Source: Acidimicrobiia bacterium (lineage in GTDB: Bacteria > Acidobacteriota > Vicinamibacteria > Vicinamibacterales > UBA2999). From it: a stretch of DNA of 41,157 nucleotides. Below the pieces are notes generated by a model. The model was not told where the DNA came from, made no database searches, and saw only the letters and a list, made by a program, of their open reading frames with translations. The stretch lies in assembly GCA_016871275.1 (NCBI GenBank), contig VFZG01000034.1:1-41157 (forward strand). Reading direction: 5' to 3'. Position 1 is the stretch's first letter, and the number at the start of each line of letters is the position of its first letter. Positions 1 through 41,157 of this stretch are shown one piece after another. Both the position numbers and the translations under genes were made by a program.

Positions 1-9
1 CGTAATTAA

Positions 10-98
10 TGGCGGAGAGGGTGGGATTCGAACCCACGTGCCCTTTCGGACAAGACGCTTTCGAGGCGCCCCCGTTACGACCACTTCGGTACCTCTCC
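10..98 (-). tRNA. tRNA-Ser (anticodon CGA)
   Basis: Read on the minus strand this is an 89-nt class II tRNA. The acceptor strand GGAGAGG (98-92) pairs with CCTCTCC, followed by discriminator G and an encoded CCA (12-10). The anticodon loop is CTCGAAA, giving anticodon CGA (codon UCG), closed by GGCGC/GCGTC. A long variable arm follows (cttgtccgaaagggcacg), as expected of serine tRNAs, then a standard T-arm with GTTCGAATC. UCG-reading tRNA fits a high-GC genome. Confidence 0.96.
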
Positions 99-158
99 GC
101 TCTGAGTGGACCGCGAAAGTCGCAGCAACCTGCAATTATAGCCCATGCCTTGGCCACG

Positions 159-415
159 GGTGTCGGAGGGTTGCTGCCGGCAGCTGAAACCGGCCTCGAT
201 CGGGGCGCCGATCTCAAAAGAGCGTTCCCCAAGGGCACCGCGAGGTCGACGCCGTCAGCAAGCGCATTCGCGTCAGCAAGCGAGCAGTGGCCGAACAGCG
301 CGAGCAGGCGGAAGTGCGTGACTACACCTCACGCCAGGATGCGGCGGCGTCGCCGTCGATCGGCTCGCTGGCTGAGCAGTTGCAGGGTGCGCTGGGCGGC
401 GAAGGAAAGCAGTGA
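159..415 (+). pseudogene. Decayed C-terminal fragment of an S1-domain RNA-binding protein
   Basis: From 159 one frame reads GVGGLLPAAETGLDRGADLK up to PKGT (ending 239), typical of the last S1 (OB-fold) repeat of a ribosomal-protein-S1-like protein. From 242 a different frame continues with EVDAVSKRIRVSKRAVAEQ and a charged tail ending GSLAEQLQGALGGEGKQ and stop TGA 413-415, the usual S1-family C-terminus. The pieces join in the right order but out of frame, and the expected few residues between KGT and EVD are missing, so a short deletion with frameshift removed them. Nothing upstream of 159 encodes the rest of the protein. It is a remnant, not an expressed gene. The family call is from motif recognition; the frameshift is seen directly. 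Confidence 0.7.
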
Positions 416-468
416 CTTCTCACTTCCCGACGAGGAAGTCCGCAGGGGCGGACAGACACATCCCGAGA

Positions 469-1758
469 TCAGGCGGCTGCTGCCGCTGGGTGTAACGGCG
501 TCGGACGAAGCGAGCGGGCGACCAGCAGGAACGACGCGCCGGCCACCAGGCACAGCACGCCGGCGATCAGGAACGCCATCCGGTAGTCGCCGAGTTCGGT
601 GCGAATCGCGCCGGCGCCCAACGCCGCCATCGATGCGCCCAACTGGTGGCTGGCGCCGATCCAGCCGTAGATCACGCCGGTGTTTTCCCTGCCGAACGCT
701 TCGGTGGTGAGTTTCACGGTTGGCGGCACCGTGGCAATCCAGTCCAGTCCGTAGAACACCGCGAATACGCCGAGGCCCATGCCGCCCTCCAGCAGCGTCG
801 CGGGGAGGAACAGCAGCGACAGGCCGCGCAGCGAGTAATACGCGAACAGCAGGTGGCGGGCAGAGTAGCGATCGGTCAGCCAACCAGATGCGGTCGTGCC
901 GAGGATGTCGAAAATGCCCATCACCGCCAACAACTGCGCCGAGCGGAGCGGCGTGATGCCGACGTCGTGGCACGCTGAGATCAGATGGGTGCCGATCAGG
1001 CCGTTGGTGCTGGCGCCGCAGATGAAGAACGTGCCGGCAAGCACCCAGAAGGCGCGGGTCTTCGAGGCGGCGGCAAGCGCAGTGAGCGGCGCGAGCGGCT
1101 TCGTTGCGGGCGCCGCCGGTAGGTCAGCGGCCTGGCCGTAGGGGCGAACGCCGGCGTCCGACGGCCGGTCCTTCATGAACAGCCACACCAGGACGAAGAC
1201 CACTGCCGCGGCGCCGGCGACGATCGACGCCGCCGTTCGCCAGCCGGGTCCCTCGACGGCGAGCGCGAGTGGCTGCAGGAAGATCAGCTGGCCGGTGGCG
1301 TTGGCCGCCGACAGAATCCCCATCACCAGTCCGCGCCGCGCATCGAACCAGCGCGTGGCCACCACCGCCGCGAGCACCATCGCGGTCACGCCGGTGCCGG
1401 CGCCCACCACAATGCCCCACAGGACGAAGAACTGCCATTCGGTCGACATCTGGGTCGACAGCGCCACGGCGCTCGATATCAGCGCCAGCGCGCCGAGCAC
1501 CACGCGCCGCAGGCCCCAGCGATCCATGACCGAGGCCGCAAAGGGACCGATCAATCCGAACAGCGCAATGTTGACGGCCACGGCCGCCGAGATGCTGGCG
1601 CGGGTCCAGCCGAACTCGGCTTCGAGCGGCACCATGAACAAGCCGGGTGCGGCGCGCACGCCGGCGGTGATCAACATCACGAGGAACGTAATGCCGGCGA
1701 CGACCCAGGCGTAGTGAAGGGGCCGGGACTCTTTTCTTCTCTCGTGGTCGGTCAGCAA
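469..1758 (-). CDS. MFS transporter, 12-TM type
   Basis: A 429-residue polytopic membrane protein of the major facilitator superfamily. The N-terminal half has HYAWVVAGITFLVMLITAG as TM1, then the loop 2-3 signature DRWGLRRVVLG (G-x-x-x-D-R-x-G-R-R type), and TM segments continue to a soluble tail rich in Pro and Ala. The central loop around residues 205-225 is Pro/Ala rich. It resembles the oxalate/formate-antiporter-like subgroup of MFS, but the substrate cannot be read from sequence. The only available start is TTG at 1758, two codons after an in-frame stop, and no -10 box or Shine-Dalgarno site precedes it. Bases 1717-1728, encoding residues near the N-terminus, match the terminal inverted repeat of the element at 10242-10408, so the first codons may have been remodelled. 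Length is normal for the family. Confidence 0.88.
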   Translation of the reverse strand: MLTDHERRKESRPLHYAWVVAGITFLVMLITAGVRAAPGLFMVPLEAEFGWTRASISAAVAVNIALFGLIGPFAASVMDRWGLRRVVLGALALISSAVALSTQMSTEWQFFVLWGIVVGAGTGVTAMVLAAVVATRWFDARRGLVMGILSAANATGQLIFLQPLALAVEGPGWRTAASIVAGAAAVVFVLVWLFMKDRPSDAGVRPYGQAADLPAAPATKPLAPLTALAAASKTRAFWVLAGTFFICGASTNGLIGTHLISACHDVGITPLRSAQLLAVMGIFDILGTTASGWLTDRYSARHLLFAYYSLRGLSLLFLPATLLEGGMGLGVFAVFYGLDWIATVPPTVKLTTEAFGRENTGVIYGWIGASHQLGASMAALGAGAIRTELGDYRMAFLIAGVLCLVAGASFLLVARSLRPTPLHPAAAAA

Positions 1759-1829
1759 CGGTCAGCTCAGTGGGGCCTCACGCACATGCTCTCGCTCGGC
1801 GTTCGATCATTGTGCACCGAACATCGCCT

Positions 1830-2172
1830 GCTGTGCAGGCGGGCCCCGAACGGACCCTGCAGCAGGTCGGCGAGCGCGTGCGGATTGCCTTCGCCCCGGT
1901 TGGCGAACGCCTTGCGGGAGCGGGTGTTGGTGTCGAGATAGCCCTGGTTGACCAGGTAGTTGGTGAGCCGCCGCTGAACCTCGGCGCTCAAGGGCAGATC
2001 GAGCTTGCTCTGATCGGTCGCCTTGACCAGCAGCTCGTTAATCGCGCGGCCGCTGGCCGGCGGACGCGGCCGCCAGATCCCAGGACGTCATGGCGGCAAA
2101 CACCAGCGACGAGCCGCCAACCGCGCCCAGCTGCTCGAGGAAGCGGCGGCGCGTCAGATGACTGTTGCGCAT
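1830..2172 (-). pseudogene. Tat-exported flavin amine oxidase, internally deleted and frameshifted
   Basis: The minus strand starts at ATG 2172 with a clear twin-arginine signal: MRNSHLTRRRFLEQLG then a hydrophobic stretch GSSLVFAAM. The frame stops after 44 codons. In a second frame the downstream DNA reads INELLVKATDQSKLDLPLS, a Y-L-V-N-Q-G-Y-L-D segment and the stretch HALADLLQGPFGARLHS, which resembles the insert region of bacterial flavin monoamine/L-amino-acid oxidases. The FAD-binding Rossmann segment that should lie between is absent, and nothing follows the fragment. So both an internal deletion and C-terminal loss have occurred. The Tat signal is certain; the amine-oxidase assignment is a family-level inference. 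It lies directly upstream of the MFS gene, possibly once co-transcribed. Confidence 0.6.
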
Positions 2173-2286
2173 GGGTATCAGGCTACTTCGGAATAGATGA
2201 GGGTTTGTCTCCGGATTCCACCATGCGGCCGTCGAACAACTCGATGCGTCGTTGCACTTGGTATTGATCGCCTGATAGCCTGCCCC

Positions 2287-2982
2287 ATGAATTCACGACG
2301 CTTCCTCATCACCGGCGGCAGCCAGGGCATTGGCGCCGCGCTCGTCAAGCAGGCCCGCGCGGCCGGACACCAGGTGGTGTTCACCGGCCGCAACGACACG
2401 CACATTCAGACCACGGCCCGTGAGACCGGCGCGTACGGCATTCGTGCCGACGTGAGCGCCGACGCCGACAACCAGCGCATGGTCGACGAGTGCGGCGCGA
2501 AGATGGGTGGCGTCGATGTGCTGATCAACAACGCCGCGTTCGGCTACACCGCCGAGATCGGCACGATCGACATGGCGAGAATGCGCGGACTGTTTGCGAC
2601 CAACGTGTTCGGCGCCGTCGACCTCACCAACCGTATCGTCCCGCAAATGCAGGCGCGCGGCGACGGCGACATCGTCAACATCGCGTCCACGTCGGGCATG
2701 AAGGGCGCGAAGGGAGCGACGGTCTACGCCGGCAGCAAGTGGGCCATGCGCGGCATCACGCAATGCTGGCAGGCCGATCTGCGCCCCTACGGGATTCGCG
2801 TGGTGTGCATCTGCCCGTCGGAGGTGCAGACCAACTGGATGGGGAAGACCGGTCGCAACAATCCGAACAAGCTCTACGCCGACGATATTGCCGCGACCAT
2901 CATGGCCGGGCTCGACATGCCGCGGCGGGTGTTGTGGACCGAGCTGGCGGTGTTCGCGAACAACCCGTGGAAGGAAGACTAA
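2287..2982 (+). CDS. SDR-family oxidoreductase
   Basis: A 231-residue classical short-chain dehydrogenase/reductase. The NAD(P)-binding motif TGGSQGIG is at residues 9-16, the structural NNAA motif follows in VLINNAAFG, and the catalytic set is S134 (IASTSG), Y147 and K151 (YAGSK). The basic residue R40 after the second beta strand (FTGRND) suggests NADP(H) preference. The start at 2287 is chosen because a -10-like box (TAGCCT 2276-2281, or GATAGC two bases earlier) lies 5-7 bases upstream and the longer reading adds an Arg/Cys-rich stretch with no homology. Substrate is unknown. The aminotransferase downstream begins 31 bases after the stop but has its own promoter. Confidence 0.9.
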   Translation: MNSRRFLITGGSQGIGAALVKQARAAGHQVVFTGRNDTHIQTTARETGAYGIRADVSADADNQRMVDECGAKMGGVDVLINNAAFGYTAEIGTIDMARMRGLFATNVFGAVDLTNRIVPQMQARGDGDIVNIASTSGMKGAKGATVYAGSKWAMRGITQCWQADLRPYGIRVVCICPSEVQTNWMGKTGRNNPNKLYADDIAATIMAGLDMPRRVLWTELAVFANNPWKED

Positions 2983-3012
2983 CGGCGCGCCTCTTCGCCT
3001 ACACTAGGGGTC

Positions 3013-4002
3013 ATGTCGGTGACGAACAGGCTGCTGCCAACGCTGGGTGAACGGGAAGTCGTCGAACAGTTACGCGCGTTGCGCGCCCAGCAGCCGGTCA
3101 AATACACGGCGTTCTACTCGAGCCAGCTGGGTGGCATCGTCACCGATCCGGCGCTGATGGTAATCCCGTTCGACGACCACATGGTGCACCGCGGCCACGG
3201 CGTGTTCGACACCGCGGGCATTGTCAACGGCCGGATCTACGACCTTGACGCGCACCTGGATCGATTCCTGAAGTCGGCGGAGCGATCGAAGTTGAAGCTG
3301 CCGGCGTCGCGCCACGAGATGCGCGACATCATCATCCGCACGACCGCGGCGAGTGGCCGGCGCGACGGCTCAATCCGCTACTGGCTGTCGTCAGGGCCCG
3401 GCAACCTCGATCTGACACCGGCCGCCGGAGCCGAGCCGGGCTTCTTCGTGATGATCTTCGCGGGGCTGGTCTATCCCGAGAAGTTCAAGACCGAAGGCGT
3501 CAAGGTGATGACCACGACCTACCCGATCAAGCCGCCGCTCTACGCCATCACCAAGACCACGAATTACCTGCCGAACGTGCTGATGCAGATGGAAGCCAAG
3601 GCAAAAGGCTTCGACAACGGCGTGTTCATCGATCACGCCGGCCACGTCGGCGAAAGCTCGAACATGAACGTGGCGTTCGTGTCGACGGACAACGTGCTGG
3701 TGCATCCGAAGTTCGATCACATCCTGGCGGGCTGCACGTCGCAGCGCGTCCTGCAGCTGGCGCGCACCCTGATTGAGTCCGGGCAGTTGAAGGACGTCAG
3801 GGTCGCCGACATCACGATGAGCGAGGCGCTGGCGTCGAGGGAAATGCTGTTGATCGGCAGCTCGGTGAAGGTCACCGGCATCGTGCAGTGGGATCAGCAC
3901 ACGATTGGCGACGGCACGCCCGGCCCGATCGCGCGCGCTCTCTTACAGCTGCTCGAAGAAGACATGCGATCCGGTGATCGTCTGATCGACGTCCCGTATT
4001 GA
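3013..4002 (+). CDS. Class IV PLP-dependent aminotransferase (BCAT / D-amino-acid aminotransferase-like)
   Basis: A 329-residue fold-type IV PLP enzyme. Family marks are the N-terminal strand with the phosphate-side HRGHGVFDT motif, the Schiff-base lysine K181 in AITKTTNYLPNV, and the cofactor-ring glutamate E214 in HVGESSNMNV. Such enzymes transfer the amino group of branched-chain or D-amino acids, or act as aminodeoxychorismate lyase. The motif set and length fit the BCAT/D-alanine-transaminase group better than the lyase; the exact substrate is not decidable. A -10 box TACACT (3000-3005) ends 7 bases before the ATG and there is no Shine-Dalgarno site, so the transcript is probably leaderless. 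Confidence 0.86.
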   Translation: MSVTNRLLPTLGEREVVEQLRALRAQQPVKYTAFYSSQLGGIVTDPALMVIPFDDHMVHRGHGVFDTAGIVNGRIYDLDAHLDRFLKSAERSKLKLPASRHEMRDIIIRTTAASGRRDGSIRYWLSSGPGNLDLTPAAGAEPGFFVMIFAGLVYPEKFKTEGVKVMTTTYPIKPPLYAITKTTNYLPNVLMQMEAKAKGFDNGVFIDHAGHVGESSNMNVAFVSTDNVLVHPKFDHILAGCTSQRVLQLARTLIESGQLKDVRVADITMSEALASREMLLIGSSVKVTGIVQWDQHTIGDGTPGPIARALLQLLEEDMRSGDRLIDVPY

Positions 4003-4003
4003 C

Positions 4004-4035
4004 GGGCGAACGGGCTAGCGGACTAGCGGGCTAGC
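4004..4035. repeat. Octamer tandem array (GGGCTAGC type)
   Basis: Four consecutive 8-base units: GGGCGAAC, GGGCTAGC, GGACTAGC, GGGCTAGC. The array fills the gap after the aminotransferase stop and forms the last codons and stop codon of the convergent panE gene, whose C-terminus ASPLVR is encoded by the repeat. Confidence 0.85.
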
Positions 4036-4920
4036 GGGGCGCGCAGTTTCCAGGACGCGGATCATCGTCGCCAGTGCTGCGTTCACGGGCGTCGGTATGC
4101 CGTACTTCGCGCCGAGATTGGCGACGGCGCCGTTCATGTGATCGATCTCGGTCTTGCGGCCCTTCATCAAATCCTGCTGCATCGACGCGATGGTGCGCGC
4201 GCCGGCGAAGACGCCATCGATCAGCGCAACGAAGTCCTCGTCGAACGTCACGCCGTCGGCCTTCGCCACCGCCAGACATTCCTCGATGATCTGCCGCTTC
4301 AGGCCGTTCAACCTCGGATCGACAATTCCGCCGACCTCGGTCCTCAGCAGGGCTGTGGTGGGGTTGATCACGCAGTTGAACACGGCCTTGCGCCACATCT
4401 CGCGCTTGATGTCGGGGATGATGCGGCCGTCGAGACCGGCCTCGGTCAGCACGGCGGCGACGGCCGGGGATCGTTCGTGCGATTCGAGCAGCGTGTAGCC
4501 GGCCACGGTGTTGTCCACCACGCCCGGCTTCACCAGGATGCCGCCGACCTGCGTGATGGCCCGCAGCACCACCGCGCGGTCGCCGACCAGCTGCTTGACG
4601 AGGTCCTCGGAATACAACCCGTTCTGGACGCAGACAATCGTGACGTGGTCGCGAAGTTTATCGACGATCGGCGCCACCGCCGCGACATTGTTGTTGACCT
4701 TGGTGGTGAGCAGGATCAGCGTGCCGGGCTCAATCGACGGCACATCGGTGAACGCCGGCAGGCGCACGGTGCCGGTCGTCTGGCCCTGCAGGATCAGCCC
4801 ATCGCGCTGAATCGCCTCGACGTGCGACGACCCGCCGATCAGCGTGACGTCGTGGAATCTGGAGAGCTTGGCGCCGTAGACGCTGCCGATTGCACCGGCG
4901 CCGAGGACGATGATCTGCAT
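4015..4920 (-). CDS. panE: 2-dehydropantoate 2-reductase (ketopantoate reductase)
   Basis: A 301-residue ApbA/PanE-type enzyme, which reduces 2-dehydropantoate to pantoate with NADPH in the pantothenate/CoA pathway. The N-terminal Rossmann motif GAGAIG is at residues 7-12. The conserved strand LLTTKVNN, the NG in CVQNGL, and the C-terminal-domain helix with K-x-x-x-N around KAVFNCVINPTTALL are present, as is the late NGAVANLGAKYGIPTP segment. The last residues are encoded by an octamer repeat, so the native C-terminus may have been replaced by a few residues. A -10 box TAGAAT (4935-4930) lies 9 bases upstream of the ATG, inside a 16-bp palindrome. Paralogues act on other 2-oxo acids, so the pathway assignment is likely but not proven. 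Confidence 0.88.
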   Translation of the reverse strand: MQIIVLGAGAIGSVYGAKLSRFHDVTLIGGSSHVEAIQRDGLILQGQTTGTVRLPAFTDVPSIEPGTLILLTTKVNNNVAAVAPIVDKLRDHVTIVCVQNGLYSEDLVKQLVGDRAVVLRAITQVGGILVKPGVVDNTVAGYTLLESHERSPAVAAVLTEAGLDGRIIPDIKREMWRKAVFNCVINPTTALLRTEVGGIVDPRLNGLKRQIIEECLAVAKADGVTFDEDFVALIDGVFAGARTIASMQQDLMKGRKTEIDHMNGAVANLGAKYGIPTPVNAALATMIRVLETARPASPLVR

Positions 4921-4930
4921 CGTCTGGCAA

Positions 4931-4946
4931 TTCTAGTTAACTAGAA
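4931..4946. promoter_or_regulatory. Perfect 16-bp palindrome over the panE -10 box
   Basis: TTCTAGTTAACTAGAA reads identically on both strands. It overlaps the TAG stop codon of TonB receptor 1 and contains the candidate panE -10 box TAGAAT. Position and symmetry fit an operator for a dimeric repressor; chance formation is possible because the receptor's terminal Asn-Phe-stop contributes half of it. Confidence 0.45.
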
Positions 4947-7637
4947 GTTGAAGCGAATCGACAGATCGATCTGGCGCGGGTTGGCGACGCTGGTCGCCTG
5001 CATGAAATACGGAGACGTCATCACGCCGCTGAAGCCCGAGTAGTTGGCGCGGTTGGTGATGTTCTGCGCCGACACGCTGATGGTGATCCCCCTCTGACGG
5101 CCGCCACCGCGTCCGGGTGGTGGCCCACCACGCCCGCCGCCTCCGCCACCGCCCCCCGGACCGCCGGCACCCGGACGTCCGCCGCCACCAGCGCCAGGGC
5201 CGCCGCGACCTGCGGCGCCAGGTCGCTGTCCTTCCGGAACGGGCTGCTGGCCGATCGGGATCGTGTACGACAGGTTCGCCGAGAACGTCGAGCGCCACGG
5301 CAGCCGCGCGCTGTTGCGCGGCGTCAGCAGCGGGCGATCGTTGAAGATCGAATCGCCGTTGTCGTCGATGCCGGTGGTGATGGTGTAGGGCCCGCCGCTG
5401 TTGGCGTCCCAGCTCAGTTGCGCGTTGAGCTGCCGGTAGGTCTGGGTCGATACCGACGCGCGGAAGCGATGCCGCGTCTCGCCGCCGGCCACCGCCCACT
5501 GATCGTCCAGCGAGCCGGTTGGCGAGACGCTGAACGCGCCGTCGCTGTTGTTATAGGCGCGGCGGTGACGGTAGTTGAAGCGAATCACCGTGCGCCGCGG
5601 GTTCCACTTCGCCTGGTCGGCGGTGCGCAGGCCGCCGGCGAAGTTCACGCTGAAATCCGGCACGAGATCGTAGGTGTGCGTCGATGCATCCGGCACGACC
5701 TCGATCACGTTGGCGAAGGCCGGGTCGGGCCGCCTGCCGTTGACCGGCGCGTTGCGATTCACGCCGCGCAGCTGGTTGCCGAAGCGTGCCAGGGAGAAGC
5801 TGAGGCTGGCGCGCACTTTCGGAGAGAACGTTCGATCGATCGCCGTGGCGAAACGATGGATGCGCTCCATGTTCACATCGCCGAGCAGGTACTTGTTGCT
5901 GACGCTGACCGTCGCTGCGCCGCCGACGTCGGGGTACGACGGATTGACGATGTTGATTTCGCGCTGGCGGATGCCGTTGACCCGCAGCGTCTGCTCGTAG
6001 GTGCCGGTGCTCAGCCAGTTGTAGAACATCCCATAGCTCGTCCGGATGGTCGTTCGGCCATTCCTGCCAGGCGCCCAGGTCAATCCCAGCCGCGGCGCAA
6101 ACCCGGTCCAGTCGTGCACGTGCGTCTGCACTTCGTAGCGGAGACCGGGACTGAACGTCAGGTTGGGCCGGAGCCGGAGATCGTCCTGGATGTAGATCCC
6201 GGCCTCCAGATGCGAGTACTCGATCAGCGGGTCGCCGATTCGCCGGGTGTAGTTGCGCGGCCGGCCGCGCGCGAAGTCCTCACCGCTCGAAAAGATGAAG
6301 GTGCCAAGATAGTTCGTCTCGTTGTCCGTCCGGTAGCGGACCCCTTCGAGCAACAACCCGGCGCGCATGGTGTGGATGCCGCGCACGTAGTTGTAGTCCA
6401 TGCCCAACTCGGCGTTCTGGTCGCTGTTGCCGCCGCGCCGCTGCGCGCCGCCGCTGGTGAAGCCGTCGAGCACGCGAATCGTCTGCGCTTCGAGCCGGGG
6501 CGTCGACTGGCTGCGGCCGAAGCGCAGTTGCAGGCGCGTGTTGAGGAAACCGTTCCTGCCAATCGAGCCCTGCTGCTGCATCCGAACCTGGTGGTTGCGC
6601 TGCTCGCTCGAATACGCGCGCTCCGCGAGATCGAAACCGCCCACGCCCTCGTTGCTCCTGGACGACGATCCCTGCGAATAGCCGAAACGCAACATCTGCG
6701 TCCGCGTCAGCTGGTAGTCGAACATGCCGTTGAGGTTCCAGCCGTCGCTGGGCCTGCGTCCCAACAGGCGCGATTCCTTGCCTGCCGCCGTCGTGAAGGT
6801 CGCCACCGGCGTGTCGAACTGCTTGCGGCCGCCGACGAACAGCGAGAACGAGCTCTTGTTCGGTACGATCGCGCCGCCGAGGTTGGCGTCGAGATTCTGC
6901 GTCCGTTCCGGCGCTTTCACGTCTACGAACGGATTGGTGCCGTTGAGGATGCTGTCGCGCATGCGCGTCGAGAAGCCGCCGCGAATCGGGCCGATGCCGG
7001 CTCGCGTGATGATGTCGATGCCGTCGCTTTCGGCCGAGTGGTTCTCGGCGGGAAACGTGTCGCGAACAATACGAATCGATTGGATGACGTCGCGCGACGG
7101 CAGGTTGCCGCGGTTGAAGCCGTCGATGCGGACGCGCGCGTTGCCGCCGGCCATGTCGATCAGCTGGCGGATCAGCTCCTGCGGGTCGTCCGGCAACGCA
7201 TCCAGTTCCTCCTGCGTCAGCGTCGTCGACAGCATGTTGTTCGGATCGGCGGCAGCCGCCTGCGCGTTCGGCGCCACGTCCACCGTGTCTTCAAACGCCG
7301 TCAGCGTCAGCTCGATGGACCGCTTGTTGTCGCCGGCCCGCAACCGCACGTCGGGCACCTCGCCGGTTTCGAAGCCGGAGAACTCCGCCGTGATCGTGTA
7401 CCGCCCCGGCTTCAGCGCGGGAATGGTGGCGAGACCCTGGTCGTTCGCCGTGACCGTGATGCCCGCGGCGCCGGCAGGCTCAGCGGGGGTGATGGTCACG
7501 CTGGCGCCCGGAAGAATCGCGCCGGTGACGTCCATGACCGTGACCAGCGCGCGGGCGTCGCGGCTTGCCTGTGCGGAGCACACCACCGCCAGCGTCATGA
7601 ACGCGGCGGTGAACAGACTGATCTTGGAACATGACAT
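4941..7637 (-). CDS. TonB-dependent receptor 1 with carboxypeptidase-regulatory domain and glycine-rich insert
   Basis: An outer-membrane beta-barrel of about 898 residues. A Sec signal peptide (MSCSKISLFTAAFMTLAVVC, then SAQA) is followed by an N-terminal carboxypeptidase-regulatory-like beta-sandwich (about residues 30-110 with GRYTITAEFSGFE), a reduced plug-like region containing ARVRIDGFNRGNLPS, and a long barrel ending in RQIDLSIRFNF with a C-terminal Phe. This is the Oar-like family abundant in Acidobacteria. Near the C-terminus, DNA 5090-5235 encodes a run almost wholly of Gly, Pro and Arg, unusual for a barrel and probably a long loop. The start at 7637 gives the best signal peptide; GTG at 7664 would add nine residues but overlaps a GATAAT -10-like box. 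panE follows after a short gap with its own promoter. Confidence 0.85.
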   Translation of the reverse strand: MSCSKISLFTAAFMTLAVVCSAQASRDARALVTVMDVTGAILPGASVTITPAEPAGAAGITVTANDQGLATIPALKPGRYTITAEFSGFETGEVPDVRLRAGDNKRSIELTLTAFEDTVDVAPNAQAAAADPNNMLSTTLTQEELDALPDDPQELIRQLIDMAGGNARVRIDGFNRGNLPSRDVIQSIRIVRDTFPAENHSAESDGIDIITRAGIGPIRGGFSTRMRDSILNGTNPFVDVKAPERTQNLDANLGGAIVPNKSSFSLFVGGRKQFDTPVATFTTAAGKESRLLGRRPSDGWNLNGMFDYQLTRTQMLRFGYSQGSSSRSNEGVGGFDLAERAYSSEQRNHQVRMQQQGSIGRNGFLNTRLQLRFGRSQSTPRLEAQTIRVLDGFTSGGAQRRGGNSDQNAELGMDYNYVRGIHTMRAGLLLEGVRYRTDNETNYLGTFIFSSGEDFARGRPRNYTRRIGDPLIEYSHLEAGIYIQDDLRLRPNLTFSPGLRYEVQTHVHDWTGFAPRLGLTWAPGRNGRTTIRTSYGMFYNWLSTGTYEQTLRVNGIRQREINIVNPSYPDVGGAATVSVSNKYLLGDVNMERIHRFATAIDRTFSPKVRASLSFSLARFGNQLRGVNRNAPVNGRRPDPAFANVIEVVPDASTHTYDLVPDFSVNFAGGLRTADQAKWNPRRTVIRFNYRHRRAYNNSDGAFSVSPTGSLDDQWAVAGGETRHRFRASVSTQTYRQLNAQLSWDANSGGPYTITTGIDDNGDSIFNDRPLLTPRNSARLPWRSTFSANLSYTIPIGQQPVPEGQRPGAAGRGGPGAGGGGRPGAGGPGGGGGGGGRGGPPPGRGGGRQRGITISVSAQNITNRANYSGFSGVMTSPYFMQATSVANPRQIDLSIRFNF

Positions 7638-7736
7638 CCGGCGCGGAACCGCAAACATTATCACTGACTTACGGCGGGCAGGGCCGGGTGTTTACCGCCG
7701 GGTGGATGGTAGGCTAGCAAGGCCCCTCGGGCACGC

Positions 7737-8882
7737 ATGAAGCACTTCATTTTGCTGGCATTGGTCGGGTCGGTCACCGCATGCTCGTCGCAGCCGCCCG
7801 CCGACCCGGCCTCTTCCGTTCCCGCGGTGCCGGTTGTGACACGAGAATCATTTGGCAGCGTCGAAGGCAAGGCGGTGGAGCGGCTGACGCTCACCAACCG
7901 CCACGGCATCCAGGTGCAGGCGATCACCTACGGCGGCATCATCACGTCGATCAAGACGCCCGATCGCAACGGCATCATGGCCGACATCGTGCTCGGGTTC
8001 GACTCGATCGACGGCTACCTGGGCAGCCGCCGGTACATCGGCGCGATCGTTGGCCGCTACGGCAACCGCATTGCCAGGGGCCGGTTCACCATCGACGGCA
8101 CTCCCTACAAGCTGGCCACCAATAACGGACCGCATCACCTGCACGGCGGCCACAAGGGGTTCGACAAGGTGGTGTGGAACGCCGAGGTTCTGCCGGACAT
8201 GGCGGGGCAGAGTCGCGTCAGGCTCGGGTATGTCAGCGCCGACGGTGAGGAAGGGTATCCGGGTCGGCTCAACGTGGAAGTGACCTACACGCTGACCGAC
8301 AACAACGAGTTGATCGTCGACTACTTTGCGAAGACCGACCAGCCGACGCACGTCAACCTGACGCAGCATTCCTATTTCAATCTCGCTGGCGAAGGCGACA
8401 TTCTTGGCCACGAGCTGACGATCGACGCCGATCGGTACACCCCGGTAGACGCCACCTTGATTCCGACCGGTGAGCTGGCGCCGGTGGAAGGCACGCCGTT
8501 CGATTTTCGAACGCCCGTGACGATCGGCGCACGCATCAACGAGCCGCACCCGCAGTTGAAGAACGGCCGGGGCTACGATCACAACTGGGTGTTGTCGCGC
8601 GGCAAGACGACGTTGTCACGCGCCGCCCGCGTGGTGGAACCCACCTCCGGCCGCACGCTCGAAGTCGCCACCACCGAGCCGGGCGTGCAGTTCTACACCG
8701 CCAACTCCTTGGATGGCACCTTGAAGGGGAAGGCCGGCAAGACCTACGCGCATCGCAGCGGCTTCTGCCTCGAGACGCAGCACTATCCCGACACCCCGAA
8801 CCAGAAGGCATTTCCGCCCACCTTGCTGATGCCGGGCCAGGAGTACAAGTCGCAGACCGTGTTCGTGTTCGGCGTCAGATAG
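7737..8882 (+). CDS. galM: Aldose 1-epimerase, lipoprotein
   Basis: A 381-residue mutarotase that interconverts alpha and beta anomers of aldoses such as galactose. The N-terminus is a lipoprotein signal with lipobox SVTAC (Cys16), so the enzyme is probably anchored in the periplasm, unlike cytoplasmic GalM of E. coli. Family motifs in order: [21 protein letters not shown] with catalytic-site His, [11 protein letters not shown] with the second His, YDHNWVL, and a C-terminal [11 protein letters not shown] with the catalytic Glu. It is divergent from TonB receptor 1, so uptake of sugars through that receptor is an attractive but unproven link. No -10 box lies close to the ATG; TAGGCT at 7710-7715 would give a short leader. 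Confidence 0.93.
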
Positions 8883-8911
8883 CGCAGGGATCAATCCGGC
8901 TGGCAGATCGC

Positions 8912-8957
8912 CACTCGACTTTCAACTTCCGACCTGACACCTTACACTTCTTTCTTC
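8912..8957. repeat. Heptamer tandem array upstream of the iron alcohol dehydrogenase
   Basis: Strict 7-base period: CACTCGA, CTTTCAA, CTTCCGA, CCTGACA, CCTTACA, CTTCTTT, then CTTC running into the ATG. The pyrimidine-rich units contain the candidate -10 box TACACT (8943-8948). Confidence 0.7.
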
Positions 8958-10238
8958 ATGGGCTTCGATAACGCATTCGAAATGGCCGTGTCGTCCATTC
9001 GCTTCGGCAAGGGTGTCACACGCGAAGTGGGCATGGACCTGGCGGAGCTGGCCGTCAAGCACGTGCTCGTCATCACCGACCCGGTCATCCGCAGGTTGCC
9101 GCCGGTGGCGACGGTGATCGATTCGCTCGAGCGCAGCAAGATTCGTTACACGATCTACGATCGCGTTCGCGTCGAGCCCACCGACGAGTCATTCCTCGAC
9201 GCCATCGAGTTCGCCCGCCGCGACAGCTTCGACGCCTTGGTCGCCATCGGCGGCGGCTCGACCATCGACACCGCGAAGGCCGTGAACCTCTACGTCACGT
9301 ATCCGCCCGCGGACTTCCTGGATTACGTGAATCCGCCCATCGGCAAGGGGCTGCCGGTGCCCGGGCCGCTCACGCCGTTGTTTGCGATTCCGACGACGGC
9401 CGGCACCGGCAGCGAGACGACCGGCGTGACCATCTTCGATCTGACGAAGATGCATGCCAAGACCGGGATTGCCAACCGGCGGTTGAAGCCGACGCTGGGC
9501 ATTCTCGATCCCGACAACACTGTGACGATGCCGCCGGAAGTGGCGGCGTCGAGCGGCCTCGACATCCTGAGCCACGCCGTCGAGTCGTACACCGCCATGC
9601 CGTTCACCGGCCGGCCCATGCCCGACAGTCCGAAGATGCGTCCGGCTTACCAGGGATCGAATCCCATCAGCGACGTGTGGTCCATTCAGGCGCTGAGGAT
9701 GGTGGCGCAGTACCTGGTGCGCGCCGTTGCGGACACATCTGACGAAGAGGCCCGATCGCAAATGCTGCTGGCCGCGTCATACGCCGGGGTCGGCTTCGGC
9801 AACGCGGGCGTGCACTTGCCGCATGGCATGTCGTATCCGGTGTCGGGGCACGTGAAGAGTTACCGCGCGCCGGGATACGCGTCCGACCATCCGCTGGTGC
9901 CGCATGGCGTGTCGGTGATCCTGAACGCGCCGGCGGTGTTTCGATTCACCGCGGTCGCCAACCCCGACCGGCACCTGCAGGCGGCTGAAGCGCTTGGCGC
10001 GAACATCAGCGGAGTGAAGCCCGGCGACGCCGGCCGCGTGCTCGCCGATCGCATCACCTGGTTCATGCGCGAACTGAAAGTGCCCAACGGCCTCAGGGCC
10101 GTCGGCTACTCATCGTCTGATATTCCGATGCTGGTCGAGGGCACGCTGCCGCAGCATCGGGTGACCAAGCTGTCGCCGAAGCCGGCGAGCCCGGACGATC
10201 TGGCCCACCTCTTCGAATCCGCCATGGTGTCGTGGTGA
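8958..10238 (+). CDS. Iron-containing alcohol dehydrogenase, hydroxyacid-oxoacid transhydrogenase-like
   Basis: A 426-residue group III alcohol dehydrogenase. The N-terminal dinucleotide-binding half carries GGGSTIDTAK, followed by TTAGTGSETTG; the C-terminal helical half contains the metal-binding set in GLDILSHAVESY and in GVHLPHGMSYPV, HxxxH-type spacing included. The loop with GYASDHPLVPHGVSV and the overall length match ADHFE1-type hydroxyacid-oxoacid transhydrogenases, which oxidise 4-hydroxybutyrate while reducing 2-oxoglutarate, better than 1,3-propanediol dehydrogenases. Transcription is probably leaderless: TACACT ends 9 bases before the ATG. Confidence 0.88.
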   Translation: MGFDNAFEMAVSSIRFGKGVTREVGMDLAELAVKHVLVITDPVIRRLPPVATVIDSLERSKIRYTIYDRVRVEPTDESFLDAIEFARRDSFDALVAIGGGSTIDTAKAVNLYVTYPPADFLDYVNPPIGKGLPVPGPLTPLFAIPTTAGTGSETTGVTIFDLTKMHAKTGIANRRLKPTLGILDPDNTVTMPPEVAASSGLDILSHAVESYTAMPFTGRPMPDSPKMRPAYQGSNPISDVWSIQALRMVAQYLVRAVADTSDEEARSQMLLAASYAGVGFGNAGVHLPHGMSYPVSGHVKSYRAPGYASDHPLVPHGVSVILNAPAVFRFTAVANPDRHLQAAEALGANISGVKPGDAGRVLADRITWFMRELKVPNGLRAVGYSSSDIPMLVEGTLPQHRVTKLSPKPASPDDLAHLFESAMVSW

Positions 10239-10241
10239 GGG

Positions 10242-10408
10242 AAGGGGCCGGGGATATTTTTTCCGCCAGTAGTGACGTGGACTCCGAGCTTTACGGTGAG
10301 TGTTGCCAGGCTGAGAAGTGTTCATCAACAGGCTTAGGCCGTCTTGAGGGCTGATGCCAGAAGCCTAAGCCTTCCTTTGGTTTGAGTCAAAATGATCCCC
10401 GGCCCCTT
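10242..10408. repeat. MITE-like element with terminal inverted repeats and inner hairpin
   Basis: A 167-bp non-coding segment between two convergent genes. Its ends are a perfect inverted repeat, AAGGGGCCGGGGAT (10242-10255) and ATCCCCGGCCCCTT (10395-10408). Inside, AGGCTTAGGC (10330-10339) pairs with GCCTAAGCCT (10363-10372). No open reading frame of note is present. It could be a non-autonomous mobile element or REP-like unit, and as RNA it might serve as a bidirectional terminator, though it lacks a good terminal T-run. Confidence 0.6.
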
Positions 10409-10443
10409 ACCCCAGCGTGTGTCGTTCTGGGACGGTGGGGGTG

Positions 10444-11750
10444 TTAGTTTGTGCGTACTGCGACGCGGCCTACGATGCGGACCCAGTTCACGGCGCCGGC
10501 GGCGTTGCGCACGAACTCGATTGACTGACCGCGATCGTTGCCGTCGGTGATCACGGCCCGGTCAGGACCGAAGAACGCAATCGGCATCACCGGTCGAGGC
10601 TCGCCGCCGTTTGGTAGCTCCTGCACGACAAGGCGGCCGCCTTCTACGCGCACCGAGACGGCGTTCATCGGCCGGAGATAGCGGCCAACATACGGCGCCG
10701 GGTCCGGCTGCGTCGCGAGCGGCTCCACATTCGGCAGCGTCTCCACCAGCCCGCGATGCGCAATTGCATGATTCCTCGGGAACGTCGCGCCGTGATGCTG
10801 CTTCAGCACTTCACGCTCGACGTCCTGGATCAGCCGCCAGCCGGTGGTCGAGTTCGTCAGGATGCCGACCGCAAAGTTCTTCTCGGGCACAATCTCAAGC
10901 AGCAGGATGGGATCGGCCAGCGTGCCGTCGGGCGTGGTGCCGTCGCCCAGATGGAAACGCGCATACTGCAGGAGATCCGTGATGCAGACGCCGACGTCAC
11001 CGGCGGTGACGCTCACCGAGGGCGAGAACGGCCGTTGCAGGAACGGCGCGCCGTTGCGGACGCCGTGGCCGGCCGCGAAGCGATTGACCAGGAACTCCCC
11101 GGCGGTCGATCCCGCATGGGCGAGGCCGAGCGGCGTGAAGATCAAGTCGCGCACTGCCTGGTTGATCGAGGTGCCGGTGACGGCCTCCATCACCCGCCCC
11201 GACACGCTGAAGCCGGCGTTGTTGTAGCTCCATGCGGCCGTTGGTGGAGCCACCTGCATCAGATCCGGCATCACGGTGGCGACGAAGTTGCGGAGCGTAT
11301 CGGTCCGCGTTCAGGGCTCGACACCTGCCCCTCCCAGCCGGCAGTGTGCGTCAGCAGGTTCCAGGCGGTCACGTCCTTCGCGACCGACTCGTCGCCGACC
11401 TTGAACTCAGGCAGATACGTCCGCACCGGCGTCTTGAGATCGAGCTTGCCTTGTTCGACCAACCGCATCACCATCGTCGCGGCAAACGTCTTCGAGATCG
11501 ACGCGATGGGGAAGACGGTGTGATCGTTGACCGGGATCGGATCCTCGACGTTGGTCACACCGAGCGCCCGCGTGGTGATGCGGCCCTGGTCGAAAATCCC
11601 CAGCGCGACGCCCGGCACGCTGAATTCCTTCATCTTCGCCTGCGTCAGCTCGACGATGGCCTCGAAGCGATTGTCGGGGCGATCCTGCGCCGCCACGGCC
11701 GGGACCAGCGCCGCGCACGAGACCACTGCGACCAGTAGGCGTCGGATCAT
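10444..11750 (-). pseudogene. Secreted serine hydrolase (class C beta-lactamase family), frameshifted and internally deleted
   Basis: The gene starts at ATG 11750 with a Sec signal (MIRRLLVAVVSCAALVPAVA). The first frame carries the SxxK nucleophile motif SISKT and LLTHTAGWEGQ, then shifts near 11295-11320; the next frame continues with TDTLRNFVATVMPDLMQV and the YxN motif SYNNAGF. A second lesion lies further on: DLLQYARFHLGDGT is followed almost at once by LEIVPEKNFAVGILTNSTTG, so the segment that normally carries the HGG/KTG-like third motif is missing. The C-terminal domain remains to a normal stop. Two independent lesions make a true pseudogene far more likely than a sequencing error. 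Its promoter (TATAAT, 7 bases upstream) is intact and shared with the divergent small gene. Confidence 0.82.
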
Positions 11751-11757
11751 GGCCGGG

Positions 11758-11765
11758 ATTATAGT
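11758..11765. promoter_or_regulatory. Bidirectional -10 element between divergent leaderless genes
   Basis: The eight bases ATTATAGT read TATAGT on the plus strand (11760-11765) and TATAAT on the minus strand (11763-11758). Each box ends exactly 7 bases before a start codon, ATG 11773 on plus and ATG 11750 on minus. One near-symmetric -10 element can therefore serve both genes, each as a leaderless transcript. Confidence 0.6.
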
Positions 11766-11772
11766 GTTGCCC

Positions 11773-12069
11773 ATGCGCTACCTGGTGGCCCTGGCGTTGG
11801 TCGCAGCCCTGGCAGGACCTGTCGTGGCCCACGAGAAGTTCAAGTTCGTGGGATCCGTGGCGGCCCTAAGCGAGGACGAAATCGCCATCAAGGCGATCGA
11901 TGGTGCGACTTACGAGATGGATCTGCTTGACTTCACCGCGGTCACCGACCGGAACCACAAGAAGATCGATCGAGCCTTGTTGAGGGTTGGAGCGAAAGTC
12001 GTGGTCCTGGCGCTCGGCCACGACATGTTCGACCTCGAAGCCTACGAAATCTCGCTAACTGACCGGTAG
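11773..12069 (+). CDS. Small secreted protein of unknown function
   Basis: A 98-residue protein with a Sec signal (MRYLVALALVAALAGPVVA, cleavage before H20). The mature part HEKFKFVGSVAALSEDEIAI looks like a small beta-barrel: a repeated pattern of strands, TYEMDLLDFTAVTD and VGAKVVVLALGHD, resembles OB-like or DUF5666-type domains. No catalytic residues are evident; H20 and nearby acidic residues could bind metal but this is speculation. Promoter TATAGT is 7 bases from the ATG. Codon usage matches the neighbours and the frame is clean, so it is very likely real. Confidence 0.8.
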   Translation: MRYLVALALVAALAGPVVAHEKFKFVGSVAALSEDEIAIKAIDGATYEMDLLDFTAVTDRNHKKIDRALLRVGAKVVVLALGHDMFDLEAYEISLTDR

Positions 12070-12179
12070 ACAAGGCCCCGTCTCTCTCACTAGCTCGCCG
12101 CCGATGCGATGAACTCCTGGGCGGCTAGCGCCGCACGATTCGCCACCAATTGAGGTAGATTTACCACCGGAGGCAGGCG

Positions 12180-13613
12180 ATGGCTTCACGGCGGATCTCA
12201 CAGACGGTGTGTGCGGCGGCGGCGATGCTGGCACTGGCCGGCGGCTGGTCACTCGAGGCCCAACAGGCGGCGCCGGCCGGCGCGCCCGACGTCACGTTCA
12301 GCAAGCACATCGCGCCCATCCTTCAACGCAGCTGCGAGAACTGTCATCGGCCCGACGGCGTGGCGCCGATGTCGCTGCGCACCTACGACGAAGTCCGGCC
12401 GTGGGCGCGCGCCATCAAGCAGCGCACCGGCCTCGGCCCGCGCGCCGGCGTCATGCCGCCGTGGTACGTCGAGAAGAACATCGGCATCCAGAAGTTCAAG
12501 AACGACCCTTCGCTGAGCGCCGACGAGATCGCACTGATCGCCAAGTGGGCCGACAGCGGCGCGCCGCGCGGCAACCAGCCCGACATGCCGCCGCTGCGCA
12601 CCTGGAACGATCAGAACATGTGGTCGATCGGCGAGCCCGATCTCGTCGTCCGCACCACCGACATCGTCGTCAAGGCCGGCGCGCCGGACTGGTGGGGCGA
12701 GATTCCGCGCGTGCCCACGGGTCTCACCGAGGATCGGTATGTCTCGGCGCTCGAGGTCCGCGAGGTGAACGACGTCGGCCCCGGCGGCTCCGGCCGCGAC
12801 ACCGTCGGCGGGCGCTACGTGTTCCACCACATGATCTGGTCGACGCGCGTGCTTGGTGAAGAGGCCGGCGATCCGAACGTGCCCGACGACAGCACGTCGT
12901 GGCCGGTGCATGAGGTCGGACGAGAGGCGGACTTCTTCGATCAGAAATCCGCGCGGCTGCTGAAGGCCGGTTCGAGCATTGTCTCGGATTCGGTGCACCT
13001 GCATTCGAATGGCCGCGATACCAAGGCGCACCTCGAGATCGCGTTCAAGTTCATGCCGCGCGGCTACAAGCCCGACTACCGCCGCGCCACCTACGCGCTC
13101 GGCAACGGCGTCGACATCGATATCAAGGCGATGGAAGCGAACCAGCAGCTGCACGCCTACGCACTGCTGCGGGAGAACACCAAGATCCTGTCGTTCGAGC
13201 CGCACCTGCATGCGCCCGGGGCGCGCATGTGCCTCGAGGCGATCTGGGGCTACAACATCCAGACGCTCAACTGCGTCGGCTACGACCACAACTGGGTGCG
13301 CGGCTACGACTATGACGATGATTCGGCGCCGCTGCTGCCGAAGGACACCATCCTGCACATCATCGGCTACATGGACAATTCGCCGTCGAACAAGAACGTG
13401 CCCGATCCACGCAACTGGCAAGGATCGGGCAATCGATCCGTGGCCAACATGTTCATCGACCTCGGCAACCGCGTGTTCCTGACCGACGAACAGTTCCAGG
13501 CGGAGATGGCGGCGCGCCGCGAGAGGTTGAAGCTGACACCGAACAGCATGGTGATCGGATGTCCGCTCTGCAACATCGTGACGCCACCCGCGGTCGCGAG
13601 GCCGCAGCAGTGA
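12180..13613 (+). CDS. Exported cytochrome c / copper type II monooxygenase-like protein
   Basis: A 477-residue exported protein with signal peptide (residues 1-29). A cytochrome c segment follows with the haem motif C52-E-N-C-H56 and a later Met in VMPPWYVEKN. The C-terminal part holds histidine clusters FHHMIW, VHLHSNG, QQLHAYALL and EPHLHAPGARM, the last resembling the H-x-H copper site of ascorbate-dependent monooxygenases. Such cytochrome-monooxygenase-like proteins are common in Acidobacteria but their substrates are unknown. The start is fixed by Shine-Dalgarno GGAGG (12169-12173), unlike most neighbours; TAGATT at 12156-12161 may be the -10 box. The next gene overlaps its stop by 4 bases, implying coupled translation and joint function. 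Confidence 0.85.
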   Translation: MASRRISQTVCAAAAMLALAGGWSLEAQQAAPAGAPDVTFSKHIAPILQRSCENCHRPDGVAPMSLRTYDEVRPWARAIKQRTGLGPRAGVMPPWYVEKNIGIQKFKNDPSLSADEIALIAKWADSGAPRGNQPDMPPLRTWNDQNMWSIGEPDLVVRTTDIVVKAGAPDWWGEIPRVPTGLTEDRYVSALEVREVNDVGPGGSGRDTVGGRYVFHHMIWSTRVLGEEAGDPNVPDDSTSWPVHEVGREADFFDQKSARLLKAGSSIVSDSVHLHSNGRDTKAHLEIAFKFMPRGYKPDYRRATYALGNGVDIDIKAMEANQQLHAYALLRENTKILSFEPHLHAPGARMCLEAIWGYNIQTLNCVGYDHNWVRGYDYDDDSAPLLPKDTILHIIGYMDNSPSNKNVPDPRNWQGSGNRSVANMFIDLGNRVFLTDEQFQAEMAARRERLKLTPNSMVIGCPLCNIVTPPAVARPQQ

Positions 13614-14590
13614 GGACTGGCGTGCGGCCTGCGACCTGGGGCTGGCTGGTCCTGCTGGCCGTGCTGGTGTGGTGGCGTCCGGCGTCAGTTGGACTGTCAG
13701 CACAGTCCCTCACGTATTCAAGCGGTCAGAACGTCTCGCCCGCCTATGAAGGCTGGGAGATCGGCACCGACGGCAAGAAGTACTTCGTCTTCGGCTACAT
13801 GAATCGCAACTGGCTCGAAGAGCTCGACGTGCCGGTTGGACCTGACAACGGCTTCAACATCGGCGGCGCCGACCACGGGCAGCCGACGCATTTCCTGCCG
13901 CGGCGCAACCGCTTCGTGTTCCGTGTGCCCGTGCCAGAAGGATTCAAAGAATCCGACGAATTGATCTGGACGCTGACGACCCAGGGGAAAACCGAGAAGG
14001 CCTACGCCAGCTTACGGCTCGACTACCAGATTGACGACGTGGTGCGCGCGTCGGAGACCGGCGCGCTGGGCGCCGGATCGAGCAGCCCTGAGATTCGCGC
14101 CAACCAGCCTCCGTCAATCGAGATCCAGGGGCGGAAGTCACTGACCGCGAAAGTCGGCGAGCTCGTGATGCTGAGCGCAGTGGTGACGGACGACGGCATT
14201 CCGAAGCGGCGTGGCTCCGGCCTGTCCGGCGCGGCCGTCAACAACACCGGTTCACGCAACGTGACCGCCGAGACACGCGTCAATCGCGCGCTGCAGCCGC
14301 CCGCGCGCGTCACGGTGGGCAAGAACGTCGGCCTGCACGTGACGTGGTACGTCTACCGGGGAAAAGCCGCAGTGACCTTCTCGCCCGAGCAGATCATGTC
14401 GTGGGAAGACACCCGCGCCGGGGCCAATTCCCCCTGGGCGCCGGTATGGGCCGCGCCCCAGATGCCGGCCGACGGCAAAGTGTCGGTGACGGCCACCTTC
14501 TCGGAGCCCGGCACTTACGTGCTGCGCTCGCGCGCAGACGACGGCGCGCTGACGGCCGATGGCCAAGTCACGATCACCGTCACGAAGTAA
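13610..14590 (+). CDS. Exported partner of the cytochrome c/monooxygenase-like protein, unknown function
   Basis: I do not recognise the family. The start is taken as GTG 13610, which overlaps the preceding TGA (GTGA) and gives a 326-residue protein; ATG 13559 would add 17 residues without signal-peptide character. An N-terminal hydrophobic segment (WGWLVLLAVLVWWRP) should export it. The mature part begins LTYSSGQNVSPAYEGWE, has aromatic-rich strands, a middle stretch IEIQGRKSLTAKVGE suggesting an Ig-like fold, and ends with a PKD/Ig-like strand pair (GTYVLRSRADDGALTADGQV). No Cys, haem motif or obvious catalytic residues are seen. Tight coupling with the cytochrome gene suggests a structural or substrate-binding subunit. 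Confidence 0.8.
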   Translation: MRTGVRPATWGWLVLLAVLVWWRPASVGLSAQSLTYSSGQNVSPAYEGWEIGTDGKKYFVFGYMNRNWLEELDVPVGPDNGFNIGGADHGQPTHFLPRRNRFVFRVPVPEGFKESDELIWTLTTQGKTEKAYASLRLDYQIDDVVRASETGALGAGSSSPEIRANQPPSIEIQGRKSLTAKVGELVMLSAVVTDDGIPKRRGSGLSGAAVNNTGSRNVTAETRVNRALQPPARVTVGKNVGLHVTWYVYRGKAAVTFSPEQIMSWEDTRAGANSPWAPVWAAPQMPADGKVSVTATFSEPGTYVLRSRADDGALTADGQVTITVTK

Positions 14591-14612
14591 GACGTCGGTG
14601 AGTGCGCACAGA

Positions 14613-14643
14613 GATTCTCTGATCCCTGATCTCCACTCTTGCC
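14613..14643. repeat. Short heptamer array before the alpha/beta hydrolase
   Basis: Units GATTCTC, TGATCCC, TGATCTC, CACTCTT, then GCC leading into ATG 14644. The 7-base period is the same as at 8912-8957 but with different units; four copies only, so less certain. Confidence 0.5.
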
Positions 14644-15486
14644 ATGGATCCCGAGTACCCGTTCCAGACCAGAACCATGTCGCTGTCAGCCGGCGACATG
14701 CACTACGTGGACGAGGGCCACGGTGAGGTCCTGCTGTTCGTTCACGGCACCCCGACCTGGTCCTTCGAGTATCGCCACCTGATCAAGGCGCTGTCGGGCG
14801 GATACCGATGCGTGGCGCCCGACCAGCTGGGTTTCGGCCGGTCATCGCGACCGGCCGGCTTTCCCTACACCTTGGAAGCCCACGCCGCGGCGCTCGAGGA
14901 GTTTGTGACGAAGCTCGGCCTGGATCGGTTCACGCTCGTGGTGCATGACTTCGGCGGGCCGATCGGATTGCCGCTGGCCCTGACGTCGGGATCCCGAGTG
15001 ACGCGCGTGGTGATCCTGAACTCATGGGCGTGGCCGATGAACGACGATCCCATGGCGAGCGGCGCGAAGTTCATCGGCGGCCCTGCCGGCAGGCTGCTCT
15101 ACAAGTACGCGAACGCCTCGCTGCGGTTGATCATGCCGTCGGCCTATGGCGATCGAAAGAAGCTGACGCCGGCGATTCACGCCCGCTACCTGGAGGTGTT
15201 CACCGACCGGAACGCCCGCGTGCTGGTGCTGCACGCGCTCGCCAGGGCGCTGCTGCAATCTCGCGCGCACTACCAGTCGTTACTCGATCGCCTCTCCACC
15301 CTGCACGCGCTGCCGGTGCTGATCGTATGGGGACTGAAAGACAGCGCTTTCAAGCCGCACCAACTCGCACGCTGGCGAACGCTGTTGCCGAAGGCGCAGG
15401 TGGTGACGATTGATGACGCGGGGCACTGGCCGCACGAGGAAGCGCCGTCGCGAGTAATCGACGCAATCCGCCGATTCCTGCAATAA
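14644..15486 (+). CDS. Alpha/beta hydrolase, haloalkane-dehalogenase-like
   Basis: A 280-residue cytoplasmic alpha/beta hydrolase. The oxyanion-hole segment is HGTPTWSFEYRH, the nucleophile is D102 in VVHDFGGPIG (aspartate rather than serine), the acid is probably D233 in WGLKDSAF, and the base is H261 in DAGHWPHEE. An Asp nucleophile is typical of haloalkane dehalogenases and epoxide hydrolases. In many dehalogenases the residue after the nucleophile is Trp and binds halide; here it is Phe103, although the HGTPTW tryptophan is kept. Dehalogenase activity is therefore uncertain. No signal peptide. argG follows after 9 bases. Confidence 0.85.
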   Translation: MDPEYPFQTRTMSLSAGDMHYVDEGHGEVLLFVHGTPTWSFEYRHLIKALSGGYRCVAPDQLGFGRSSRPAGFPYTLEAHAAALEEFVTKLGLDRFTLVVHDFGGPIGLPLALTSGSRVTRVVILNSWAWPMNDDPMASGAKFIGGPAGRLLYKYANASLRLIMPSAYGDRKKLTPAIHARYLEVFTDRNARVLVLHALARALLQSRAHYQSLLDRLSTLHALPVLIVWGLKDSAFKPHQLARWRTLLPKAQVVTIDDAGHWPHEEAPSRVIDAIRRFLQ

Positions 15487-16848
<1,362 letters not shown>

Positions 16849-16970
16849 ACGATGGCCCGCACTGAGCCGTCGTCCTTTGACGCTGAATGGTGAAGTGAAG
16901 GCTGGCACCGGCACACGCCAGCCGTCGGCCGATCTTCCGCTGAACGCGGGTCGCGCCGTTGTCGGTTCAA

Positions 16971-17099
16971 TCACCAGCAACGCAATCGCGCCGCCGAGGC
17001 CGAACGACACGAACAGTGCCCCCCAGCCGGTGTGCGCGTCGCCGCCAGCCGCCGCAGCTCGTCGTAGACCTGCGGCATCAGTTCCGCAGGATCAGCCAT
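16971..17099 (-). pseudogene. Truncated N-terminus of an ECF sigma factor
   Basis: Immediately after the cyclophilin stop (TAG then ATG) a 42-codon frame starts MADPAELMPQVYDELRRLAA, matching the conserved beginning of acidobacterial ECF-type sigma factors, then degenerates into a Cys/Arg-rich tail and stops. Past that point other frames show a hydrophobic piece (LFVSFGLGGAIALLVIE) from an unrelated membrane protein. No region 2 or 4 DNA-binding part is present. It is best read as a deletion scar joining two former genes. The family assignment rests on about 20 residues. Confidence 0.45.
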
Positions 17100-17609
17100 C
17101 TAGCCCTTCGCGATCTTCACCGAGTTGATGACGATGTCCTTGACGGGACGATCCATCGATCCGGTGCGGGTCTTGCCGATCTTCTGGACGACGTGGTTGC
17201 CTTCGATGACCTCGCCGAAGATGGCGTGCTTGTTGTCGAGCCACGGCGTCGGCACCAGCGTGACGAAGAACTGGCTGCCGTTGGTGTTTGGGCCGGCGTT
17301 GGCCATCGACAACAGTCCGGGCCGATCGTGCTGCAGGCCGGGGCCGAACTCGTCCGCGAACTTGTAGCCCGGACCACCCATGCCGTTGCCCATCGGGCAG
17401 CCGCCCTGGAGCATGAAGCCGTCAATGACGCGATGGAAGATCAGCCCGTCGTAAAACGGTCGCTTCACCTTCTGGCCAGACTTGGGATCGGTCCACTCGT
17501 TGGTGCCCTCGGCGAGACCGACAAAGTTGGCCACCGTGTTGGGGGCTTTGTCGTCAAACAGCTTGACCTTGAAGGTGCCTTCCGATGTCTCAAACGTCGC
17601 GGTTGTCAT
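17100..17609 (-). CDS. ppiB: Peptidyl-prolyl cis-trans isomerase, cyclophilin type
   Basis: A 169-residue single-domain cyclophilin catalysing proline isomerisation, cytoplasmic because no signal peptide is present. Active-site motifs are complete: [13 protein letters not shown] with catalytic Arg, NGSQFFVTL, and W in [14 protein letters not shown] -10 box TAGAAT (17622-17617) ends 7 bases before the ATG, with no Shine-Dalgarno site. The start codon overlaps by two bases the divergent start of the hydrolase remnant. Confidence 0.95.
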
Positions 17610-18042
17610 GCGTCTTATTCTAACGCGCGTCCTGCTCTCCGCGACCGTACGAGCCCAGTCGCCATCGTCTCAACGGTTCGTCATTCGTGTTCCCGACCAG
17701 TGGAACGGCTCACTCGTGATCGGCGCGCATGGCGGCAGCGGCGGCGAGGCGCGCGATCGATCCGGCCAGGTCCACGGCACCGCCGAGACGGCGCTCGATG
17801 ACGCGATTGGCGCCCAGGCGTTCAAGAGCGGGTTTGCCGACGCCAGCGCGGATCATGATGGCGCCGGCGGCAATGCCGAGACGCGCATGAAGCTCGGCAA
17901 GGACGTCGCGGACGCGATGGGGGAGAGCCCGTCGTACATCCCCACCGTCAGGGACGCGTTCGACCAGCTGGTGCGATGGGTGGAGAAGGGCATCGCCCTT
18001 CCACCCAGTCAGACCGTGAAGCCCAATCAGCGTTTGCAGTGA
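17608..18042 (+). pseudogene. Exported alpha/beta hydrolase (tannase/feruloyl-esterase-like) with the middle deleted
   Basis: An intact 144-codon frame keeps the two ends of a larger enzyme. Residues 1-17 are a shortened signal sequence; then RFVIRVPDQWNGSLVIGAHG is the first strand and oxyanion-hole region of an exported alpha/beta hydrolase. The last 40 residues, with AFDQLVRWVEKGIALPPSQT, are the usual C-terminus of tannase-like esterases. The 250 or more residues that should lie between, including the GxSxG nucleophile, are absent. Because the deletion is in frame it still looks like an ORF, but catalysis is impossible. Confidence 0.6.
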
Positions 18043-18045
18043 CTG

Positions 18046-19791
18046 TCACATCGTCGGGTGCTTCTTGTGCCACTCCGTTGCCTGCTCGTACGCCAGCGCG
18101 ATGCGGCAGATGGTGGCCTCGTCATACAGCCGGCCGGTGACCATGATCGACTGCGGCAGGTTGTCCAGGAACCCGCACTTCAGCGCAATCGCCGGATGAC
18201 CGGTCAAGTTTGTCGCCTGCAGGCTGGATGTGCCCGGCGCTACGCTGAGAAACGCGTCGTACTGCGACATCAGCCTGTCCATTTCCTGCATCAGCAGGCG
18301 GCGGGCGCGCATGGCGCGAAGGTACTCCACGGCGGGAATAAAGCGCGCGCTGCGGAAGGTGTTGGGCCAGTCGCCGGGGGATTGACCAGTCAGCGTGGCG
18401 AGCTGTTCCCGGTTGCGGGTCAGATCGTCGAACGCCGCCGCGGCCTCGGCGCTGAGTACGAAGCCAATCGCGCCGGCGGGGAACTCCGGCATGGTGATCG
18501 TCTCGATCGTCGCGCCGAGCTTGCGGAACACGTCGAGTGCATCCCGGTACATCGCCTGACGGTTCGCAGCCGCCTGCTTCTGCGCATCGGTGGGGTTGTT
18601 CACGTTTGACGCGCCGTCGAACTCGCGCTGCAGCACGCCGATGCGCAGGGAGGCGAGCGGCGGGGCGGGCTTACCCGCCCCGCCGCCGGACGGCGGCACA
18701 GAAACAATACCGTTCCACTCGAACGGCGCGTCGACGACGGTGTCGTCCCGGCCGTCGCTGCCGTAGATCGCATTCAGCACCAGCACACAGTCCTCGACCG
18801 AACGACACATCGGCCCAATCTTGTCCATCGTCCAGCTGAGCGCCATCGCACCGTGGCGGCTGACGCGGCCGTAGGTCGGGCGCAAGCCGGTGACGCCGTT
18901 GGTCACCGACGGCGAGATGATCGACCCGAGCGTCTCGGTGCCGATCGAGAAGCCGACCAGCCCCGCGGCCGTCGCCGATCCTGGACCCGCCGAGGACCCA
19001 CTGGAACTGCGTTCGGTGTTCCACGGGTTGCGTGTCGACCCGCCGAACCACACGCCGCCCTGGGCGAGTGCGCCCATCGACAGCTTGGCCACCAGCACCG
19101 CGCCGGCATCGCGCAGGCGTTCCACCACCGTCGCGTCGAGATCGATGACTTGATCCTTGTAGGGCGTCGCGCCCCAGGTCGTCTTGATGCCCCTGGTGGC
19201 GAGCAGATCTTTCGCACCCCATGGAATGCCGTGCAGCGGCCCGCGGTACTTGCCCGCCTTGATCTCCGCGTCGGCATCGGCGGCCTGCTTGAGCGCCAGT
19301 TCCTCGGTCAGCGTCACGACGCACTTCAACGGCTCGCCGTACTTCTTCAGCCGATCGAGATAGATCGTCGTGAGTTCCGTCGACGTGATGCGCTTGGTTT
19401 CGATCAACACTGCGAGTGACGTGACCGGCAGAAACGCGATCTGCTCGGGTGTCAGGTTGGCCGGCACCGCCGGCCGCGTCACCTTGAGCTTGGCGCCGGG
19501 CGTCGAACGGCCGGCCGGACGCTTGCCGGGCAGATACGGCCGGAAGGTGATCGCCGGTTCGGTGTCGAGCGGGATGTTGAGCTTTCGCAGCGCCTCGTAG
19601 TTGTCGAGGTGTCGGTTCACGCTGCCGAGCGCCATCTGCTCTTCGGCTTCGGTAAAGTCCACGCCAAACAGGCTTTCAGCGGCGTCGAGGCGAAGACGGT
19701 CGATACGCGGTGGCGCGGCCCGCTGTTGCGCCAGCGCAGGGGTCGCCGCGCCTGCGGCCAGGAACGTTGTGAGGAAACGGCGTCTGTTCAT
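18046..19791 (-). CDS. Tat-exported amidase (amidase signature family)
   Basis: A 581-residue amidase. ATG 19791 is chosen because it begins MNRRRFLTTFLAAGAATPAL, a classic twin-arginine signal, and a -10 box TACCCT (19804-19799) ends 7 bases upstream; the longer reading would include the promoter. The Ser-cisSer-Lys catalytic set is visible: Lys in HGIPWGAKDLLAT, the Gly/Ser stretch SSSGSSAGPGSATAAG, and the nucleophile Ser in IGTETLGSIISP. The family hydrolyses amides to acid and ammonia and includes GatA, but the Tat signal excludes GatCAB function. An N-terminal extension of about 100 residues before the core is usual for exported members. Located in the periplasm. Confidence 0.92.
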   Translation of the reverse strand: MNRRRFLTTFLAAGAATPALAQQRAAPPRIDRLRLDAAESLFGVDFTEAEEQMALGSVNRHLDNYEALRKLNIPLDTEPAITFRPYLPGKRPAGRSTPGAKLKVTRPAVPANLTPEQIAFLPVTSLAVLIETKRITSTELTTIYLDRLKKYGEPLKCVVTLTEELALKQAADADAEIKAGKYRGPLHGIPWGAKDLLATRGIKTTWGATPYKDQVIDLDATVVERLRDAGAVLVAKLSMGALAQGGVWFGGSTRNPWNTERSSSGSSAGPGSATAAGLVGFSIGTETLGSIISPSVTNGVTGLRPTYGRVSRHGAMALSWTMDKIGPMCRSVEDCVLVLNAIYGSDGRDDTVVDAPFEWNGIVSVPPSGGGAGKPAPPLASLRIGVLQREFDGASNVNNPTDAQKQAAANRQAMYRDALDVFRKLGATIETITMPEFPAGAIGFVLSAEAAAAFDDLTRNREQLATLTGQSPGDWPNTFRSARFIPAVEYLRAMRARRLLMQEMDRLMSQYDAFLSVAPGTSSLQATNLTGHPAIALKCGFLDNLPQSIMVTGRLYDEATICRIALAYEQATEWHKKHPTM

Positions 19792-19807
19792 GGTGGGAAG
19801 GGTAACA

Positions 19808-19871
19808 GGCCAACGGGCCAACGGGCGAGCGGGTTGCTGGCCTGCATGCCCGGTGGCCTGTTAGCCTGATG
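19808..19871. repeat. Eight-unit octamer array in the amidase-glgB divergent promoter
   Basis: Exactly eight 8-base units: GGCCAACG twice, GGCGAGCG, GGTTGCTG, GCCTGCAT, GCCCGGTG, GCCTGTTA, GCCTGATG. The first half is led by GGCC and the second by GCC, giving rough inverted symmetry. The last two units contain the glgB -10 box TAGCCT (19862-19867). Confidence 0.9.
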
Positions 19872-19873
19872 AC

Positions 19874-21796
<1,923 letters not shown>

Positions 21797-21935
21797 TCGC
21801 GCGCGATCTTCAATGCGCTGGACCGCGGGGACCTCACCGCGTTGTGTCGCCTCATGAAATGGGCGGCAAACGACGCTTGCCACGCCGGAGCCTTGGCGAA
21901 GGCGGGCGGCATGCTCTTCGCTGTAGCCGAAGCGC

Positions 21936-22475
21936 ATGAGTGCCACCCGGCGCCCGGACCAGGCGTTTGGCGATGACTACCGCGGCCGGAGCGCGTCCTG
22001 CGCGCTCGGCGCGGCCGACGAGGGGATCTACCGCCTGCCGACCCAGGCCGACGGTCTTCGCCCGACGAAGGATCTGGAGTGGTTCTTCGATTGCTTCGAA
22101 GGTTCCCTTCGCAGGTGCCCGGGCGGCGACGACGGTAAGAAGATCCTGAGCCTGGCCGCCATCATGGTGCACCTCAGCGACGACCACAAGTGGTCGCGCG
22201 AGCTGATCGCCCAGTGGCTGGAAGGGCTCAGGTGCAGTTGGCAGTTTGCCGTGTGGCGGTTGCCAGTTTCGGTTGAAGTATTCAGTGTCAAGTGCCAGGT
22301 TGCACCGGCGCGGCGCGATATTACGCCGCGTTGGTTCCCTCTCGTGCTCCAGACGCGCTTGCATGTTTCGGATGATCGTGGCGAAGATCGCGCACAGTTG
22401 CGTGGCTTCGGACTCGAGCCCGAGGCCGACACCCGCATCCAGCGTTGGCCGAACACGCAACAGTTGCCACGCTGA
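21936..22475 (+). CDS. Hypothetical protein, C-terminal part overwritten by repeats
   Basis: I do not recognise this protein. From ATG 21936 the frame reads well as protein up to about residue 97: DEGIYRLPTQADGLRPTKDL, EWFFDCFEG, and AIMVHLSDDHKWSRELIAQW. At 22235 a heptamer repeat array begins and the remaining 80 residues are repeat-derived and Trp/Arg-rich without protein character. So either the gene lost its native 3' end or it ends in another frame. Upstream, 21797-21935 holds REP-like palindromic sequence (GCCTTGGCGAAGGC around 21890) and no promoter is obvious. It may be an eroded gene. Confidence 0.4.
   Translation: MSATRRPDQAFGDDYRGRSASCALGAADEGIYRLPTQADGLRPTKDLEWFFDCFEGSLRRCPGGDDGKKILSLAAIMVHLSDDHKWSRELIAQWLEGLRCSWQFAVWRLPVSVEVFSVKCQVAPARRDITPRWFPLVLQTRLHVSDDRGEDRAQLRGFGLEPEADTRIQRWPNTQQLPR
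22235..22304. repeat. Heptamer array, CAGTTGG type (left arm)
   Basis: About ten 7-base units starting CAGTTGG, CAGTTTG, CCGTGTG, GCGGTTG, CCAGTTT, CGGTTGA. It is inverted relative to the array at 22500-22527, so the two bracket about 200 bp of DNA that shows only broken protein-like fragments (minus strand PTLDAGVGLGLESEATQL). Confidence 0.65.
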
Positions 22476-22499
22476 ATACCCGAGACACCCGAAAGACCT

Positions 22500-22527
22500 G
22501 CAACTGGCAACTGGCCATTGCCAACTG
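22500..22527. repeat. Heptamer array, GCAACTG type (right arm)
   Basis: Four units GCAACTG, GCAACTG, GCCATTG, CCAACTG. The units are the reverse complement of those in the array at 22235-22304. Confidence 0.75.
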
Positions 22528-22533
22528 TCTTCC

Positions 22534-22569
22534 AAAAAAAAGGCCCGAGAGCCAAAGCTCCCGGGCCTT
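22534..22569 (-). terminator. Intrinsic terminator of TonB receptor 2
   Basis: On the minus strand AAGGCCCGGGAGC pairs with GCTCTCGGGCCTT (one mismatch, loop TTTG), followed by an unbroken T-run at 22541-22534. It lies about 15 bases beyond the receptor stop codon. Confidence 0.9.
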
Positions 22570-22583
22570 CTCGTTGCCTGTGT

Positions 22584-25547
22584 CTACCAGCGAACGCTGA
22601 CGCCGAAACGCATCACGCGCGGCGCGATGATGCCGCTCACCGTGTTGGCGTTGGTCGCCGCCTGGTTGCGGTTGATGGCCTGGACGGTGTTGGTGTTCGT
22701 CAGGTTGAACACGTCGATGGCCGGGACCAGCGTCATGGTGCCGAAGCGCAGGGTCTTGTCTACGCGGAAGTCCACCGTGTGCAGGTCGTCCAGTCGGACA
22801 TCGCCCAACGGATCGAGCAGCACCTGCGCCGTGCCCGCGCCGTTGGCGCGCGCCGGGCTCAGGATCGATTGCGGGAACGGGAAGCCCTGGCGGCCGATGT
22901 AGTTGAGCGCCAGGTTCACGTCCCAAGGCAGCTGCACGCGGGTGTTCCCCTTCAGCAACCACTTCGAGTTCTGGAACACGTTGCCGATGCCCGATCCACC
23001 AGACTCGGGTGCGAACTCGAAGCCGTCGAGCCGCGCGATGTTGGTCGGGTCCTCATATGCGTTCGGGGAATCCCAGTGGTCGATGGCGTTGTTGAACGCG
23101 TAGCTGAAGTTCGCCGACCAGCGGTTCGCCATGCGCCTCTGGAACGTGACTTCCACGCCGTTGAAGTCGCGGTAGCGATCGGGGATGTTGGTATAGACAT
23201 TCGGCGACGGGATCAGGATCGTCGGCTCGAAGTAGGTCACCGAGTTGCACCGCGCGCCCGCCACCGGGCAGGTCGGCTGGAACGTCACCGAGCGGTAGTT
23301 GGCGCTGGTGAAGTTGTCGCGATCGTTCCAGAAGAACCGATCGTATTTGCGCCAGATGTAGCTGGCGCCGACGGCCATCACGTTGCCGAACTGGCGGTCG
23401 AAGCCGACGATCAGCTCGCGGGTGCGATCGTTCTTGACGTTCGGATCGATGCGCGTCGGCGACGTCGTCGCGGTCGGCTTGGCCGGATCGTAGGCGACGC
23501 TCTTGCTGAGGAACGGCACCGAGGTGTTGACCTCGCCGGCCTGCACGAACCGATCGCCGTTGGTGTCGGTCCACGGGTAGCGCACGAACACCGCGCTGGT
23601 GGCGGCGAGCTGTCCCGACAGCTGGCCAGGACCCATCTGGCCGTAGTAGGTCGCAAACGACGCTGACATCACATTGCGTCCGTTACCCTTGAGGTCGTAG
23701 GTGAAGCCGACGCGCGGCGAGAAGTCCTTCCACACCACACCGGCATCGGCGCCCTGGAAGTTGACGGCCGGCATCAGCGTGGAGAAGAACGGGTTGGCCG
23801 GCACCGTGGCTGCTTCGGCGCGGTCGTCCTGGATGTCGTAGCGGAACCCGATGTTGACGGTCAGCCGGTTCCGGGTGTAGGTGTCCTGAACGTAGAACGC
23901 GTTGGTGTTCAGGTGCGATTCGGCGTACTGATCGCGCCAGATGTCCGCTTCGGCGGCGACACCGTTGCGGAATCGCGCTTCGACGAAGCCGCCGCGGTGA
24001 TTGATGCTGGTGGCGTGCGCGCTACGCCAGCGGTAGCCGAACTTCAGCGAGTGATCGCCGCCCAGCTTGGCGGGCGCGAAGTAGCTGCTGACCACATCGA
24101 AGCTGTTGGTCGGACGCATGAAGATGTTGGCGTTGTACGAGCGGCCCCACAGGCCGGTCGTGACTTCGAGGCTCGGCTGCACGTCGTAGAGCGATGGGTC
24201 CTGCAGGTCGAGCGCGAAGTTGTTGCCGAGGTGCGACCACATCACGTCCACCAGCCAGCGGTCGTTGATCACGTGCTGATCAGCGGCCTTCCAGAACGGC
24301 GATGGACCCGTGATCCACCCGAACTTGCCGAAGTCGCTCGACACGGCCTTCTGCTTCCAGGCGGTTTCGATCGGCCGCAGGTCGCCGGCGTCGCGCGCGT
24401 TGCGCACCTTCTCCGCCCAGGTGTTCGAGAGCGTCAGGCGGTTGTTGGTGAATGGCACGTAGGTCAGCTTCCAGTTGTAGTTGTTCAGCGTCGTCAGGTC
24501 GGTGGACAGGCAGCTGCGCAGCAGCGCCGTGTCGGCCGTGCGGGGGTTGATCGCCACGCCGTTGGGACGGCACTGCGGCGTGTTCTCGTAGAAGCCAATC
24601 ACGCCGACCTTGATGTCCTGCGTGCCGTACGCACCCCAGTACCACAGCTTGCCCTTCATGATCGGGCCGCCCACTTCGAAGCCGTAATCCTTGATGTCCT
24701 GAATCGGCGCGCCGGCGCCGGCGCCCTGCGCCTTCAGCTCGGGGGTGATGTTGTCGTCCACGAACTCTTCGTTCGTGAACAGCGCGCGGGCGCTGCCTTT
24801 GAAGCGATCGGTGCCGCCCTTGGTCACCAGGTTGATGCCGACGCCGCCGGTCTGCTGCGTGACGTCCGCGCCGCCCGTGGTGACCTGCATTTCCTCGAGC
24901 ATGTCGAAGTCGTAGTAGATCGGTGAGGCGCCGGTGGCCGACATGTCGGTGATGTCGACGCCGTCGATTGACCACTTGTTGTTGCCGGTCGAGGAGCCGC
25001 GCGAGATGTAACTCGACTGCTGACCCGACTGGTTGCCGCCCACGTTGGCGCGGTCCATGACGATGCCGGGGGTGCGCTCGAGCATGACCCATGGGTCGCG
25101 CGCCGACGGGATGTTCTGCAGCGTCTCGAGGTCGAAGGTCGACTTCGTGCCGGTCTCGCGGGTGTCAACCAGCGGGCTGGCGCCGGCGACCGTGACGGTT
25201 TCCTGCACGGTCGACAACTCGAGGTTGGCGTTGACCAGCGCGCGGAAGCCGATGGTGACGCGGATGTCCTGCACGGCGGTGGTCTTGAAGCCGGCCAGCT
25301 CGAACGTCACCGAGTAGGTGCCGATCGGCAGTTCCGGAATACGGTAAGTCCCTGTTTCCGAGGTCACCGCCACGCGTGGCTGGATCAGCGCGGGGCCTGC
25401 AACCGTCACAGTTGCACCAGGCAACACGGCGCCCGATGCATCGGCCGCCCTTCCGAAGATTTCACCGGTCTGCTGCTGCGCGACAGCGTTGGTCAGGCCA
25501 AGCACGAACAACAGGGCTGACGCGACTAGCGTCTTTCTCAACATCAT
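22584..25547 (-). CDS. TonB-dependent receptor 2, Oar-like
   Basis: A 987-residue outer-membrane receptor. It has a Sec signal (MMLRKTLVASALLFVLGLTN, then AVAQQ), a carboxypeptidase-regulatory-like domain (about 28-115: GRAADASGAVLPGATVTVAG), and a full plug with GSSTGNNKWSIDGVDITDMS and INLVTKGGTDRFKGSAR, then a long barrel ending MRFGVSVRW with a terminal aromatic. Compared with receptor 1 the plug is complete and there is no glycine-rich insert. Oar-like receptors take up large substrates such as peptides or glycans through TonB energy, but the ligand is not readable. The start is supported by Shine-Dalgarno GGAGG about 6-9 bases upstream, one of the few in this window. It ends at a strong terminator. 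Confidence 0.93.
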   Translation of the reverse strand: MMLRKTLVASALLFVLGLTNAVAQQQTGEIFGRAADASGAVLPGATVTVAGPALIQPRVAVTSETGTYRIPELPIGTYSVTFELAGFKTTAVQDIRVTIGFRALVNANLELSTVQETVTVAGASPLVDTRETGTKSTFDLETLQNIPSARDPWVMLERTPGIVMDRANVGGNQSGQQSSYISRGSSTGNNKWSIDGVDITDMSATGASPIYYDFDMLEEMQVTTGGADVTQQTGGVGINLVTKGGTDRFKGSARALFTNEEFVDDNITPELKAQGAGAGAPIQDIKDYGFEVGGPIMKGKLWYWGAYGTQDIKVGVIGFYENTPQCRPNGVAINPRTADTALLRSCLSTDLTTLNNYNWKLTYVPFTNNRLTLSNTWAEKVRNARDAGDLRPIETAWKQKAVSSDFGKFGWITGPSPFWKAADQHVINDRWLVDVMWSHLGNNFALDLQDPSLYDVQPSLEVTTGLWGRSYNANIFMRPTNSFDVVSSYFAPAKLGGDHSLKFGYRWRSAHATSINHRGGFVEARFRNGVAAEADIWRDQYAESHLNTNAFYVQDTYTRNRLTVNIGFRYDIQDDRAEAATVPANPFFSTLMPAVNFQGADAGVVWKDFSPRVGFTYDLKGNGRNVMSASFATYYGQMGPGQLSGQLAATSAVFVRYPWTDTNGDRFVQAGEVNTSVPFLSKSVAYDPAKPTATTSPTRIDPNVKNDRTRELIVGFDRQFGNVMAVGASYIWRKYDRFFWNDRDNFTSANYRSVTFQPTCPVAGARCNSVTYFEPTILIPSPNVYTNIPDRYRDFNGVEVTFQRRMANRWSANFSYAFNNAIDHWDSPNAYEDPTNIARLDGFEFAPESGGSGIGNVFQNSKWLLKGNTRVQLPWDVNLALNYIGRQGFPFPQSILSPARANGAGTAQVLLDPLGDVRLDDLHTVDFRVDKTLRFGTMTLVPAIDVFNLTNTNTVQAINRNQAATNANTVSGIIAPRVMRFGVSVRW

Positions 25548-25697
25548 TTCTGATCCTCCATTACGCCAGGGACCACTTCCCGGCGACCGCTAGGCAGGTC
25601 CCCCCGCCTGATCCGGCAGCCTAACCAAACTACAGTGGCTGAGGTGCCGAAGAGCAGCCTTTGTGCCACCGACGGCTTGACTGAATGGGACGAGACA

Positions 25698-25713
25698 GGG
25701 CCGAATTCGGCCC
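25698..25713. promoter_or_regulatory. Perfect 16-bp palindrome upstream of TonB receptor 2
   Basis: GGGCCGAATTCGGCCC is fully self-complementary. It sits about 150 bp upstream of the receptor start in a 267-bp spacer (25548-25814) with no other gene. It could be an operator or the stem of a terminator for the rhomboid gene, but no T-run follows directly; a weak A/T hairpin lies at 25758-25774. Confidence 0.4.
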
Positions 25714-25814
25714 AATATCCACAAAGTAGCGGCTCCGAGACCGCCGTAACGACGTTGAAAAATCGGTTTTTTGGATTGCGAGACTTCAAATCGCTGAATG
25801 ACAAACAGGTGGAC

Positions 25815-26636
25815 CTACGCGAAGACGCTGTAGACGGTGTAGGCCACTGCGCCCATCGAGATCATCAGGCAGCCCACGGCAATCGCGATGTGGTCGATGC
25901 GTTCGGGTTTGAGCGGATCGAGGATCATCGAGGCGAGGTAGCCGCCGGCGAATCCGCCGAGGTGGGCGGCGTTGTCCACGCCCGGAAAGATGAAGCCCAT
26001 CACACCCATGAACAGCGCGTACTGGATGCCGGCCTGGCCGATGTGGCTGCTGCCGGTGCGACGGCCGTAGTGCACAAGTGCGCCAAGGAACCCGAAGATC
26101 GAGGCCGACGCTCCGACCGTGATCCCTGCCCCAAAGAACGGGATTGCCCACAGCCCCATCACCGAACTCAACCCGAAGCCGGCAATGCCTGCCAGGGTGT
26201 AGATGATCACCATGCGGCCGGCGCCGTACATGTTCGCGATCTCAGGACCGAGCTGCCGGATCCACAGGACGTTGAAGAAGATGTGGAGGATCCCGCCATG
26301 CAGCCAGCCGGCGGTGAGCACGGTCCACCAGAAGCCACGCTCGAAGACCGGGTAGGCGCCGCTGGCGCCGAGCACCAGCAACCCGACGTTGTTTGGCTGA
26401 ATGCCGATGCTGCCGCCGTCGCGCGACATGACCAGCGACAGCACGTACATCAGGATCGTGGCGCCGGTCACGAACGGGACAAAGCCGAGGTCGTTGCCGA
26501 TGCGTCGCAGGACGGGCGCAAACCCCCACATGCCGGGATTGCGGCGGCCGCAGTTGTAACAGGTGGGATCGTTGACGCCGACCAGCACGCCGCACGCCGT
26601 GCAGATGACGGAGCCTTCTGTTTTCCTACCGAACAC
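25815..26636 (-). CDS. Rhomboid-family intramembrane serine protease with N-terminal zinc ribbon
   Basis: A 273-residue membrane protease. Residues 12-29 form a zinc ribbon (C12-x2-C15, C26-x2-C29). Six or so TM helices follow. Rhomboid marks are HGGILHIFFN (H118, N122), the catalytic serine S177 in GASASIFG, and the catalytic histidine H225 in DNAAHLGGFAGG. It cleaves membrane proteins within the bilayer; substrates are unknown. The start is GTG 26636; -10 box GATACT (26651-26646) ends 9 bases upstream, so leaderless. The zinc ribbon may bind partners on the cytoplasmic side. Confidence 0.94.
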   Translation of the reverse strand: MFGRKTEGSVICTACGVLVGVNDPTCYNCGRRNPGMWGFAPVLRRIGNDLGFVPFVTGATILMYVLSLVMSRDGGSIGIQPNNVGLLVLGASGAYPVFERGFWWTVLTAGWLHGGILHIFFNVLWIRQLGPEIANMYGAGRMVIIYTLAGIAGFGLSSVMGLWAIPFFGAGITVGASASIFGFLGALVHYGRRTGSSHIGQAGIQYALFMGVMGFIFPGVDNAAHLGGFAGGYLASMILDPLKPERIDHIAIAVGCLMISMGAVAYTVYSVFA

Positions 26637-26650
26637 CGTCCAAACAGTAT

Positions 26651-26678
26651 CCGGTAGCTGGTAGCCGGGAGCCAGAAA
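26651..26678. repeat. Short heptamer array upstream of the rhomboid gene
   Basis: Units CCGGTAG, CTGGTAG, CCGGGAG, CCAGAAA. It abuts and overlaps the rhomboid -10 box. Confidence 0.5.
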
Positions 26679-26705
26679 AATTCCGGGCCAGCGGCGGTCG
26701 GCGGC

Positions 26706-26795
26706 CTACGCCCCGGCTTGCTCCAACCCCCTCGTGCCCAGCGCAAAGCAGACCATGCCGATACTGACCAGAATCGCGACCGGCCGAACGACTTC
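26706..26795 (-). pseudogene. C-terminal scrap of a membrane protein
   Basis: The minus strand encodes RPVAILVSIGMVCFALGTRG followed by LEQAGA and a stop at 26708-26706, a credible last transmembrane helix and tail. Just upstream another frame reads VLKLIDVRKSFG. Neither piece has a gene around it. The origin is unknown. Confidence 0.35.
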
Positions 26796-26834
26796 CGCAC
26801 GTCAATCAGCTTCAACACGATCGTCCTAGACGAA

Positions 26835-26961
26835 GGTTCTTCACGGCGGTTCTATACGGGGGTTCGATTGGTGACTTTTCGCCATCCAGCGGCAGAAATC
26901 GCCCTCCAACAAAGAGTGCACCGCCGTGCAGAACCTCCGTGCAGAACCCCCGTGTAGAATT
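26835..26961. repeat. Inverted pair of 13-base tandem arrays
   Basis: Left arm: GGTTCTTCACGGC, GGTTCTATACGGG, GGTTCGATTGGTG (26835-26873). Right arm: GCCGTGCAGAACC, TCCGTGCAGAACC, CCCGTGTAGAATT (26923-26961), the reverse complement of the left units. About 50 bp lie between. The last right-hand unit contains TAGAAT, the candidate -10 box of the downstream transporter. Confidence 0.8.
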
Positions 26962-26966
26962 GTCCT

Positions 26967-28262
26967 ATCGGCACCGAACTCATCGTCATTTTCCTGCTCA
27001 TCCTGGCGAACGGCGTGTTTGCCATGTCCGAGATCGCCGTGGTGGCGGCGCGCAAGGTGCGCCTGCAGCAGCGCGCGGAAGACGGCGACGAGCGGGCCAG
27101 GACCGCCCTCGAGCTCGCGCACGATCCCAACAAGTTCCTGTCGACCGTGCAGTTCGGCATCACGCTGGTGGGTGTGCTGGCCGGCGCCTACGGTGGCGCC
27201 ACCATCGCGGAGACGCTGGCCGAGCCCATTGCCACGGTGCCGCAGCTGGCGCCCTATGCCGAAGGCATCGCGCTGGGATTGGTCGTCACGGTGATCACCG
27301 TGCTGTCGCTGGTCATTGGCGAGCTGGTGCCGAAGCGCATTGCGCTCAACAGCCCCGAAGCGATCGCGTCGTGGGTAGCGCGGCCGATGATCCTGCTCTC
27401 GAAGGTCGGCGGGCCGGTGGTGGGGGCGCTCACCGCCGCGACCAATCTCGTGCTGCGCGTGTTTGGCGTGAAGGGCGAGGCGGAGCCGAACCTCACCGAA
27501 GACGAGATCAAGGCGCTTATCAGCCAGGGCGCCGAAACCGGCGCCGTCGGCGCCACCGAAGAGAACATCGTCCAGCGCGTGTTCCAGCTGGGCGATCAGC
27601 GCGTCGCGGCGATCATGACGCCGCGTCCGGACATCGAGTGGATCGACGTCGACGCGTCGGAAGAGGAGCTGCGCGAGTTCCTCGCGTCGCATTCGCATAC
27701 GCAGTTCGTGGTGTGCCACGGCGGCCTGGACGAAGTGCTCGGCATCGTGTGGTCGGCGGACCTGCTGCCGATTGCCTTCCAGGGATCGCGGCTCGACCTG
27801 CGATCGCTGGTGCGCGAGGCGCTGTTCGTGCCGGATTCCATGCCCGCGGTGCAGCTGCTCGAGTCGTTCCGCAGCTCGCACAAGCACGTCGCGCTGGTGA
27901 TGGACGAGTACGGCGCCGTGGAAGGACTGGTCACCGTCACCGACTTGCTGACCGCCATCGTCGGCGATCTGCCCGCTGACGCATCCGAGGCACAGGGCGC
28001 GTTCGTGTCGCGCGCGGACGGCTCGTGGCTGGTGGACGGATCGGCGCAGATGGAAGAAGTCACCACGTACTTCGGCTTGGACGGTCTTCCCGAAGACGAG
28101 GCCGGCGCCTACCACACCATCGGCGGCTTCGTGATGGCGCGGCTGGGCCGCGTCCCCAAGGCGGCCGATGCGTTCGAGTGGGGCGGTATGCGCTTCGAGG
28201 TGATGGACATGGACGGCCGCCGCATCGACAAAGTACTCGTCGCACGGAAATCAGCCGGCTGA
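26967..28262 (+). CDS. CNNM/CorC-type transporter (DUF21 + CBS pair + CorC_HlyC)
   Basis: A protein of about 431 residues with an N-terminal DUF21 membrane domain (first helix TELIVIFLLILANGVFAMSE, later GVLAGAYGGATIAE and VITVLSLVIGELVPKRIAL), two CBS domains (around residues 210-330) and a C-terminal CorC_HlyC transporter-associated domain (ADGSWLVDGSAQMEEV). Such proteins are linked to magnesium or cobalt efflux and were formerly annotated as hemolysins. The first usable conventional start is GTG 27015, which would cut the first helix. The frame upstream is open to a stop at 26955 but has no ATG, GTG or TTG. A -10 box TAGAAT (26955-26960) ends 6 bases before ATC 26967, so the leaderless start falls on ATC. 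I place the start there with reserve. Confidence 0.85.
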   Translation: MGTELIVIFLLILANGVFAMSEIAVVAARKVRLQQRAEDGDERARTALELAHDPNKFLSTVQFGITLVGVLAGAYGGATIAETLAEPIATVPQLAPYAEGIALGLVVTVITVLSLVIGELVPKRIALNSPEAIASWVARPMILLSKVGGPVVGALTAATNLVLRVFGVKGEAEPNLTEDEIKALISQGAETGAVGATEENIVQRVFQLGDQRVAAIMTPRPDIEWIDVDASEEELREFLASHSHTQFVVCHGGLDEVLGIVWSADLLPIAFQGSRLDLRSLVREALFVPDSMPAVQLLESFRSSHKHVALVMDEYGAVEGLVTVTDLLTAIVGDLPADASEAQGAFVSRADGSWLVDGSAQMEEVTTYFGLDGLPEDEAGAYHTIGGFVMARLGRVPKAADAFEWGGMRFEVMDMDGRRIDKVLVARKSAG

Positions 28263-28295
28263 CGCCGCCGTCACGATGGCATCCGCCTCCCGGGG

Positions 28296-29933
28296 CTAGC
28301 TGTGGATGCCGGGTGCTTCGTGACCGGTGCGCTCGACGTACTCGATGTACGAGCCGGGATAAGCGTGAGGATGCGAGTCCACGCCGCTCTCGCCGCCGAG
28401 CTCGAGCACCCGGCTGCCGAGGCCGCGCAGGAACGAGCGATCGTGAGACACGAAGATCATCGTGCCGTCGAACTGCTTCAGTGAATCGATCAGCATGTCC
28501 TTGGTGGCCAGATCGAGGTGATTGGTCGGCTCGTCGAGAATCAGAAAGTTCGGCGGATCGAACAGCATCCGCGCCATGGCCAGTCGTGATTTTTCGCCGC
28601 CGGACAACGAGCGGATCTTCTTGTCGATGTCTTCGCCCGAGAACTGGAAGGCGCCGGCCAGCGAGCGCAGGGCGCCGAGACCCTCGCGCGGAAAGTCGTT
28701 CTGCAATTGCTCGATGATGGTCAGATCGGCGTCCATGGTGTCGAGTGACTGCTGCGCGAAGTAGCCCAGCTTCAGGCTCGCGCCCAGCCGTACTTCGCCG
28801 CCGTCGGGCGCCAGGTTGCCGGACAGGATTTTCAGCAGCGTGGTCTTGCCGGCGCCGTTGCGGCCCATCACCGCCCAGCGCTCGCCGCGCCGGATGGTCA
28901 GGCTGAAGTCGTCATAGATGGTGCGCGTGCCATAGGCCTTCGACAGGTGCTCGATCACCGCGACCTGGTCCCCCGACCGCGGCGGCTCGCGGAAGTCGAA
29001 CTTCACGACCACGCGCCGCTTGGGCAGCTCAATCTTCTCAATCTTGTCGAGCGCCTTGATGCGGCTCTGGACCTGCGCCGCTTTGGCGGCGTGCGTCTTG
29101 AATCGCTCGATGAAGCGCTGTTCCTTGGCCAGCATGGCCTGCTGGCGCGCATAGGCGGCCTCGCGGTTGGCCTCGCGCAGGGCCCGTTCGCGTTCGTAGA
29201 AGTCGTAATTGCCCGAGTAGACGGTGACTTCGCCGCCGTCGATCTCGCAGATTTTCGACACGATGCGGTTCATGAACTCGCGATCGTGCGACGTCATCAG
29301 CAGCGCGCCGTCGTGGGTCTCGAGGAAGTTCTCGAGCCAGATGATCGATTCGATGTCGAGGTGATTGGTCGGCTCATCCATCAACAGCACGTCGGGCTTG
29401 CCGAGCAGGACGCGGGCCATGGCGACGCGCATTTTCCACCCGCCCGACAGCGCCCCGACATCGCCATCGATCCGCTCATCGTCTAAACCCAGCCCGTGCA
29501 GCACTTCGCGGGCCTGGCTCTCCAGCGCATAGCCGCCCAGGTGGTCGTACTCCTCCTGCACTTCGCCAAAGCGCGCCAGGATCGCGTCCATGTCGCCGGC
29601 CTGCGCCGGATCGCCCATGGCGTGCTGCAGCTCTTCGAGTTCGTGATGCAGGTCGCCCACGCGCCCGCTGCCGGCAATCGCTTCGTCCAGCGCCGATCGG
29701 CCCGACATTTGTTCGACGTCCTGCCGGAAGTAGCCAATGGTGAGCTTCTTCGGGACGGTCACCTCGCCGTCATCGGGCGATTCTTCGCCGGTGATCATCC
29801 TAAACACGGTGGTCTTGCCCGCGCCGTTGGGACCGACCAAGCCGGCCTTCTCACCGGGATTCAACTGGAACGAGGCGTCGACGAAAAGCACCTGTTTGCC
29901 GTACTGCTTGCTGACGTTGCTGAACGCGATCAT
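28296..29933 (-). CDS. ABC-F family ATPase
   Basis: A soluble protein of 545 residues with two ATP-binding cassettes and no membrane domain. The first cassette has Walker A GPNGAGKTT, signature LSGGWKMRVAMA and Walker B LLMDEPTNHLD; the second has GRNGAGKTT, LSGGEKSRLAMA and LILDEPTNHLD. Between them lies the charged interdomain linker (about 240-310: EREANRE..., QRFIERFKTHAAKAAQVQSR) that inserts into the ribosomal E-site in characterised ABC-F factors. Translation or antibiotic-protection roles are typical of the family, and the subgroup cannot be fixed. Start 29933 (MIAFSNVSKQYG) is preferred over 29975: a CATACT box lies 11 bases upstream. The reading starting at 29975 would include the promoter. 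Confidence 0.93.
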   Translation of the reverse strand: MIAFSNVSKQYGKQVLFVDASFQLNPGEKAGLVGPNGAGKTTVFRMITGEESPDDGEVTVPKKLTIGYFRQDVEQMSGRSALDEAIAGSGRVGDLHHELEELQHAMGDPAQAGDMDAILARFGEVQEEYDHLGGYALESQAREVLHGLGLDDERIDGDVGALSGGWKMRVAMARVLLGKPDVLLMDEPTNHLDIESIIWLENFLETHDGALLMTSHDREFMNRIVSKICEIDGGEVTVYSGNYDFYERERALREANREAAYARQQAMLAKEQRFIERFKTHAAKAAQVQSRIKALDKIEKIELPKRRVVVKFDFREPPRSGDQVAVIEHLSKAYGTRTIYDDFSLTIRRGERWAVMGRNGAGKTTLLKILSGNLAPDGGEVRLGASLKLGYFAQQSLDTMDADLTIIEQLQNDFPREGLGALRSLAGAFQFSGEDIDKKIRSLSGGEKSRLAMARMLFDPPNFLILDEPTNHLDLATKDMLIDSLKQFDGTMIFVSHDRSFLRGLGSRVLELGGESGVDSHPHAYPGSYIEYVERTGHEAPGIHS

Positions 29934-29962
29934 TGGAAACGGACAGTATGACAGGCGGATGT

Positions 29963-30010
29963 GCCAATGGGCCAATAGGCTATTGGCCTATTCACCGATA
30001 GGCCTATACT
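29963..30010. repeat. Octamer array in the ABC-F / D-threonine-aldolase-like divergent promoter
   Basis: Six 8-base units: GCCAATGG, GCCAATAG, GCTATTGG, CCTATTCA, CCGATAGG, CCTATACT. The first three form an inverted repeat with the next ones (CCAATAG/CTATTGG, ATAGGCCTAT). The final unit supplies the -10 box TATACT (30005-30010) of the downstream gene. Confidence 0.85.
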
Positions 30011-30017
30011 TGGCCGC

Positions 30018-31244
30018 ATGACAACAACGCGTCGCGCATTCGTCGGGGCGTCGGCCGCAGCCGCGGCTCATGTGTGGGTGCCGAAACCGGTGACCGGATA
30101 TACGGCGGAGGACATCATCGGGCCGGTGACGCCGCATCGCGCGGGCATCTCGAAGTCCGAGCTCGAGACGCCCGCGTTGTGTGTCGATCTCGACAAGCTG
30201 GAGCGCAACATCGCGAAGATGCAGCGCACCGCGAATGCCAACAAGATCGGCGTGCGGCCGCACGCCAAGACCCACCGGTGCGCGGCGATCGGGAAGCTGC
30301 AGATGGCGGCGGGCGCGCTCGGTCTGTGCGCCGCGAAACTGAGCGAGGCCGAGGCACTGCTCGACGCCGGCATTCCGAACATGCTGATGACGACCAGCAA
30401 CCTGCCGGCGTCGAAGATTCGCAAGGCCATGCAGTTGAAGAAGCGTTTTCCTGGTTTCATCCAGGCGGTCGATTACTCGCAGAACGCGCTCGACTTGAAT
30501 GCCGCGGCCAGGGAGGCCGGCATTTCCGCCGATGTGGTGATCGATGTCGCCGTCGGCACGCGCAGCGGCATCCCTCCGGGTGAAGATGCGATCAGGCTCG
30601 CACAGCTGGTAGACAAGCAGCCCAACCTGAAGCTGCGCGGCCTGTTGTCGTACGACGGCGGCGTGCAGCACGTCGCCGGTTTTGCCACGCGCAAGGAACG
30701 CGCGCTCGCCGCCATCGAAGAGAACGCCAGGACGCAGCAGCGGATGAAGGCCAGCGGTCTGAACACCGAGATCTTCAGCGGCGGCGGCACCGGCACCTAC
30801 AACATCTACCACCTCGTTCCCGATTTCACCGACGTGCAGGTCGGCAGCTACATCTTCATGGACATGCAGTACATCGCCATCGGCAACGCGGACGGCCAAC
30901 CGGTCTACGACGACTTCGAGCCGTCATTGACCGTGCTGGCCACGGTCGTGAACAACCGGTTCCCAGGCAGGCTCACGACCGATGCCGGCGCCAAGGCGCT
31001 GACCATCAACGTGCCACGCGCCGGCGTGATCGGCGAGCCGGGCTTCGACTACAACGCCGGCTCAGACGAGTTCGGCTCGATCACCTTCAAGGACGCCCGC
31101 AAGGAGTGGAAGATGGGCGACCGCATGGAGCTGATTGTGCCGCACTGCGATCCGGCCGTGAATCTCTACGACTACATCTACGCCACTCGCCAGGACCGGG
31201 TCGAAGCGGTCTGGGAAGTCACCGCGCGTGGGCACTCCCAGTAG
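30018..31244 (+). CDS. Exported PLP enzyme, D-threonine aldolase / DSD1-like
   Basis: A 408-residue fold-type III PLP protein. The N-terminus MTTTRRAFVGASAAAAAHVW is a Tat-type signal. The alanine-racemase-like barrel follows with the PLP lysine K84 in RPHAKTH, and the C-terminal domain ends with the metal pair H376-C-D378 seen in D-threonine aldolases and D-serine dehydratases. These enzymes split D-threonine to glycine and acetaldehyde or deaminate D-serine, using Mn or Zn; which applies is unknown. Export of the folded, cofactor-loaded enzyme by Tat suggests a periplasmic role in D-amino-acid breakdown. The -10 box TATACT ends 7 bases upstream of the ATG, so leaderless. Confidence 0.9.
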   Translation: MTTTRRAFVGASAAAAAHVWVPKPVTGYTAEDIIGPVTPHRAGISKSELETPALCVDLDKLERNIAKMQRTANANKIGVRPHAKTHRCAAIGKLQMAAGALGLCAAKLSEAEALLDAGIPNMLMTTSNLPASKIRKAMQLKKRFPGFIQAVDYSQNALDLNAAAREAGISADVVIDVAVGTRSGIPPGEDAIRLAQLVDKQPNLKLRGLLSYDGGVQHVAGFATRKERALAAIEENARTQQRMKASGLNTEIFSGGGTGTYNIYHLVPDFTDVQVGSYIFMDMQYIAIGNADGQPVYDDFEPSLTVLATVVNNRFPGRLTTDAGAKALTINVPRAGVIGEPGFDYNAGSDEFGSITFKDARKEWKMGDRMELIVPHCDPAVNLYDYIYATRQDRVEAVWEVTARGHSQ

Positions 31245-31266
31245 CGAGCCCCCCGCGCCGGCTGAA

Positions 31267-32661
31267 TTACTTCGAGCGCGCCAACTCGAGCACCACGTCG
31301 TACTGGAACCGCACGAAGCGATGCAGCTCGCTCTCGAGAATGCGTTCCTGGTCGCTGTGGGCGCCGAACCCTTTGCCGGAATCTTCCGAGTCCAGCGCCG
31401 GGCCAATGCCGTAGCAGGGGATGCCCTTGGCGCGGATGTTCGACATGTCCGTCGCACCGACGCCCATCGTCGGCAGCACGAACGTGTCGTAGTGTGTCCT
31501 GGTCTGCGCTTCGAGCACGGCGAACGCCTCGGTGTCGATGCGTGAGCCGCCGGCCGGGCGATACCGCTCGCGGCCCCAGCGCACTTCCACGTCAGGATCG
31601 TTGATCACCCGGCGCACCTGGTCGAGGAAGACCGACTGATCCTCATCGGGATGCAGCCGCACGTCGACCGTGGCCTTGGCTTCGGAGGGAATGACGTTGT
31701 AGCGGAAGCCGCCGTCGATGATGGTCGGCACCAGCGAGGTGTGGGTCATCGACCAGTGGCTCGGCTGGTTCTCGAGCATCCAGTTGGCCGCCGCCCTGGA
31801 CACCTTCGGATCGGGACTGAGGATGTCGCGGTACATCTTTGCCACGTCGGCCGGCACCATGGTCGCCAGCTTCTTGAAGTACGACGCGGTGGTTTCGTTG
31901 ATGCGAGTCGGCGGCGACCACGTGGCCACCTTGCCCACCGCGGCCGAGAGCTTCGTGACGGCGTTGCCCTTCGAGGGCACCGAGCCGTGGCCGGCCGGCC
32001 CGCGCGCGATGAGCTCAATGAAGCGCGGCTCCTTTTCGGTGGTGCCGATGTTGGCCTGCACCACCTTGCCGGCGCGGCGCACCACGCCGCCGCCTTCGGC
32101 GAAGCAGAACTCCGCGTTGATGGCATCCAGGTGGTGGTCGGCCATGAACTGCGCGCCGACGTCCGGCGCGCCTTCCTCGCCGGCTTCCGCCAGCAGGATG
32201 ACATCGCGATCGAGCGGCACGTTGCCCCGCTTGAGCATCAGCATCATCATCAGCCCGGCCACCAGGTTGTCTTTGTCGTCAACGGTGCCGCGTCCGTACA
32301 CGTAGCCGCCGTCTCGCACGGCGCCGAATGGCGGGTGCGTCCACTTCGAAGGGTCCACGGTGACCACGTCGGTGTGACCCATCACCAGAATCGGGCGCTT
32401 CTTCCCGTTGCCCTTGAGGCGCGCCACGATGTTGGCGCGGCTCTTGTCCTTGGCAAAGATCTGGTGGGGGATGCCTTCCTTCTCGAAGACACCCTGCAGG
32501 TATTCGACGGCGCGCGTTTCATTTCCGGGAGGGCTGCTGGTATCGAGCCGCAGCAGCGCCTGGAAGTGCGCCATGGTCTCGGCCTCGACATCCGCCGGCT
32601 TCTGCGCCCCGGTCAGCGTCGTCAACGACAGCGCAAGGATCACGGTCAGGACACGCTTCAT
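31267..32661 (-). CDS. Exported M20-family metallopeptidase
   Basis: A 464-residue zinc aminoacylase/carboxypeptidase-type enzyme with Sec signal MKRVLTVILALSLTTLTGAQ. Metal and catalytic motifs: H and D in VMGHTDVVTVD, the bridging Asp in GRGTVDDKDN, the general base/ligand pair E-E in LAEAGEEGAPDVG, and a late ligand His in FGAHSDQERI. A dimerisation (lid) domain lies between residues about 215-340. It probably trims peptides or acylated amino acids in the periplasm. -10 box TATTCT (32676-32671) ends 9 bases before the ATG. It converges with the D-threonine-aldolase-like gene, 22 bases between the stops. Confidence 0.93.
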   Translation of the reverse strand: MKRVLTVILALSLTTLTGAQKPADVEAETMAHFQALLRLDTSSPPGNETRAVEYLQGVFEKEGIPHQIFAKDKSRANIVARLKGNGKKRPILVMGHTDVVTVDPSKWTHPPFGAVRDGGYVYGRGTVDDKDNLVAGLMMMLMLKRGNVPLDRDVILLAEAGEEGAPDVGAQFMADHHLDAINAEFCFAEGGGVVRRAGKVVQANIGTTEKEPRFIELIARGPAGHGSVPSKGNAVTKLSAAVGKVATWSPPTRINETTASYFKKLATMVPADVAKMYRDILSPDPKVSRAAANWMLENQPSHWSMTHTSLVPTIIDGGFRYNVIPSEAKATVDVRLHPDEDQSVFLDQVRRVINDPDVEVRWGRERYRPAGGSRIDTEAFAVLEAQTRTHYDTFVLPTMGVGATDMSNIRAKGIPCYGIGPALDSEDSGKGFGAHSDQERILESELHRFVRFQYDVVLELARSK

Positions 32662-32680
32662 GGTCCCGGCAGAATATCAG

Positions 32681-32815
32681 ATGCCCGCTAGCCCGCTAGC
32701 CCGATGGCCCGGAGGCCCGGAGGCGGTGGATCGTACCGAACAGATCGACCGCGAACTGCTCGATGCGATGGCAAGGTGGGACGAACTGGATTCGATTCCG
32801 GCCTACGGCAGCTAG
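32681..32815 (+). CDS. Possible 44-residue ORF beginning in an octamer array
   Basis: ATG 32681 opens a frame whose first 17 residues are repeat-encoded (PASPLARWPGG) and whose rest, VDRTEQIDRELLDAMARWDE then LDSIPAYGS, is a plausible acidic helix. It may be the C-terminal end of a lost gene rather than a functional small protein. No promoter or ribosome-binding site is seen. Confidence 0.3.
   Translation: MPASPLARWPGGPEAVDRTEQIDRELLDAMARWDELDSIPAYGS
32683..32722. repeat. Octamer array upstream of the M20 peptidase gene
   Basis: Five units GCCCGCTA, GCCCGCTA, GCCCGATG, GCCCGGAG, GCCCGGAG. It is located just beyond the peptidase promoter. Confidence 0.88.
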
Positions 32816-33216
32816 TGCTGGCCGATCGCGTCAATCATGTCCCACTGCTCGTCGGTGACCGGCTGCACCGATAAGCGTGCGATCCGCACCAGCGGCATGG
32901 TGGCGAAGCGCTTGTCGGCCTTGATCTCGGCCAGCGTGACCGGCCGCTCCAGGGCCTTGCCGGCGGCCAGCTCCACGACGACCAGGCGCCCGGTCTTGTC
33001 TTTCGGATCGGGATACGCCGTCTTCGACACCGTCGCCGTGCCCTGAATCGCCTTGTCTTTGCCGGTGTGATAGAAGTACACGCGGTCGCCCTTTTGCATG
33101 TCCCGCAGGTGACGCTGCGCCACCGGGTTCTTCACCCCGGCCCACACCGTGGTCTTGTCGGACAGCAACTGCGTGTAGGAGTAGGTGTCGGGTTCTTCCT
33201 TGACGAGCCAGTTCAT
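32812..33216 (-). CDS. EVE domain-containing protein
   Basis: A 134-residue single-domain protein of the EVE (PUA-like) family. It begins MNWLVKEEPDTYSYTQLLSD and continues with WAGVKNPVAQRHLRDMQKGD and VYFYHTGKDKAIQG, the hallmarks of bacterial and human thymocyte-nuclear-protein-1-type EVE proteins, which bind modified bases. Start 33216 gives the canonical N-terminus. A TATGCT box (33228-33223) ends 6 bases upstream, so leaderless. Its biological role here is open; no restriction or modification genes are nearby. Confidence 0.93.
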   Translation of the reverse strand: MNWLVKEEPDTYSYTQLLSDKTTVWAGVKNPVAQRHLRDMQKGDRVYFYHTGKDKAIQGTATVSKTAYPDPKDKTGRLVVVELAAGKALERPVTLAEIKADKRFATMPLVRIARLSVQPVTDEQWDMIDAIGQH

Positions 33217-33238
33217 CCGAAGAGCATAACTCCAACGT

Positions 33239-33267
33239 AAAAAAAGAGGTGACCGTGCGGTCACCTC
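33239..33267 (-). terminator. Intrinsic terminator of the HisC-like aminotransferase gene
   Basis: A perfect 10-bp stem, GAGGTGACCG with CGGTCACCTC, 2-base loop, followed on the minus strand by seven T (33245-33239). It separates the aminotransferase from the EVE gene promoter, which starts 11 bases further on. Confidence 0.93.
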
Positions 33268-33298
33268 TCCTCTTCAAACACCTGACGATCCGCGGCCG

Positions 33299-34522
33299 TC
33301 AGCCGCGCGCCATCGTCGTGGCCGACCTCTTCGGGAAAATCTCCTTGAAGGCCTTGAGGAACTTGTCCATGTCGTCCGCCGTGCCGATCGACACGCGCAG
33401 GTGGTTGAGCATTGGCGGGAACGGACGGCCGACGAGGATGCCCTTGTCGCGGAACTCGGTGATCACCGGCTGCACCGTGCGCTCGCCGAGGCTGACCATG
33501 AAGAAGTTGGTCTGCGAGGGAATCGTTGAGTAGCCGTGGGCTTCGAGCTCGCGCTGCGTATGGGTGCGCGACTCGATGATCTTCTTGCGCACTTCGGCCT
33601 GACCGGCGGTGTCCTTGAGCGACGCCACCGCGCCCCACTTGGCGAGCACGTTGACGCTGTTGGCCGAATACGGACGCATCTGGCGAATCAGCTCGGGCGG
33701 CGCCAGCGCGTAGCCGATGCGCATCGCGGCCAGCGCGGCGATCTTCGAGAAGGTGCGCGCCACGATCACCGGCCGGCCTTCCTTCACGGAGTTCACCGAC
33801 TCGGCGTAGCGCGGGTCGTCCACGAAGTGGTGATACGCCTCGTCGATCAGGATCGGCATGCCGGCCGGGATGCCCTTGACCGCCGCATCCACTTCTTCCT
33901 TCGGCACCACGACGCCGGTCGGGTTGTTCGGGTTGCACAGGTAGAAGAAGCCGACCGTCGCCTTGTTGTCGTTGGCGGCCCTGATCATTCCCGGGATGTC
34001 GGCGGTGTAGTCCTTGCGCAGCGGCACCTTGATCGCCTCGGCCTTGATGTTGGTGGCGTGCGAGTAGACCGAGCCGTACGACGGATCGGCGCCCACCACC
34101 TTCTTGCCGCCCTGCAGGTAGGTGGTGCCGACGACCTGCAGCACTTCGCCGGATCCGGCGGTCAGCAGCACGTTCTCGGGCTTGAGGCCATGATGCGCGG
34201 CGATTGCTTCGACGACGTTGCCGTCGGGGTAGCCGTAGCGATTGGCGTATTTCCACGCGCTGTTCATCGCGTCCATCACCGCCTTGGGCGGCCCGTAGTT
34301 GTTCTCGTTGCTGGCGAGCTTGATCATGCGGTCGTAATCCGCATCGGACCCGCCGAACCGCTGGGTCGTCGCGGTCGCCTGTGTGCCCGGCGCCTGCGCG
34401 AACAGCTCGGAATTGGACAGTGTCACCGCACCGAAGGTGGCGGCGACGCCCCCGAAGAATCGGCGGCGAGAAAGCGGTTGCCTGACGTTCGTGAAGCCTC
34501 CCGGAAGTAGAACCAGACCCAA
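33299..34522 (-). CDS. Tat-exported HisC-like aminotransferase
   Basis: A fold-type I PLP aminotransferase of about 407 residues related to histidinol-phosphate aminotransferase. A twin-arginine signal (QPLSRRRFFGGVAATFG) precedes the enzyme. Marks are NENNYGPPKAV, GSGEVLQV, the Asn/Asp/Tyr set in NPNNPTGVV and LIDEAYHHF, the PLP lysine in ARTFSKIAALAAMRIGYAL, and a C-terminal RVSIGTADDMDKFL with the carboxylate-binding Arg. Histidine synthesis is cytoplasmic, so an exported copy must have another role. The start is uncertain: TTG 34522 is the only conventional codon, but a TACTTT box overlaps it and a GGGAGG ribosome-binding-like site lies downstream near 34497-34502, so translation may begin at a non-standard codon before the Tat motif. 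Confidence 0.86.
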   Translation of the reverse strand: MGLVLLPGGFTNVRQPLSRRRFFGGVAATFGAVTLSNSELFAQAPGTQATATTQRFGGSDADYDRMIKLASNENNYGPPKAVMDAMNSAWKYANRYGYPDGNVVEAIAAHHGLKPENVLLTAGSGEVLQVVGTTYLQGGKKVVGADPSYGSVYSHATNIKAEAIKVPLRKDYTADIPGMIRAANDNKATVGFFYLCNPNNPTGVVVPKEEVDAAVKGIPAGMPILIDEAYHHFVDDPRYAESVNSVKEGRPVIVARTFSKIAALAAMRIGYALAPPELIRQMRPYSANSVNVLAKWGAVASLKDTAGQAEVRKKIIESRTHTQRELEAHGYSTIPSQTNFFMVSLGERTVQPVITEFRDKGILVGRPFPPMLNHLRVSIGTADDMDKFLKAFKEIFPKRSATTMARG

Positions 34523-34578
34523 AAGTACTCAATTCGCCCAGACTTTGCATTTCAAAGTATGACGTATAGAATCAGCTC

Positions 34579-35163
34579 GTGAGTGGTCCCGAGCCGCTGG
34601 CCGGACGGGCGGCCGACAACCTCCGCTACATCCGCCAGGCGATGGAGCGGAGCGCGACGTTTACCTCGATCCCCGGCGCCGGCGGCGCGGTGATGGGCGT
34701 CGTGGCGCTCGCCGCGGCGTACGTCGCCGCGAACCAGCCGTCGCCCGAACGATGGCTCGCGACGTGGCTGGCAGCGGCGGCAATTGCCGCTGCGGTCGGC
34801 TTCATTGCGATGGCGCGCAAGGCGCGCCGCATCGGCGTCACGCTGACCGGGGGCAGCGCCCGGCGTTTTGCGTTGGGCATGGCGGCGCCGTTCGTCGCCG
34901 GCGCGGCGATCACCTACGAGCTGTGGACGGTCGGCCACTACACCGTCATGGCGCCGGCGTGGCTGCTGCTGTATGGCACCGGCGTGCTGACCGGCGGCAT
35001 TTTCAGCGTCCCGGTGGTGCGCGCCATCGGCGTGTGCTTCATGGCGCTCGGCGTCGCGGCGATTGTCACGCCGCCCGCGTGGGGCAATGCCTGGCTCGCG
35101 CTCGGCTTCGGCGGGCTGCAGGTGGTGTTTGGCATTTACATCGCTCGGTATCACGGTGGGTAA
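34579..35163 (+). CDS. Membrane protein of unknown function, paired with a winged-helix regulator
   Basis: A 194-residue protein with about six transmembrane helices (for instance GAVMGVVALAAAYVAANQP, WLATWLAAAAIAAAVGFIAM, GVCFMALGVAAIVTPP). A cytoplasmic N-terminus carries NLRYIRQAMERSATFTSIPG, typical of acidobacterial proteins found beside small winged-helix regulators. No catalytic motif is seen. GTG start at 34579; -10 box TAGAAT (34567-34572) ends 6 bases upstream. The regulator gene begins 35 bases downstream and is likely co-transcribed. Confidence 0.85.
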   Translation: MSGPEPLAGRAADNLRYIRQAMERSATFTSIPGAGGAVMGVVALAAAYVAANQPSPERWLATWLAAAAIAAAVGFIAMARKARRIGVTLTGGSARRFALGMAAPFVAGAAITYELWTVGHYTVMAPAWLLLYGTGVLTGGIFSVPVVRAIGVCFMALGVAAIVTPPAWGNAWLALGFGGLQVVFGIYIARYHGG

Positions 35164-35198
35164 GCGCGCGCCGGACGGCGCGGAGGAGTGGCAGCCCA

Positions 35199-35573
35199 AT
35201 GGCTAGAACGAACGCGGCGCGCCGGCTGACCCTTGACGCGCGCTCCAAGGTCCCAGTCGATTCGAAGAGCGGCGAGATTGCCACCAACCTTGACCGGCTG
35301 CTGCACGACCGCATGCGGCTCGGCATTGTCAGCGCCCTGGCCGCCGGCGACGAGCGGTCGTTCACCGACTTGAAGGAGGCGCTCCACGCCACCGACGGCA
35401 ACCTCAGCGTGCACGCCCGCAAGCTCGAAGAGGCCGGCTACGTGGCGTGTAACAAGACGTTCGCGGGCCGCACCCCGCGCACGGATTACCGGCTCACGGC
35501 GTCGGGCCGTCGCGCGTTCGAGAAGTACCTCGACCACATGGACGCGCTGATCAAGGCCGCCCGGCGGGTCTGA
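35199..35573 (+). CDS. Winged-helix transcriptional regulator (MarR/HTH_34-like)
   Basis: A 124-residue DNA-binding protein. After a basic N-terminus, residues 27-110 form a winged helix: DRLLHDRMRLGIVSALAAGD, recognition-helix region TDGNLSVHARKLEEAGYV, wing TFAGRTPRTDYRLTASGRRA, and a C-terminal dimerisation helix. This is the HTH_34 type, usually local regulators. A strong Shine-Dalgarno GGAGGAG (35182-35188) fits translation from the polycistronic message with the membrane protein. The likely targets are its own operon's genes; no operator is identified. Confidence 0.9.
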   Translation: MARTNAARRLTLDARSKVPVDSKSGEIATNLDRLLHDRMRLGIVSALAAGDERSFTDLKEALHATDGNLSVHARKLEEAGYVACNKTFAGRTPRTDYRLTASGRRAFEKYLDHMDALIKAARRV

Positions 35574-35651
35574 GCCCGCTCAGAGTAGAATCAGCGGTTC
35601 CGGGGGAATAGTTTCCCAGGATCGGGGTTATGTTCTAGGAAGGATTGTCCT

Positions 35652-36005
35652 ATGAGGAGTGTATTCGGTATTGTCACGGCCGCCGCTTTGGCGCTGTCGG
35701 TATCGGTGTTCGCGCAGGAGCCGCCGAAGAAGGCTGCCGGCGAGCACAACATGCAGGGATGTGTGCAGAAAGGCGCCACCGAAAAGCAGGCGGTGCTGAC
35801 CAACACGGCCGGCAAGGGTCCCAAGCTGATCGGCATCGTCGAGTCGACCGCCAACCTGGCGCCCCATGCGGGACACCAGATTGAGATCACCGGCGTCAAC
35901 GTCCCGGCTGCTGAAGCCGAGGCCATGAAGCCGGCGCCCGCCAAGGCGGACCACTACATGAAGATCACGGCGCTCAAGATGATCGCCGCGACCTGCCCGT
36001 CCTAA
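35652..36005 (+). CDS. Small secreted protein, unknown function
   Basis: A 117-residue exported protein with signal MRSVFGIVTAAALALSVSVF then AQE. The mature part has two cysteines (QGCVQK and ATCPS) that could form a disulphide and a pattern KLIGIVESTANLAPHAGHQI, EITGVNVP suggesting a small OB-like beta fold with His/Met-rich surface. Shine-Dalgarno AGGAAGGA (35637-35644) is clear. Function unknown; similar small proteins with an NTAGKGPKL-type core are frequent in Acidobacteria, by my recollection only. Confidence 0.78.
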   Translation: MRSVFGIVTAAALALSVSVFAQEPPKKAAGEHNMQGCVQKGATEKQAVLTNTAGKGPKLIGIVESTANLAPHAGHQIEITGVNVPAAEAEAMKPAPAKADHYMKITALKMIAATCPS

Positions 36006-36008
36006 GTA

Positions 36009-36043
36009 CAGTCAGCAGTCAAGAGTCGGCAGTGAAGAGTTGG
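36009..36043. repeat. Heptamer array after the small secreted protein
   Basis: Five units CAGTCAG, CAGTCAA, GAGTCGG, CAGTGAA, GAGTTGG. It starts 4 bases beyond the stop codon. Confidence 0.8.
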
Positions 36044-36117
36044 GCCGGCGCAAGCCGGCCCTTCGCTTGTACGGGTGCCACATGCGCTCGTGCTATCAAT
36101 CCACGAAGGAGATCATC

Positions 36118-36274
36118 ATGGGCACCTCCGGCTCGACGCATAAATCGCTATTGCCCGGCTGCACGGTCGACAACCTCGACCGCAGCATCACGTTCTATGA
36201 GGCGATTGGATTCAGCGTGACCGGATCCCAGCGGCTTCAAGGTCAGCGTCACCAGCGAGTGGCCGCGCAAGTAG
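36118..36274 (+). pseudogene. VOC/glyoxalase-fold protein with the middle deleted
   Basis: From ATG 36118 the frame reads a VOC N-terminus: PGCTVDNLDRSITFYEAIGF then SVT. Directly after, but shifted one base, the DNA reads DPSGFKVSVTSEWPRK and stop TAG 36272-36274, the usual end of the same family. About 80 residues are missing. The retained join is at an SVT codon run that occurs in both parts of such proteins, suggesting deletion between short direct repeats. Because of the shift the upstream frame runs into the next gene and creates a false fusion. Confidence 0.75.
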
Positions 36275-36966
36275 CTGCCACGCATCTCGGTCTGTGCGCG
36301 GTGCTGCTGCTTGGCATCGTCGCGTGCCGCGACACCACCGTGGGTGTCAGGACGCAGTTCTTCGGCAACTACGCGTTCACCACCACCGAGCGCCGCGTCA
36401 TCGCGCGCATTGCCGGCGATGCGGTCAGGGAAGTGCGCCCGCACTTGCCGGCGTTGTCGCGGCAGATTCAACTGCGCGTGCAGTCAGGCAAGGACCACAT
36501 CATTGCCGAGCTCGGCTCCGGCGGCACCGTGCTGCCGCCGGACACGGTGGTCTGGATCGTCGACGCGGAACGCCCTGAAGGCGTCACGAAGATCGCCGAG
36601 TCGTATCTGCGGCAGACACTGTTTCGCGAGCTTCACCACCTCGTTCGCAGCGCGACGTTGCCGCCACGCACGCTGATGGACCACGTGATCCTCGAAGGCC
36701 TGGCCACGGCGTTCGAGCGCGACGTCGCCGGCGCCGGCCCGCCGTGGGGGCGGTACTCGGACGATGTGGAGAAGTGGGTCGAAGAGTTGTTGTTGCTGCC
36801 ACCGGATGGATCCCCGAAGGACGAGCACGGCGGTCGCCGCTGGATCCGCCATCGAGCGGGCACCTACCTCGTGGACCAGGCGATGAAGCGCCTCAATCGC
36901 ACCGCCGCCGAACTCGTCGCGGTCCCGACCGAAGAGATCGTCCAAGCCGCCCGCCTAAGCCCCTAA
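36259..36966 (+). CDS. DUF2268-like putative metalloprotease, lipoprotein, degenerate zinc site
   Basis: A protein of about 235 residues. A hydrophobic segment ending in lipobox LLGIVAC precedes the mature chain starting RDTTVG. The core resembles DUF2268 (predicted zinc protease): SYLRQTLFRELHHLVRSATL, then VILEGLATAFERD. The HExxH motif is degenerate: the first His is Arg (R-E-L-H-H), while the later E-G-L-A-x-x-F is kept, so zinc binding and catalysis are doubtful. The start is uncertain. GTG 36259 is used because the longer frame from 36040 or 36118 begins in the VOC scar; the native start may have been lost. Its stop codon lies in an octamer array. Confidence 0.6.
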   Translation: MAAQVAATHLGLCAVLLLGIVACRDTTVGVRTQFFGNYAFTTTERRVIARIAGDAVREVRPHLPALSRQIQLRVQSGKDHIIAELGSGGTVLPPDTVVWIVDAERPEGVTKIAESYLRQTLFRELHHLVRSATLPPRTLMDHVILEGLATAFERDVAGAGPPWGRYSDDVEKWVEELLLLPPDGSPKDEHGGRRWIRHRAGTYLVDQAMKRLNRTAAELVAVPTEEIVQAARLSP

Positions 36967-36978
36967 GCCCCTCCAGGC
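36955..36978. repeat. Small octamer array between convergent genes
   Basis: Units CTAAGCCC, CTAAGCCC, CTCCAGGC. The first two contain the last codons and stop of the DUF2268-like gene. Confidence 0.6.
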
Positions 36979-36992
36979 CCCACCGCCGGAGA

Positions 36993-37865
36993 CTACTTGA
37001 AGCTGGCGGCGCCTGGAAACCCGGTCGCCTCGGCGAGCTGGGCCAGGGTCAACACCACACCCACGTACGTCTGGCCCTTGATCACCCACGTGGGATAGCT
37101 GCGCACGCCGGCGGCGGAACAGGACCGCAATTGCTGGCCGTTGGGGCCGTTCGGGCTGCACTCGATGTACGGCAACCGGCTCGCGGATGCGCCGAACAGC
37201 CGCTTCTGGTCCTGGCAGTGTGAGCACCACGACGCGCCGTAGAACACCACGCGCTGATCCGACAGGTGCTCGGCCAACGCGCGAATTGCCGGATCCTCCG
37301 GGCCGATCGGCTCGGCTTGGGGCGCCGCGTTCACGGCGTGCACCATCAGGATCACCAATGCGGCGATCACGCCGCGGCCGGCGGTCACCCACAACCAGGA
37401 GCGCTGTGCCTTTTGCACCGGCCGTTGCAGCACGACCAGCGCGAGCGTCGCCGACATCAGGCCGAGCGAGGTCAGACAGTAGGGGCAGGTGGACTGGAGA
37501 ATCGTCAGCGACACCACCGTCAGGTAGACGCTGAAACAGGTGCCGAAGAAGGCCACGGTGAAGGAGTACGACCAGTGCCTGTCGACACGGCGCACGAACG
37601 CGATGGCGGCGAGCGTGGCGTAGGCCAGCAACCCCCAGGCGGCGGTTGGCAGTCCAAGCAACCTCGCCCATCGGCTCGACAGCACCACATCGCATCCGCC
37701 GCCTACCTCGCACCCTGCCACGTCGCCGCCGCTGAGCGACGTCCACGTTAGATAGCCCGAGAGGGCCACGCCGGCGAGGCTCAGCACCAGGAGCGGCCAG
37801 TTGGGGGCCGTCCGCATTGCCACGGTGGTCGAACTGTTCGAACGGGTCTTTGCCTTTTTGCTCAT
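36993..37865 (-). CDS. VKOR-thioredoxin fusion (disulphide-forming membrane oxidoreductase)
   Basis: About 290 residues. The N-terminal vitamin K epoxide reductase domain has a TM helix (PNWPLLVLSLAGVALSGYL), loop cysteines in GCEVGGGCDVVLSSRWARLLG, and the quinone-site CPYC in LQSTCPYCLTSLG. A thioredoxin-like domain follows with CxxC in GASWCSHCQDQKRLFG. Such fusions reoxidise and form disulphides in exported proteins using quinone, replacing DsbB/DsbA. The periplasm here holds many exported proteins, a fitting demand. Start M (37865, SKKAKTRSNSS) is preferred over GTG 37907; no close -10 box was found. Confidence 0.93.
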   Translation of the reverse strand: MSKKAKTRSNSSTTVAMRTAPNWPLLVLSLAGVALSGYLTWTSLSGGDVAGCEVGGGCDVVLSSRWARLLGLPTAAWGLLAYATLAAIAFVRRVDRHWSYSFTVAFFGTCFSVYLTVVSLTILQSTCPYCLTSLGLMSATLALVVLQRPVQKAQRSWLWVTAGRGVIAALVILMVHAVNAAPQAEPIGPEDPAIRALAEHLSDQRVVFYGASWCSHCQDQKRLFGASASRLPYIECSPNGPNGQQLRSCSAAGVRSYPTWVIKGQTYVGVVLTLAQLAEATGFPGAASFK

Positions 37866-37907
37866 GTGCTGAAACTCATGCCTGCCGCGCCGAAGGATAT
37901 CACTCAC

Positions 37908-38223
37908 GGTTTCACCGGTGCGCGCGCGGAGTAGCTAATGGCGTTCGCGCCGTTCCGCACCGGCACACGTGCGCTCGGGCCGGGCGTCATTCGCCTCCGC
38001 TCGCGCTCCAGGCGCCTGTCAACTCGCCGCTCGCGCCTGACGGCGCCGGCGCGGCTCGCTGCGAGGTTGTCGGAATGGAACCGCATCCGGCGGGCGCCAC
38101 AGACCTGAACGGCGCTTGCGCCCGCCTCCCGGCGGCTTGCGCGCGGGCTCCGGCGAACGCTGCCCGGCCTTAACCATGCAGCAACCTGATATCCAAACCA
38201 GAAGAAGTTGGCAGTTACCAGTT
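37908..38223. other. GC-rich spacer without recognisable gene
   Basis: The 316 bases between the VKOR gene and the TerB-like gene hold no convincing coding frame. The middle is very GC-rich with repeated CGCTCGCGC and GGCGCC palindromes, and the right end carries a short heptamer array. Confidence 0.6.
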
Positions 38224-38226
38224 TTA
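38206..38226. repeat. Short heptamer array at the TerB-like gene end
   Basis: Units AGTTGGC, AGTTACC, AGTTTTA. The last unit includes the gene's stop codon (TAA, 38226-38224). Confidence 0.5.
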
Positions 38227-38742
38227 CGGGCGTGACAGGCCGGGGAGGAAGCGGCGGTGCTGCAGCCGGAGCGCCATCAGGTCCGGGCCCTCGATGCGCA
38301 GGTGATTGGTGATCTTGTGCAGCTCGCCCTCTTCCGCGATCGAGATCCGTTCGTCGGCGGCCGCAACTGCGAACATGCACCTCGCCAGCGCCACCCGCTG
38401 CACGTAGGTCGCCGAGTCGGTGAACTCCTGCGTCACCACGAAGTCCGCCGACAATCCAAACATCAGGCTGCTGGTCTTGGCGAGGCTGACGACCAGCATC
38501 GCCTGCGCGGCGGTGAGGTCGCCATGTTCCACGAGCAGCGACTCCATCGCCGTCGTCTCCGCATCGCTGATGTGTTCGTCGGCGCGAGCCACACGCCCGA
38601 GCAGGTAGGCGAATCGCGCCAGATACTGCGCACGAGCAGGCTCCAGCCGATCGAGCGCGTCGACCAGCGATCGCAGCGGCGCCGGGTCGTTCGCCGGCGT
38701 GGTGTCGGCGAGTCCCAGCCATCCATGGAGCGACTTCAACAT
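38224..38742 (-). CDS. TerB-family protein
   Basis: A 172-residue all-helical cytoplasmic protein. It shows the twofold TerB/TerB-like pattern: ARADEHISDAETTAMESLL in the first half and AVAAADERISIAEEGELHK in the second, each with an acidic D-x-x-I-S-x-x-E helix start that binds metal in TerB. In tellurite-resistance operons TerB works with TerC and TerD; none are nearby, so this is probably a stand-alone stress-associated family member. -10 box GATAAT (38754-38749) ends 6 bases before ATG 38742. Confidence 0.82.
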   Translation of the reverse strand: MLKSLHGWLGLADTTPANDPAPLRSLVDALDRLEPARAQYLARFAYLLGRVARADEHISDAETTAMESLLVEHGDLTAAQAMLVVSLAKTSSLMFGLSADFVVTQEFTDSATYVQRVALARCMFAVAAADERISIAEEGELHKITNHLRIEGPDLMALRLQHRRFLPGLSRP

Positions 38743-38864
38743 CCAGCCATTATCGCGCTGGTAGCCGTCGATCCGCGCATCGACGCTTGGATCGAAGTCG
38801 GGAGGGTAGCAAGAACTGCAACAAAAACGGCTATGTGGGGGTCAGTCCCCGTTACAACATCCGG

Positions 38865-38870
38865 TATACT
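38865..38870 (+). promoter_or_regulatory. -10 box of the asd leader transcript
   Basis: TATACT followed by GTTGCCC and GTG 38878. Box type and 7-base spacing are the same as at 11760 and 30005, so the leader RNA should start at or next to 38877. A GGGG-x-CAGT-CCCC palindrome lies 16 bp upstream where the -35 box would be. Confidence 0.6.
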
Positions 38871-38877
38871 GTTGCCC

Positions 38878-38952
38878 GTGACGATCATCCGAAAGCGGAT
38901 GCCTAAGCGGGCCATGCTGAAGAAAGCTGGCGCGGGAGGCGTTCGTCTGTAG
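38878..38952 (+). CDS. Putative 24-residue leader peptide
   Basis: GTG 38878 opens a 24-codon frame, MTIIRKRMPKRAMLKK then AGAGGVRL and TAG. It lies exactly at the predicted transcription start, as leaderless genes here do. Nine of the 23 residues after the start are from the aspartate family (1 Thr, 2 Ile, 2 Met, 4 Lys), whose pathway asd and lysC feed; five are Arg. This is suggestive of translational attenuation but the peptide is short and the composition could be chance in a basic peptide. Confidence 0.4.
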   Translation: MTIIRKRMPKRAMLKKAGAGGVRL

Positions 38953-38987
38953 GAACTCGTGAGCAGGAGTTTCGAGATCGACCAGCC

Positions 38988-39024
38988 ACCCGCCGCGGTT
39001 CACCGCCTGGCGGGTTTTTTGTTT
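38988..39024 (+). terminator. Intrinsic terminator upstream of asd
   Basis: ACCCGCC-GCGG, loop TTCA, CCGC, bulge CT, GGCGGGT: an 11-bp stem with one 2-base bulge, followed by a run of T (39015-39020, then GTTT). One of the strongest terminators in the window, located inside the asd leader. Confidence 0.88.
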
Positions 39025-39025
39025 C

Positions 39026-39065
39026 AGGCTAGCAGGCCAGCGGGCTAGCAGGTCAGCAGGAGAGT
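39026..39065. repeat. Octamer array carrying the asd Shine-Dalgarno site
   Basis: Units AGGCTAGC, AGGCCAGC, GGGCTAGC, AGGTCAGC, AGGAGAGT. The fifth unit has become the ribosome-binding site of asd. Confidence 0.85.
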
Positions 39066-39068
39066 GAC

Positions 39069-40109
39069 GTGGATTCGATAGAGGTCGGCGTACTGGGTGC
39101 GACCGGGATGGTGGGACAGCAGTTCGTCTCGCGTCTCGCGCGCCATCCGTGGTTTCGGTGCACGTGGCTGGCCGCAAGCGAGCGGTCGGAAGGCAAAGCC
39201 TACAAATCCGTGGCGCCATGGAAGCTGAGCACGCCGATTCCAGACGGCGCCGGCGATCGCATCGTCGACGGCTGCGTACCGGGCCGCGGCCCCAGAGTGG
39301 TGTTCTCGGGTCTCGATGCGTCGGTCGCCGGTGATGTTGAGCGCGCCTTCGCCGAGGCCGGGCACATTGTGATCAGCAACGCCCGCAACTTCCGGATGGA
39401 CCCGGTGGTGCCGCTGCTGATTCCCGAGGTCAACGCCGATCACCTGCGCCTGCTCGACGAGCAGCGCCGCACCAAGGGCTGGAAGGGCGCAATCGTCACC
39501 AACCCGAACTGTTCGACCATCGTGCTCGCCATGGCGTTGGCGCCGCTGCGCCAGTTCAACATCAGGTCGGTGATCGTGTCGACCATGCAGGCGGTGTCGG
39601 GGGCGGGGTACCCCGGCGTCCCTTCGCTCGACATCCTCGGCAACGTGGTGCCGTTCATCGGCAACGAAGAAGAGAAGATGCAGACGGAAACGCTGAAGAT
39701 CCTCGGCGCCGATGGCGGGCGCACGCCGTATCCGGCCGTGGTCAGCGCCCACACCAATCGCGTGCCGGTGATTGACGGCCACACCATGACGGTATCGGCC
39801 GGCTTCGATCGGCAGCCGTCAATCGCCGCGATTGCCGACGCCATGCGCACCTTCGCCGGACGCCCGCAGGAACTGCGGCTGCCCAGTGCTCCGCAGCCGC
39901 CGATTGTCGTCACCGAAGAACCCAATCGGCCGCAACCTCGACTGGACGCCGACCTTGGCGGCGGCATGGCCGTAACGGTCGGCCGCCTGCGTGAATGTCC
40001 CGTGCTGCACGCCAAGTTCGTCGCGCTGGGACACAATACGATTCGCGGTGCAGCCGGCGCGGCAATTCTCAATGCCGAGCTGATGCACGCCGAGGGCATG
40101 CTTTTGTAG
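39069..40109 (+). CDS. asd: Aspartate-semialdehyde dehydrogenase
   Basis: A 346-residue enzyme reducing aspartyl phosphate to aspartate semialdehyde with NADPH, the branch-point step to lysine, threonine, methionine and isoleucine. The N-terminal motif GATGMVGQ is at residues 10-17; the catalytic cysteine is in TNPNCSTI; the substrate arm VVSAHTNRVPVIDGH and the C-terminal segment follow. Features such as LIPEVNADHL place it with the archaeal/fungal-type Asd subfamily rather than the E. coli type. GTG start with Shine-Dalgarno AGGAG (39058-39062), matching a message with a long leader. lysC follows after 65 bases and is probably in the same operon. Confidence 0.95.
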   Translation: MDSIEVGVLGATGMVGQQFVSRLARHPWFRCTWLAASERSEGKAYKSVAPWKLSTPIPDGAGDRIVDGCVPGRGPRVVFSGLDASVAGDVERAFAEAGHIVISNARNFRMDPVVPLLIPEVNADHLRLLDEQRRTKGWKGAIVTNPNCSTIVLAMALAPLRQFNIRSVIVSTMQAVSGAGYPGVPSLDILGNVVPFIGNEEEKMQTETLKILGADGGRTPYPAVVSAHTNRVPVIDGHTMTVSAGFDRQPSIAAIADAMRTFAGRPQELRLPSAPQPPIVVTEEPNRPQPRLDADLGGGMAVTVGRLRECPVLHAKFVALGHNTIRGAAGAAILNAELMHAEGMLL

Positions 40110-40172
40110 TTGGCGGTTGGCAGTTCGCCCATTGACAGTTGAGTTGGCGGTCCAGTTTCAAATTCGAGTTGA
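40110..40172. repeat. Heptamer array between asd and the aspartate kinase
   Basis: Units TTGGCGG, TTGGCAG, TTCGCCC, ATTGACA, GTTGAGT, TGGCGGT, CCAGTTT and further degenerate copies. It occupies the whole spacer up to the kinase start. Confidence 0.7.
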
Positions 40173-40174
40173 CG

Positions 40175-41157
40175 ATGAAGGTGATGAAGTTCGGTGGGAC
40201 GTCGGTGGCCGACCAGGCCGCGATCGAACGGTTGATCGCGCTGGTTCGCGCCGAGCGCCAGGCCCAAGCACAAACCGAAGGCGGCGATGCGCGCGGGCCG
40301 GTCGTCGTGGTATCGGCGCTCTCCGGCGTCACCGATCGCCTGCTGGGACTCGCCGCCTTGTCGGGATCCGGCGACGTAGAAGGCGCGCGCGCCAGCCTCC
40401 AGGATCTGCGAGCCCGGCACATCAAGGTGTCGGGAGTCATCGCGGACGCGTCGCTTCGCAAGCCGGTGGTGGATGCGCTGAACGCGGAGTGCGATGCGCT
40501 CGAGCGGGTGGTGTCGGCGCTGGCCGTGCTGCAGGAAGTCTCCCCTCGATGGCTGGATGCGCTCGCCGCGGTGGGCGAGATCCTGAGCAGCCAGATCGTG
40601 GCGGCCGCGCTCAGCTCGCACAAGCTCCTGGCCACCTTCGTCGATTCCCGCCAGGCCGTCGTCACCAACGACGAGCACACCGCCGCGGCGCCCCTGTTCG
40701 AGGAGACGACAGCGGCACTGATGACGCATGCCGATCCGCCGCTGGCCGCCGGACGCATGGTCGTGATGGGCGGCTTCGTGGGGGCGACCACGTCGGGCGT
40801 CACGACCACGCTGGGTCGCGGCGGTTCGGACTTTTCGGCGGCGATCGTGGGCGCCTGCCTCGGCGCCTCCGAAATTCAAATCTGGACCGATGTGGACGGC
40901 ATGCTCACGGCCGATCCGCGTATCGTCAACAACCCGCAAGTGGTGCCGCACCTGTCGTTTGCTGAGGCATCGGAACTGGCGTACTTCGGCGCCAAGGTGC
41001 TGCACCCGGCGACGATTCAGCCGGCCGTCACCCGCAACATTCCGGTTCGCATCCTGAATTCGCACCGTGCCAGCGCGCGCGGCACGCTGATAACCGCCGA
41101 GCGCCCGAAGGCGGCGCCGCTGACCGCGGTCGCGTCGAAGAAGGGCGTCACCGTGGT
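40175..41157 (+). CDS. lysC: Aspartate kinase, partial (cut by window end)
   Basis: The first 327 codons of an aspartokinase, which phosphorylates aspartate as the first step of the aspartate family pathway. The start MKVMKFGGTSVADQAAIERL holds the KFGGTSV signature; further kinase motifs are VVVVSALSGVTDRLL, TTLGRGGSDFSAAIVG, WTDVDGMLTADPRIV and SYAEA-like SFAEASELAYFGAKVLHP. The visible part ends as the ACT-domain region begins (GVTV), so feedback type and any fusion to homoserine dehydrogenase (ThrA-like) cannot be seen. No own promoter or Shine-Dalgarno site is evident; likely translated from the asd message. Confidence 0.93.
   Translation, partial: MKVMKFGGTSVADQAAIERLIALVRAERQAQAQTEGGDARGPVVVVSALSGVTDRLLGLAALSGSGDVEGARASLQDLRARHIKVSGVIADASLRKPVVDALNAECDALERVVSALAVLQEVSPRWLDALAAVGEILSSQIVAAALSSHKLLATFVDSRQAVVTNDEHTAAAPLFEETTAALMTHADPPLAAGRMVVMGGFVGATTSGVTTTLGRGGSDFSAAIVGACLGASEIQIWTDVDGMLTADPRIVNNPQVVPHLSFAEASELAYFGAKVLHPATIQPAVTRNIPVRILNSHRASARGTLITAERPKAAPLTAVASKKGVTV

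Follow-up and report, generated by a model that had tools for sequence, protein, structure and literature searches.

At the 3′ end of the window, by which we mean the whole stretch of 41,157 bases that was analyzed, lie asd and lysC, and the divergent intergenic region between asd and a TerB-like gene (38743–39068) raises the question of what a short ORF followed by a strong terminator does in front of these genes. We consider it probable (roughly 0.85), from comparison of sequences and from folding models, that the leader at 38865–39024 controls the lysine operon by ribosome-mediated transcription attenuation, responding to lysine and probably also to threonine. The features on which the argument draws are as follows.

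38224–38742, minus strand: TerB-like gene, upstream of the leader
38865–38870, plus strand: −10 box TATACT, read from the sequence, with a predicted transcript start at 38877–38878
38878–38952, plus strand: leader ORF VTIIRKRMPKRAMLKKAGAGGVRL, 24 codons, with a GTG start and the stop TAG at 38950–38952
38890–38898, plus strand: CGA-AAG-CGG motif (Arg5-Lys6-Arg7), the putative first control codon with CGA before it
38905–38907, plus strand: putative second control Lys codon AAG (Lys10), CTAAGCGGGCC; AAGCG is invariant there in 12 aligned leaders
38920–38925, plus strand: Lys15-Lys16 codons, from the codon table and alignment; unconserved in aligned relatives
38925–38936, plus strand: segment 2, candidate antiterminator strand AGCTGGCGCGGG, forming a duplex with 38989–39000 at −15.9 kcal/mol
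38952–38973, plus strand: extra hairpin GGAACTC/GAGTTTC between the ORF and the terminator, in the centroid structure
38988–39020, plus strand: predicted intrinsic terminator, CCCGCCGCGG (segment 3) / GGCGGG (segment 4) followed by T6
39058–39062, plus strand: Shine-Dalgarno sequence AGGAG of asd, by eye
39069–40109, plus strand: asd (aspartate-semialdehyde dehydrogenase), PF01118 and PF02774 above cut-off
40175–41157, plus strand: lysC (aspartokinase), found by tblastn with the LysC of the closest relative; the contig end cuts the gene

An earlier, sequence-only reading had singled out the TATACT box, the GTG at 38878, the 24-codon ORF in which the aspartate family supplies 9 of the 23 non-start residues (T, I, I, K, M, K, M, K and K), and the strong terminator ahead of asd, all of which can be read directly from the window. 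The terminator consists of a hairpin (38988–39015), which alone folds at −19.2 kcal/mol, and a T tract (39015–39020) about 45 nt upstream of the asd GTG at 39069. The RNA of 38878–39068 folds at −79.3 kcal/mol (z = −2.2; 5 of 200 shuffles were as good). Congeners have a comparable hairpin of other sequence between the leader stop and the terminator (TTCTGAAC/GTTCAGAA type, by eye), and in several distant leaders the gap between ORF and terminator is just 21–32 nt. A simple promoter/terminator scan called neither a promoter nor a terminator at the window leader, probably because its rules bar interrupted stems and the −35 of the window is poor (GTCAGT, 2 of 6 matches); what raises the window leader above chance is its conservation in relatives. 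In the closest relative, the operon continues past lysC with dapB-dapA-dapD.

We sought the same layout, that is, a −10 box, a short basic ORF a few nucleotides later, an intrinsic terminator and then asd, lysC or dapB, and gathered 63 unique leaders from Vicinamibacteria-like genomes, 39 of which stand upstream of asd. The lineage label rests on record titles (e.g. L043), and some of the loci with a leader bear other titles (for instance Cyanobacteria for L031 and Terriglobia for L085). Because the automatic finder demanded an ORF, a −10-like hexamer 4–13 nt before it and a terminator, these parts are present in the finder-kept leaders partly by construction, and shuffle controls were run. 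The finder-kept leaders were additionally filtered for KR-like peptides; in the unfiltered listing the sole locus dropped for lack of Lys was L007, whose ORF was judged spurious. Start codons were set by eye. By eye, the layout recurs at 16 of the 22 Asd loci of near full length found in 40 relatives. The six exceptions are L006 and L007, where the operon is the same and the leader is lost or gutted, and L011, L015, L016 and L021. A search of named genomes gave 66 more loci (80 minus 3 with asd at a contig edge and 11 repeat records), with the leader in 24; many of the 42 loci lacking it are labelled Bryobacterales or other phyla, and some have asd behind another gene. The locus L054 is not counted among the 39 but appears among the 63 under the label L260, and a Met-type leader of genome G039, described below, is outside the 63.

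The class was also searched with a pattern that leaves the terminator out, TATACT-N5-13-RTG-N9-39-CGAAAGCG, which matched in 44 of 193 class genomes versus 3 of 193 for the reversed pattern; the only match in the window's own genome is the window leader. Of the 26 new loci fetched in this way, 23 lie before asd, lysC or dapB. The remaining three have no such gene, and at least one of them, L282, is tRNA-like: L282 (G130) and the matches in G019, G145 and G189 were set aside by eye as chance matches to a tRNA-Ser-like sequence, GGTGAGGTGGCTGAGTGGCCGAAAGCG. Matches in G144 and G107:C70 were left out of the inspected loci. All 22 leaders found by the terminator-free pattern (21 from the class-wide search and L111) are followed by a terminator, as are 63 of 63 unique leaders compared with 56 of 630 shuffles; it always lies between the leader ORF and the first structural gene, and the hairpins of the 39 asd leaders range from −13 to −29 kcal/mol. 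In other classes of the phylum the pattern was at control level (12 of 350 genomes versus 15 of 350 when reversed). Conservation in relatives, on which the sequence-only reading had staked its proposal, was thus found within the class.

The leader ORF occupies the same place in all 39 asd leaders and is 21–39 codons long. Lys makes up 8.9% of its residues (2.5% in Asd, 3.3% in shuffled ORFs, z 12.5), Thr 11.0% (4.5% and 5.9%, z 8.0) and Met 3.4% (2.5% and 1.3%, z 6.4); Phe is also above the shuffles (2.4% versus 1.1%) and Asn is lowered. The ORF is therefore enriched in codons of the operon's own amino acid, Lys, and the aspartate-family excess noted from the window sharpens into mainly Lys, with Thr. 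Thr is commonest in the N-terminal part of the peptides and Ala, Gly and Val in the part that can pair with the terminator, while an Arg and Lys core often reads R-K-(R/C/H)-x-x-(R)-K-R. Only one Lys codon is present in 8 of the 60 Lys-type leaders. In the 39 asd leaders, which were not chosen by the motif, CGA directly precedes 42 of 94 Lys codons, although it is rare in the Asd genes (45 of 870 Arg codons). Across the 60 Lys-type leaders, 76 of 95 CGA codons are followed by AAG, a count inflated because CGAAAGCG was built into the pattern that retrieved 22 of them, and Lys follows none of the 45 CGA codons of the Asd genes. The string CGAAAG was also considered as a GNRA hairpin and was rejected by eye, since the flanking bases are unpaired in many leaders.

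The codons follow the genes downstream. Among 14 leader loci with longer flanks, ten have asd-lysC-dapB-dapA-dapD, three have asd-dapB-dapA with lysC not next (dapD is present in two of these, and the other is cut off), and the remaining locus carries methionine genes; in other families (L289–L292) the leader stands before lysC-dapB-dapA-dapD. The next gene found after asd is lysC or dapB for 38 of the 39 asd leaders, all 38 of which contain Lys, and all 60 leaders that precede genes of the lysine operon carry Lys. The 39th, from G027, has no Lys and six internal Met, and it precedes asd-hom-metY-metX. Leaders from two relatives of G027, G119 (MPARLHTTPAAAMRMMAMRMTSIGGGAVAGP, before asd-lysC-hom-metX) and G121 (MARPTDSTPAAAMRMMAMRMTGIGGGAVSGP, before asd-lysC-hom-metY-metX), likewise have no Lys, five internal Met and CGA followed by ATG. 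In the Met leaders of the 63, ATG follows 3 of 3 CGA codons, and the fetched sequence downstream of the G027, G119 and G121 leaders showed no dapB, dapA or dapD. A fourth, MATRLGFPRPAMMVMRMLVMRMTSVGGRIVSGL in G039, lies directly before metY with no asd between, and an Asd of the G027/G119/G121 type was not found in that genome. All four lack Lys, have 5–6 internal Met and carry CGA-ATG in place of CGA-AAG, whereas Lys-type leaders have two internal Met at most. When the 193 class genomes were searched with a Met-leader pattern, only G027, G119, G121 and G039 matched with 0 or 1 mismatch; 20 further genomes at 2–3 mismatches were taken as chance (the reversed control gave 5 genomes). The Met switch may be a single event, because the four leaders belong to one family. 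Such a change of control codon with operon content provides a natural test of what attenuators sense. In G027, a lysC-like match of 168 bases (E 1e-7) lies between asd and hom (L252, about 1732–1899 of the reversed stretch) and may be a lysC remnant.

Given how often CGA appears, one has to ask whether the leader would be a general sensor of translation speed or of arginine, with the CGA or Arg codons rather than Lys doing the sensing. Arg is abundant (16.8% of leader residues), CGA precedes Lys far more often than its share in Asd genes, and a his-leader assay in bacteria, described in PMC4046918, placed CGA with the slow Arg codons. However, the Arg content equals that of shuffled ORFs (16.6%) and so matches base composition, the operons serve Lys or Met and not Arg, and it is the codon after CGA that changes with the operon while CGA stays. 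We therefore regard an arginine or speed sensor as improbable.

If the Lys (or Met) codons are read by a ribosome, the leader should offer a pairing that excludes the terminator, and the end of the leader ORF can indeed pair with the terminator 5′ arm. These arms vary between clades (CCCGCCGCGG, CCCGCTGATGCG, CCCGCCAGCG, GCCGACACGG, CCCGCCGACG and others), and the ORF segment varies along with them. In the 39 leaders, segment 2 pairs with its own arm at a mean of −18.1 kcal/mol versus −15.4 (sd 0.37) when arms are permuted, with 0 of 5000 permutations as good; when the arms were grouped into nine classes, 5 of 362,880 permutations between classes equalled the own pairing, and shuffled segments gave −14.5 kcal/mol. 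Over the 63 leaders the own-arm mean was −19.7 versus −16.7 kcal/mol after swapping (0 of 10,000 as good). Segment 2 of the window, like that of some other leaders, pairs no better with its own arm than with those of other clades (−15.9 versus −15.7), meaning that the co-variation signal comes from the set.

Measured to the 5′ end of the pairing segment, the median distance is 25 nt from the first control codon and 10 nt from the last one upstream, and the ORF runs on for a median of 32 nt beyond that point; in the Met leaders CGA-ATG lies just 4–5 nt before the segment. A stall at the last control codon would thus make the ribosome overlap the segment, and the first control codon, which leaves it free, suits the stall model better. 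A ribosome at the stop codon would cover part of the segment. When we modelled the folding of the 39 leaders, the mean probability that the 5′ arm paired upstream was 0.72 with the ribosome placed at the first Lys and 0.70 at the last KR (0.55 and 0.51 with shuffled upstream sequence), and 0.21 for a ribosome at the stop (0.31 shuffled). The mean probability of the full terminator was 0.64, 0.80 and 0.93 at these three positions and 0.86 in ribosome-free RNA. On average the terminator is thus favored at equilibrium, implying that the choice must be made during transcription and that antitermination would be kinetic. The 5′ arm still pairs upstream in ribosome-free RNA (mean 0.56), so that a separate protector hairpin is not established. 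Computationally, the swap tests and the shuffle-controlled ribosome-position model support an antiterminator that would exclude the terminator and be freed by a stall, even with the terminator ahead at equilibrium.

These pairings also bear on the possibility that the ORF encodes a small basic protein acting in trans, for example by binding nucleic acid, with the terminator ending its own mRNA and an asd promoter after 39024. The peptides are highly basic and share a conserved R-K-R core, a strong terminator separates the ORF from asd, and peTrpL of S. meliloti is described in PMC7298713 as a leader peptide that acts in trans. Against this, the ORFs differ in length (21–39 codons), Met leaders have another core in place of R-K-R, the 3′ third of the ORF co-varies with the terminator arm, and genes of the lysine or methionine pathway follow the leaders (in the asd set this was built in; otherwise at 23 of 26 pattern-only loci). 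Such a protein appears to us quite improbable.

The lysine riboswitch (L-box) controls lysC/asd-type genes in other phyla. When 4227 Rfam families were searched with covariance models, the leader had no match at gathering or E ≤ 5, nor had the leader in the loci of 18 relatives; the lysine riboswitch, the Thr leader, other leader families and the T-box were all unmatched in the window and these 18 loci. We accordingly rejected a riboswitch or known leader family, in agreement with the sequence-only reading, which had recognized no known riboswitch, and the window leader differs from the L-box, which senses by an aptamer, in that its presumed sensing element is the ORF. A riboswitch-like RNA that binds a ligand or protein, with the ORF incidental, is to our mind the least probable reading: CGAAAGCGG is conserved at the nucleotide level with CGA instead of commoner Arg codons, and a terminator and an alternative pairing are there, but Rfam is unmatched and the change of AAG to ATG with methionine operons is what codon reading, not an aptamer, predicts.

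As to how the ribosome of the attenuator would be loaded, 26 of the 39 asd leaders have an exact TATACT or TATAAT 6–13 nt ahead of the ORF, versus 1 of 1950 shuffles, and a TA-type −10 ends at this distance in 34 of 39, which was partly a selection criterion. A −35 with at least five of six matches to TTGACA was found in 13 of 39 versus 23 of 1950 shuffles, and a Shine-Dalgarno-like string before the leader start in only 1 of 39. In the window, a transcript starting at 38877–38878 would have no room for a Shine-Dalgarno sequence. The leader ORF is thus probably leaderless, with a transcript start predicted from the sequence. This part of the sequence-only reading finds support in most relatives, where the start spacing is kept, and does not extend to L013, L014, L057 and L058 (4 of 39), which have no good −10 near the start and may have short 5′ UTRs, or to L046, whose −10 is at 15 nt. 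The view that a leaderless attenuator would be unusual turned out to be only partly right. The trpL leader ORF of S. meliloti is leaderless (PMC7298713; PMC10117765), ilvB of C. glutamicum has its start site one nucleotide from the start codon (PMC11857589), and a reference title in PMC13236596 presents mycobacterial polycysteine ORFs as leaderless cysteine attenuators, the article itself describing mycobacterial cysteine genes as under translation attenuation. As far as these sources describe them, the known leaderless attenuators use Trp, branched-chain or Cys codons and control other operons, unlike the Lys/Met class of the window. Just 5′ of the −10 box of the window there is a palindrome, GGGGG-TCAGT-CCCC (38837–38850), that visual inspection did not reveal in L002, the closest relative; it could be an operator or a chance occurrence.

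The anatomy computed here comprises conserved parts (terminator, ORF and start spacing), codon bias, co-variation of the arms between clades and control codons that track the operon, and it bears out the earlier description of the leader as attenuator-like. From it we infer the transcript start, the translation of the leader, the stalling and the read-through, as follows. RNA polymerase would start at or beside the leader start codon, and a ribosome would load directly at the 5′ end. When Lys-tRNA, and probably Thr-tRNA too, is scarce, the ribosome would stall at the CGA-AAG codons, and the last ten or so codons, thereby left free, would pair with the terminator 5′ arm and let the polymerase read into asd. 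When lysine is plentiful, the ribosome would reach the stop codon and cover part of the pairing stretch, so that the terminator forms. Threonine would be sensed as another product of the shared trunk. The slow CGA would lie just before the control codon that enters the A site, and our guess is that it lengthens the stall, a role which the slowness of CGA in the his-leader assay (PMC4046918) would fit.

A further idea, which we offer tentatively and lean against, is that Vicinamibacteria have lineage-specific leaderless attenuators in which the sensing unit is a two-codon word, CGA plus the control codon: CGA in the P site would slow or destabilize the ribosome, and the second codon would re-set the specificity (AAG for lysine, ATG for methionine) as the operon changes. 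If so, one or two control codons would suffice for a sharp response. With CGA before the control codon, amplification by codon context becomes directly testable.

Like the trp, his, thr and ilv attenuators of gamma-proteobacteria, the window leader has a short ORF with control codons before biosynthetic genes and a choice between antiterminator and terminator. It differs from them in the use of mainly Lys (or Met) codons, often after CGA, in having no Shine-Dalgarno sequence, in belonging to a different phylum and in leaving the Rfam leader families unmatched. The Thr/Ile-rich leaders L013 and L014 resemble the E. coli thr leader. SEP5, a small ORF of S. meliloti that lies in the 5′ UTR of an 'aspartate dehydrogenase' gene and contains six Thr and three Lys codons, was suggested in PMC10117765 to be a leader peptide, conserved only in Sinorhizobium; it shares Thr and Lys codons with the window leader, a likeness by the description given there only. 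A 2005 survey of Actinobacteria, which names L-box riboswitches for lysine, reported that it found no RNA structures conserved upstream of lysine, threonine or methionine operons (PMC1262725). Among the matches listed from the open-licence literature on Acidobacteria or Vicinamibacter and on lysine- or methionine-codon attenuators, this class of leader is undescribed.

The window also carries a tRNA gene at 13–98 on the minus strand (Rfam RF00005). The same leader was sought before leuA and hom with the strict finder (30 + 30 fetched loci) and rejected there; the two loci that it listed, L158 and L163, both at hom, lack the motif. In family f1 (G009–G024), 14 of 16 genomes have no close relative of the window Asd, giving distant matches or none, and 12 of them were among the dapB loci scanned and showed no leader. 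Of the 30 fetched dapB loci, only that of G032 has a leader of its own, and those of G030 and G028 show the asd leader upstream. In G032, dapB-dapA lies on a separate contig from asd-lysC, and its leader, MCFCAINKRKRSPHGGMAVLCA, has two Lys and no Thr; the asd-lysC leader of the same genome has seven Thr and one Lys. In G002 (L006/L254), asd-lysC-dapB-dapA-dapD has neither leader nor terminator, and short repeats of the CCCGTCAAGAAGTGCGG type lie upstream. In G004 (L007/L253), the operon is the same and the leader ORF is gone, with TATAAT followed by a terminator hairpin within about 10 nt, as if the sensing part had been naturally excised.
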